From positions 744,001-808,000 of the forward strand of contig NEEC01000019.1 of assembly GCA_002189035.1 (NCBI GenBank): a stretch of DNA of 64,000 nucleotides, read 5' to 3'. Positions 1-64,000 of this stretch are shown here, one piece after another (the first letter of the stretch is position 1; each line of letters starts with the position of its first letter). The position numbers and the translations under genes are program-made. The notes beneath the pieces were generated by a model that saw only the letters and a program-made list of their open reading frames with translations, made no database searches and had not been told where the DNA came from. This stretch comes from Utricularia gibba. Its lineage: Eukaryota > Streptophyta > Magnoliopsida > Lamiales > Lentibulariaceae.

Positions 1-2430
1 ACTACCCATTAACTACCCTCATTATTCCTCTCTCGCAATATAAAAAATAATAATAACAATAATAAATATGGCCAATATTTTAACATATATATCATGCAAT
101 AATCAAATTTATATCAAAAGGTAATATCGGACAAACAACCATAAAAACATTAAGAGCAAAAATCATGTAGTTATAATTTATAATTACGTCGGTGTAATAC
201 AACATTTTGTGGTATATAACGTTGGTTATTATTCTAATTAATTCAAATATATTATTAATTACGACACGTACTTAATTATGATTTCATAATGAAGTGACAG
301 TATGACTATTTAGTTCATCCACCTAATTAAGAGTGAATTATACCGTAGTCAATCATTTCGAAAATTGATTTCTCCCACATGTTTCAATAAAAAATTTATA
401 TATAGAGTAGTCATTTTTTTGATGTGTGGTGGAGCTCAAAATAGGCAAATGACACGTGGAGTTGGGTAAGGAGGAGGCTTACCAATTGTTAGATAGATAA
501 ATAATGAAATCGGCTTATTACAAACTAAATCGATCCATATAAAGGCCTTTATGCTGTATTGAAAAGTTGTCCCAAAATAACATACCGGTAAGTGTCAAAA
601 TTTGGCAGTACAAATTGAAAAGTAGTTAAATTACAATAATGTCAGAACAGTTGGTGTAATATTACCACAATACGATTGTCAGTCAGAAAGTAATCGACAT
701 TTGACAAAAATCAGAATTAGATCGAATTCACCTTTTTCATAAATATAAGAAAACTTGAAAAATAAATGATTGAAATTTCTATATTACTGCTTATACCCCC
801 TCCCACCCCCCATCTGTAACTAGAAAATCGGTCAAATCCCATAGAACCGATTTTCGACCCCAACACTTTGGCGTATATCTACTTTTCTAATTGATCATAA
901 CGTTTTAGGGGAAATACATTAAGAAGAAAAGGAAGGTTAATAAATCATTAAGAAAGATGGATATCGACTTTTATTGATGGTTAAGTATAGGTTTGAAATA
1001 TTGAGTTTATTGTAATTTTTTATTATATTTATTATAAAATATTTAAAAAATCACTGTACATGATCATTTCCAATTTTAAATTTTTTTATTTTTTTAAAAA
1101 TTTTATTATATCAAACCTATCATTATACTACTGAAAGCTGCTTCTAACACCTTTTTTATTTCTTTTTGTTTTTTCAAGGCATGAGAATGTTCAAATATAA
1201 TTTACATGTCACCTTTATTCTTTTAGAATATGTTTTTAAAATTATAAAAAAAAAATTCCGCCCGTCTTTCAAAATTCTATATGCAATTAAATAAATTTAA
1301 TTTTCCAATTCATAGTACGAAAGATTACTTTTCAATCATGAAATTTTTTAAAAACTCATTTAAAATAAACTATTAAACAGTTCCTAAATTATACTAAATA
1401 TGATGAAAATAAATGTTTGAATTTCTAATTGAATTTAATGGGAAAATGATCGAGCTTTGGGAATATTCGTTTCTGAAAAAAGAAAAATTCAAATTTGGGA
1501 ACATTGATAGCTAAGAATAGGGGGGGCAGGGAGTGATATGAATAATTAAACAATTATTTTGAAGAATAATTATCTTAATGATACAAAATCAAAAACTCAT
1601 ATCTTTTGAAAATTTGTTTGGATAATAATCATTATTATTAATAAATATAAATTAAATTCATTGAAAATATGTATATAGATAAAATTATTTATACTATATT
1701 CATTTTTTATTTTTACAATTAATATACATATAAATAAAAAATATTTATACTGATCTTCGTGGTTGTATATTATTTACAAAAAATAATAAAAAATATTGTA
1801 TTATTTTGTTGATTCCATATTATCTAGAAAAAAATGAATCATTCCAAAAAAAATGAACTATTTGGATATAACAGAAATATTTGGGAAATAGGTTTTTCAA
1901 AAAGAAAAATAGGTTATTATTTTTTGAAAGAAATTAATTTAAAATGATATTATTATTTTTCATTATTATCCTTTATGCCGCAAATTATGATTCACTAAAA
2001 TTACAAGTCAACAAAAAATATCCTTATATTATTCAAGTAAATCTTTAAAATAGATGATTTTTCAAAATTTATAATTTTAAAGTAATTATTCTTCAAAATA
2101 ATATAATAATTAAAGCATTCTTCTTTTTCTTAACCGATAACTAAATACGCTTTCCCTGTACTACTTATTCTTGTCAATTCGGCCATTAATCAAAAGCTGG
2201 AGGAGCGTTTAGCAATCATATAATTTTTTTTCACTCTTTTTTTCCTTATAATATATAAATAATCCCCACCGCATTTATGATTTTTTGATTATTCATTAAA
2301 TTGTTTTTTTTTTAAGTACGGCTGGAAAAATTCAATCTTGCAGCAGAGCAAAGGAAGCTGGAGGAAACGAAACAAGAGGAAAGCAAAACACAACAGCACT
2401 CTTGATCAGATGAGGGGGATCCTCAGGTCC
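1..2430. other. AT-rich intergenic DNA
   Basis: No supportable gene. The stretch is AT-rich with many short A and T runs and no long reading frame in any direction. A CACGTGG (G-box-like) motif lies near 452. The last ~150 bases before 2431 are the likely 3' UTR of the minus-strand peroxiredoxin gene. Confidence 0.6.
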
Positions 2431-3279
2431 TTAGAGAGCCTTGAGAATGTCTTCGGCACTTGAAACAGTGAACTCTCCACCAGACTCTATGTTTGCAACT
2501 GTAACCTTGAGGTCATCAACAAGAAGTGCAAACCTTTTTGAACGGATTCCCAGTCCCTTGTCACTGAGGTCTAGTTCAAGACCAAGCGCCTTTGTGTATA
2601 CTCCAGACCCATCAGCCAGAAACTTGACGTGCTCGTTCTCAGGGAATGTCTTCGCCCATGCCTTCATCACGAATGGATCATTCACTGCAAATTTAAATAC
2701 CCAACTCAAAATGTGTGGAATCGGCAAAATTAGAGTCACGGATGTACATCGAGATCAGGATGTTTTTATCTCCAAACTCAAATAGAAAAAGCAGCATCAA
2801 CTGCATCGAATGGAGATCACAATGCTTCCACCTCTAAATTCAGTAAAAGGGAGCACCAGTGGTATGGAATCAGCGAAAATGGGAGACGTCGATCTCGCTA
2901 TCTAAAATTTAATCTAAACCCCCATATAGTAGCACTAGATGTCAGAGTTCGTACCGCTGATGCAAATGACTTCTTGGACACCTTTAGACTTCAATTCCGG
3001 AGATTTCTCCACGAACCCAGGGACGTGTTTCAAGCTACAGCAAACCAGAACCAAGCGAAATCAACCAACACAGAATCGAAATCGAAGCAAGAAAAAGCGA
3101 GATCTCAGAATTAATCATCATTACCTGCAAGTAGGAGTAAAAGCTCCAGGAACGGCGAAAAGGACAACCTTCTTTCCGGCGGTGAGAGAATGGATAGAAA
3201 CGCTTTGAAGCTGATCATCCTCATCGAAATACGCAAGAGTTCCGTCGGGAATGCTGTCACCAACTGCGATCGGCGCCAT
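2431..3279 (-). CDS. PRXIIB: Type II peroxiredoxin, cytosolic (PRXIIB-like)
   Basis: This is a thiol peroxidase that reduces H2O2 and alkyl hydroperoxides using thioredoxin or glutaredoxin. Three exons on the minus strand (3279-3125, 3034-2955, 2684-2431) sum to 489 nt, giving 162 aa, the usual length of plant cytosolic type II Prx. The start is the ATG of MAPIAVGD at 3279; longer in-frame sequence upstream does not match the family. The peroxidatic cysteine is Cys51 in PGAFTPTC, and the resolving Cys76 lies in EVIC, the spacing typical of type II enzymes. The C-terminus is [10 protein letters not shown]. There is no transit peptide, so the cytosol is the expected location. Introns are 90 and 270 nt with GT-AG borders. 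The family call is firm; the B paralogue is inferred from the lack of a targeting sequence. Confidence 0.95.
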
Positions 3280-4999
3280 TTCTGCGACTAAGAATTCGAT
3301 TCCGCTGACAGCGTGGTTAATGATCGGAGGTGTGTAGCGTGACAGATCGGGGCCGAGGTATTTATAGATAGGATCGGAAATGAAAACGATGACAGTGGGG
3401 ATTGCGGACTCCAAATTGTAGTCACTACGAATTGGATAAAACGTTCAAGTCCGTCGATTTGTTCGGGACACTCCCCACGAGCACATGCCCTAAAATAACC
3501 TCTATTTTTTACTTCATTTTTTAATCTCTAAATTTATCTCTTCTTTTATTTAAATTTTGAAAAAAATTGTCATATTTTCAAAAATTGTGAAATAAAAATA
3601 TAAATTAATACATATTTTACTAATTAAAAATAATTAAATAGCCCGTAATGTTGACTAGGTCAACGTCAACGGATGTTATAAGGTAGTGACCTAATATGAA
3701 AGGGCAACGCGCCGCGCCGTACGAGAAAATGAACGTCAATCGTTCACACAATTTGAACTAAACATAACTAATATGAAAGGGCATACCGTCGTAGAGAATG
3801 GGAATCTTTTTATTTATTTTAATATTAAAATATTATTATATTAAAAGAGTAATATTATTAATATATCAAATATTTTGGGATCGAAAAAAATTAAGTACAT
3901 TTATTTTATATTAAAAAAAATCTTCAATCGTATAATCGACTATTTAAATAAAATTATTTTATATTAAATAATAGATATTAAACATATATTTAATAAGAAT
4001 AAATTATATATTCAAGTAATTTTTAATTAATATTTAATATATGATTAAATATGAATTTATTTATCAAGTTAATTTAATTAATAGAATAATTATAAATATA
4101 ATTATTTTAAAAAATTATATCCAATTATATGTTTTGACTATTGCTATGCTAGATATATAATTTTTTTTTATTCTCTATAAAATATATTTATGTTCTTTTT
4201 AAATTGTTTATTTTTGTATAAATTAATTCTAATCATATCCAACAAACTAAAACATTGTATATATTTTATTGATGAGATTGCATGAGTTTAAAAATAGTAT
4301 TATAAATCATAAGGTGTATAGTTGATAGATTTTTAATAAATCTGGGATTACATAATTTTTTTAATCGCATGTATATAGATTTATTTAAAATCACATTACT
4401 CATTTACTTACTTAAAATCACTTAATTAAATTTCTAATTTCAATAACTAAATATTAATTAAAAAATTAATTCTACTACATCACTTTTATTTAAATTCAAA
4501 TAACTTAAACTTATTTTAAATCATTTGCTCAAATAAATATGTATAAAAGTTGTTGTTTTAGTGGTCAAAAAATAATCATTATTAATTAGAAGAATCAGTT
4601 TGGATTTGGGCTTTTATTAATGGGCTCAAATAGATTAGCTCGTTCTTTCAATATAAAATGGAGGTCTGAAAATTACAAGAATAGCATTGCTTTATGCGAT
4701 GGTTCGCAGCTGAATCTTTGTCGCATCTCCTTGTCTTCCCCTCACCGCATTTTTGTAAGGTCAATTCTAATGAAAAGAAAGACTCCCCATGGATTTCAGG
4801 GAAGAAACGAAATTCACAAGACTTGTAAAAGCCATAGCTTTGTGTGTTCGCGAATGTCAATGGCCCTTGGCCTATCAAATTGTAAAACTCGTGTCTTTGT
4901 GGACGTGGATGAGACGGGACAACTGGGTTGCTCAGGAGGATCCCTTGTCACCGGGGGGCGGCCAGTAAAACTCATGGGAAGAAACTTGTGGAGAGAGAT
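3280..4999. other. Intergenic DNA, mostly AT-rich
   Basis: The first part is the shared upstream region of the divergent peroxiredoxin and Nudix genes. The part from about 3480 to 4600 is very AT-rich with no coding signal. From 4620 a 135-codon open frame runs to 5027, but it shows no recognisable motif and overlaps the Nudix 5' end in another frame, so it is treated as leader or chance. Confidence 0.5.
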
Positions 5000-7001
<2,002 letters not shown>

Positions 7002-7229
7002 TTATTTTGCTCCACTCTATACGTCGATGTGTTGCAGTTGTGAGAAAGAACTTCAGTGGAACAAGGAGACATGGTGCTTGTAGATCGTTTTTCAGACATT
7101 CCCTTTATACACGTACTGTCGTCGCGGAATAAGCATTTTGTAGTCAAGCCAGCCGCTTTTGATGTCTTCTTTGTTGATTTGAACACCCAATAAGTCGGAG
7201 AACGGAAACGATTTTGTAAAGGTTTATGG

Positions 7230-9687
7230 ATGGATGGTTTCAGTGTGTCCCTGAGGCTCGAGCATGCTGCTGGTGTTGCCGCCTTTAGCTTTCCCTCCCA
7301 GTTTCCAATTTGTACCGCTTCACCTTCCTCTTCAGCGTTCACTTTCCGTTTGCGAAGTAATTTCCCCAATTTTCCGTCGAATTCGTCCGGAAGGTATTGC
7401 GCCTCCGCACAGACCCCTGAATCCGCTCCTCTTTTCCTCCCTTATCTTGAAACCCCGCAAATTCAGCATCCCGAAAACTGGGCTGAAGATGAAGATGACG
7501 ACGAGGATGACCCACTTGTCAGATTCTTCAAAACCCGGCCTCCTGAGCCGGACCCCAATTCGGAAGGGAAAATATCTCTTCAGAGAAACCGCCGGAGTTC
7601 TTGGCACCTAGCATCCACCTTCGAAAGCCCGCAAGAATCGGAAAATGAGAATGCCTTTTTCTCTTCTCACGAGGACGCAGAAACTGTTCCAGAAGTGGTG
7701 GGAGTTGTTGGGGAAATACTGGAGATTGCTAGGGCGTTGCCTGAAAATGTTACCATAGGGGAAGCACTGGAAAAGCATGATTTTGAAAGGGTATTAAGGG
7801 AGGAAGATACGGTTGAGGTGCTGAGAACTTTGTGTGAGGAGAACAACGTTATGGCTAGTTTGTACTTCTTTGAGTGGATGGGTTCAAGAGAGCCTTCTAT
7901 GGTCTCTCCAAAGGCTTGCTCTGTTATATTTCCGTTCCTTGGGAGAGCAGGGAAAGGAGATGAGATGCTGCTGATTTTCAATAATTTGCCTTTGAAGAAG
8001 AATCAGCTGTTTCAAGATGTTCGTGTCTACAATTCTGCTTTAACAGGACTTCTGCTTTGCAAGAGGTAGTCTAGCAGCTTCCCATTGTCATCCTGTTCGA
8101 TCATCTTTTATCAATATGAAATGTACCTGTTTTGTTCTGCAACTGCACCTCAAACTCAAACTTCATTGCCTTTGTGTGCCAAATGCTATCCCCGTGTGTT
8201 TCTGCAGTTTTCCATGCTTCTGACCTATACTTGATAAAAAGAGTTCGTTTTTGCTCAGTTTGTGTACAGTTTGAAACTTCCTGATAGTTACCAGTCTGTT
8301 CTTCTACCTTCCATATGATTCCCCTCCGATTTCCCAACTATTGAGATGAAGTGAACTTTTTTCTGGAAGGTATGGTGATGCTTGGAAAGTGTATGAGCTG
8401 ATGAAGCAAAGCAACATCCAACCAGACCATGTAACAGCTTCAATAATGATTACAGTCATGAGGAAGAAGGGGAACAGTGCCAAAGATGCATGGGAGTTTT
8501 TCAAGGAGATGGACAGAAATGGAGTCAATTGCTGGAGTTTGGAATCTGTGGGTGCCCTTATAAAATCCTTCTGCGATGAGGGTCTTCGTGAAGAAGCTCT
8601 CATCATCCAATCTGAGCTTGAGAAACAGGGGATTCCCTCAAATGTCGTCATCTACAACACGATCATGGACAGTTACAGTAAAGCAAACCAGGTTGAGGAG
8701 GCAGAAGGTCTTTTCAGGGAGATGAGAATAAAGGGGGTAGCCCCAACAACAGCCTCATACAACATTCTGATGGACGCTTACAGTAGACGAATGCAACCAG
8801 AGATTGTTGAGAACCTCCTTCAAGAAATGGAAACGGTTGGATTGGAAGCCAATGTTATATCATACACTTGTTTGATTAGTGCATACGGGAGGCAGAAGAA
8901 AATGAGCGACATGGCTGCAGATGCTTTTCTAAGGATGAAGAAAGCTGGGATCAAGCCTTCTTCACATTCATACACAGCTCTTGTTCATGCGTATTCAGTA
9001 AGTGGATGGCACGAGAAAGCATCAGCGGCATTCACCAGTATGCTGAGGGAGGGATTGAGACCCTCCATAGAGACGTATACAGCTCTCTTGGATGCACACA
9101 GACGAGCCGGTGACACCGAAACCCTGATGAAAATCTGGAAGACGATGATGAGAAGCAGAGCAGGAGGCACCCAAGTGACCTTCAACATTCTTCTGGATGG
9201 ATTTTCGAAGCAAGGATGCTATGTGGAAGCAAGAGATGTGATACATGAGTTTGGGAAGCTTGGGTATCACCCCACTGTGCTGACTTACAATATGCTGATG
9301 AATGCATACGCACGAGGCGGGCAAGAATCGAAGCTGCCCCAGCTGCTGAAAGAGATGATGGTGCTCGGCCTGAAACCGGATTCAGTTACTTATTCAACGA
9401 TGATCTATGCGTACATTCGTGTGCGTGATTTCAGGAGGGCATTCTTCTATCATAAAAAGATGATCGAAAGCAAGCAGGTTCCGGATCCGAACTCCTACAG
9501 GAAGATGAGGGAGATACTAGATGCAAAAGCTAAGGTCAAGAACAAGAAGGACAGAAGCGCCATCATGGGCATTGTGAAAAGCAGCATGGGACTGGGTAAG
9601 CCCAAGAGGAGAGGAAAGAAAGACGAGTTCTGGAAGAACCGGAAGTCTAGACCGGGAAGTCGCGCCCCTCCGCCCTCTCCCAGATGA
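7230..9687 (+). CDS. P-class pentatricopeptide repeat protein (EMB1006-like)
   Basis: PPR proteins bind organellar RNA and act in its processing, stability or translation. Two exons (7230-8065, 8370-9687) sum to 2154 nt, giving 717 aa. The intron splits an Arg codon (AG|G). The N-terminal ~70 residues are rich in Ser, Phe and Arg, fitting a plastid transit peptide. An acidic low-complexity stretch (EDEDDDEDD) follows. From about residue 275 there are consecutive ~35-residue repeats of the form TYNxLMxAYxxxG, with no E or DYW domain. The basic C-terminus includes KKDEFWKNRKSR. The layout and length recall Arabidopsis EMB1006 (At5g50280), a plastid protein needed for embryo development. That orthology is from memory and should be taken as likely only. 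Confidence 0.88.
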
Positions 9688-12480
9688 TCAACTCCGGTAA
9701 CTTACATGTGTGATACACAATGCACGCAAGCTGCTACGAGATAATGCTAAAGTTTTGACCTTTGTTGTGATTATGTTACGAGAAAAGGTATTGGGGCCGG
9801 CGTGCGGGGAAAAACTTTCATGGCGATGGACCCGAGGAGGACGAAGTGGTCGCCGGGAAAGCAGACGGAGATGAGCGAAGCGGTCAGGGCTGCCCCAAAT
9901 GCCTTCGACTGTGGTCCGGATCGGTATCCGGTACCCACTCCCTGAACCCGGTTTGAGTTAATTAATATTTTTTAATCATAAAATGATATTTTAAATCAAT
10001 TTTTCCAAAAAAAAAAAAGTGGGTTCCAGAGTACAAAGGAGCCCCCGTTGGCTGTTCTGCACCACCGAGACCCGATAGGGACATCACGTGCCACATTTCC
10101 ACGCCACCACTGCCCTCAATAATTACGAATGCAGTATTACATTATTTACTATTTTTTATTAGATTGGATCTAATATTTTTTTCATAAAAAAAGCTTCTTT
10201 AAGAATTTTCAATATTTTATATTTTAAATAAATTTAGATTCAACTTATTATAAAACATTCAATCCAAATTTATGGATTGAATACATTTTTGAAATAATTA
10301 TCTCAATATTGAATAATTTTTTGTATGTTGTTTAGTAGATGGGCTTTTCAAAATTGTATTTTGAGAGTAATGTTACTACAACAAATGATGCTTTCAGACA
10401 TAGTTTGCTTCCGACACAATATTTTTCAATTCGTAATGATTCATATTATCCACAGTGCATTATTTCGAGTCCAACGTATCGAGTCATGAAATGTCAATAA
10501 TACAATAAAACCTTAATGTTTGAAAGATAGTCCTATAATTAACCTTTTAGTTGAAGCATAAAGTGACCATGACACTCAAAATATTGCAATTCTTGACTCA
10601 GATCTTGTCATAAAGTTGACTTTAATTTCCAAAACATGCGAATATAGTAAAATAATGTAAAATTTTGGATTTTAAATAATCCTGTCCACTACTCCTAATG
10701 TGTTAGAATCCGAGGGACATCCTTAAAATAAGTGACGCCTTGTTCATTTTTTAAATCCTTGAAAAATTTAATAATCATCATGCTTTGTCTCTAATATCTA
10801 ATGTGATCCACTATTTTCATTTTATTATATAGATTGAGTTGCACGTGCGATTCGTAGCACATTAATTTGTCAAACATTAAGACCCCATTTGTTAATTTAG
10901 ACAGAAAATCATTGGCTTACAATTATTTAGTATATTCGATAAGTTTGACTAACAAATTTCCCATATTTGCTACATGAAAAATGAGAAGAAGTAAAAAAAA
11001 AAAAAAAAAAGATAACTCATATTTTTTGCATGTAACGTGAAAACCAAGAATTTAAATATGCGGATGAAGATTACTTATACCATTTTCATTAAACACTGAA
11101 GAATAATCGTATCAATTATCACAACTTTAGGAATTTATGCCGTGGAGTGCCCGAAACGTTGATGTACAAATTTCCTCTTATTCAACGAGGGCTCAAGGCT
11201 ACTACTTACTAGGCTAGGAAGGTACATACGGTCGGGTCGGGTCGGGTCAGGGGTATGGGGTTTGAGGGGGCGGGTCGGTGGTGGGAGGACTCATAAATTG
11301 GGTCGGGGCTGGGGTTGTTTGGGCACATAATTGGTTTCCATTCCTACTGGGTTTAATACCAATTAATGGACCGCACATGCAACCCCTCATAATTATGTCA
11401 AATTATTCACTTATTTATATTATTACAGAAAAATCTAGGACACGACTCCGACACCCCCAGCATTCCTCAGATTCCCCATTATTTCTTTTTTCTGTTATTT
11501 TTTTTCCTTGTACGTGCGGAAATGGATGCTCACGCATTTCCCCTAATCCACGTGGCGCAACCACATTTTCAATTCAAACCCCTTTTTTATATTATCCCCC
11601 AACACAACATAATAATAATAAACTGTATTTAGTTTCGTAATTTTTAATTATTCTTTTGAAATAAAGACATTATTTTATTGAATAAAAGTGGGGATAAGTG
11701 TAATGACTCAACATCTCATTATATGATATTTTCTACATTGGGTATTCATTACTCTATTTTATGCAAAATTAAATGATATATTCTTATATAAATTTTTATT
11801 CTATCTTCATTTATAATCGATGTAAAATTCACCTAAAATTATTCCATACTTTTTTGGGTCAAGCTCTTCCCCCTGAAATTTAGCATCCTCCTTAAAATTT
11901 GTCTAGTAATCTATTATACGTTGTGATTTGATTACGATTATGTAAATTCTAGTTTATAATCGAAGTGATATTCGTCTAAATTCATTCTATTCGTTTGGTG
12001 GGTCGGGTTCCTGGGTCCCTTTTGGAAAATCAGCATCTTGTTAAGATTTACCTCACAATCTATTGGACTATGATAGTGAGACTTAAGAGAGTTTTTAGGT
12101 AGGTAAAATTCAGGCATTTAATTTAGGGTTTTCTTTTAGGTCGAGAACCACATTAAATGATGTAATAAAAAATAAATGGATCAACTGCGGGAAATTAAAT
12201 TAGGTGGGGCTTATGGAGTGATTTGACTGGCTGCTTTTTTTTTTTTTTTTTTTTTTGTTGAGGAGGGCAGCTCACTCGCTAGTGGAGCGCGTGAAATGGG
12301 CGGGGGCATTTTCCAGCGATGCTCCAATAATGAGCTCGCCCTAATTCCTAACGTAACTCCGAAGCAGGATCCGAACCAAGGCCCTCCTTCGCCGTTGAGC
12401 TTTAACTTTTCCCCCTTTTAACAAAACCCGAGCCTGCTTTTTCGTTTTACTTTCCCAACTTCCATTCCACTCCACTGAAT
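9688..12480. other. Intergenic region with a GC-rich patch and low-complexity runs
   Basis: The PPR 3' UTR comes first. A GC-rich patch at about 9781-9950 stands out from its AT-rich surroundings but holds only short frames on either strand. Poly-A runs lie near 10008 and 10995. A GGGTC-rich repeat sits at 11231-11290, of the kind seen in hAT subterminal regions. A run of about 20 T lies at 12236-12256 just upstream of the kinase gene. No gene is supported. Confidence 0.5.
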
Positions 12481-12513
12481 ATGGCCGCCGCTGCTTCTGC
12501 TCTGGGGAGATGA
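12481..12513 (+). promoter_or_regulatory. Upstream ORF whose stop overlaps the kinase start codon (ATGA)
   Basis: An ATG at 12481 in strong context (ATGGCC) opens a 10-codon frame reading [10 protein letters not shown]. Its TGA at 12511-12513 overlaps the ATG at 12510 of the receptor-like kinase frame. If transcribed, it could control re-initiation. The downstream in-frame ATG at 12549 is an alternative main start. Confidence 0.5.
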
Positions 12514-14714
12514 CGGTTGTCTGCTCCGATTCGTCAATGCCAGCGGCGATGCGGCTGTGTCTTGTTTTCTTTTTACTGTTGCTGGTGCTGGATCGGGCGG
12601 CGCCGGAGCCGACGTCGGATAAGCAGGCGCTACTCTCGTTTATATCGCAGGTTCCGCACGAGACTCGGATTAACTGGAATGCCTCGACATCGGCCTGTAC
12701 GTGGATCGGAATTGGTTGTGACCGGACGAATTCGTCTGTGTTCTACGTACGACTCCCCGGGGTCGGGCTAATTGGTGCGATTCCGCCGGATACGCTGGGG
12801 AGATTGAGTCAGTTACGCGTACTCAGTCTGCATTCTAACCGTTTGTCGGGTGAAATTCCGGCGGATTTTTCACGGCTCACGTTCCTGAGAAATGTTTATC
12901 TGCAGAATAATTTGTTTTCGGGTGGGTTTCCGGCGAGTTTTACCGAATTGACTCGGATCAGTAGGCTGGACCTGTCGTCCAACAACTTCACTGGCCCCAT
13001 TCCTTTCCCTCTGAACAATTTGACTCGTTTGACTGGGCTGTTTCTGCAGAACAATGGTTTTTCTGGTGCGATCCCGAGCATTGCGTTACCTGGGCTTCTT
13101 GGTTTCAATGTTTCGAGTAACCGTCTCAATGGATCGATACCTACGACGCTTGCGAGATTCCCGTCATCGTCGTTCTCGAATAATCTTGGATTGTGTGGGA
13201 GTCCTTTGCCTTCCTGCAACCCGTTTTTCCCGTCCCCAGCGCCTTCACCTGCATTTCCAGTACCATCCCCAAGAAGCAACAGAAGGATATCAACCGGCGC
13301 AATTATAGGGATTTGCGTCGCCGGGGGCGTTCTGATACTGTTGCTTCTGCTGGCGATCCTCTTTCTTCTCATCCGGAGGAGGAAAAAAGAGAGTGCTAAA
13401 GAGAAAAAGGTACCGGCAACCGCGGCAGCAAGCGCGCCGGGTGAAGCGGGCACTTCATCGTCGAAGGATGAAGTGGCCGGAGGATCGGCGGATGCGGCTG
13501 AGAAGAACAAGCTCATTTTCCTTGGAAACCGTGGAATGAGCTTCGATTTGGAGGATTTGTTGAGAGCTTCCGCGGAAGTGCTGGGAAAAGGAAGTATGGG
13601 GACCAGCTACAAGGCGGTTCTGGAGGAAGGAACAACTGTAGTGGTGAAGAGGCTCAAGGATGTTGGGGTTGGGAGAAAAGATTTTGAGCAGCAAATGGAG
13701 CAGCTTGGGAAAATTCAGCATCAACATCTGCTGCCTTTGAGAGCATACTACTACTCTAAGGATGAGAAATTGCTAGTCTTTGATTACATGCCTGCAGGGA
13801 GTTTATCTTCCCTTCTTCACGGTAAATCCCCTGCTTTTTACCTGAACCATGTATGATATGTTGCCTTGACATGTTAGGAATAAATTGTGTTGGTTTCTTT
13901 TTTGTTTAACGTCCTTGATCCTTGCAATGCTTGTTTGCTTTCATGCTCTCTGCAGTTATAGAAACATTGATTCTCCTTGGATTTTATGTCTACCCCTTAT
14001 TTTGTTCTCATGGCGAGTTTCGGGTGCATTCCTGTGTTTTCAGGCAGCCGAGGCTCCGGACGCAGCCCACTGGAGTGGGAAAGCAGATTGAGGATAGCAC
14101 AGAGTGCTGCAAGAGGGCTTGCACATCTTCATGTCGTTTCTAAATTAGTCCATGGAAACATCAAAGCCTCCAACATCCTTCTAAAGCAAGACAATGCCGA
14201 TGCCTGTGTCTCCGACTTCGGCCTCAACCCACTCTTCCTCCAATCCACCCCTCTGAATCACCGTGTCATGGGTTACCGAGCTCCTGAAGTGGTCGAAACC
14301 CGGAAGGTCACCTTCAAATCTGACGTCTACAGCTTCGGGGTCCTGATACTCGAACTCCTGACCGGTAAAGCCCCCAATCAGGCCTCTCTGGGTGAGGAAG
14401 GGATCGACTTGCCGAGATGGGTGCAGAGTGTGGTCAGGGAAGAATGGACTGCGGAAGTGTTCGATGTGGAGCTGATGCGCCACCACAACGTGGAAGAAGA
14501 GATGGTGCAGCTTCTCCAAATCGGCATGACCTGTGTGGCCATTGTGCCCGATCAGAGGCCAGACATGCCCCAGGTGGCCAGGATGATCGAGGAAATAAAC
14601 CGGGGCGAAACCGATGATGGCCTGCGCCAGTCATCCGACGACGCCACGAGAGGAGGAGGATCCGGCAGCCAGACGTCTCCCGCCAGAGCTTCCCCTCCCG
14701 GCCTCACTCCCTGA
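12510..14714 (+). CDS. LRR receptor-like kinase of subfamily III, probable pseudokinase
   Basis: This is a plasma-membrane receptor-like protein. Two exons (12510-13821, 14044-14714) give 660 aa. The intron sits inside the kinase domain, as is typical for LRR III genes such as At2g26730. Order: signal peptide (from M14, [15 protein letters not shown]), LRR N-cap with the CTWIGIGC pair, about five LRRs, a Pro/Ser-rich juxtamembrane stretch, a membrane helix at about 263-288, then a basic stop-transfer stretch. The kinase keeps the glycine loop (GKGSMG, from 359), the ATP-binding Lys380 and DFG (Asp495). The HRD motif reads HGN, with Asn476 in place of the catalytic Asp. Subfamily III members with this change act mainly as scaffolds. 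M14 at 12549 may be the true start because the signal peptide begins there. Confidence 0.92.
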
Positions 14715-16464
14715 TCCTCAGCAGCCCATTCTCCAACTGTATAAAATGGGTTAACCAGTGAGTGACAAGAACCTCAAGTTGCCGCCATGTCACATTCTTT
14801 GTGTTGATTGTGGGTTTTCTTCCTTTTTTCATTTTTCTTGTGCTTTGGGTGCTCATTTTCTCATGAGCCGGGGACTGGAGGAGGCAGAGCTTAGGGTTCG
14901 GTGTGTTGATGCTGTTGCTGTTCATTAGTCTGTTAACAGGTCCCCCTGCTGCTACTGTCTTGTCATATTGAATTGTCTCATTTGTTATTATTAATTAACG
15001 GGTGTTTCATAGTTAAGTTTACATATTAATGATTGTTTGATTCATCAGTATATATATTTTAATCTTGTATAATTATATTAATTACATATTAATTTTTCAT
15101 CGTGTGTGTAAAATATGTAAATAAAAAAAGAGAATATTAATTATATATTCAAATTTGTATTTTCGAAATCTGACCGTACATGTTTGACAAAAAAATTGGC
15201 CTACAATAATGTATTCAAATTTGTATTTTCAAATAATATATATAATTATATATATATATATATAATTATACTATAATTTAGAATATTAATATCTTAATAT
15301 CATAATATCTCTTAGAAATCTTACCGTACCTGTTTGACAAAAAAAATGGCCTAAAATTTGTTCTATTTGAAGCAGTTTTAATCATTGAAAAATATTTTGA
15401 TTTTATTATTAAATATGAATTATTTTTTATTTCAAAAAGAATATAAATTTAGAATTATTTTTTAATTTCAATAAGATATAGAAATTCAATTTATATTTTA
15501 TTAAACATAAATTTAATTTCCTATACATTTTGTGGTAATAATTTCTGACTCTTTAAAAAAAAAGAGGATGGAAGAAAAAGCAGGGTGGGTTTACATTACC
15601 CTGACACGGACCAGGCCGACTATCGTAGTCTGAAGGCTGGCCCAGCCCGTCTAAAAAATCATTTCTCACGTGTGTCATTGTATCATTGTTTATATTATTT
15701 TTTATTAATGCAAAATAATCATTTGGTATTTTATAACAAAACTACTTCTTAATCATTTTTTAATAAAATAAACAAATTCTAATCTTTTTTGTTTTTTGAC
15801 TTTTTTTGCTATGATGCAACCAAATCAACCTTTCACCCCCTTGAAAAAAAAAACCTTTTTTTTTTTTTTGGTTTTGTGCCTCATGAAGTTGGAGATATTT
15901 GCAAGTGCAAAAGCCATGAGGAAAAATGGGAGAGGGGCTTTTGGAAAAGGGGCAGGCCACATTTGTATTATGAGATTAAAGCCATGCACTACGCTCCCCA
16001 CTCTCCCTCCTTTTTTAATTGCATGTAAATGGTGTTGACTGATGAAGTGCAAAGCAGTCAGCAGATAAGGATCAACAGGTTTCCTTTTGGAGTGCTGAGA
16101 TGATGATTGCTGACTGATTCATTGATTCGTATCTATCTCCAATGGCGGAGCCTCATCCTCGTTGGGATCAAAATATCTACCTGTCGGTCACTTCATTGCG
16201 GCCATAGATACTTTGGATCCAGCTCAGTTTGATCTCTCTTGTGATGCATGAATGATGGTGATCCTGTGTCATGTAAAGAAGTTTTGATCCCTCATTTCTC
16301 AAGAAATAGTATGTAGAAGTGCACTGTGGTGACATCTTTCTTGTTTCTTGCAAGAGTGCAACGAAGACATGCAAAACACACAAGCTGTTTCTGTTAAATC
16401 GATCCAATGTTGTTGTTGTTGCTGTTTCTCTGTGTTTGGGTTGAGCGAGTAATGGCGCCTCTCT
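14715..16464. other. Intergenic AT-rich DNA with an (AT)n tract
   Basis: The kinase 3' UTR is followed by AT-rich DNA. An alternating TA tract lies at about 15238-15271, and a poly-T/poly-A pair around 15848-15870. The last ~300 bases before 16465 are likely the 3' UTR of the minus-strand P450 gene. No coding sequence is recognised. Confidence 0.55.
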
Positions 16465-18199
16465 TCAAGGAATCCTTGGGAGAGCTTTGCAAACTAAGGG
16501 GTGCTTCATTTCCATGGAGAGTTTCAAGGTTTCCGTTAGGTCTACTCCACATTCTCCGGCTGGCCTCCAGTTGAACCTCTGAAGAAGCTGAGCTAGCCAG
16601 AGGTGAGCCGTGGCGAGCCCCATCGCCTTGCCGGGGCAGACCCTGCGTCCTGATCCGAACGGGGCAAGCCTGAGATCAGACCCCATGATCGCCACATCCT
16701 GATCGAGAAACCTCTCCGGCCGGAACTTCTCAGGCTCCGGCCAAACCGCCGGGTCATGTGCGATCGCCCACATGTTGACCATCGCGGTGGTGCCGGCGGG
16801 GATGAAGTGGGCGCCGACATGAGTGTCGTGTATAGCGAGGCGCGCCCATGAAAGCAGAGGACCGGGAGGATGGACTCTGAGAGACTCCTTCACAATGGCC
16901 TGGATGTAAGGGAGGTTTACCAGATCAGTGTCGTCTACTGATCTCTCTGATCCGATGACCCGATCGATTTCCTCCTGAGCTTTGGATTGAATGTCAGGGT
17001 GAAGGATCATCCTGGCGAGAATCCATTCCAGCAGAATGGCTACTGTGTCAGTTCCCCTGAAGATCATTTCCTGAGCAAGAGCAGAAAAAAAGTTCTTTTT
17101 TATGGTAGGGATAACAATGCTGATAAGAGTTCACATCTGCATGCTGTAAATGCAAAAGTGACAGGACAAAATGAAGGTGTGAAAGGTATGCAGAGTCAAG
17201 GATCTTAAGAATTACCCAGAGAACAGCAATCATATCAGAGTCTGAGAGCAGGTGCTCCTCCTCCAAATCAAGCAAGACATCAACAAAATCATGGGAATTA
17301 TGGTGTTCTTCATCTTTTTCTTCTGCTGCTCTCTTGCTTGCTGCCCTTTTCACTCTGTGTTCATCAATGATCTTCCCCACATAGCAGTTTACTCTTTCAA
17401 CCAGGTTCTTGCTCCTTTTCCTCACTCCCTGAAAATCAAGCCATCTTATGAATGGGAAGTGATCGCCCCAGTTGAAAATCCCCAGTAGTTCATATCCTTC
17501 TCGGACTAGACTTTCTAACTCATCCCCATCTCCATTTTCATCGCTGAAGTCTTTGTAGATGCCGAAAACACTCATCATCACATTGTTGAGGGACCCAAAA
17601 TGGAGCAATTTTCTGGGCTCGATCTTGGAGTTCATCTCCATCTTCACCTTGATTTCTTCAACCATTTTCTCACCTATTTCCCTCCTGAAGGCCCCAAAAG
17701 AGGCAACTTTCTTTGGACTGAACATATGTGTCGCAGCGATTCTCCGCAAATTCCTCCAATATACACCGTAGGGCGCAAATCCCATGGCCCTATCAAACAA
17801 CAGCCCGTACGCAGACTCCTTCACAGGCCTATCTGCAAAAGCAGAGGCATTGAGAATCACTTTAGCAGTGTCAGGATCACTGGAAATCACCACACGCGTG
17901 AACCCAACAGAGAACGCCATCAAACCACCTCCAAATGTCTTGGACATCCTTCCCAGCACCCGATGCGCTGCCGCGTCAGCCAATACCAACGCGGAACCCA
18001 GAACCGGAAACCCCGATGGGCCAGGAATAGCTGCTTTGGACCGCCGGGAACAAATCGCCCATGCAAGGCCGCCGGGAACCAGCCAAAAGGCGAACACAAC
18101 AACAAGGAGAACGAAACACGTGAAGGGAAACAAGGAGAAGCTACACGGGTAGAAGAAGGCAGATGACGGGAAGAAGTGAAAACTGATGCCGGAAGACAT
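16465..18199 (-). CDS. CYP78A: Cytochrome P450, CYP78A family
   Basis: CYP78A enzymes are ER-bound monooxygenases. Members such as KLUH control organ and seed size by an unidentified mobile signal. Two exons (18199-17216, 17070-16465) give 529 aa with the single phase-0 intron typical of the family. Seen: an N-terminal membrane anchor (about 13-45), the proline hinge [10 protein letters not shown], the I-helix [13 protein letters not shown] (333-345), the ExxR triad in KESLR (Glu390-Arg393), FRPERF, and the haem loop [10 protein letters not shown] with Cys473. FRGTDTVA instead of AGxDTT is characteristic of CYP78A. A TATA-like ATATAAATA lies about 80 bp upstream of the ATG. Which CYP78A member this is cannot be told from the sequence alone. 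Confidence 0.94.
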
Positions 18200-20159
18200 C
18201 GAGAGATTTTTCCTGGAAAATCCGGCCGGTAGATTCCTCAGCTCAAAAGCATGAACCCCGAGAGTAGTGGGGGTGGGGATATAAATAGACGAGGGTTCAG
18301 CGCGTGAAGAGCGAGTGGCAAAAACATTTATCCCATTTTACTATAATTATTTATTACTAAATAAATCCATTCCGATAATAACAAATGTTGTCCCCCTTTT
18401 CCTTTTCTGTCCAATTATTTCTCATTAAATAATAAAAAATTAACACAATAACGGAACCGTTGACCTGACCGTTACGGGAAGAAGCAGGCGCGCGGTTCAT
18501 GGGGGGCGCTTCCGCTGCCGCCTTTCCATTTATAAATCTAACCGTTTTCATGAGGACGGCGTTGGTCGGGCGCCATACGTCATCAACTATAATTACAATA
18601 TTAATAATTATTTTATTTTATTTTTCGGATCGGCATCACCATAACTTGATGCGTGACGTGCCGCTGACACGTGGCCATTAAATGTTAGATCCTCCCTCCC
18701 TCCCCCCAGATGGTCCCACACGGTAACACGTATGTCACTCCGTGTACCCGATTTATGTTACCAAAATTAATGAAAAATCAGATATAATCGATTTTCATTA
18801 ATCAATCTCTATTATTTCATAAGTTGCAATTTTTAGTTGTAATAAAATTAATTTTTATTATTTGGTAAACAGTTTGCTATACATAATTATGATATGTGAT
18901 TTTTATTTCTTTTTTTTTTTATCTTCCCACTTGAACCTATTCATTTCGCCCCCCCTTAAAAACTTAATATTCTCATTGAAGTTTATCTCATCATCAGTTA
19001 CAAATTTAGGTTTGGTTATAATATTAAATATAATAATTCATTCTCATCTTATAATGATATTATTTGATTCGAACATTATAATTGATATGGGATTCGTTTT
19101 GGTTTGCTCAACTTTGAGGTGTACTCGGAGGGCGACTAACGGGAGATGCTCGGAGGCGCAAGGTTGTACTTGGTTAGCGATCGTTTTCCAAGGTATTTAT
19201 GTGGGCGAGATGGATGGTTGAGGTGAAGCATGAAAGGTATGTTCCTAGTAGCAACTCTTGTTCACGGAGCATCTTCCCAATCCCCGCGATGAGAATGAAC
19301 CACAAATGCCGTGTGCATGTCGTGTGACGTGTCCAAACATTACCTCACACATTTTCTTTTATTTTATTTGCAATAAGTGTGGCTTATTGGGCCTTTAAGT
19401 CCAAAGCTATTGGGGTTGTGATTATCTTACAACCGCTGTCCGTATAGGCAGAAAAGTACGGCCTGTCCATTTATCTATTTACTAATTTACTTTTGTCTAA
19501 AATACTCTAGAAAACTATCCATTTCTTTTAAATACCCACAACTAGAGATGATTATTAGGGTTAACTGAACCGAAATCAAACTTAATAAGTATATAAATTG
19601 ATAAGCTAAACCGAACCTAATTAAATCGGTTCCATTTCGAATTAACCAACTTAATCGATTTTTTTAAAAAAACATTGTTAAAAACGAAAATACATAAAAT
19701 TTATCTAATTATTTAAAAAAAACGATTAATTTGGTTAATAGTCGAACTAACCGATAACCGATTTATACCAAATTTTAATAATCGAATTTTTCGGTTTCGA
19801 TTCAATTCGACATAGTTCGATTAATTGGTTATTAAACAAAACAGCCCTACCCACAAGTCTTAACCCATGGAATTGAGCATTTGCACTGCATGCGACATTA
19901 CAACAATTCATGCTGCTTTCAAATTATTTTCTTGATATTAATTTCTAAGATTATATTCTTGGAATAGCTTCTGCTTATAAAATTAATATAAGTAGCCTCT
20001 GTCTAGTCAACGGTTTCAGAAACAAGTTAACTTCATCTGCTCTCCTCTGCTGTATCGTCGCCTCCTCCAGGGATATAAAAACGTTCTGTGGAATGGACTG
20101 TCCGGCGGGATGATGCTGTTACCTATTCAACGGTTTCTTGATAGCTGTTTCCCTTCGGA
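18200..20159. other. Intergenic region between divergent P450 and NLR genes
   Basis: This holds the P450 promoter, AT-rich DNA, and a low-complexity stretch at about 19560-19850 made of short GGTT/AACCGA-type units that read like a degraded repeat. A 119-codon frame at 18862-19221 has no recognisable motif and starts without a convincing context. The NLR leader is probably the last ~130 bases. Confidence 0.5.
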
Positions 20160-23100
20160 ATGGCGTACGCCGCCGTGGTTACGCTATTGCAGGATCTCCA
20201 GGAAATTGTCGAGTTATCTACTCCGGATTCAGCCGTACGACTCCGATTTATTCAGGAAAAGCTTCGGTCGTTGCTAGATTTCCTCGAGGATTCCGTCTCA
20301 GTGACCGAGCGAATTAGAGCCGCCGTTGAGAAAAGAGATGTGGAGAGGGAGATTAGAGATCTGGTTTACCGACTGCAAGATGTATTCGACTTCTTCATTT
20401 CTCAGAAGGAAGAAGATCCAGATGGATGCGAATCACCTTCGTATTTGAATCGAATGGAGCAGATTTTGAACCATCAACTTCCCTCTCTTGAGAAGAGGAT
20501 TTCGCAATTGCAGCAGGAAATCCCGAAGGGTCAGACGGTGCCGCCATTGCAGCAGGAGCCAATTTCCTATCGAGACGGGTCATTGGATGGGAAAAAGCTG
20601 ATCGGATTGGAAAAGGGATTGGATGAACTCCAGAAAAGGCTTTTTGGGCAAGTAAAGGAGCGAGAAATCATTGCTATTGTAGGGATGGGAGGATCGGGAA
20701 AGACAACCCTGGCAACGAGGTTGTACAAAGGTGGGCAAATGAGCAATCACTTTGACAGTGCTGCTTGGATAACAGTATCCCAGGAGTACGATAAGCGAGA
20801 AATCATGCTGCGAATGCTTGAATCCATGGAAATTCTTACTCCGGAAATGCGAGAAGAAGACGACATACGTTTGAACGAACATTTGTACAAACACCTACGA
20901 ACTAGGAGACACTTCATTGTTATGGATGATGTTTGGAGCAAAGATGCTTTTGATGATGTCAAAAATATGCTTCCCGATGACAGGTACAATAGAAGCAGAG
21001 TCTTGATAACCACACGGTTAATGGAGGTGGCCGGATATGCCACTTTGGGAAAGGGCTACTGCCATCAGATGAGGCTGTTGAATGAAGATGAGAGTTGGGA
21101 GCTCTTGTGCACAAGGACTTTCGAGGAGGAAGGAGGGTGCCCTGATCTCCTGGTGGAAACCGGTAAGAAGATTGCCTTTAGCTGCAAAGGACTTCCTCTT
21201 GCTATCGAAGTGATGTCTGGGTATCTCCGGAACAAAGGTAGAGAAAAGCTCATTTGGGAGGAAGTTGCCACCAAAATCAACAAGGACTTGAGCACAAACG
21301 GATTGATGAGGGAGATGGTACGCTTAAGCTATGGTGAATTACCTAACTTCCTGAAACATTGCTTCCTCTACTTCAGCATGTTTGCTGAGGATGAAAAACG
21401 CAATGCTTCCGATCTGGTCAAAATCTGGGAGGCGGAAGGATTTTTAATATCTTTGAGCTGGCTGAGTCCAGAGGAGTTTACCGTAGCATGTTTACAAGCG
21501 CTGAGTTATCGACATCTCGTGACTGCTGAGTATAAATGTGGAAGGATGGAGAGATGCAGCATCCACGATGTTCTGAGGGATCTGTGCTTGGAAATTGCCA
21601 AAGAGGAACAGTTTGCTGCAGCTCTACTCACCCATTCAGATGTGGGACAAAATGACATCAAACAACTCCGCAGGTTAGCTATTCATGGCGATCTTAGCAA
21701 AATGAGAAGCATGATACCACCTGAGGATCTTGTGCTTCTCCGTTCTTTTCGATGCAAAAAACAGCTGACTGAAGATGATCCATCCTCCTATTTGAACTCC
21801 TGCCATCTTCTCAGAGTGGTGGAGTTGCCGACACTGAATTTCTTTGGACATCGGATCGACATGCTGAAGCTTTCCCATTTGCGCTATCTCTCTGCGCCTG
21901 TTAAAAAATGGGTTATACCAGAGCATTTTGCTGATTATTTCTGGAACTTACAATCCTTGATCATGCGTGGGGCTACCGTTGCAGGCACCCAAGTGTTGTG
22001 GAAAATGCCAAGCTTGAGGCACATCTGTTTCGGTTCATCCGACATGAAATGCCCTGAAGATAAGGAGTTGAAGCTACCAAATCTTGAAACACTTCTATAC
22101 ATTAAAGCCTCCAATTGCTCCTCCGAGTTGTTCTCAAGAACTCCAAATCTCGTTAGACTGGGAGTCAAGATGGAAGAGCTGGGCTACAAACCCCTTGAAG
22201 AACAATGGAGTGCATTTTCTGTTGAGAATATCAGCAATTTCCCGAAACTCGAAATCCTCAGACTCAAGCGGCAGGATATTTTGACGTCTGGAGTTCCAAA
22301 TAGTTTCACCCTTCCGGACAGCCTTAAAAGGGTGACACTGAGTGATACTAGGCTCCCATGGGAATCACTCTCTGTCGTTGGGAGGCTGCCTAAACTCGAG
22401 CAGCTGAAACTCTTCCGTGATGCATGTATTGGTGGCACTTGGGTGACCAACGACGAGGAGTTTCAGCTGTTGAAGGTTTTGATTATCAATGGCTCAAATT
22501 TGCGATACTGGGAAACCAGTAGCGATCATTTTCCCCAACTGGTGCATCTAGTTCTATGGGATTGCGTCCTGCTCGAAGAAGTCCCCACTTGTTTCGAAGA
22601 AATCCCTACACTTAGATTCATCCAACTGGATGGTGCTAGTCCTTCCGCCGCAAGAAGGGCCCAGGAACAAGTAGAGAGATTCAGAGACAGTGGAATCCAG
22701 ATTGCTGTGGACGGAGGCAGGGCGGCTTTGCCACTTGAAAGACAAGTATTTGTTTTCTTTCACCCTAATCTCTGTCATATCTGATTGGGAGGAAGTTCTA
22801 GTTTTTTTTCCCCATGCTGCAGGTGAGCTCCCTCATGACGATGCTGGAGGATCTCAAGCTCAGATATGGATTGGGTTTTTCACTGTGCCTCCTGCTCCTC
22901 ACTTCCCCTGCAGTGATCATGGTACATGTAACAGAGTACCTGGTGAGAGCCGCCGCCATGACTCCTCATCTCAAGTTATCTGTAAACCATTATCCATTTA
23001 ACTATGGGTTTCATGATGTAGGTGAGGTCCTTGATGGCAGCGTTGAAGGACATCAGGATTAAAATTGCACTGGGTTTTGTTTGGGGGATGCTGCTGATCC

Positions 23101-23285
23101 CAATATTTAATCTGCTGGTGGAGATTTTGGTGCACGCGCCGGAGTACCTGCTGAGCTGGTGGCGCCCGGCATCATCAACATCAGCAGGGTTCCAGGCCAT
23201 CCTCACCGGGCTCAAGGTACTACTCTGGTTGAATTTGGTAGCGATGATCTACATCAGAATGCTCATTCGCCCTTCCTTCCTTTGA
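20160..23285 (+). CDS. CC-NB-LRR resistance protein with C-terminal duplicated transmembrane exons
   Basis: This is an intracellular immune receptor of the R1/RPP13-like kind. Exon 1 (20160-22745, 862 codons) holds the whole canonical NLR. It has a coiled coil at about 1-130 with a weak EDVID-like stretch (LVYRLQDVFDFF), a P-loop GMGGSGKTT (175-183), kinase-2 FIVMDDVW (252-259), VLITTR, GLPL at about 344, and an MHD position that reads IHD (468-470). The LRRs run from about 540 to 850. Two more exons follow in phase 0 after tiny introns of 77 and 79 nt: exon 2 (22823-22942, 40 codons) and exon 3 (23022-23285). They encode hydrophobic helices at roughly 877-898, 917-939 and 961-984. Exons 2 and 3 are visibly related to each other. 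Total 989 aa. If intron 1 is kept, the protein ends 12 codons later at 22784 without the tail. The NLR core is certain; joining of the tail is inferred from phase, splice signals and continuity. Confidence 0.85.
22823..23170 (+). repeat. Tandemly duplicated membrane-helix exon in the NLR gene
   Basis: Exon 2 and the first half of exon 3 share a pattern: V-x-SLM-x-x-L-x-D, four residues, then x-LGF, a run of Leu/Ile/Val, then VH-x-x-EYL. Both start with GTGAG-C/G-TCC directly after AG. Copy 1 ends with EYL at a GTGAGA donor. In copy 2 the matching site reads CTGAGC, so the exon reads through. This fits duplication of an exon followed by loss of a donor. Confidence 0.75.
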
Positions 23286-24131
23286 CAGCAAATATGTGAA
23301 ACACAACCAAAATCTAATGAGAAAATTGTAAGAATAACATTTCAAGTTTTAATTAATACAAAGAGTTTAATTTTAAGTTTTAAAATTGTAGAAGGAAAAT
23401 ATTTTAAGCTAGCAAAACTGTTCAATGATGAATCAATCGATTTTTAAATTTTTAAAAAATTAACTGGTTTACATCATGGTAAACCAACTCTGATTTCAAA
23501 CATAATAAAATTTTATGGTAAAGTTTTTTACCTTCAAGTTTTGATGAATAGAATGATATACTTAATAAAGTTAAATCACATTTATATCTTGTATGATTCT
23601 AAGTGATAATAATTATATCATATTTATGTTTCATATGATTTAAAATGATAATGATTATATTGGATCTCGTATGATATATTATTATGATGATGTTAAGGTT
23701 GACACCTATTAATTTTGATATTATGAAATATTAAATATATAATTTTATAAATTTTAAAATAAACTATTTATAGAAAAACAATTTGATGTAATTATAACGT
23801 AATTTCGAAACTTAAAAATTAAGCTCTTTATATTGTTTGTGAATTGAAGTTGATAAAATTCAATATAATTATCATGACACCAAAATTTATTATCTCATGA
23901 ATTTATTAATGCTTTTTAATTAAAACAAAATTCTTGTAAAGGTGCTGATGGAGGGAGAGGTCACGTGCGTGCGTGCGCCTATCCGAGGGGTGCATCTGGG
24001 CCCCATCTTATTCCCCTCTCCGTCATCCTCCTCAACGGCGGCCACTCCGCAACGGATAAAACAAAATTGACGGAGCGGACAAGTATATTTCGGTTCTCAA
24101 GTGGGAGGAGTAGTTTCACGATTTCGTGGAG
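23286..24131. other. Intergenic AT-rich DNA
   Basis: The NLR 3' UTR and a highly AT-rich spacer. The last ~190 bases become GC-richer and are the promoter and leader of the acyl-activating enzyme, with a CACGTG motif near 23962. No gene is seen. Confidence 0.55.
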
Positions 24132-27100
24132 ATGGGGAGCGAGGCTCCTTACAAGTCGCTCGACTGCATAACCGCTGCCGATATCACGGCGCTAGGCATT
24201 CCGATGAGCATCGCGGCTGAACTGCACCTTCAGCTTCATCGGATTATCAGTGTTTCTGGCGCTGGAACTCCGGAAACGTGGCGGAGCATATCGAAGGACC
24301 TCCTGACGCCGGAACTTCCGTTTTCTTGCCATCAAATGATGTACTATGGCTGCTACAAGAACTTCGGCCCTGATCCTCCTGCTTGGCTTCCTGATCCGTG
24401 AGTTTAAAAACCCGCGCTGTATTTTTCTTTTCCTCCGTTACTCATTTTGATTCAGTGTTTGAATGCAGTGATAGCGTTTATTCGACTAACGTTGGCAAGT
24501 TGCTGAAGGAGCATGGGAGAGAGCTTCTTGGATCAAAATATGTGGATCCTATTTCAAGCTTTCTTGATTTACAGGAACTTTCTGTTTTGAATCCTGAGGT
24601 TGGGGCACAATTTTCAATCTTCATGGCAATGAGAGTAGTTAGTGATACTGATGTAACTTTCTGTTTGCTTCTTAGGTGTACTGGAAAACCATATTAGAAA
24701 AAATAAATGTTTCCTTCTCGATTGCCCCTACATGTATTTTGCGTGAGGATCCTGATCTCCCCGGTGGTCATTGGCTTCCTGGTGCGACTACTAACCCAGC
24801 GAAAAATTGTTTGAATTTAAGTGGTAAGAGGACCCTCGAAAGTGTTGCTGTCCTATGGCGTGACGAAGGAGATGATGAAGCTCCAGTGAATAAGATGACT
24901 CTGAACGAGTTACGCACGTCGGTCTGGTAATGCATTTGTTTTCGAGTTTGAAGAAATTGTTTTTTCCTGAAGTTTTTGAACGCCCAAAATTGAAGATATT
25001 GCTGTGGTAAATGGGAATTTTTTTTTGGAAATTGTATTATAGGCGGGTTGCTTTTGCAATAGAAGCTCTGAATCTGGAAAAAGGATCTGCAATTGCTATA
25101 TGTATGCCCATGGATGTTGACTCTGTTTTAGTATACCTTGCAATAGTACTTGCTGGTTATGTAGTAGTATCAGTTGCTGATAGCTTTGCACCAGCTGAAA
25201 TATCAGTTAGACTCCGGATATCAAATGCAAAAGCAATTTTTACCAAGGTAATTATCCGGTTTTTTCTTTTTGCTGAAGGAATACTGCATCTTAATATTGA
25301 TTCGGGATCATTCCATTCTTCATGAAAAAAAATTGTGTTTTTTTTATATGAAAGTTATGAATATATCAGATTAGTGTGTTCAAACTTGAAACACTGTGCT
25401 TTTGAATGCTTTATACCATTAGACTTTTGCCTTCCTGTAGTAAAACCCTTTTTGATTTGTCATCCCCATTTATCCATTTCTACAATCTTTCTGGTCCTAT
25501 TCCATTGGAAAATGGCACTGGACCTTTTACGTTATCTTAAAAGAAGGCCTTAAAGAGGATTGGTTTTTTTTTTTTTCAATTTTATTTTTCAGGATCTCAT
25601 TATCCGTGGTGATAAAAAGATTCCATTGTACAGGTGATGCTCCCTTCAGGTTCTTTCTGTTATGTTTAAGTGCTTTCTCGCTGCTGCATTATAGCAATAC
25701 CTGTGTAAGTGCTACTCACATCTTTTTGTTTGAGCTCTGCAGGAGAATTGCAGAGGCTCAGTCACCAAAAGCAATTGTAATTCCTACAAATGGGTTCAGT
25801 TTCAGCATGGGATTGCGTGATAGCGATGTTTCCTGGCAATCTTTTCTCGAGGGTGCCAATGAATGCAAGTGAGGATGTTAATGAACTATATTAAGAGTTT
25901 TACATTTGATTTTGTGTGTAAAGTCTATTCCCTGCTTTAGCTGGTACGCCAATTATATGAGTGAGTCATTAAGCTTATCTGAATTGCTCTTAACTATCAG
26001 TAATTTTTGAATCACTGATGAGCAGATTGATGACCAGCATGGCAATTCTTTTGTTTTTTTTTTGTCAGGATCTTGTGATGCTCTTGACCTGATATAAAAT
26101 ATACTAATTGCAGGGACGTTGAGTTCATTGCCATAGAGCAACCCACTGATGCGATGACAAACATATTATTCTCATCAGGAACTACAGGTATATTAATGGA
26201 ATATGGCTTTTTTAGGATTTTGACAAAGATTGGTAGTCGAAGATATCGAAACTTACATTGCTTTTTGTCTTGAAAGTATGCGGCTGAGAAATTCCCACAT
26301 TAGTCATGACCTGAAAATTGGGCTGATCAAAGTTTATTACTCAGGGGAGCCAAAGGCAATCCCGTGGACTACTATTACACCCTTTAAGACTGCTGCTGAT
26401 GGTTGGTGCAACATGGACATTCAGGAAGGTGATGTAGTTGCTTGGTCAACTAATCTTGGTTGGATGATGGGCCCCTGGCTTCTCTATGCGTCATTACTGA
26501 ACAGAGCTTCAATTGCTCTTTATAATGGATCCCCTCTTGGTTCTGGCTTTGCTAAGTTTGTGCAGGTGAATATTTGCCTCTTCTTTTTTCTTCGGTGGAT
26601 TTACTGCTGAAGAATATTGGTCAAAATGGCATGCAAAGGATGGCTTTTGTTGAAATATTTGTTTCCACGTCATGGAAAAAAGAAATACTTTGCTGCCTGT
26701 GTGGATTTTTGTGGTATTTTTGCATTGTTAACTCATAATTTGGTTTAGGGTTTTATTATTTAATACTTAATTGCTTGCCATCCAAATGCAAATTTTAAGG
26801 ATGCCAAAGTGACAATGTTGGGTGTCATCCCTAGCATTGTGAGGGCGTGGAAAAGTACAAATTCAGTATCTGCAGATTGGTCATCTATCCGGTGGGTAAA
26901 ACTTGTATGCGATGTTTTTTTTAGAATCTTGCACTGCATTAGTATTTACACACCTTCTTGTGACATGGAAGGATTAGGAAGAAAATTCAGCTGCAGTTTC
27001 TGTTGTCTGCTTATCCATGCATCTTTTAACTAATTAATGAATTAACTTTCTTTAGTTGCTTTGCATCCACTGGCGAGGCATCGAATGTAGATGAGTACCT

Positions 27101-28234
27101 ATGGTTGATGAGCAGAGCTGGATACAAGCCTGTGATCGAGTATTGTGGAGGAACAGAAATTGGTGGCGCTTTTGTTACTGGTTCACTTTTGCAGAATCAA
27201 TGTCTTGCAGCTTTCAGCACACCTGCTATGGGCTGCAGCTTGTTGATTTTAGATGATAGCGGATATCCACTAGTAAGCAGCTTCACCAATCTTGTACCTC
27301 ATAAATAAATCTGGATGATACAATTCTCTGATTGTTTTGTCCATCTCTTTTTTATCAATCTATTAAACCAAAGCCACAAGACTCTCCCACCATTGGCGAA
27401 TTGGCTCTTTTCCCATTGATGTTTGGAGCATCAAGCACTTTGTTAAATGCCAATCACTATGATGTTTACTTCAAACAAATGCCAGTTTGGAATGAGAAGG
27501 TAAGCCTTCTGGCTTTAGTAAGGTATTTTGCCTCTGTGGCTTAGAGGCATTCTTTTATTTTCATGTGGAAACAGGTTCTCAGAAGGCATGGTGATGTATT
27601 TGAGCGGACTTTTAAAGGATATTATCGTGCACATGGTCGTGCTGATGATACCATGAATATTGGTGGTATAAAGGTCTGTTGAGAATGACTCTATCTAAAG
27701 TTAAGGTTCTGAATCTAGTAGATTGGTAGATTATAGAGCAAGGTTTTCAGGTGAGCTCTGTTGAGATCGAACGTGTCTGCAATGCCGTGAATGATTCTAT
27801 CCTGGAGACTGCAGCGGTTGGGGTGCCACCTCCTGACGGAGGGCCAGAGCAACTAGTTGTCGCTGTTGTGCTTAAAGATCCTCAAGGCCTTTCCAGCAAC
27901 TTAAACAATATGGCTGCTTTATTCAATACAGCTCTACAGAAGAAGCTGAATCCACTCTTCAAGGTACGTCAAGCTGTTGTTTTGGGTGTCTCACATGAAA
28001 TCAAAACCATGGTAAAACAGGTCCCGAAACCCCTAGGCATAGAGGTTCAATTCACTACTACTTTTTTTTTATTCTTTATGATAGAATAGCATTGAAATGG
28101 AGAGTCTCTTTGATGCTTTGCAGGTATCTGATGTGATCCTCCTGCAGTCTCTTCCCAGAACAGCCACCAACAAAGTGATGAGAAGGGTTCTCAGACACCA
28201 GTTCTCTCAGCGTCGTCAGTACTCCAAACTGTGA
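24132..28234 (+). CDS. AAE18: Peroxisomal acyl-activating enzyme, AAE17/AAE18 type
   Basis: This is an AMP-forming acyl-CoA ligase of the ANL superfamily. Arabidopsis AAE18 activates the auxin precursor 2,4-DB for beta-oxidation. Fourteen exons: 24132-24397, 24469-24598, 24676-24926, 25043-25247, 25593-25633, 25743-25868, 26114-26187, 26345-26565, 26800-26891, 27056-27272, 27374-27499, 27575-27673, 27751-27963, 28124-28234. They sum to 2172 nt, giving 723 aa, close to the family length. The AMP-binding loop [16 protein letters not shown] is split by an intron. The adenylation motif [10 protein letters not shown] is followed by [10 protein letters not shown]. The protein ends in SKL, a canonical peroxisomal PTS1. 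Retention of the last intron would keep the frame open to a stop at 28087-28089 and remove SKL. AAE17 versus AAE18 cannot be decided. Confidence 0.92.
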
Positions 28235-28793
28235 TGCACGATGCACACACGAACAAAATATATGCATGTGTATAGAATAATATGTACAATCATATGTATA
28301 GAAATATAGGAGTGCTTGTGCCATATCTTGTACGAGACTGCAACTGTGTATATCATGCAATAAAGCAGCGTCAAATTATGTGTAGATGCATCCATGTATG
28401 AATGCGTTTTTCCCTCAGACGAAAAGTATAGCCTTCCATTCTCTTGCTTGGGTCATTAGGAGGAGCCATTTCATTGTTATGCTTGTGTTTGTGGATGCAG
28501 GAAGCAGCACGGGGAATGGGAATCGCTGATCTGCAGAGGAAGCCATTTCAAAGATCCGCAACCTTTCATGTCTGTATGTACTGCATGGTTTCATTCATAT
28601 TCCGGCATTGTATCATACACATCCGAGTGAACACATTAGAGTTGGTTTGCTGGTTGTTGAACAAGGTTATGTGGTTCAATGAGTAGCATCATCGAGACAC
28701 TGATATCTCAAGTGCCACCAGAACCAGATGAAATCATGTGGCCATTGATGTCAAAAACTCCTGCCGGATGCATAAGAGCAGCGAGTGGGCTGC
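28235..28793. other. Downstream region of the acyl-activating enzyme gene
   Basis: The 3' UTR comes first, with an AATAAA-like signal near 28360. The remainder has short open frames on both strands with no motif I can name. Confidence 0.4.
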
Positions 28794-29034
28794 TTATGCA
28801 CTCTTAAACACTGATATGATCAGAGATGCTGCATCCTCTGCCACCATCGCCATGATTTGCTCGGAAGCCCGTGATTGGTAACTCATGGCCGAGGTAAAGA
28901 AAGCCATCAGAGAACCAGGAGTTGGAAAAGCTCCTGCTACAGCTGGGTTGGAATAGAACGCAAGGTTCATGTACTCTCTTCCAATGGCACCACTCAGCCA
29001 TGGGATTAGAAAGAAGGTGGATGAGTACCCGCTC
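28794..29034 (-). pseudogene. Lone exon-like coding segment, family unknown
   Basis: On the minus strand an 80-codon stretch runs from an acceptor-like CTTCAG (29040-29035) to a TAA at 28794. It reads as a plausible protein tail: SGYSSTFFLIPWLSGAIG near the start, then two short hydrophobic patches and an amphipathic end (AEDAASLIISVFKSA). I do not recognise the family. I could not find a convincing first exon between 29041 and 29460. It may be the last exon of a gene with a distant or missed start, or a gene remnant. A second frame over the same bases is also open, which lowers confidence. Confidence 0.3.
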
Positions 29035-29040
29035 CTGAAG

Positions 29041-29463
29041 GATCAATCAATCTTGTTCTTATGCCATCCAAAGGGAGATTACTGTTGTTGATGTGCTGGG
29101 CTTCATCGTTTTAAGCAGGGCTGTGCTGGTGTGGGATTTCTGGCCTAAACATCAGATGATCAGCTTATCCGGACATGATCCACACCGTAGGGACGATAAT
29201 TGGCATCAGTGTGCTTATTTATCCGTCGCATTTACACTTTTTTTTAATAGTTCGGATAATTAACTGGTGTATCCCACGTGCAATACGATCTCCAATCTCT
29301 GATATGAATTTAAAGGCTTGGGATCAGTCGGCGCTGCAGAGCTTCATCCCCTCTCCGCGGTCGCCGGTAATGTAAGATTTTTGCATGCAAGTGCGGTTTT
29401 GGGTCTTCGTTTACGTTGCAGATGGTACAGATCTGATACTGGGTCGATTCACTTATTGTTTGC
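29041..29463. other. Spacer and promoter of the small plant gene
   Basis: Moderately AT-rich with no supported gene. It lies between the minus-strand exon-like segment and the plus-strand ATG at 29464, so it would serve as a divergent promoter if both are real. Confidence 0.35.
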
Positions 29464-30426
29464 ATGGCTTCGGATAAGCAGAAGCTGAAAATGAAGAAAT
29501 GGGCGTTTCAAGGAACGTCAATGGCGAGGGGATGTGCTGTAGATGGTGTGTTTTGCCCAGAGGCTCGAAGAATCGGCGCGCCGCTTCACGTTTCGGAGAT
29601 GGCGAGGCCAGCGCCTCGAGTCAGGTGGGATTTCTGTTCTGTTCATCTGTGGTTCTAATTGAAGCAATTTCGGTGTTATTTGTGATGGCATTCTCTGTTT
29701 TTTGCTTAGAGGTTTTCGTTCCCTCTTGCAGCAAGGATAGGGTAACGGAGGCACGGGACACCATTGGAATGGAAATTGTTGACATTATTCGAATGAAGGT
29801 ATTGTATGCCATATGTCGCCTAGTTGCAAAGGCTGGTCTATCTTGATTCACTGGTGCTGGTACTTTGAAGTGCTTTCTGTTTGACTTAACAGATAAAAAC
29901 CTGTGTTTTGCCCAGTTTTTGAACCAAAATCAGCTTGCTTCTTGCTCATATAGGACAACACTTCTGCATGCATTCTGGAAAAACCTTGGTGAAAAGCAAA
30001 ACCAAAGATTGTGTTTTAAATAGTTCTGCATGTAGTTTCTCCAGCTGCTGCTGGTTTTATGCACATCAATCCTCACTGAGTCAAGAAAAAGCATTTTTTT
30101 TAGTGGATTCAGATGAAGAACTTGGTTCCTTTTGTTCGTTCTGTGGAGGGTTGTTGTGTGGCTACACGAGCAACTGAAGCAGACTGTTACCTTATTTCCA
30201 ATGACAATTTCTTCAGGTTGCAGCCTCATCTCCACCCCTTTTCGGCGGCTCTCCTCCCTGCAGGACTTCAAACCCCATCATCCAAGATGAAATGTTCGTC
30301 AGTGCAGCGGAACCGCCATCGCCATCCCGTGGACGTGTTCTGGTCAAAATGAGGCCAAAGCCTGCTGCTGTGAGGATCGAAGGGTTCAACTGCAGGGACG
30401 ATTGCAGATTTTATGCTGTTGCTTGA
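29464..30426 (+). CDS. Small plant-specific protein of unknown function (At1g13390/At1g68490-like)
   Basis: Three exons (29464-29624, 29732-29798, 30217-30426) join in frame to 438 nt, giving 145 aa. Seen: a Lys-rich N-terminus, GVFCPEARRIGAP, then an Arg/Pro stretch. Exon 2 encodes a short helix-like segment (IGMEIVDIIRMK). Exon 3 has ASSPPLFGGSPP, NPIIQDEMF, KPAAVRIEGFNC and a final FYAVA. That order (CPxxRR, SSPPxxxGSPP, NPxIQD, KPAAVRxEGF, terminal AVA) matches a plant family of ~150-180 aa that is annotated only as uncharacterised, sometimes wrongly as a 'translocase subunit'. There is no signal peptide or membrane segment. No function is claimed. The third exon is the strongest part; the exon 1 donor could lie a few bases later. 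Confidence 0.65.
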
Positions 30427-31272
30427 TAGGTACCACGTTTTTTTGGGAGTTCCGTTAGAGATGAGATGCTGAAACTGCAGAGTGAGGCGTATTTGTTTCT
30501 TCTATTGAGCATTTTGTACATATGATGATCTCATGATGATGTGTGAGTTGTGATCATGAGGAACTAGTCTTTTGGCAAGTGATGAATAAAGTTTTTGCTA
30601 TTTCATATGGTGGATAACAAACCTGTCCTCTTGTCCTCACAACCAACATAGAACAAGAAGAACATTGGTGGATGATGCATTCATCAGAAGCAACAATCAC
30701 AGTCAAACGGGCAAAGGCAGTACCTCCAGCACCAGCCTTCCCAAGTCCCAGTTCTTCTGTATAATCCACAAGCCCAACCGCCGCCCTCTTCTTCCTCGGC
30801 CGGGAGCTGCTCCTTGACTGCAAACCTTCATCTTTGCATCCTATTCTGGTCATGTTCCTTGCTCTGCTTTACTTTGACATCATATGCTTCCTCCTCCAGC
30901 GGTTAGATGCAGCAAATGTCACACAAAACTCACTGGAAGCTTTCTTAAGCTTCGTTTATTGCCTCTCCTGTGTGATCACAGCATTGCCCTCTGCTAGTTT
31001 ATCCTTCTTTTTCAATTTGGCACCTTTAACCACACCTGCTCGAGTAATCGAAATAAGACATCGGAAAGCAAAACCGGACATTGCTCTTTTCGGGAGGCCG
31101 TAATAAAATCTAATAAATTTACGAAACTCAAACAATACCGTGTTCCGGTTGGGAGCACTGACCTGGGGTTTCAATCACGCCACCGCCTAAGGTCTTGACT
31201 GGTGCTTCACAGTTTGTGCTTGACCGCCACCTAGAGTTCCGATAGGAGTTTCCCGAGAATGGCGGCGGCAAC
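30427..31272. other. Spacer before the transposon nest
   Basis: The 3' UTR of the small gene, then unassigned DNA. Minus-strand frames at 30853-30554 (Arg/Lys/Ser-rich start, then AVGLVDYTEELGLGKAG) and at 31174-30956 (Lys-rich) look somewhat protein-like, but no family is recognised and no exon chain could be built. At 31258 an ATGGCGGCGGCA directly abuts the left edge of the retrotransposon. Confidence 0.35.
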
Positions 31273-31601
31273 TAACTATATCCTCCAACTAATTTTCAAG
31301 AGTAACAGAAAGTTGTTCGAGGAGATGAAGAGGTAAGGGCATGTATATTGGTATCCAGACAATATGGATTCCACATTATATTTGTTTTATTTTTTTATAA
31401 TTATTTAATATAATAATAATATTAAGTGATACACATCATTTTTACTTTCTCATCCACATTAGTATCCAAACAATGGTGTATATAATATTTATATTTATTA
31501 ATTTTATACTAATTTACATAGATAATCAAATATAACAATAATATTTATTTAAAATAGAGAAAATTATTATTCAAACAATACATGATATAAAATATATAAA
31601 A

Positions 31602-34096
31602 TTAACTAAACTTATTCCAAATATGCTCAACCAAATCTGCTTTCAATTGTCTGTGCAATTTTGTTTTCTTGGATTTCACAACTCGAGCAAAATATGCTTC
31701 AAAAGCATGGATATTTTGTCCTAATAAATCAAGTGGCTCTTGTGTTATCTGATCATAGTCTTCAGTATCTGATTGAGTATTATGTCCTTCATCTTCAACA
31801 ATCATATTGTGTAAAATTATAGCAGCATATGATAAGTGATTTTGTGTCGTTTCAAAACATTTTCTTCCACTACTATTGAGTGTTGTTTTTACTTATCTTA
31901 GAACGCACTTTATCATTATTCTCAATTGTTTTTACATCTTTCACACTACTTTGATCTTTTTGGAGAGAAAGTGTATTTTGTGGATTTTTAGAATACTTTT
32001 GGATCAATTTGAGGAGAAATCAAGACCCATCAAATTATAGACTTGATGAGCCACGAATCTCAGCCCAAGACTCGATCAAACGATGAAGATTTGGTCCAAG
32101 ATTCGTGGATAAAATAGAGATATGAAGAAGATTTTCGAAGTTTTGGATAAAAGATTTAGATATAAGATCTCATCCAAGCCCATCGAATAAGCTCAATACG
32201 AAGACTTGGATCTACTCTCCTATAAATACCCCACCCTCTCAACCATTAGAGACATCTTTGACCACTTTTCCTTTGTACTTTTCCTATTTTCGTGTATATT
32301 TTCATGTTAGAGTCAAGTCTGCGTGTGTAGGTGCTTGCGGCTGAGGATCTACGGTGAAGCCTTGCTTGTGCAAGTCCCGCGCGTGTGATTGTTTTACTAT
32401 GTTTTTTGACATTTAAATTGAGGTTTGATTCTGTTTTTCGCAACGTTTTCTTTATCAACGTGCTCTTTAGTATCACATAACCCGAAGGGAGTGTGAGAGA
32501 ATCAAAGGTTGGTCTCAAGCACCTAAGGAGAAGGTCTCAATTGGACATCATTGGTAAGACATATTCTATCTAATCTATCTGCGATGTGTGAGGTGTAGGG
32601 GTTAGATTTGGGTGTGGGGAAAACATGGGTTATCACAAGAGGTGAAATGGCTCTGGTGGCGTGGTTGATTCTATAATCCCACAAAACAAGGGACAGTGCT
32701 ATAGCGGTCAGCGAGTAGCACTACTTTAGAATAACACCCCCGGAGCTTACGCAAGCAGATCAGTCTTCAAGGTTTACATACCCAAGTTTGGGCGAGTTTT
32801 AAGCAAGGTGAATCTTGGATCCAAGGTTAATTTTCTTAGTGTTTTCAAAACCAAATCTTTCTTGTGTTTTCGTTCTTTTTTCAGTTTTTGTTTTGAAAAG
32901 AAAATTTCAATAACAATTCTCTGTGGATACAATCTTATTTTATTACTTCGACGGTTTCTGTGCACTTGCAGAATCACCATCAGCATACATGATATTAACT
33001 AGAGTTTCATGATCCCACATGCAAGTAGGTGAATAAATAATTCCAAACCTTGCTTTTAATATTCCAAAAGCTCGTTCTACATATTTTCTTGCACTTTCTT
33101 GTCGAGTAGCAAAGAGCCTTGTTTTTGGATTCTGTAGAAGAGTAATAGTTTTCATAAAAACAAGCTATTCAGGATAAATACCATCAGCTAAGTAATATCC
33201 CATATCATATTTTTTTCTATTGACCAAGAATTCAACTGGAGGAGCCACACCTCGATGCAAGTCATCAAATAATGTTAAATGAGATAACACATTAAGATCA
33301 TTATTTGAACGTGGAGTACCAAAGAACGAATGCCATATCCACGTATCATTTGAAGCAACTGCCTCTAATATGACAATAGAAGACCCCATGTCCATGAGTA
33401 TATTGTCCTTTCCAAGCTACAGGACAATTTTTCCACTCCCAGTACATGCAATCTATACTTCCTAACATACCAGGGAACCCTCTTTCTTCACCCCATGATA
33501 GAAGTCTTTGAATGTCGCTTGGATTGGGGCGTCTCATATATTCTGTCTCAAACACTGTACGAATTCCGATTATAAAAGATCTTAAGCACTTGAGGATAGT
33601 TGACTCACCAATTCGAAGATATTCATCACAAGCATATGCACTGTCCATATGCCATCATTCGCATTGCAGCAGTACATTTTTGCCTTGTTGTTAAGGAGAC
33701 ACGACCGGTTGCATCTGGTTTCTCTTGTAGATATGGAACTATTTCCACAAGATTGGACATAATACGTTCGAACAAACTACGACGCATTCTGAAACGTTGA
33801 CGAAATATCTGATCATTGTAGGTGGCATTGATGGAGAAATAGTCTGCCACTAGGCAAGTGTTTCCAAACTCACGCCCACAATCAATGTATTCACGCTTTC
33901 CTCTATTTCTTCGGGGTTGATCTGGCTCATCTTCGAATATATACTCAACAGTAGCTTTAATAGCATCAATAGCTGCACTACTATGATGAGGCATAATGAT
34001 TGAAAAATCCTCTGGATCAAAATGCTCATTTCGAAAAGAAACATACTCTTCATTGTTGTGAGAATCCATTGAATTCATGAATGAATTCATTATCAA
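31602..34096 (-). pseudogene. Harbinger (HARBI1-like) DDE transposase, broken
   Basis: The reading frame begins near 34096 and continues through three frames, so at least two frameshifts are present (near 33640 and 33390). Recognisable pieces are the helix-turn-helix part (RFRMRRSLFERIMSNL), the first catalytic Asp in GSIDCMYWEWKNCP, ILEAVASNDTWIWHSFFG, the second Asp in NNDLNVLSHL, and the Glu in ERAFGILKARFG. The chain then breaks at MWDHETLVNIMYA and resumes at 31829 with the LHNMIVEDE motif after the solo LTR insertion. It cannot encode an active enzyme. Confidence 0.88.
31830..32982. mobile_element. Solo LTR inserted in the Harbinger transposase
   Basis: A 1153-bp sequence starts TGATAAGTGATT and ends AATCACCATCA (TG...CA with imperfect inverted ends). 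The 5-bp duplication GCATA flanks it at 31825-31829 and 32983-32987. Removing it restores the continuity of the transposase codons. A TATAAATA box at 32221 fits a plus-strand LTR promoter, and the 3' part carries a CTCTGTGGATAC stretch often seen near LTR ends in gypsy elements. No internal domain is present, so it is most simply a solo LTR left by LTR-LTR recombination. Confidence 0.8.
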
Positions 34097-34114
34097 TGGA
34101 ACAAGTTATATATA

Positions 34115-34400
34115 ATGAGTGAGATGTAGTTGGTATGATAGGTTGGTAGTTGTAAGATGTGGTTGGTGTGGTAGGTTGGTAGTTATGAGACGTGGTTGGT
34201 GTGGTAGGTTGGTAGTTAGGTGTGGTTGGCATGGTAAATTGATAGTTGGAAGGTGTGGTTGGTGTAGTGGATTGATAGTTGGAAAGGTATGGTAGGTATT
34301 GTGGATTAGTAGTTGGAAAATGTGGTTGGTGTGATAGATCAGTGGTTATGAAGTATGATTGATAGGATAAATTAGTAGTTGTAAGATGTGCTTATTGATA
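34115..34400. repeat. 33-bp minisatellite inside the Harbinger element
   Basis: Units of about 33 bp carrying TGGTTGGTGTGGTAGG and GTAGTT repeat with growing divergence from left to right. On the minus strand they read as YQPTTPTTSHN-type units upstream of the transposase start. The first two or three copies are nearly identical. Confidence 0.75.
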
Positions 34401-34572
34401 TAGGTTTAATAAGTTAAATAAATTTTTCAATGCGATATAATAAACTAAATTGAAGTTGCATAGTTCAAAAAAGTTCAAGTTCAATCAAAATAAACAACAT
34501 GAGGGAAAATCAATCATCATTCTGACCACTATGTGGTTCCTGAAAACTGGGCTGTGGAGGAAGTGAACTAGC

Positions 34573-35456
34573 CTAAGTAGGAAGTGAATTATGTTGAACA
34601 TTCATACCAGATAATGCACGATTGCATGCCTCAGTATAGAGCATTCTTTGAAAGTCATCCATCTTTGACATATCCATCTCGATCAACAACCTCAACTCGT
34701 GTGCAGAGTTCACTACAATTTCTGCATTCTTCACTGCAATATGTTGTTGATACAATGTATTGTGTCTTGCCATTTCAATCCTATACTCATCCAATTTATC
34801 AATGAGGGCTTTGATATCATCTTTTTTCTCTTGAGAAATCCCGCTTGAGGTACTCCCCTGAAATCGTAGTTTTTTAGCATTCTTTTGTCCAATGGGGCGT
34901 TGTATAGTTGGAACCTCTAAATCCACTTGTTTTATCACATTTGGAGGTATAGTAGACTGAACTGATGAAGAGTCACTTGTGATACTTACTTTCTTTTTCT
35001 TCTTACTTCCATTGTCTACATCCTGTTTTCATACAAAACAATGAATTAATAAAAAAAAACAAGATGTAAATAACAAAGTATTTTACTGTCATCCATTTTG
35101 GTTGATCTTGCAATATTTTCCAAGCTTCCAAATATGTAAAGGGTTTACGAAGTTCTTACTTATATAACTTCAAGCTCATATCAATCAAGTCATAGTTGTT
35201 GTAACTGCTTGGATCCTGTCGGGAAATCCTATCATACATTCCAGAAAAAATTTGGACATTTGTACTTAAACTTTTCCACGTCTTCCTCAAGACTTCAGGT
35301 TCTCGAACTTTTCCATTCACAATAAAAAGAATCAATGGCTTTCCAAAATGACTCTACCTTTTGAGAATTACCGGTAATGAGATCAATGTAAGTATTTAAC
35401 CAAGCTGACAATAATATGTTGACTTCTTCATCTATCCATCTTGCTATTGAAGACAT
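34573..35456 (-). pseudogene. Harbinger ORF1, Myb/SANT-like DNA-binding protein, broken
   Basis: It starts at 35456 with MSSIARWIDEEVNILLSAW, the trihelix/SANT start typical of PIF/Pong ORF1 proteins. A frameshift and stop follow within ~60 codons. The 3' part (34938-34573, 121 aa) has RPIGQKNAKKLRFQG and a helical tail like the 'NAM-associated' C-terminal region of this family. In plants such genes are often misannotated as host genes. Confidence 0.75.
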
Positions 35457-36639
35457 ATTAATCTAAAAATATAATTGAAAAAAATGATCAAATGAATATT
35501 TAAATAAATACATAACATAAATGCTATAAAATTAAATGCAATATATTGAAATGATTCTAAAAAATAAAAAAATTCGAAAATGCATATAAGGAAATAAAAA
35601 ATAATAATAGAATCAATAAATATTTAACATTAATCAAGTTTCATTAAATCTATGAGACATTACAAAAAAATAACTTTATATCATGATATATAACATAATT
35701 ATTCTACAAAAAATTATAATATGAACTGCAAAACATCACCAAATACTAGTTATTTCAAAATATTAAGCAAAAAAAAACAAGAATGTTTAGAAAATTTCGA
35801 AATCCTTAATATACTAATTGAAGATGAAAACTTTCATAATTTGTGAAAATATGAAAATCCTACATTACCAATAGCTACAAACAAAAAATTTGAAATGAAT
35901 TCTTTACCCTTTTGTCAAACCAGATCCGTCATGCAGGAGGAGAACGAAAAAATAGGGTTGTGTGTGAAGAAATAAGTATTTATATTAAATATATTTGAAT
36001 AAACAAAGAATTAAAAAAATAAAAAATTGATGCATTGTCCGCGGAGAGAGAGTGTACGTGGACCAAAAATGGCCCGGATAAAAATAGACCACACATTGTT
36101 ATCTGAAACATTTATTCATTTTCGTCGATCCACGTGTCCACCATGTCATCATTATACGAACACCAATGTACATGCACTAATGCCGGAGAGAAGATAGAAC
36201 ATAATGGAAGAAAAGATATTCATTTCATAGTCATCGCAAATCATAAAAAACTACATATTTGTAGATAATAACTGCAACGGTCTTCTTCAAAAGTGATCTG
36301 CTTTGAGACCTAATGATGTTATCTAATTGGAGACCTAATGATGGCTATACTGCTTACTGACAGCTTGATTTAATGTTGAGTCTCCACTTTAAATTTTAGA
36401 AGGTCACCTATGGTGGCTTTTCTTGAACTTCATGTCTGTTGGGTTAATTCAGCTGAATTAACAAGTATATCTCCTCCTTGGTCGGGTTTGTCGTCTTTGC
36501 ATTTCTTCGATGTACTTGCACACTAAAAATCTATTTTTGTTACATTACCCCGCGGATCGAGAGAGCCTTGACCCCAAGGCTCAAAGTCAGGAAAATGACG
36601 TCGAAGCCAAGAAGCATCTTCCCAAGTGGCGTGTGCTGG

Positions 36640-37316
36640 GTGACGGCTAGAACTTCGATTTCCACAGATCTACAGCCCATAGAAGCATCCTGCAACTTTT
36701 ATTTGCGCATTTTCTGCTCTTCCATTTTTGCGAGAACCTGTTATTGTTACTATTTTCATTTCTAAGCTTTATGCTGCTTTTTGGAACCTTGCTGCAAACG
36801 GGAAACTCGTTGTAGAACTTGCTTTAGTTTATAAACATGTCTCTGTTTAAGCTTTTCACATTTGCTTTTAAGCTTGATATGCCATTTACTGTTCATGCGC
36901 ACGCATACTCTGTTTTCGCATACTCTTACTCTGTTTTTAAGCGTTCTTAAGCTGGGTCTAAGCCTATGGGCTCTCTTGAGTGACACAAGAGTAGACCCTG
37001 GTGTAAAACCCAGCCAAGTTACTTTTATTTTATGTTTTCTGCACCTTGACTTTAATTTCAGTGCCCCTTTCAACCCTTCAACTCGTTTATTTTAGTCACT
37101 GTTATTTTAGATCTTACCCGCATTAGAACTAAACCCCAGGAAATCCCCATGTTTTCAGTAAATGCAATGAACTTTGAGAAATTACAATCATTACCTGTGG
37201 ATTCGACCATTGCTTGCCACACTACATTAATTCCTGTGATTTGTGTAGTATAATAACTAGGTTATAAGCGTTGAATGTGCTAGACCGCGACATTTAGCAA
37301 CTCATCCCAACGTTCA
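36640..37316. other. Unidentified DNA replacing RNase H and integrase
   Basis: Between the RT stop (37317) and the pol C-terminal remnant lies sequence without pol motifs. It includes CCTGTGGATTCGACC (about 37195-37209), a signature often found close to the 3' end of gypsy-type LTRs. It is likely a piece of another LTR element joined by deletion. No target duplication was found. Confidence 0.4.
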
Positions 37317-38552
37317 TCAACCTTCACGGGAAATGATGTAACCAAGGTATTCCACATGGCTAACGCCAAAGAAACACTTAGACATCTTGGCATATAAGGA
37401 GTAATGTTGTAGTATAGAGAGTAAAATGATGAGATAATGAAGATGATCTATCCAAGTTTTACTATAGACCAAAATATCATCAAAAAAAAGTAAAACATAT
37501 TTACGGATCACAGTGAAAAAAACCGAATTCATTAAAGATTGAAATGTTGAGGGAGCATTAGTCAACCCAAATGGCATAACCAAAAATTCATAATGTCCTA
37601 AATGGGTAGAAAAACTAGTTTTGTAAATATCTTCACTCTTCATCCTAATTTGAAAGTAGCCAGAAAGTAAATCAAGTTTTGAAAAAAACTGAACACCATG
37701 AAGTTCATCTAATAAATCATCAATTAGGGGAATGGGGAAAGGATGCTTTAAAGAGTTATCATTTAAAAAACGAAAATCAATGCATATTCTCCATCCTCCA
37801 TCTTTTTTTGGAACCAATAATATAGGGGAGGAAAAAGGGCTTTTACTTGGACGAATGAGTCCGGAAGCGAGTAATTCATCAATGATTTTCTCCACCTCAT
37901 GTTTTAGATGATGTGGAATGAAGGGGGGGGGGGGGGGGTAGCGTTTTGGGGTGACACCGGACGCTAGTGCGATCTCATGCTCAATCTCCCTATGTCGCGG
38001 AAGTTCCTTTGGTTCCTGAAATACACTAGAATATTCATTGAGCAAGGCAGCAATCTGAGGAGGAGACACCTGGGTGTCGTGTGCCAGCGGAGAAGTCATT
38101 AAGGCATAGAGGTGGCCCAACAAACATATGGGTGTTGGAGATCATGTGGGGACACTTTAGATCCCGCAATGAGTGAAATGGGGGCGGTGGAGCCCAGGCA
38201 TGGAAAGGTGACCGTTTGCCCGTCCTTAGTGATAGAAAAAGTCATCGTCTTATATTTTGTCGGAGAAAGGATCATGTTCACTGAGAAAGCTGCCCCCGAG
38301 CACCATATCGTAATTTTTTTTAAAATCAAAGCTCCTGAAATCAAAACAGAATTCATGGGCTCTCATTTTCCAACAAAAATTTTTTGTTACCTGCTGGTTT
38401 ACGAAACGCTGTCCACCCGGCTCGGTTTCTAGAATTGGCTGAGTGGGCACTAATGGAAGAGATAATTTTTTGACCAAGCTTATATAAAGGAAACTGCTAG
38501 TTATGCTAGGGTCAAATAGAACTCTCAATTCTTGTTTTTGGTGAGATCCCAA
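37317..38552 (-). pseudogene. Retrotransposon pol: protease remnant and reverse transcriptase, broken
   Basis: The RT segment (38123-37317) is open for 268 codons. It shows KSPFSSPILLVPKKDGGWR, FSKLDLLSGYFQIRM, FLVMPFGLTNAPSTFQ and the catalytic FFDDILVYS, the usual gypsy order, and stops after LGYIISREG. Upstream, overlapping frames 38552-38250 and 38356-38099 carry a degenerate retropepsin-like region, so a frameshift is present. A run of 16 G at 37923-37938 (Pro codons on the minus strand) precedes the RT core and is a likely slippage site. Confidence 0.85.
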
Positions 38553-38555
38553 TAG

Positions 38556-38792
38556 TCAGAAGTGTTTCTCAGTGGTCTCTCCTCTAATGGCATGAATCGA
38601 GATTGTTTCCGAGGGGATTGCTACATACACAGGTGTTGGGGTGCTTGAGTGCATATCCTCATTCTGTTTTTCCAGGAAAACGTCATCTGCATCTAATAGA
38701 AACAATTGTTTGCCTGAACAACGATGCTCTCTAGAATAGGGATCCCCACATTTAATGCAAAGCTTCTTTTCCAATCGTTCTTTGACTAAGGC
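38556..38792 (-). pseudogene. gag 3' part with zinc knuckle, severed by hAT
   Basis: After the hAT insertion point the gag frame continues as DALVKERLEKKLC with the knuckle CIKCGDPYSREHRC, the CX2C...HxC form seen in many gypsy gag proteins. It leads into the protease region. Confidence 0.75.
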
Positions 38793-38800
38793 GTCGGGGA

Positions 38801-41780
38801 TAGGAATGGGCAAAAAATCCGACCTGTTGGATACCAATCTCAACCCAACCCGTGAGGGTCGGATTTTTAATGGATAAGGGGTAGATATGGATTTTAAAAT
38901 TTTAAATCCACCTTATAAAAATCCATCCCCGCCCCACATACCCAATTCATATGTTTTTTTTAAAAAATAATATAATAAATTTATATGAATTGAAGAGGGC
39001 ATGACAGAACGTCTGAACAATTTTATTAAATATTCATATTTTTTCTATTTGTTTCCCTTCTACTTTCCCTTTCACTTTAGGTTTCAGTTTTTTTCTGTAA
39101 AAGGGGGACGATGTTCTACAAAAGAAGCTAAGTTGGAGGGAGCTTGTGATACAAATTAGTAGGTTAAGGATTATGGAGATTGGAGAACTTGGCTATCACA
39201 AACATCTTTCACGGTGTGTATTATCTTCCTTTTAAAATTTCTCACCTCCTTAGATGTTTATTGCTTGCGAATGGGGTTTTGAAGGCTACAATAATAATGC
39301 TTCTTGCATGCTCTTTGGTGGGATAGGTCATTAAATTCATCCATTAAAAGACCCAAATTTATAATCAATGGCATATGGAATGAGCTTCTATTTCATGGTT
39401 CACGTTTCTTTATATTCTTGTATTAATTTGATATTTTTTTTCAAATCAAAGAAAGTGAGATTTCTTTTTTCAATCTTCTCATGCTCATTGTGTTGCTTTT
39501 ACTTTCACTTTCAGAGGCATGGCTTCAAATGAAGAAAATTCTATCTTTAGTCCAGATATTCAGTGCTCTAAAAATATAACAAAATCTGGTACTCCTTCAA
39601 CAAATAATCAAGAGGTAAAGCAGCATGATGGATATGATCATTCTAAATTGACATCTGAGGTTTGGCAGCATTTCAAAAAGGCACAAATTGATGAAAAGTG
39701 GAAGGCAATATGCAATTATTGTTCATCAGCACTTATTTTAGAACCAAAAAGTGGAACTTCACACTTGAAGCAACATTCTCAAAAGTGTAAAAAGCAATTA
39801 ATCCAAAGTTTGTGAGAAGTTGAGAATATTTCATGAGACTACAAAATTATTTTCAGGTATATCTTGTTAACTTTATTTTTTTTAATTTTATATGCTCATG
39901 ATTTTTAGATTTGACATTTAATAAATTTTTGTAGGGACATGTTATCCTACTGCAAATTTATTTTTTCCTCAATTATGTGAAATCAGATTGGTCTTAAACG
40001 AATGGATTAATGATCCAGATGAGTTGACACGGGATATGACAAGTAAGATGTTTGATAAGTTTATGAAATATTGGAATATGATTCATGGAATTATGGGAGT
40101 TGCTTGCTTGTTGGATCCTAGACATAAATCGTATCTTTTAGAATTTATTATGAGAAGTTTTATGGTTGGGAGAGTAGTACTCATGTTGAGAAAATTGTGA
40201 ATATTTGCTTGAGAATTTTGTTGGAGTATCAAAGACAAAAGGAAAGTACAAAGAACAATTTTTCATCAACTGAAGGATCTAGTTTTAGTGTTGGTTCATA
40301 TATGCAATCTTATGCTGATTTTGTTAGTTCTAAAAAGAGCAACAAGTCTAACTTCAAGTCAGAGCTAGATTACTACTTGAATGATGATGTTCTGCCGCTA
40401 TCTGAAAATTTTGCTATATTGGATTGGTGGAAAACAAATGGAGTGAAATATCCAACTCTCCAAAAAATTGCAAGAGATATATTAGCTATCCCTATTACGT
40501 TAGTGGCTTCTGAATCAGTTTTTAGCATAGGAGGCCGGATCATTAATCCACATCGAAGTAGATTACATTCATCTCTGGTTGAGGCTTTGGTTTGTTTAAG
40601 AAACTGGATATCCAATGAAAAAGGTAATACACTATTTATTATATGTTTTATTTATTTTATTTTATTTATTATTGAATAATTACGATTGAATCACTTAATT
40701 TTAGGATTTATGACTGCATTAACTCCATTTGTAACATTTTTGGAAGATGAGGAGGGAGAGGAAGAGACCTTAGAGTCTGAAGAAGAAGATCAAGAAATGT
40801 AGAACTTTTTTATATTAAGTGTAGACCTTGTTGTTATCGGTGTTCTTGTTGTTGTTTCTGTGGTGGGATTGCTGCTATTGTTGCTCGTGGAGTTGGTGGT
40901 AGCCACTCTCTGGCTTTATGGTTCTAAAACCAATAGAAGACTTTCTTGCCCTTGATCTTCCCAAAGGGGCAGAGCTATGCAGTGATATGCTGGATTTGTT
41001 TTATGATTTATTTTATTTATATGCATGTGATGGTGGGATTTACTTGTGTTTAATAGTACATTTTTCAACCAACACCTATCGGGGGTGGCTGATGGTGGAT
41101 GTTAAGTTTAATGTGAAGGAATTAAAGGTGACTTTGTAAATGTTCGGATATTCATGTGTTTCTTCTCAAGTTTCTTAACCATAACTGTTTACTCAATTCA
41201 AAAGAAATTCTAAAAATGGATTGTTTGAAACTCTTGTGATTTCTTTGTTTAATACCTGATTGTGAGGTTGCATCATGTCTTGATCCCTCAGTAAGCAATT
41301 ACTTACAATTGCTCGTGTCAAAACATGGTGCTTTGTGACCCATTGTTGTTGGATTTGTCAGATGGTGAGCTCAGAACAATGTTGGCCATTGTGTCCATCA
41401 TGTTGGATGGTGGTGGTTAGGGTCCCGGTAGATTGCACCATGAGTGATGATTAATTTTTCAATAGAAATTTTTGGTATGTTAATTATTAACTCATGCATG
41501 ATTTTGAAGAGGAACAGGCACATGAAAGATAAAACTTTTGATTTGTCAAGTTAATAATAGTTATATTGTATTGTAAAATTGCTTATTTACAATTTTGTTT
41601 CAATAGAATAATTAATGTGATGGATAATCATAATGGATGGATTACCCGATGGGACGGATTTGAATTTAAAAAGTAAAACCCATTGGAGGGGAGGGTTGGG
41701 TTTGGATTTGTTTTTAATAAAGATGAGGTGGGTGCGGGTTTGATAAAACCCGCCCCAAACCTGCCCCATGCCCATCCCTA
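38801..41780 (+). mobile_element. hAT transposon, internally deleted, with 8-bp target duplication
   Basis: Terminal repeats read TAGGAATGGGCA on the left and, complementary, TAGGGATGGGCA on the right. They are flanked by the 8-bp duplications GTCGGGGA (38793-38800) and GTTGGGGA (41781-41788), which differ at one base. The subterminal DNA is rich in CCCG/CGGG words. The element sits in the gag gene of the retrotransposon. Confidence 0.88.
39519..40802 (+). pseudogene. hAT transposase with deleted catalytic middle
   Basis: The N-terminal BED zinc finger is intact: SEVWQHFKKAQ, then a CNYC pair and a HLKQHSQKC end. The C-terminal half follows after ~170 bp: DPRHKSYLLEF, then the dimerisation domain with LDWWKTNGVKYPTLQKIAR, SVFSIGGRIINPHRSRL and an acidic tail ending at TAG 40800-40802. 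The several hundred residues normally in between are gone, and frame changes occur near 39815 and 40190. It is non-functional. Confidence 0.85.
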
Positions 41781-42864
41781 GTTGGGGATGTGTCCTCTTC
41801 AGGGATTATGATAAGATCGAGGCCACCCTTAAGAGAGAGAGTAGAACTTCGTCGTTGGAGTGCTGAGTATTCTGCTTCTTTAGAAAGAACGAAGCATATA
41901 ATTTCTTCTTCCGTTTGAAGTTTGGCACCACTGATAGCTTCTTGAAGCTCTTCCTTAAACCCACTAATTAAAATAGTCACATAATTCTCCAACTGATATT
42001 TAGGGAATAAGAGAGTAATTTGTGATCGATAATGATCATATTCATCCAAATACTCTGAAACTGAGCCTTTCTGCTTAGTAAGCATCCTGGTAGGGTCGAT
42101 TCGTTCAAAACGGAATACCAGAGATCTTACAAATTTATTCCAACAACGGGATTGCTCTATAGCTACATAACCAGCAACCCATTCGTCTGCCACACCAGTG
42201 AATCCTACACTTGCATAATCAACCCAATCGTCCTTATTGACTTGAGTTGCAAATCGAAAGAATTGAGTGATTCTCCGAATCTATCCTCTTGGATGTGTCC
42301 CATCAAAAGAAGGTAAGGTCATTTTCGGTAGATTGGCATGGCCCTTCCCATAAGAATCCAGGTTCTGATCCCATAAGTAGGGATTTGAGTTGGTTGATTG
42401 TGATTTGAGTTCCTTACCCCAAAATTGACCGTTCCTGTGCTAATGATTGAAGTTGTTGTGAGAGAGGTTGGAATTGGGCAGTAAATGCTGCAAGTGACTC
42501 CACCTGAACAGAACCGTTGCTACTGGGTTATGTGGACTGGATGGAGAAGAAGGACCCGCCTCAAAATGACCCGACTACGAGATCCGATCACTTTAATTTT
42601 TTGCTTTAAATACTGGTTGTGATTTTCTATTTTGTTCAAGTCAGTTACAGACGAATGCTGTTTTTTGTTTCGTGTATTTTTGTTTACCACCAAGCGTTTC
42701 TCTATCCGATCCTCAAAGAGGCATTGAGTTGTGCGAATATTTGTGTGATAGGTGGCTAATTCTTGAATCTGCTGATGCATATCCTCCAAGGGTTGAGGGT
42801 CTCCCACGTTTTCATGGGTATCGAGACGATATGCAGAATATTCATCTGCTTGATGAGAGGCCAT
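41714..42864 (-). pseudogene. Retrotransposon gag, 5' part
   Basis: The segment starts at 42864 (MASHQADEYSAY) with a coiled-coil-like region. The capsid part at 42193-41789 has GYVAIEQSRCWNKFV, VSEYLDEYDHYRSQI and LISGFKEELQEAI, the retrotransposon gag (capsid) pattern. The frames between 42520 and 42193 are broken. The hAT element cuts it after PEEDTSP. Confidence 0.8.
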
Positions 42865-42907
42865 AGAGCTAGTGATAATTTTGGACTTCCCAAGTGCCAG
42901 GATTATA

Positions 42908-42919
42908 GCTCTGATACCA
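42908..42919 (-). other. Primer-binding site of the retrotransposon
   Basis: On the minus strand TGGTATCAGAGC lies 3 nt after the 5' LTR. It is complementary to the 3' end of initiator methionine tRNA and is the commonest plant PBS. It fixes the orientation of the element. Confidence 0.9.
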
Positions 42920-42922
42920 CTT

Positions 42923-43360
42923 TGTTACAGCGTAACTATATCTTCCAACTAATTTTCAAGAGGAAGAGAAAGATGTTCGAGGAGATGAAGAGGTAAGGCA
43001 GGAGAGAAGATAGAACATAGTGGAAAAAAAGATATTCATTTCATAGTCATCGCAAATCATCAAAAACTACATATTTGTAGAGAATAACTGCAACGGTCTT
43101 CTGCAAAAGTGATATGCTTTGAGACCTAATGATGTGATCTAATTGGAGACCTAATGATGGCTATACTGCTTACTGACGACTTGATTTAATATTGAATCCC
43201 CACTTTAAATTTTAGAAGGTCACCTACGGTGGCTTTTCTTGAACTTCCTGTCTGTTGGGTTAATTCAGCTGAATTGACAAGTATATCTCCTCCTTGGTCA
43301 GGTTTGTCTTCTTTGCATTTCTTCTATATACCTGTACACTGAAAATCTATTTTTGTTACA
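42923..43360 (-). repeat. 5' LTR of the gypsy element
   Basis: A 438-bp LTR starts TGTAACAAAAATAG and ends TGTAACA on the minus strand. It aligns with the interrupted left copy. Its outer edge is only 184 bp from the ATG of the DOG1-domain gene. Confidence 0.88.
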
Positions 43361-43544
43361 CAGCTGTAGTTCTCGTCTTGGGAATGCTGAGGGCTTCCCT
43401 TTCACTTAGTGGGCTTTATTTGGGCCTGTTTATTTTTTGAACTGGCCCAGTTAATCCCGCTCCTCTTTTTTCACAATTCACACCATATATAACATCACAA
43501 CTCAAACCGTGAAGTCATCTGCTCTCTACGGCTATCGGAAAAAG

Positions 43545-44255
43545 ATGTTGCGGTCGGTTTTCTCTGGCCGCAAGAAACCCCTGACGATTCCCTTCGGCAG
43601 TTTTTACAATGATTGGGTTTCCAAACTCGCCGCCACTCTACTCCCAGACCTCCGCCGCGCGATTGCCTCTGCCGCCGTCGCGCCGATGCCCCTCGCCGTC
43701 CAAATAAACGCCGTGCACGAGCATTTCCAACTGTACTTCAACGCCCTCGACGAGGCGGCCGCCATAGACGTTGCCCAATGTCTCCTTCCGCAGTGGCGCA
43801 ACAGCCTCGAGAAGCCCTTCCTCTGGCTCGGGGATCTCCACCCGTATCTCTTCTCCAACCTCCTCCGCAAATTTCTTGACGATCAAGAAAACGAGGAAGA
43901 AGGCGACACCGACGCACAGTCGCAGATATGCTGCAGGGGATTCACGGAGAGGGTCGATCAGATCGAATGTGGCGTGAGGCTCATGGCGCCGGCGCTGGCG
44001 GCGCGTGCATTAGAAGCCCAGTTGAAGGTCGCAACAAAAATGGGTGAGGATTGGTTGGAGAAGAAAGATGATCTGAAGGAGAAAATGGCGGCGGAGATGG
44101 AGGAGCTCGCCGAAGTGGTGGTGGACGCTAACCGTCTGAGGAGAAGCGTTTTGGCTGATATTTTGACCGCAACGACGCCGTATCAGGGCGCCCTGTTTCT
44201 TCAGGCCCTGTGTGAATTCCTGGTTGGAATCCATGATGAAAAGCTTCATCACTGA
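43545..44255 (+). CDS. DOG1-domain protein, INAPERTURATE POLLEN1-like
   Basis: DOG1-domain proteins act in seed dormancy (DOG1), bZIP/TGA partnership or pollen aperture formation (INP1). Single exon, 236 aa. The start is the ATG at 43545 (MLRSVFSGRKKP); an open frame extends upstream but lacks an ATG. The domain shows FYNDWVSKLAATLLPDLRRA, HFQLYFNALDEAA, then WRNSLEKPFLWLGDLHPYLF. The second half has the usual amphipathic helices (EERV-like FTERVDQIECGVRL, LAEVVVDANRLRRSVL). The LEKPFLWLGDLHPYLF wording and the lack of a bZIP favour INP1 over DOG1 (memory of the family, moderate). The gypsy LTR ends 184 bp upstream, so its promoter may be partly transposon-derived. Confidence 0.85.
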   Translation: MLRSVFSGRKKPLTIPFGSFYNDWVSKLAATLLPDLRRAIASAAVAPMPLAVQINAVHEHFQLYFNALDEAAAIDVAQCLLPQWRNSLEKPFLWLGDLHPYLFSNLLRKFLDDQENEEEGDTDAQSQICCRGFTERVDQIECGVRLMAPALAARALEAQLKVATKMGEDWLEKKDDLKEKMAAEMEELAEVVVDANRLRRSVLADILTATTPYQGALFLQALCEFLVGIHDEKLHH

Positions 44256-44468
44256 ACCGCAGTGATTGTCTGATCAATGCTCTTGGACATGAAATAGCAT
44301 AGAATGCTGAAACACAATACACTCCGCGCGATCCAAAATAGTATAGAGCAAGCTGAAGCAAACTCAGTTCACAGCAGAAGAAAAGCTCAAGAAAAGGCAT
44401 TGGGGAAATTGCAGACTACAAAGAAGAATGCGCAATGCAGAAACTTACAAGCACAGTTAGTGTTTGAG

Positions 44469-45896
44469 TTAAGAGGTTTGAGGGGTTCTCGCGGGTTTCT
44501 TTGAGGCCTTCTTTGTATCAGAATTAGCTGCTTTTCTTTTGTCCTTTCTTTCTCTTTTCTTCAGAGATGTCATTCTGGCTTTCAAGATTGTGGCGTAACT
44601 TGACTGAAATCGTTGATGATCTTTCGGGCCAACCTGAAGATGAAGGAAACCAGTGATAAAATGAATATGAGGTGGGATATTGTACAAACCATTCCTCCAA
44701 GAATGAACCTTGCATGTTAGGAGACACTATGAATCAGGGAAAACAGAAGGATGAATGCATGTGAACGCCAACAGGGAGGAGCAATCAGCACGAGGGAAAA
44801 AGGAAATGTGCGCAAGAACACACCATACAATGCTTAAATTCTTCAGAAAAAAAATATAGAATGTGCTCTTAAAGGAAAAACATACACACTACTGCACCGA
44901 GCATCTTAAAGAATTATGGTCTCTCATGGGGTAAGCTCGAATCGTTGGATACATGGATAATTTTTTGCCAAAAAAACGCAAAATTGAGAAAAGAGGTGGA
45001 TGGTCCAGTCATATTTACCATAGTTGAAATTGTTTTCTTGCCGTCAGTTGCTCGAATAAGGCACTTGTACTCAACCTTTTCACCAGCAGTCACCATCTTA
45101 TTCCTTTTCACTTTAGACTTGTCTGAAGCTGAAGAGAGACCAATTGAAGAAATTAAAAGTTATGCCAATATCCAACAACGTGACTTTTATACACAAATGC
45201 TTGTGTAGTGTGAATTTCATCTAGTCGACAGAAGGGAAAGGAGACAGTAGGTTCAAAGAGCAACACTCACAGTGCTTCAACGTAACCCAGACAGACCCCT
45301 TTTCTGTAGTTCGTTCGAACATGTTGCTAAGTTCATTAAGAAAGGGATCAGGATGCAACCGCACCTGGACAATATCAACGCCCAAAAGCTAAAATATCAT
45401 CACGATACAGAGTTTCACGACCAGGCACATAACATGCAAAGAAAACTAGCAAAAACAGCATATTTCAGATCAATGGATTTCCTTGAGATCTTGTTAACTC
45501 AACGAAGGCAGATAATTCAGCTTTGGATAGTGCAGAGAGCAAGACCTGTGTTACCAAACCAAGCTTTCTCTGTTGCGCAAAATTCCCAATCCAAACAAGA
45601 AAATAAGGAATTTCAGTTTATCTCAATGCAACCAATGTACCTCGGAAACTCATCTCTGTTTAACACACTGGAAAACACCAAATATACTTATCTGACTGAC
45701 AAAACCAATGCGCTTGAGATTAGAATTTGGGAAAAAAATTCAAAATCAAGCATTAACTCATGAATTGTGATCCATAAACATGTCGAAAAACACAACGAAA
45801 TCCAATCCAACAATTGCAGCACATAACATTCACGAATCAACACAGAAAATGCTCGCAAACCGACTGAATTTCAAAATAATAAAAAAAATTCACCAT
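44469..45896 (-). CDS. SRP14: Signal recognition particle 14 kDa protein
   Basis: SRP14 pairs with SRP9 on the Alu domain of SRP RNA and slows elongation during targeting to the ER. Exons on the minus strand are 45896-45894 (ATG only), 45364-45271, 45128-45019 and 44633-44469. They sum to 372 nt, giving 123 aa, the family size. Seen: DPFLNELSNMFERTTEKG, SVWVTLKHSSDKSKVKRNK, YKCLIRATDGKKTIST, VGPKDHQRFQSSYATILKAR and a Lys-rich tail. The start is inferred: family members begin MV, exon 2 starts at GTG, and ATG|GTGAAT at 45896-45891 gives a donor right after the ATG with the correct phase. Its stop faces that of the DOG1-domain gene across ~210 bp. Confidence 0.88.
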
Positions 45897-46314
45897 TTTT
45901 CGCTTGCAAAGAACGACGAAGAAGAAAAGCGCCGAAACGGGTTGATCTTCCCTTTTCCCAGGGTTTATTCACGAATTTGCTACTGCCTTACACTTCCCCT
46001 TTTAAAGCAATTTTTTAATAAAATTGTTTTAATATACATCATGCTTTGATATAAATAATTTACAATAACTAATATCAAGCCTAAATAAATAATTTATATT
46101 TTAAAAACATCATAAATTTAAAATCAATTATTACTTTCTATTTTATTAAAATCAACTCTCAAAAAACAATATGAGGAACATCAAATAATAATTCCAAAGA
46201 GAAATGCATTTCATTACTCAATTCCAAGAGACCTTCACAAACCACATGTTTCCATCAAATGGCAGCTTATTGCAGAAACTGAAGAAATAAAGCAGGTTCT
46301 TCAGGGGCAGGAAG
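45897..46314. other. Spacer between SRP14 and aldose epimerase
   Basis: The SRP14 5' leader and promoter, then AT-rich DNA and the 3' UTR of the epimerase gene. No gene is seen. Confidence 0.5.
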
Positions 46315-48183
46315 CTACTCAGCAGAGAACTCAAACAACATGCTGTGCTTGTACTTCTCACCGGGACGAACAACGATCGACGGGAAGTTCGCCTGGTTGA
46401 TGGCATTGGGGAAGCCCTGAGTCTCAAGGCAACACGCGGAATGCTTCTCATAGACAGCGCCATCTTTCCCAACAATTCCATTCACATAGTTTGCAGTGTA
46501 AAACTGCATTCCGGGAGCAGTTGTCCACAGATCCAAGGTTCTGGAGCTGGCAGGATCCCTCAGTTTTGCCGCATACTTCAGGCCTGATTTTTCCACACCG
46601 CTGTCAAGAACATAGTTGTGATCGTAGCCTATACCCACCTCATGGACACGGCTGCCGATTGTGGCCTCGTTAGTGAAGTCAAATGGGGTGCCTTTAACCG
46701 GCAAGATTTCGCCGGTAGGGATGAGGTTTTCATCCACCGGAGTGATGTGGTCGCTGAATATCTGGATGGTGTGATCAAGGATTCTTCCAGAACTGTGGCC
46801 GGCTAAGTTCCAGTATGTATGTTGGGCTAAGCTGATTGGAGTTGGCTTGCTTCCAGGCACACCTTCCATGTCCAGCCTCAGTGTGGTACTGGAAATGAGT
46901 GTATAGGTTGCAGTGAAGGAAACGTCTCCTGGATAGCCTGCAATAGTAACAGCAGGAAGGAGTTTTGGTATGTAAAAACAATATCACTTTCGATTCCCTA
47001 AAATTCAGGGTGACCTTCTTCTCCATCATGGCTATGGTACTTGAATGTAATAGAAGGATGGTCGCCTTGCTTGTATTCAGCAACCTCCCAGGTGACTTTG
47101 TCATATCCCTTGTGCCCACCTTCAAATGTAATTGTTCAGTACATTACAGCAAATGAAAGGACATGCTGCCATTCTCCTCACACTTCCAGAATCATGCTTA
47201 ACGCAATGAAAGCAGGAAACCATTTACTGTTACAATGATGCCCATATATATGTTGCCACAACCATTTCCATAATGAAAAGCAAGTGACAGAGAACTGTGT
47301 GCAGGGGATTCCATCTTCATAACACAGAAAACATCTCCAACTCCCCACTTTTCACAGATAACACAAAGCTTGTAGAGCCAAAAAAATGAGAAAAAAGCGC
47401 ACGTTCAAGGCATTGGAGTCAAATCTAAATCAATGTTTCGAAAAATTTTTGAAAACTGTTTTTACTTTTCAAAATTATTTTAAAAAAAGTAAAAATAACT
47501 AACTTCATACTTTTTAAAAATAACTTTTATAGTATAATTTTAAAATTATTTTTAATAGAATTACTTTTATAATTAAAAATATTCTAAAACAAAACTATCT
47601 TACTTTTCAAAAATAGAAATAAATTTTAAAAATTTTCCAAAACACTACTTCATCAAATCCATCAGCATATATAGGATTCAAACAAAGAATGGTACCATGG
47701 AGACTATTAGGTGGCTTGTTAAGAGGCAAAGAATGTTCCATTCCATCTAGCGTAAACTTCCCATCTTTGATTCTGTTTGCCACCCGACCCACAATGCACC
47801 CAAAATAAGGTGCTTCACCTTTCTGGGCAGAACCAATCCAACTCAAATATGAGAACAGAACAAGGGGCATAAACAGTTCATTTCTACCACCAGATCCGTA
47901 TCAAAGGCAAGCGTTTGCACGAATAAAAGACAAGATCCCAATGCCACTGACCTGGTAAGGCTCTAGTGAGTCGAATCCAAGAACAACATCGGATAAATTT
48001 CCTGCAATTATGATCAGATTATAAAAATTTCTGACGATCAAGGAGTATGAGAAATCAGATTCAGGGGTATGGAATATTACCTTGTTTGTCGGGCACAAGC
48101 AAGGAGGTGATCGTGCAACCAAAGTTTGATACTTTGACTTGCATGGTACCATTGTTTAGTTCAAAGAGCTTCGCTTCCGCCAT
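46315..48183 (-). CDS. Aldose 1-epimerase (galactose mutarotase)
   Basis: This enzyme interconverts alpha and beta anomers of hexoses such as glucose and galactose. Five exons on the minus strand (48183-48081, 48001-47952, 47822-47696, 47119-47015, 46937-46315) sum to 1008 nt, giving 335 aa, the plant family length. The N-terminus is MAEAKLFELNNGTMQVKV with no targeting signal, so cytosolic. Seen: FGCIVGRVANRI, NSLHGGHKGYDKVTW, the catalytic His region AQHTYWNLAGH, VGIGYDHNYV, and the catalytic Glu in CLETQGFPNAINQ. It is divergent from OEP64, with 384 bp between the two start codons. Confidence 0.95.
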
Positions 48184-48567
48184 TGAATCAGTCGTAAATC
48201 ACCGATTTCTCTGCTTTCCGAACGCGTGGAGCAAATGAAACCGGGATCCGGGGGTTTGATACAGTAAAGGAAGTGAGACCGGAATCGGATCTCTGGATTA
48301 CTTTTTTATATAAAAAAAAGGGGAATAATAGTTGACATTTTTTAAATGGTGTCTGTAGAAATTCGTAGGTATTTAACCTATATTCGAGAAACTTTACGGT
48401 TCCCTTTCTCCGTCCCGCGGCGTACCCCTATCGAAATGCCAAGTCGGGATTCCTGGTGAAGGTTCTTTCTGAAAAAGAGTTACTTGAGATTTTTGGTGAA
48501 GATTTTTGGTGAAGGTTATTGCTGAACAAGGCTTAATTAATCTGCTGAATTGGGGTATTCTGGAAGC
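48184..48567. promoter_or_regulatory. Shared divergent promoter region (epimerase / OEP64)
   Basis: 384 bp separate the two ATGs. It contains both leaders and a TATATAAAA-like stretch near 48306. No coding sequence is seen. Confidence 0.5.
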
Positions 48568-51500
48568 ATGGCGTCTTCATCTGCTAATTTGTGGGTTTTG
48601 TTGGGTCTTGGGATCGCTGGAATTTTGCTTATGACCAATAAGCTCAAGAAAGCGGTCAAAGCTGACTTTGGAGCCTTTATCCAGAGATTACAGCTTTTGC
48701 CTCCACCTCCGCCGGCGCCCCTAAAGCTCCGCATCCACTTACAGGCCTCTCCTTCGCGGTTTCTGATGTGTAAGCATTTCTTGTTTCATTTTGTTCTGTT
48801 TTTTCCAGTATATGCGAATGCTGATTTCTCTTATGTCTATGAAGTGCTACTGACTAGGTGTTCTCTGAAAGTATAAATTTTGCGATAATCTGAAACTTTT
48901 CCTCTGTATTGCATCATGATGATCGTTGCGCCAATTTTTCAGCTTTGATATTGAAGGTTTTGTGACTGGGTTTGGCAATCCAGACTGGTTGAGGACTAAG
49001 GAGCCTGCCGCACAGACATCTCCTGTTGTTACTACTCTTGTTGATGCTGGTGCCACTTGTATTGGGAAAACGGTGGTGGATGATTTGGCATTGAGGTGTT
49101 TTTGCTGATAACTTTAAGGTTTTTCCATTAAACATTACACTTCTCTTCTTTTGTAATCTTCTTTCTTTTATCCAGCATCTCTGGAGAAAACAAGCATTAT
49201 GGAACACCAACCAATCCAGCCTATCCTTCACGCGTACCAGGAGGAGCCTCAAGTGGTTCTGCAGTAGCTGTTGCTGCTAAACTTGCTGATTTTACCTTAG
49301 GTAGGATTCTTTTTTTTATATAATTTGGTTATTGCTGTGTCAAAATTGGAGTGTATCACCTCACTACCAATTCACATGTTTTTTGTACATTGCCTAGTGA
49401 AATGACTTGTCGCTGTCACTCGGTTATTCTTTCTATGAAATATGAAAAATTGCAGTCCAGTAAGGTATTAAAGCACAAGTACACATGTTGTATGACACTG
49501 CAAGAGAAAGCAGCAACTTTTCTTCCTGTGCATTTATGCCTATTCTTTTCCATCGAGCTGTTGTGCATTAAGTTATTTGTGAAAACAGTTTTCTGCAGCC
49601 CATCAACATAACTAATACTCGTGTTAGAAAAATGTTTCGTTTCTTGGATGGTGGATGGAGGCTTCTATATCTAGTTTTCCATACCGTGCAGGCATAGACA
49701 CTGATGGCGGTGTACGCATACCTGCTGCATATTGCGGGACTTTTGGGTTCCGGCCATCTCATGCAGCCATCTCTTCCTCCGGGATGATTCCAGTGTCTGG
49801 AAGTCTTGACACTGTAGGTGAGTTGATCTATGGCCAGAACAGTATTACTGCCTTTTTGTCATGCTTTTCTGCTTGCATGTTCCAACTCCTCCATCTAAAA
49901 CACAGGTGTCTGCTGAAAATTTTTCAGAATGAATTCTATGATCATATCTTCTTTCCAGTAATCCAAGATGATGAATTTTTTTACTGCAGGATGGTTTGCA
50001 AAGGATCCTAGCATACTTCGCCGTGTTGGTCATGTGCTACTTCAACTTCCTTTTGGTACACCACGCAATGCAAGGAGTATTTTCATAGCAGATGATTGCT
50101 TCAAGTTATTGAGAACCCCTGCTGATCAAGTTACACAAGCGTTCATAAAATCTGTCGAGGCAATATATGGAAGTAAGTTTTTTCTTCTCATAATTTTCGT
50201 TTCTTATACTGGATTTCTTATTAGCTCCCCTTTCAGGACAAGTTTTGAGGCACGAAAATCTGGGTGATTATATAAAGTCAAAGGTTCCTTCCTTGAGTAC
50301 CTTTCGTTCCAAGCAAGGTAATGCCGGAGGCGAATTGTCCCCAATAAGTCAGCTCGTGAGTGTGATGCAGCTAATTAGGAGGTAACCTGTTGGTTATGGC
50401 GAGGGTTATTCCCTGCAATTTCTCTTGACTGATGATATTTGAATTCTGGATATGGCCTTTAGGCATGAGTTCAGGGAAAATCATGATGAGTGGGTAAATT
50501 CTGTAAAGCCTGCTGTTGTTGCTGCTACTGCAAACCAAGATCCTGCAAAGCCAACCTTAACTGCTGATGACATTGAAAACTGTAATACAATCAGAAATGA
50601 TCTACGTTCAGCAATCAATGCTCTTCTAAAGGTATCCACTTCTCTCGTCTTCCAACTTCAAAGCACACGCAGTATTAAATGGTTTGACTCTACGCTATCT
50701 AAAGGGTCAGTGATTTGTAGATGAATCTATTTACAAGGACCCGTGTATGGTGAACACTACTTTGATCCATTTCCTCCACCTCTTCCCTCACATCTCTGCC
50801 ATAGTTTGAATATTTTCTAATCCATGTTGTTATGTCGTATAAAAAAAAAGATTTGTTTCTATGTGGAGTGAGATTTCTGGTGGCCGTTAAATGCTATCAT
50901 CAGTGTTGTCTAATGCTACATTCAATATTGTCCTTTTGCAGTATATTTGAATGGCCGACTTAATCTTTAAATTTATTGAGTAAAGATATATTGCTTGCCA
51001 TTTTTATGATTGTTTCCTGACCTATGAGATGACAGGATGATGGAATACTTGCAATCCCTACTTGTGATCCTCCTCCAAAACTTGGTGCAAAGGAAGTCTA
51101 TACAGAGGAATACCTATTTCAAACTTCGACTCTTTCTAGCATAGCTAGTTTATCCGGCTGTTGTCAGGTGGAGGCTTCCCTTCTGTTATCATGTATATTA
51201 TCCTCTGGTACTTTTTTTTTTGGTATTCTCAGTTGTTTTGCGTTCATGGTAGGTTGCAATACCAGTTGGTGTAAATGAGAAACACCCAGTTTCCTTATCT
51301 CTCCTTGCCAGGCATGGTGGTGATAGGTTTCTTCTGGATACCCTTCAAAATTTGTATCCATCTTTAACGGAGCAGATTGAAAAAGCTTCAAAGCCAAAAA
51401 CATCGAGTAAAGGTGTGTCAAAAGAGGAATTAGCTGAGATTGCAAAAGAACAGGTATATCCTGAAACCAGCATTATCACGTTTATATTGGATAGCTGCAA

Positions 51501-52087
51501 GTTTCCATCTTGTTGTTGGAAAACAGGGCAACCAAGCATTCAAGGATAGGCAATGGCAGAGGGCTATTGGACTTTACAGTGAAGCTATCAAGCTCAACTG
51601 TAACAACGCAACATTCTACAGTAACCGGGCTGCTGCTTATCTGGAGATGGGAAGGTATATGAACTACCAAATCACATTGATTTTGCAGTTTTCCTGATTT
51701 TATCCATGTTTCATAGCTTGTTCATCATCTGTAGTTATGTCCAAGCTGAAGCAGATTGCACTCAAGCCATTCACCTTGATAAGAAGGTTTCTCTTTCTCC
51801 CCTTAATCTCTTTTGGGCTCCCATTTTTCATTAAATCTTTTCTGGTTTGCAGAGCATAAAAGCGTATTTGAGAAGGGCAACAGCTAGAGAGATGCTGGGT
51901 TACTACAGAGAAGCTATGGAGGGTTCGTTGCTTGCATTCTCTCTACACTAGTATATGCAAAAACTCTTCCTGAAATGCATCCCATCCCTTTTTTTCTTTC
52001 ACAGACTTCAGATACGCGCTTGTTCTGGAACCCAATAACAAAAGAGCAGCACAGGCTGCTGATCGCCTCAGGAAGGTGTGCCAATAG
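48568..52087 (+). pseudogene. OEP64: OEP64/Toc64 outer-envelope TPR receptor, one-base frameshift in exon 1
   Basis: Toc64/OEP64 docks Hsp90-bound preproteins at the chloroplast outer envelope through TPRs; its amidase-like domain is inactive in plants. Thirteen exons: 48568-48769, 48943-49095, 49176-49300, 49692-49817, 49990-50172, 50237-50381, 50463-50631, 51036-51167, 51253-51453, 51527-51654, 51735-51786, 51853-51922, 52005-52087. The sum is 1769 nt, one short of 590 codons, which would be the 589 aa of the Arabidopsis protein. The N-terminal anchor is fine. At the GC-rich site ~48708-48720 the frame slips by one, so KAPHPLTGLSFAVSDV is read in another frame. All later exons are intact, including VPGGASSGSAVAVAA and the TPRs (GNQAFKDRQWQRAIGLYSEA). 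A single-base sequence error is as likely as a true null allele. Confidence 0.88.
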
Positions 52088-53231
52088 GTTGTTAGGAGGC
52101 TCCTTCGACAGCTTGCCTCCTAAACTCTAGCCTATGGAAACAGACAAAAACAGCCGCTCCTTTTGAGCAAGAGTTGCAGGAAGCAAGGAACCATTGCGAT
52201 TTTGGCCTTTAAATTTCACTGTTCTTTCGTGACAAGAATGAATTTTTTGTTCCACATCTTCTTATTCACTTCTCGGAATGCTTATAAACATTGTCTTCAA
52301 CATTCCCTCAAAAGATGTTTTTGATATGAACCATTACAAGAATGTGTGTGAGGCAAAGCCACAATGCTGATATTCCTGATCCAGATATCCACAGGTATTC
52401 TAAGTTGGGTATAACATTTCTACTACAGAAATGTACACACATGAACTATGCTGTAACATAACAGTACCATATGAAAAGTACAGAGGCACATAGGAGCGAA
52501 CAGAGCCATATTTAGTGGAATCTTTGACACAATTTCACTAGAGTGGCCCTTGCCCTTCACATGGCTCGCCTAGCTGGTTTTTTGACGGCTTCCCACAGGG
52601 AGCTGCTCAGTTTTTTAAGAGAAGGAAACGACACTGCCCCACACCACACAAAGGCCGTTTCTATTCTAGGAGCCAAGCAGAGATTTTTTAATTCTGATAT
52701 GTTGTTTTATGACCCAACTGGCTAAAAGCTCGCGCAAGGATGAAGCTACAACACAGACATGATTAAGGCAGCTGGATGGATGTTCAGTTCATTTTGAGTT
52801 ACAGAGTTACCGTGGAGGGTGGGGAGAAATGGAGACAAAAGGAGATGAAAAACTTGGAATATAAAGAGCAGCAGACTGGGAGTCTGAATGATATTCCCAT
52901 CTTGTGCTGTGTGACAGGAAAAGTAGTGCATGTGATTTATCATGAATTTCAGGTCATTTTGTTTGCTTCCAAGATGATTCACCCTGCTGCTTGGTAAAGC
53001 TAAAATTACTGCTCTGCAACTCCCCAAGTGTGTGTGTTTCTGAAGTAAGTTGTGAAAATCACAGGGGTGAAACTCTGCAAGTCCTTTTTTTTTTCTCTTT
53101 TAGTGTGGAAAAGATTAGGGGCGTGGCAAACTCCTTTATGTACCACTCCGATCCTGGGCTCCGGTGCGACTTCATCATTCCTAGCGAAACTCTCACCTGA
53201 GATAAGTGCCGCCGCCGCCGCCGCCGCCGCC
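52088..53231. other. Spacer between OEP64 and GPI-anchored protein gene
   Basis: The OEP64 3' UTR, then unassigned DNA with only short frames. A GCC trinucleotide repeat directly precedes the next ATG (53208-53231). Confidence 0.5.
53208..53231 (+). repeat. (GCC)8 repeat abutting a start codon
   Basis: Eight GCC units run straight into ATGCCC. In frame they would encode an alanine run if translation began at the upstream ATG at 53052. Confidence 0.85.
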
Positions 53232-54297
53232 ATGCCCAATTTCATCTTCATTTTGTTCTTCTCCTCCTCCTGCATTCTCCCTTCTATTCTCGCAATTCCC
53301 GATCATCCGGAACAAGGCCTTGCCGCGGTCCAAACCCAGACTCTCCGCCGTCCCCTTCCGGATATCACAATCCCAGCCTTCCCGGAGCAATCCTACGCCT
53401 CTATATGCCCATTGAACCTCCCCGATGGCTTCTTCCACAGCGTCAAATCAGCCTGCGTCTCACATCCCTTTTCCTCGGACCACCGGTCCCGCTGCTGCCC
53501 GGCACTTGCCGCCTGGATCTACTCTGGCTACTCAGACACCGCGCTGCGGGTCTCTGCCGCCGCCGCGAAGACCCATCAAACCGCGGCTTTCGAAATGCCC
53601 GTGCTCCCCGATGATTCGGAGACCTGCGTGGATACGCTGGAGAGAGCGTTGGGTACCAAGGGGATTCAGTTGCGGCGGCCGAACGCTACGTGCGACGTCG
53701 TTTATTGCTACTGCGGTATCAGATTGCACACTTTCAGCTGCCCGGAGGCGTTTAGGGTTAACCCCGATGGCCAATTAGAGGCAGGGGAATCCGTAAGGAA
53801 GCTGGAAACTGCATGCTCCGGCGGCGGTGGAGTCGCCGTATGCTCCAAATGCCTCCAGGCCCTGCATTCTGTAAGCACTTTTGGACATATTCATCCCAAG
53901 GCACCTCCAAATTCTACTTTTTCTTCATTCCAACGCTGCTCCGGCTAACAGCGTCGTCCTGATGCAGCTGAACGAGGAGAAAAGCGGAAGAAACAGCAAC
54001 AGAACAAGCAAGATGCACGGCCGGGACTGTGAGCTCATGGGACTGACATGGCTCCTGAACAAAAACAGCTCTGCCTACATCCACACCGCCACTGCCGTTC
54101 TGAGACAGATGATGAATGGCAACGAAACTTCACCCCAGAGTTGCAGTCCGCGTAACCAAGGCATGCCCGTCGCCGTCGATTCATCGGAAATCCACGGCCA
54201 AGCTCCGTCCTCATCCCAATTCCTGCATTCCTTCATCCTCCAGATGATCTCCTTCATCTTCTTCCATGCCTTCGTTATGTCTTCTTTGCTTACTTAA
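53232..54297 (+). CDS. GPI-anchored extracellular protein (At4g28100-like)
   Basis: This is a putative cell-surface protein of unknown role. Two exons (53232-53870, 53968-54297) give 322 aa. There is a signal peptide (MPNFIFILFFSSSCILPSILA). A Cys-rich ectodomain follows with CPLNLPDGFF, SRCCPALAAWIYSGY, VYCYCGIRLHTFSCPEAF and CSKCLQAL. This order matches the plant family annotated as uncharacterised GPI-anchored protein At4g28100. Exon 2 carries MHGRDCELMGLTWLLNKN. A Ser-rich linker and a hydrophobic C-terminal tail (FILQMISFIFFHAFVMSSLL) fit GPI addition. The frame is open upstream to an ATG at 53052, but starting there would bury the signal peptide, so 53232 is preferred. Confidence 0.88.
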
Positions 54298-55838
54298 GCT
54301 CTTTGTTGCTTACATCACTAATAACGGCCTTCTTCCATCACCATTCCCTCCGCCTGTAAGAATACCTAAACCCACTGAACCGACATAATCCGTACATCGT
54401 TTGTCCTTTTCTCCCTCTTCAATTCTAAAAATGAAATAGTTAACCCATTAAATATACACAATAAACTAATAATTTAAAAATATTTCACCTTTCAATTATT
54501 TTCGATTTAATAATATATTATTGATTACCCGAATTCCTGAAAAAAAAAAACCATATTGATGATATTCAATAATATACCCTTATTGGCATTATTTAAAATA
54601 CAATAATTAAATCATCATGAATTAGTATAAAATCATAATACGACCAAATTTTCATCATTCAACGTGATTGATTAAAAACAAACTTCAAAATTATATGTTG
54701 TGGAATTATTATAATTTGGAAGATATCGTGTTGTAAGCACCTTATCTTTTAAAATAATTAATTTATGTATCATAAATAATTGTAATTTTTCAAACATGTC
54801 ATTTTTATTAAAATTGATTGGGGATAGTAATTTGTGTAGGATTACATTTTGAAGAATCCATTCTGATTTCTGATATATAAATTTATGATTATATTCACAT
54901 TTTCGTAAATAATTCTAATCATTTCCTGTCTTCAAGTAAATTATAGTTTATAATTTTAAATGATAATCTTCATACAAATATGTTTCAACTATTATAGTAA
55001 TATAGAATATAGGCTGTGGATTTATAAAATATTTTTATAATAGATGATTTATATAGGAAGCAATTTATTTGATTTATCAATTTGTGACTTATTAGTACAA
55101 ATGACTTTGACTTATAAATTATAAAATTATAATGATAAGTGGAAAGTACTTAATTTTATTTATATAAAAGTAGAATTGATAAATGAGGAGTGCTTGATGA
55201 ATAAAATAAGTTTGCAGTTAATGATATATTTGATCGAATTCTCATTCAATCATATGAAAAAAATATTAATTCACTTATAAATATTTACTTAGTTTGTGTG
55301 TTAGTATGTTGATTTAACTATTTTAAATATTCGCATGATGATATTAATGTATATTTGATGGATTAGTTTAATAATACACGAGTATTTTACAAAATTACTG
55401 TAAAACAATTCAAACTAAGTTTTCTAAAGATCAACTTCTAGGTTTATTTTTTTAAATGGCCTAATTTATAAAATATTTATTTTAAACACATCTACCAAAT
55501 ATATTATTATTTTAAACATATATATATATAATTTATTTAATAAACTTAATATTAAATATATGATATATTTATTTATTTATTTATCTAAATACAAATAAAT
55601 CAAATATATTATTAATTATACTATACGAATAAACATACCAGTATAATTATAATAAATCATAATTTATTATATATATATATATATAAGTGAAACAAAACAT
55701 CTCCATAATATGATTTTAAATTTACGAGCAACATATAAATTGCTCCCAGTAAATAATATATATCTTAATCTTAATCTCTACGAACAGTCAGTATTTTTTC
55801 GCTGGTGCGACCAGGTAAGAGAAGAGGAGGAGAAAGCA
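54298..55838. other. AT-rich intergenic DNA
   Basis: Very AT-rich with TA tracts near 55518-55535 and 55668-55684 and no reading frame of note. The 3' end is the RCI2 3' UTR. Confidence 0.6.
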
Positions 55839-56083
55839 TCATTCCTCCTTGGTGAGTGCGTAGATCGCGTAAAGTATGCCGGGAAGATACCCGAGGATCG
55901 TCAGCAGCAAACATATCCAGAACTCAACCTGAACCCAGAACGCATGCGCATGAACGAACACATGGGCATTTGGGAAAAGAGAGGGTTTTCAGGGTTTCTC
56001 ACCTTGCAGCCGAACTTCAGGAAGACGCCGAGCGGCGGCAGAAGGATGGCTACAATAATATCGACGCACGTCGCCGTCCCCAT
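55839..56083 (-). CDS. RCI2: RCI2/PMP3 small hydrophobic stress protein
   Basis: PMP3/RCI2 proteins are tiny plasma-membrane proteins that affect membrane potential and ion balance, often induced by cold and salt. Two exons on the minus strand (56083-56003, 55928-55839) give 56 aa. The sequence is the classic two-helix hairpin: MGTATCVDIIVAILLPPLGV, then FLKFGCK, and EFWICLLLTILGYLPGILYA. It ends ALTKEE. The intron lies after Lys27, the conserved place in this family. An ACGTGGC motif lies ~85 bp upstream (near 56172), fitting abscisic acid or stress control (inference). Confidence 0.96.
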
Positions 56084-58548
56084 TTCTGCCGTAATCTTAC
56101 ACGCAGAGGCGAGGACGAGCGCATTTTCGTTTTATAGGGGGGAGCCCGGCGCCGGAGCCGGTGATGTGACGCCACGTGGCATGATTCTATTCGAACTATT
56201 TAACTTTTAATATTACATAATATATTTCAAAATTTTATTACATGCTTTATAGAGTGAGAATAGTGCAAAATATAATTATCATTATGTCTTATTAAATTTT
56301 CATAATATAGTACAAAAAATGTGCTATTTATTTTGTAAATACTAATCAAGCCTTAATGACACAACTGCATCATTAATGGCCAATAACTGACACGTATGAC
56401 CCAAGCAAGCCCAGAGTCAATAAGACACCAATTAGCACAATTAAAACCGCGTAGAAGATTTGTGTTCACATGAAGGATTCAAAGATTTATTGACCAACTG
56501 TTTTCAGACTCTGATTTCATTATTCCAACACTAAAAAGGCCATAGAGAAAGAAAACTTCCATGAGAAGAAAAGAGAAAGACAATTTGAGGAGTAGAATTG
56601 AATCTAATTTTATTGTTACTGTTTCGAATCGGAAATAGTAATTGATGAAGAACATGACTATAACTTTAATTTCTTTATATATTTTGAATATTTACTATTT
56701 TTTATTTAATTTCAAACATGGTTGTGAATATTTATCCAATTTCATATATGATGATGTTGGGAAATGATGAAATGTATCATATTCATATTATTTATGAATT
56801 TAATGTAATATGGTTGAGAATTTATCCCATTCATAGAAAATCTATAAAATTACGTTAAAAATGCCAATGTTAATATTTTGTTAAAATTAATTCATACTTT
56901 TTTATAAATTATATACAAAATCGATCCTCACCACTTACTGTATCAGATATAATTAATTGCTAAAATTTAGAGTATCGTCATAATTAATCTATGAATTTTT
57001 ATATTTTAAATATTTTACTACTTGAACACTAGACATACTATTCAATAAAGTAGTCATGATTAGTTGAAGATTAATTTGTAAAAATTGTAACCAATTGTCG
57101 ACTATAATTATTTCAAATAATGGAAATTTATTATTCTAAAATAATAGATACTTGATTCTTTGTGACTACTGTTTTAAATTGTCAAAAATAACCGTTAATT
57201 GCTTGTACAAATGGTTTGCAGTTTGAAAGGTTAAATATTAGTTTAAAATATGATTGAATCGTTAATTTTTTTTTAAAAAAAAACTGATTTTAAATATTTT
57301 GCTTATGAAAAATATCCAATCATAATTAAATCGTAGTTGAACTACGATCGAATCGTAATTATATCATGATTTTTTTTCTATTTTAAAGTGGTATGAATTT
57401 AACCCAGCCGCATTGATAAATAATTCATGGTTCAAACAGTTCAATGTGATTGACCCATGGTTTTTTAAAACAAAATTTTTTACCAATTTTTATGAATAAT
57501 GGTGATCAATTTTATCATTATTTGAAAAATAGGAGGATTAATTATTTCAATTTTTTAAATATTGGAGATAGCAGTAAAAATGTAAAAAATATTTTTTTAT
57601 AAATTTCATAAACAATGAAAATGAGGCTTTTGTTATATTTAAAAAACAAGGTGAATGCCCAAATATAAAAAAACCAATGGCTACATGTTGCTGGTGGATA
57701 AAGGTTATCAACTAAGGATCATGGTGCAGAATGGGACACGTCACTACCACCCATAATATATTTATTTTATGGGACCTAATTTTACTAATTTGGATCTAAA
57801 ATTGGGAGTTGATCAAAACATTCAGGTTTAGATTGGTAGGGAGTTGAATTTACTCAATACAAATACAGGTGGGAGTTTTTTTTTAATATCACAAATATAG
57901 ATGTATTTAATTTACACCAAAATAAGAAATTCAGAAAAAATTGAATGTATTCATAGAAATTTTTATACAGTAAAAATTATTAATTATGATAGGTTTGAAT
58001 TTTGATAAGAATTTTATAATTATATTAATAAATATTACCAAAGTATTCATTATTAAATAAATGTTGAATTTCTAACCTCAAAAAAGCTAAACTCATAACA
58101 ATAGTAAAACGTTAAAGATAGATAAATTATATATTAATAGAATCATAAATAAAATAAATTGATAATTGGCTAAAAATTATTTGAAAGGTAATATTATTTT
58201 TTTATATAATTAATTAAATTCAACTAAACATAAAGTTATGTTTTATTATGAATTATGTAGTAAAGAATAAAAATTATCTGAATAATGAATACAAAAAATA
58301 TTAAATATTATTTTTTTGTCTATAATATAAAAACCTTTTCAAATGTGGAAACACAAGTTGATAACCCTAGATTTGAATGGGAGACCTCTTCCTATTTTCG
58401 AAAGTTCAGATTTTGATTTGCAAAATGTAGGATTCGATCGGCATAGGGAGTAGAACTTTATTCTTGATGATGATGCGAGGAGAGTTGGTTGAGTCAGGAG
58501 CTGCTGAGGGGTGCAGCGTGTGAATCCGGTGGTGAAACTCACTCGTTT
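56084..58548. other. Long AT-rich intergenic region
   Basis: The RCI2 promoter, then over 2 kb of AT-rich DNA without a reading frame above ~60 codons. Words such as AATCGTAATT recur around 57320-57370. The last ~200 bases are the PPR gene leader. Confidence 0.6.
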
Positions 58549-60285
58549 ATGAAGTCGCCGTTTCCGGTGAAACCTGCAGCTACAGTTTCTGGAATTTCAT
58601 TTTTTTCTTCAGCGCAATTCTGTGAGCTTCTCAGTACCGCTAATAGTTTGAAGCTTGCGGCACAGATTCATGCTCAGCTCGTCACCCGGAGCTATATTTG
58701 CTCCCCGATTTTGTTCAATAAACTCCTCGCCCTTTACTCAAAATGTGGCAAGATTTCGCACTCCATTTCTCTGTTTTCGGCTTCCAATTCAAGGACCCAG
58801 TTTGATAACACCAAGAATGTCTTCACGTATACCTCTATCATCACCCGCCTTTCTCACTGCAATTTACCGGCCAAAGCTCTGTCATTTTTCAATGAGATGA
58901 GGGAAAGGAATATTTATCCTAATCATTTTACATTCTCGGCCATTTTGCCAGCGTGTCGTGATTTGATTGCAGGTAAACAGATGCACTCCTTGATATGTAG
59001 GCATGGATTTTTACCCGATGTGTTTGTGAGTAGTGCGCTGGTAGACATGTATGCAAACTCTGGAGAAATAAACTGTGCGAGAAGGGTATTCGATGAAATG
59101 CCTGATAGAAATTTAGTTAGTTGGAACTCCATTATAGTTGGTTTTTTGCGGAATGGGTATTATCAAAGCTCGATTAGTTTTTTCTCTGGCCTTCTTGAGG
59201 ATGCCGGTGTTTCCCCTGATGAAGTGAGTTGCTCAAGTGTGCTCATAGCGTGTGCTAGTTTATGTGGGGTGACAATCGGGAGACAAGTGCATGGCATTGT
59301 GGTTAAGCATGGGCTCGAATTTTTGGCCTATGTGAAGAACTCTCTGATGGATATGTACTGCAAATGTGGTGTCCTTGATGATGCCAAATATTTGTTCAGG
59401 ACAATAGAGGACAGGGATGTGGTTACCTGGAACGTTATGGTGAAGGCTTTCGTTCAGAATGGTGAGTTTGAGGAAGCGTGCAATCAATTTTGGTTAATGA
59501 GACATGAAGGCGTATCCCCTGATGAGGTTTCCCTTTCAACCGCACTTCATGCTGCTGCAAATGCTGCAACACTAGGTCAGGGAAGCTTGATCCATGCACA
59601 CATAATTAAAGCTGGATTTGGATCCAATGCTCACGTTTCTAGCGCATTGATCTCAATGTATGCAAAATGTGGTAGTTTATTCGATGCAAGACAAGCATTT
59701 TCTGAATGCAAAGACCATAATGTGGTTACTTGGACAGCCATGATTTCTGCCTTGCAACAACATGGCTGCGGAAGGGAGGTGATAAAATCATTTGATGGCA
59801 TGCTTGCAATGGGTATAGAGCCTGATTACACAACATTCGTCTCTGTTTTATCCGCTTGTGCTCATACAGGACATGTTGATCATGGCTTCCATTACTTCAA
59901 CATGATGAGTAGCAGGTGCGAAATCAATCCCGGGCCTGAACACTACGCTTCCATGGTTGATTTGCTCGGCCGTGCTGGCCGTTTAGAAGATGCTAAAAAG
60001 TTTGTGGAAGAAATGCCAATTGAAGCCGATGCCTGTGTGTGGGGAGCCCTGCTTGCAGCCTGCAGAGAACATGGTGATCTTGACATGGCAAAACATGTAG
60101 CAGGGAAGCTTCTCCAAATCGAGCCGCGGAACCATGGAAACTATATGCTACTCTACGACATGTATGCTAGTGGAGCAAGACACCAAGAGGCCAACGAAGT
60201 TCGAAGAGCTATGGAATGCAACATGGCCAAGAAGGAGCCTGGATGCAGCTGGTTTGATATGAGGAACACAGCCCCATGTCCTTAA
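58549..60285 (+). CDS. PLS/E-class pentatricopeptide repeat protein
   Basis: PLS-class PPR proteins are organellar RNA-binding factors, mostly for C-to-U editing. Intronless, 578 aa. The start is the ATG at 58549 (MKSPFPVKP); the open frame extends upstream without an ATG. The N-terminus is Ser/Phe-rich, as in an organelle presequence. Repeats alternate P, L and S forms, for example SALVDMYANSGEI, VVTWNVMVKAF and SALISMYAKCGSL. The E region follows (YASMVDLLGRAGRLEDA, WGALLAACREHGD, NYMLLYDMYASG, then KKEPGCSWFDM). There is no DYW domain; the protein ends 9 residues after GCSWFDM. If it is an editing factor it would need a DYW partner in trans. Specific orthology is not claimed. Confidence 0.92.
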   Translation: MKSPFPVKPAATVSGISFFSSAQFCELLSTANSLKLAAQIHAQLVTRSYICSPILFNKLLALYSKCGKISHSISLFSASNSRTQFDNTKNVFTYTSIITRLSHCNLPAKALSFFNEMRERNIYPNHFTFSAILPACRDLIAGKQMHSLICRHGFLPDVFVSSALVDMYANSGEINCARRVFDEMPDRNLVSWNSIIVGFLRNGYYQSSISFFSGLLEDAGVSPDEVSCSSVLIACASLCGVTIGRQVHGIVVKHGLEFLAYVKNSLMDMYCKCGVLDDAKYLFRTIEDRDVVTWNVMVKAFVQNGEFEEACNQFWLMRHEGVSPDEVSLSTALHAAANAATLGQGSLIHAHIIKAGFGSNAHVSSALISMYAKCGSLFDARQAFSECKDHNVVTWTAMISALQQHGCGREVIKSFDGMLAMGIEPDYTTFVSVLSACAHTGHVDHGFHYFNMMSSRCEINPGPEHYASMVDLLGRAGRLEDAKKFVEEMPIEADACVWGALLAACREHGDLDMAKHVAGKLLQIEPRNHGNYMLLYDMYASGARHQEANEVRRAMECNMAKKEPGCSWFDMRNTAPCP

Positions 60286-62751
60286 ATCTCTTGATATGAA
60301 GAATAAATGCATGAAATGGTTGGAACCTTGGGTCTTGCTTGGCTTCTGACCCGACCCACCTTAACACAGGCGGGTTTCTGACCCGACCCACCAAACACGA
60401 TAATTTAGAAATTACAACATCTTATAATATATGATAAAATTAATATTTTTTATTATTAGAATAATAGTAGTTATAAATGGCCCCACTTCCTATGCCACTA
60501 ACAATAAAGAAGAATGATGTCTGTTACTACAAAATTAGTCGTATTTTAAGTGTGTGAACTACTTTTTTAAATGATCATGTCTCCCCCCTTTTTGATTCTT
60601 ATTTATCAAAGAATTCTAATTTTAATTCACCCAACAGCAATTTTCTACATAAAAAGCTTATTTTCATTTGATAAATACATAAAATTCATCATTATTTATT
60701 CTCAATTCCTTAAAATAAAATTGATTTCACGTGAAAGGAATTTCATTTGCGTGAGTTGAGGCTTTTAGTGATGGCGATAAGGGTGTCTGAAGCACGAGAA
60801 GAAAGTTGATCCCCGGTGTCTGATTGGACATTTAACGCAAGGCTCCACCGGACCGTACAGCAGTTCCCTGGCGGGCCACCGCCGGTGGGTGGGATGTTCG
60901 GTGGATGTCTTTTTCAAGACCTCCCAACAGCGGGTTTTTTTGAAAAATAACCATTGTGTTTTGACTATGTTAGAAATCTACCCATCCTTAGTGTATTTTT
61001 TTGTGGCTACTGTGTGTGAGAATTACCCCTCCCACAGCTGTCTGTCATGGCCATCTGCCCACATCATATAATATATATATAGTTACGAATATTATATGGC
61101 TGTGTTTGTTAGGATTCTTAGCTGGTAATTAAGTACTAAGTTCCGTATATAGTATGTAACATAATAAAATATTTTTGAATTTGTAATTGAAATATTGATT
61201 CTATGGAACTTGATCATATTAAGCAGTACTATTTTAAAATATAAAATCATAATAATTTTGAAATTATTATATTTTTCGTCTTATGTATACATTTTAATTG
61301 TAAAATATTTTTCCATTTGTTATTGAAGCAGATATTGTTTTTATTCATCCAAAAGGCCCGTATATATTTGTTCATTTTGATGTTTTATAAGTACATGATT
61401 AATATTTTTATTATTGTATTCTAAATTAAGAATATTGCTTATATAAAATAAAAAATTCATTATCAAATTGAAAAAAAAAACACTTTAATACAAGGTTACA
61501 AGAGAATGCATCCCCCCTCCTTTTCAAAAATCTCACTTTTTTTTTCTTACTCGACGCCCCTTATATCATCCTTCTTTACTTTTGGAAAGGTATCATCCTA
61601 ACCTTTAGAAACGTAAAGTGTGGTTTAATTAGATAACGTTTCCTTTGATAGAATACACAGTCATACAAAAATGAAAGTGACATAATCAAATATATAAGAA
61701 ATTGTAAATTACAAGTAATTGATTAAATTTAATCTTTTCTAATATTATTCATGTTTTTTATGTATTTAGATTTCATGTGTGATAGTCTGACTCATCGAAT
61801 CCTAAATTTCAACATCATTTTCATCGGGTATATGACTTAGCAGCCTCATGGGACCTTCATCAAGCAAGATATCATTTGGATTATTTTTGGTTTTAGGTTG
61901 AATTCTTTGTATAATGGATTGAATCTGGTTGAACCCATTATGAATATATTATAAAAATAGGTATTTAAATTAATGTTTTTAAATTTTAGATTTTTTTGAT
62001 AAAAAGTACTGAATTCGAACTCAAAAATCATGAAGTTGAGTCGAACATTGGATTCAATCTATAATTTTAAAACACTAGTCTCGAATATTTATGGGTAAGA
62101 TCATGCCATGCTCCTCATCAAATATGATTTTGAAGAATAACTATCACCATAGTTGTGTATTATAAATAATCATCCTTAATCATACCATTTTACCATAAAA
62201 ATATTAAATATAAATTTTTAAGTAGTTTTATATTTTATTTAAAATTTCAAAAACTATTCTCACTTCACTATATATATGAGAAAGAAAATATAGGATGATT
62301 AATTTTCAAAATAAGTCATTTTAATCTAGTGAGACTCATCCAACATGCTCACATTAGGTGCATGCTAGGTGAGCATATGCTTTTTCTATGTTTTTTTTCA
62401 AATATTATTTAATGATGATTTCGTGGCAATAAAATACCATACAAAATTGGGGTGATTGTAAAGAAAATTAAAAATTAAAAAATGTGATATATACTAGATA
62501 CTATTGATTGGCTTAATTATTGATTTAAATATAATTTTTGAAATTACCATCACTCAATAATATATTTTTATAAGATGAATATACATATTATAGAAATATC
62601 TATCAAAATTATTAATAGTATTATTTGTCATTGAAATTTATATTATAAAATAAATAAATAAATTGAAAGTAAATTAAAAATTAAATTTAGTTAAATTGTT
62701 TGACTGAAAAAATTAAAAAAACAGCGCCCATAATATAAATTTCTTACTGTA
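60286..62751. other. AT-rich intergenic region
   Basis: A short duplicated word, TTCTGACCCGACCCACC, occurs at about 60345 and 60374 in the PPR 3' region. A GC-richer patch lies at about 60760-60930. The rest is AT-rich and without recognisable genes. Confidence 0.55.
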
Positions 62752-63619
62752 ATGGATCAAAGAACTGGAATGGGAAGAAGATCATCCCGCAGGGCGTTCA
62801 ACTCACGAGGTTTTCATCACAGAAAATCACGGTGTTGCAGTTTCAGATGGCACGGAAGCTCATTAAATGCAACTGCATGAACAAGGATTCTTCTGTATTT
62901 TATCCACAACTTGTGGGTTTTTGGGTCCGTATAATAAAAACGCATATGCCCCGTTCATGGGTGAATGTGCCGCTGTCGGCTATCGGCTGGGCTCTGTGAA
63001 ACATACAAAGCCTGGGAACTCTCCTTGTATTCTTATCAGCCGAGGTTTGTGGGTGGTGAGTTCAAGGAGGCATACTCACTGCGTCCAGAAGAAAATGAAA
63101 TGGAACTCATGGCGGTGTCATTTCACGGCTGGAAGCGGGGCTCTTTCCAAGAAAAATGCTCGTGGGTACCTGCTGAAGTCAGGAAGTGAGGGAAAAAATT
63201 CTGGGCTTTTAATTTATTGCGAAATCCGATATGGGTTATTCGCGTAATGATGCGCCGGATTCGTTTTGAAAGGAAGTTGTGTGTTTTTTGTGCTTTATTT
63301 GGTAAAGTATGTAGACATCTAAGGCGGTTTGATTTTTGTATGGGGTAGATTGTCTATGCTCATGATTTTGACGTTGCTGTGTTTATTAGTAAAGTAATGG
63401 GGGAAGCTGCAAGTTGTATAAAAAAATGCATATCCGTGTATCTGTGGTCTATATTCTCTGTGCGTATGCCCCTTATCACCTCGTGGTGTCTTAATTGTTT
63501 CAGAGAAACCTCATGTGATTCATCTCATTTGGTCTGAATATTAAACTTTGAAGAGGTTGGATCTCAAGGACGGATAGTTTTATGAACCTGGATGTGGTTC
63601 CAGTCCTGTGTGTTGAAGG
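62752..63619 (+). promoter_or_regulatory. Probable long leader of the PIF gene with short ORFs
   Basis: This stretch is more GC-rich than the DNA to its left. It holds an Arg/Ser-rich 42-codon frame (62752-62880), a 74-codon frame (62965-63189, with GGEFKEAYSLRPEENEMEL) and the overlapping uORF at 63582. PIF genes often have long, intron-containing leaders. Whether the two larger frames are uORFs, exons of another gene or chance is open. Confidence 0.4.
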
Positions 63620-63647
63620 ATGCCTCAAGGTGAGTATTCAAGAATAG
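63582..63647 (+). promoter_or_regulatory. uORF overlapping the PIF start codon
   Basis: The ATG at 63582 opens a 21-codon frame (MNLDVVPVLCVEGCLKVSIQE) that ends at TAG 63645-63647, 25 bases past the start of the PIF ATG at 63620 and in a different frame. Translation of it would block the main start. Confidence 0.6.
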
Positions 63648-64000
63648 CTGGAAGAAGGCATGAATCTGGGAACTATTTTCCATTTCTTAATGGTTTTTCA
63701 TCCAGGTAAATGAAGTTGAGTTTCATAAGAATCCCTGAGGGCTTTTGTTTTTAATGCTGCTTATTTCCCTCAGGGTTGGTGGTGATTTGTCTGAGTTAGT
63801 CTGGGAGAATGGCCAGGTTACAGTGCAGGGACAATCCTCAAAACTCTCAAGACCTTCTCTTGTCACCAGTTTACCTTCTGGGGTTCCGAGTGAACCCATT
63901 GAAGGTCAAAAAATTGGTATCTTGCATGATATTTCGCCGGTAGTGCCACCGAGTGAATTAGATTTGTGTCTAACCAATGAATTGGCTCCATGGTTAGATT
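63620..64000 (+). CDS. PIF3: Phytochrome-interacting factor (PIF3-type bHLH), 5' part only
   Basis: PIFs are nuclear bHLH factors that repress light responses and are degraded after binding active phytochrome. Two exons are visible: 63620-63705 and 63774-64000 (runs off the window), 104 codons in total. The protein starts MPQGEYSRIAGRR. The junction Arg codon (AG|G) leads into GDLSELVWENGQVTVQGQSS, the active-phytochrome-B-binding (APB) motif with invariant Glu36, Leu37, Gly42 and Gln43. Further on, HDISPVVPPSELDL and NELAPWLD resemble the PIF3 region after the APB motif. The bHLH domain lies outside the window. PIF family is certain; PIF3 among paralogues is likely. Confidence 0.88.

Follow-up and report, generated by a model that had tools for sequence, protein, structure and literature searches.

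With a probability of about 0.55 we consider the gene at positions 20160 to 23285 of the analyzed Utricularia gibba DNA to encode one 989-residue protein, in which a sensor CNL of the NRC superclade is joined to a lineage-specific polytopic membrane module derived from exon duplication. Most likely this C-terminal tail serves as an anchor or as a membrane bait, as judged from its predicted properties. The window, i.e., the whole stretch of 64,000 nucleotides under analysis, corresponds to C142:744001-808000 in a genome of 100,091,633 bases and 516 contigs, which was also searched.

Gene structure and receptor class

The preliminary description of this locus had claimed a complete CC-NB-LRR frame of 862 codons followed by two short in-phase exons after introns of 77 and 79 nt. 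This anatomy is confirmed in every coordinate. The frame runs from ATG 20160 to 22745 and contains a Pfam NB-ARC domain, both exon junctions are in phase 0, both introns are of the GT..AG type, and the spliced product has 989 amino acids, 862 from exon 1 and 127 from the tail. When intron 1 is retained, the unspliced frame reaches a stop after 12 codons (TGA 22782-22784). The features are as follows.

20160..22745, plus strand: exon 1, receptor of predicted CC-NB-ARC-LRR type, 862 codons, stop-free, ATG at 20160 (open reading frame and Pfam)
20160..20219, plus strand: N-terminal 20 codons, MAYAAVVTLLQDLQEIVELS, an Rx/R1/NRC0-S-like start, non-MADA by eye (alignment consensus)
20610..21296, plus strand: NB-ARC domain, P-loop GMGGSGKTT at codons 175-183 (Pfam, 39-sequence alignment)
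21378..21587, plus strand: winged-helix domain, IHD replacing MHD at codons 468-470 (Pfam, alignment)
21741..22718, plus strand: LRR region; NLR homology stops near codon 845-853 (Pfam, alignments)
22746..22822, plus strand: intron 1, 77 nt, GTATTT...TGCAG (sequence, codon-score search)
22814..22822, plus strand: alternative start ATG CTG CAG in the frame of exon 2, possible start of a separate small gene (sequence)
22823..22942, plus strand: exon 2, 40 codons, repeat unit 1 (frame, repeat alignment)
22868..22924, plus strand: hydrophobic segment 1, residues 878-896 (hydropathy scales)
22943..23021, plus strand: intron 2, 79 nt, GTGAGA...TGTAG (sequence, codon-score search)
23022..23285, plus strand: exon 3, 87 codons and TGA; its first 43 codons (23022-23150) form repeat unit 2
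23064..23120, plus strand: hydrophobic segment 2, residues 917-935 (hydropathy scales)
23199..23267, plus strand: hydrophobic segment 3, residues 962-984 (hydropathy scales)

Pfam recognized the NB-ARC domain (PF00931; 4.8e-55, 186.9 bits, cut-off 23.5) and, also over its cut-off, WH_DRP (2e-9). LRR_14 (29.0 of 40 bits), the R13L1 LRR (24.8 of 27 bits) and Rx_N (PF18052, 15.4 of 27.7 bits) stayed under their cut-offs, the Rx_N region being aligned by homologues that cover up to 98% of the query. A protein search in which 7999 candidates were scored gave 1328 homologues at E ≤0.001. The best 120 of these 1328 were used; they are 29-37% identical to the receptor and many are named R1A or R1B, the others RPP8, RPP13, in a few cases Rx/RGH, or are unnamed. 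We aligned 38 of these best 120 with the window protein. In the resulting 39-sequence alignment seven of the nine P-loop columns are invariant, and as in plant CNLs the NB-ARC domain with its P-loop and winged helix is followed by LRR sequence, to which the LRRs of NRC3 and NRC2 align as far as codons 842 and 845.

Among solved structures the closest relatives were NRC3 (352.7 bits) and NRC2 (343.8 bits, the match spanning codons 9-845), which head the PDB list with NRC4 and NRC1 next to them. RPP13-like protein 4, which we take to be ZAR1, reached 173.4 bits. This ranking and the homologues named R1 and Rx both point to the NRC superclade. The start of the protein, MAYAAVVTLLQDLQ, matches the consensus MAYAAxxSL of the 39-sequence alignment and, judged by eye and by this consensus, is of the non-MADA, MAYAA/MAHAA type. 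For NRC0-S proteins a consensus start MAHAAVVSLxQKLxx has been described, with the MADA motif in 0 of 23 of them (PMC11371149, in the part of the paper available). Since the MAYAA start is common across the whole homologue set, it supports the sensor type and not NRC0-S in particular.

The receptor resembles a sensor of the NRC superclade. With the NRC-dependent sensor CNLs of asterids (Rx, R1 and NRC0-S types) it shares the predicted CC-NB-ARC-LRR order, the P-loop, the start without evident MADA motif and the many R1A/R1B homologues; unlike them it carries a 127-residue tail with three hydrophobic segments. With the NRC helpers NRC2, NRC3 and NRC4 it shares its best solved-structure matches, but by eye it lacks a MADA-like N terminus, and it scores 353 bits at best to these helpers versus 487 and 569 bits for two helper-like loci of the same genome. 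These are L035 (487 bits to NRC2; the open frame just upstream reads MAVKIALTLFEEYLKQ) and L037 (an NB-LRR frame with 569 bits to NRC2a and MAEAAVSFLLENLKQ in the open frame just upstream). For L039 and L040 the open frames located directly before the NB-LRR frame contain MADAAVAFLLQQLKD and MAAEVATSFLLQNLKE, respectively. This putative sensor type, which had escaped the preliminary description, is relevant since sensors of this kind rely on separate helper NLRs for signalling.

Searching the genome for NB-ARC sequences gave 45 matches, exons and fragments counted; NB-ARC repertoires of the Lentibulariaceae have been described as reduced (PMC9579050, in excerpt). Identical match scores were seen for NLRs on contigs C414, C415 and C422 (L007/L008; L025/L026; C414:3412830 and C422:54145), which would reflect recent duplication or else haplotypes left unmerged. 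In an NB-ARC tree of 144 out of 150 sequences, the short matches L025, L026, L027, P0006, P0088 and P0114 having been dropped, the window protein groups with the Olea proteins P0008 and P0033 (support 0.859; next deeper node 0.214). Neither of these nearest relatives has such a tail.

Probable coding character of the tail

One unit is present in two diverged copies, as exon 2 and as the start of exon 3. A local protein alignment of exon 2 with the initial 43 codons of exon 3 scored 67, versus at most 50 after plain and 46 after class-preserving shuffling (2000 shuffles each), so that in neither set a single shuffle (0/2000) reached the observed value. Aligned by codons, the two units share 17 of 40 residues and, on the DNA level, 73 of 120 bases, and the NG86 estimates are 0.43 for dN and 1.11 for dS (dN/dS about 0.39). 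The similarity resides in the proposed frame, with a score of 67 for the same forward frame and no more than 46 for the reverse frames. When exon 2 was allowed to diverge neutrally to equal identity, the repeat score was reached in 185 of 3000 runs and a stop was gained in 2230 of 3000. This internal duplication supports the tail as coding more strongly than the preliminary description could have known.

Two candidates for a further copy of the unit were rejected. Alignments of intron 2 as a decayed third unit were matched by 256 (exon 2) and 553 (exon 3) of 1000 shuffles, and when the second half of exon 3 was taken as such a unit, 714 and 820 of 1000 shuffles were equally good. On the DNA level the repeat between the two units (22915-22947 and 23123-23155, 73% over 33 nt) extends 5 nt into intron 2, so that the donor of intron 2 corresponds to coding sequence of unit 2. 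The exon starts at 22823 and 23022 both read AG|GTGAG and resemble splice donors, so that dual use of these sites, recursive splicing or the skipping of exons would be conceivable.

The base composition changes sharply at the stop codon of the tail: the GC content of the tail exons is 0.51 and 0.52 versus 0.20 over the 655 bases past the stop, and the third-position GC of these exons is 0.65 and 0.68 versus 0.17-0.22 at the three positions downstream. For a codon score, the training set consisted of seven open frames from the window, exon 1 included, and of noncoding stretches including 23300-23930. With this score exons 2 and 3 each reach 8.9, inside the range of exon-1 chunks (means of 6.4 for 40 and 13.7 for 88 codons) and above all sampled noncoding chunks (maxima of 0.2 and -12.0, respectively). 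On the minus strand one reverse frame per tail exon is positive (4.8 for exon 2, 6.4 for exon 3). The minus-strand open reading frame 22976-23248 was rejected as the coding sequence, having a somewhat weaker codon score (6.4 versus 8.9 for exon 3) and the weaker repeat (at most 46 versus 67).

We then searched for chains of at most two GT-AG introns of 60-150 nt which maximize the codon score. The optimum consists of exactly the two proposed introns, with a log-likelihood ratio (LLR) of 23.5 over 129 codons. Chains of the same kind that lengthen the frame by 129 codons or more arose in 6 of 400 dinucleotide shuffles, and in 3 of 400 when a pyrimidine filter was applied. From random positions of the window, genes included, 42 of 400 matched both score and length of the tail chain. 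Of eight other NLR ends in the genome, that of L038 has a 133-codon chain scoring 20.3 versus 23.5 for the tail, that of L041 reaches 38.8 because the rest of its LRR runs on in another frame, and the remaining six score 2.4-14.4. A chain comparable in codon score to that of the tail is present behind one of the seven usable ends, that of L038. A splice chain in perfect phase is by itself weak evidence for real exons. Scanning 22500-23400 for promoters and terminators relied on a bacterial consensus and is of no relevance here.

The repeat, the GC pattern and the codon-score optimum together favour real coding exons. We regard it as probable from these sequence properties that the predicted tail belongs to the NLR protein.

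Predicted membrane character and distribution of the tail

The claim that the added residues, some 127, contain three hydrophobic segments proved right on both hydropathy scales. The 19-residue Kyte-Doolittle means peak at 2.11, 2.28 and 1.98 for segments 1 to 3, and on the Wimley-White octanol scale the segments reach +9.0, +12.9 and +10.0 kcal/mol, with +4.1 kcal/mol at most within exon 1. Peaks over 1.6 on the Kyte-Doolittle scale occur three times in the 127 residues of the tail and not once in the 862 residues of exon 1. With at least two segments favourable for membrane insertion by the octanol values, the tail is predicted to be polytopic.

Loop 1 contains four K/R residues and loop 2 one, and prolines are found inside hydrophobic segments 1 and 2. 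Three simple crossings with the N side cytosolic would leave the basic loop 1 outside, and its basicity fits poorly with a simple three-helix topology. The tail could form three transmembrane helices or, in view of these basic residues and prolines, two hairpin-like units plus a single transmembrane helix. As amphipathic helices the sequences ahead of segments 1 and 2 were nothing special, their moments ranking at percentiles 57 and 74 among exon-1 14-mers.

The three-segment C-terminal layout was absent from the related receptors examined. In the last 127 residues of the best 120 of 1328 homologues, 118 proteins have no hydrophobic peak, two have one and none has two or more. At least one such peak somewhere in the protein is present in 76 of these 120, so it is the position and number of the segments which are unusual and not hydrophobicity as such. 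That CNLs end after the LRR, as had been stated, holds largely for the close family, in which 31 of 38 aligned homologues have 0-24 residues past the column of codon 853; the other 7 of 38 carry other extensions of 38-262 residues, and the C-terminal extension of the homologue P0001 contains ARM repeats.

The tail itself matched no Pfam family. Relatives of the tail, which the preliminary description had proposed to seek among asterid NLR proteins, were not found at E ≤10 among database proteins of NLR size (274 candidates) or of about 126-399 amino acids (54 candidates), shared five-residue words being required in both cases. No second copy was found in the U. gibba genome by DNA or protein search, i.e., the tail is single-copy, and an origin in a transposon or duplicated gene of this genome was discarded. 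Nor is the tail common to the nearest relatives: the end of Olea P0033 is a single hydrophobic stretch without repeat, which may be an intron read into the gene model. Directly behind the LRR of L034, the nearest paralogue in the genome, open coding-like sequence with a hydrophobic stretch, MLAVILVLLTFLFSLHMM, is found (L034:3690-4060). A similar tail at this locus was rejected, since its best chain is not multi-segment hydrophobic. Six of the eight other NLR loci have at least one downstream open hydrophobic segment with a mean of at least 1.8, L038 and L041 having none. A land-plant NLR with a polytopic C-terminal tail was not found in the literature searched, which comprised the accessible parts of open-licence papers, and in the portions available the word "transmembrane" is absent from the main texts of RefPlantNLR (PMC8559963) and of Sarris 2016 (PMC4759884).

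RPM1, RPS5, flax L6 and TN13 are attached to membranes via the N terminus, namely by acylation, an N-terminal anchor or a partner. Like these the window receptor would be a membrane-attached immune receptor, but its predicted attachment is a polytopic C-terminal tail. RRS1 is, besides RGA5, an NLR-ID with a C-terminal integrated domain. To such C-terminal NLR-IDs the receptor is similar in having additional sequence past the LRR (RGA5; PMC4759884, in excerpt); unlike their recognized soluble decoy domain, the tail is hydrophobic and without a match in Pfam. For the green alga Chromochloris zofingiensis NLR-like proteins with predicted transmembrane helices have been described, one of them with a C-terminal Kidins220-type module (PMC7145615, in the sections available). 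The combination of NB/LRR and predicted transmembrane helices is similar; however, the algal lineage is distant, the module is another one and, as far as the same sections go, these cases are predictions only (PMC7145615).

If the gene model is right, the tail could also be chiefly an integrated bait copying a membrane protein attacked by effectors, rather than an anchor. C-terminal integrated domains do occur in NLRs and have been attributed to sensors (PMC8559963; PMC4759884, both in excerpt), and other homologues such as P0001 have C-terminal extensions as well. However, a source protein sharing the domain, as expected for an NLR-ID, was found neither in Pfam nor in the own genome nor in the database at the lengths searched. 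We regard this variant as unlikely, though the most probable of the alternatives.

Proposed role and alternative gene products

In the preferred reading, an anchored sensor, the tail would sit in the membrane and the CC-NB-ARC-LRR part would be cytosolic, held by a tether of about 25 residues past the last LRR. The anchored sensor could detect an effector at that membrane, and its NB-ARC part would turn on a separate NRC helper of the MADA type, whose pore would form at the plasma membrane. According to the available parts of the respective papers, NRC helpers oligomerise at the plasma membrane (PMC11524475) and the sensor Rx activates NRC2 (PMC11524475; PMC11371149). As a sensor is not expected to insert its N terminus itself, or to require it free for pore formation, C-terminal anchoring need not disturb signalling. 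As an NRC sensor the receptor would depend on a helper; helper-like genes are present in the same genome. For the question of where in the cell NRC sensors meet effectors and helpers, a C-terminally anchored sensor would offer a natural experiment on the need for sensor and helper to reside on the same membrane. If our reading is true, the C terminus of NLRs, mostly studied for soluble decoys, can gain membrane modules absent from domain libraries.

Since exons 1, 2 and 3 meet at phase 0, splicing can give three in-frame receptors. A soluble form would result when intron 1 is kept, a two-segment form when exon 2 is skipped and a three-segment form by full splicing, and, depending on whether the crossings are even or odd in number, the C terminus would end up on one or the other side of the membrane. 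The receptor might then be a switchable membrane-anchored NRC-type sensor and the plant would choose by splicing where one sensor guards; this we consider improbable, below the integrated bait in likelihood. The same junctions make the permanent placement on a membrane, as originally claimed, too strong a statement, because retention or skipping yields a soluble or two-segment form. Overall that interpretation is partly supported.

Ranked lower again, and doubtful, is the possibility of two genes, in which the NLR stops at 22784 and a separate small membrane protein starts from ATG 22814 (MLQVSSLM...) and uses intron 2. This ATG lies in frame 9 nt ahead of exon 2 within the listed open frame 22802-23062, and retention of intron 1 gives an NLR of 874 amino acids, a normal length as judged from the 31 of 38 homologues ending shortly past the column of codon 853. 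However, the gap between stop and ATG measures only 29 nt and leaves no space for a 3′ end and a promoter, unless these are inside the NLR exon. Moreover, intron 1 shares phase 0 with intron 2 and belongs to the chain with the optimal codon score, and the tail resembles nothing among database proteins of about 126-399 amino acids.

Least probable is a noncoding tail, i.e., a 3′ UTR that may include an intron (GTGAG 22823 to AG 23021) and whose frames and hydrophobicity arose by chance: open hydrophobic stretches are common behind other NLRs here (6 of 8 loci), exon 2 opens with the donor-like AG|GTGAG and comparable splice chains occur in 6 of 400 shuffles, but against this stand the protein-level repeat in the proposed frame, the third-position GC of 0.65-0.68, the exact coincidence with the codon-score optimum and the sharp GC collapse at the stop.

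The other genes of the window include ordinary plant neighbours, namely an LRR receptor kinase (12480-14711, plus strand), a cytochrome P450 (17051-18337, minus strand), an aldose epimerase (46318-46983, minus strand) and a PPR protein (58546-60282, plus strand). Transposon remains with a reverse transcriptase frame and a hAT dimerisation domain are located at 37320-38141 (minus strand) and 40128-40676 (plus strand). An open frame at 53160-53945 (plus strand) has a SPARK domain (7.7e-8), which is the ectodomain of some symbiosis receptor-like kinases.
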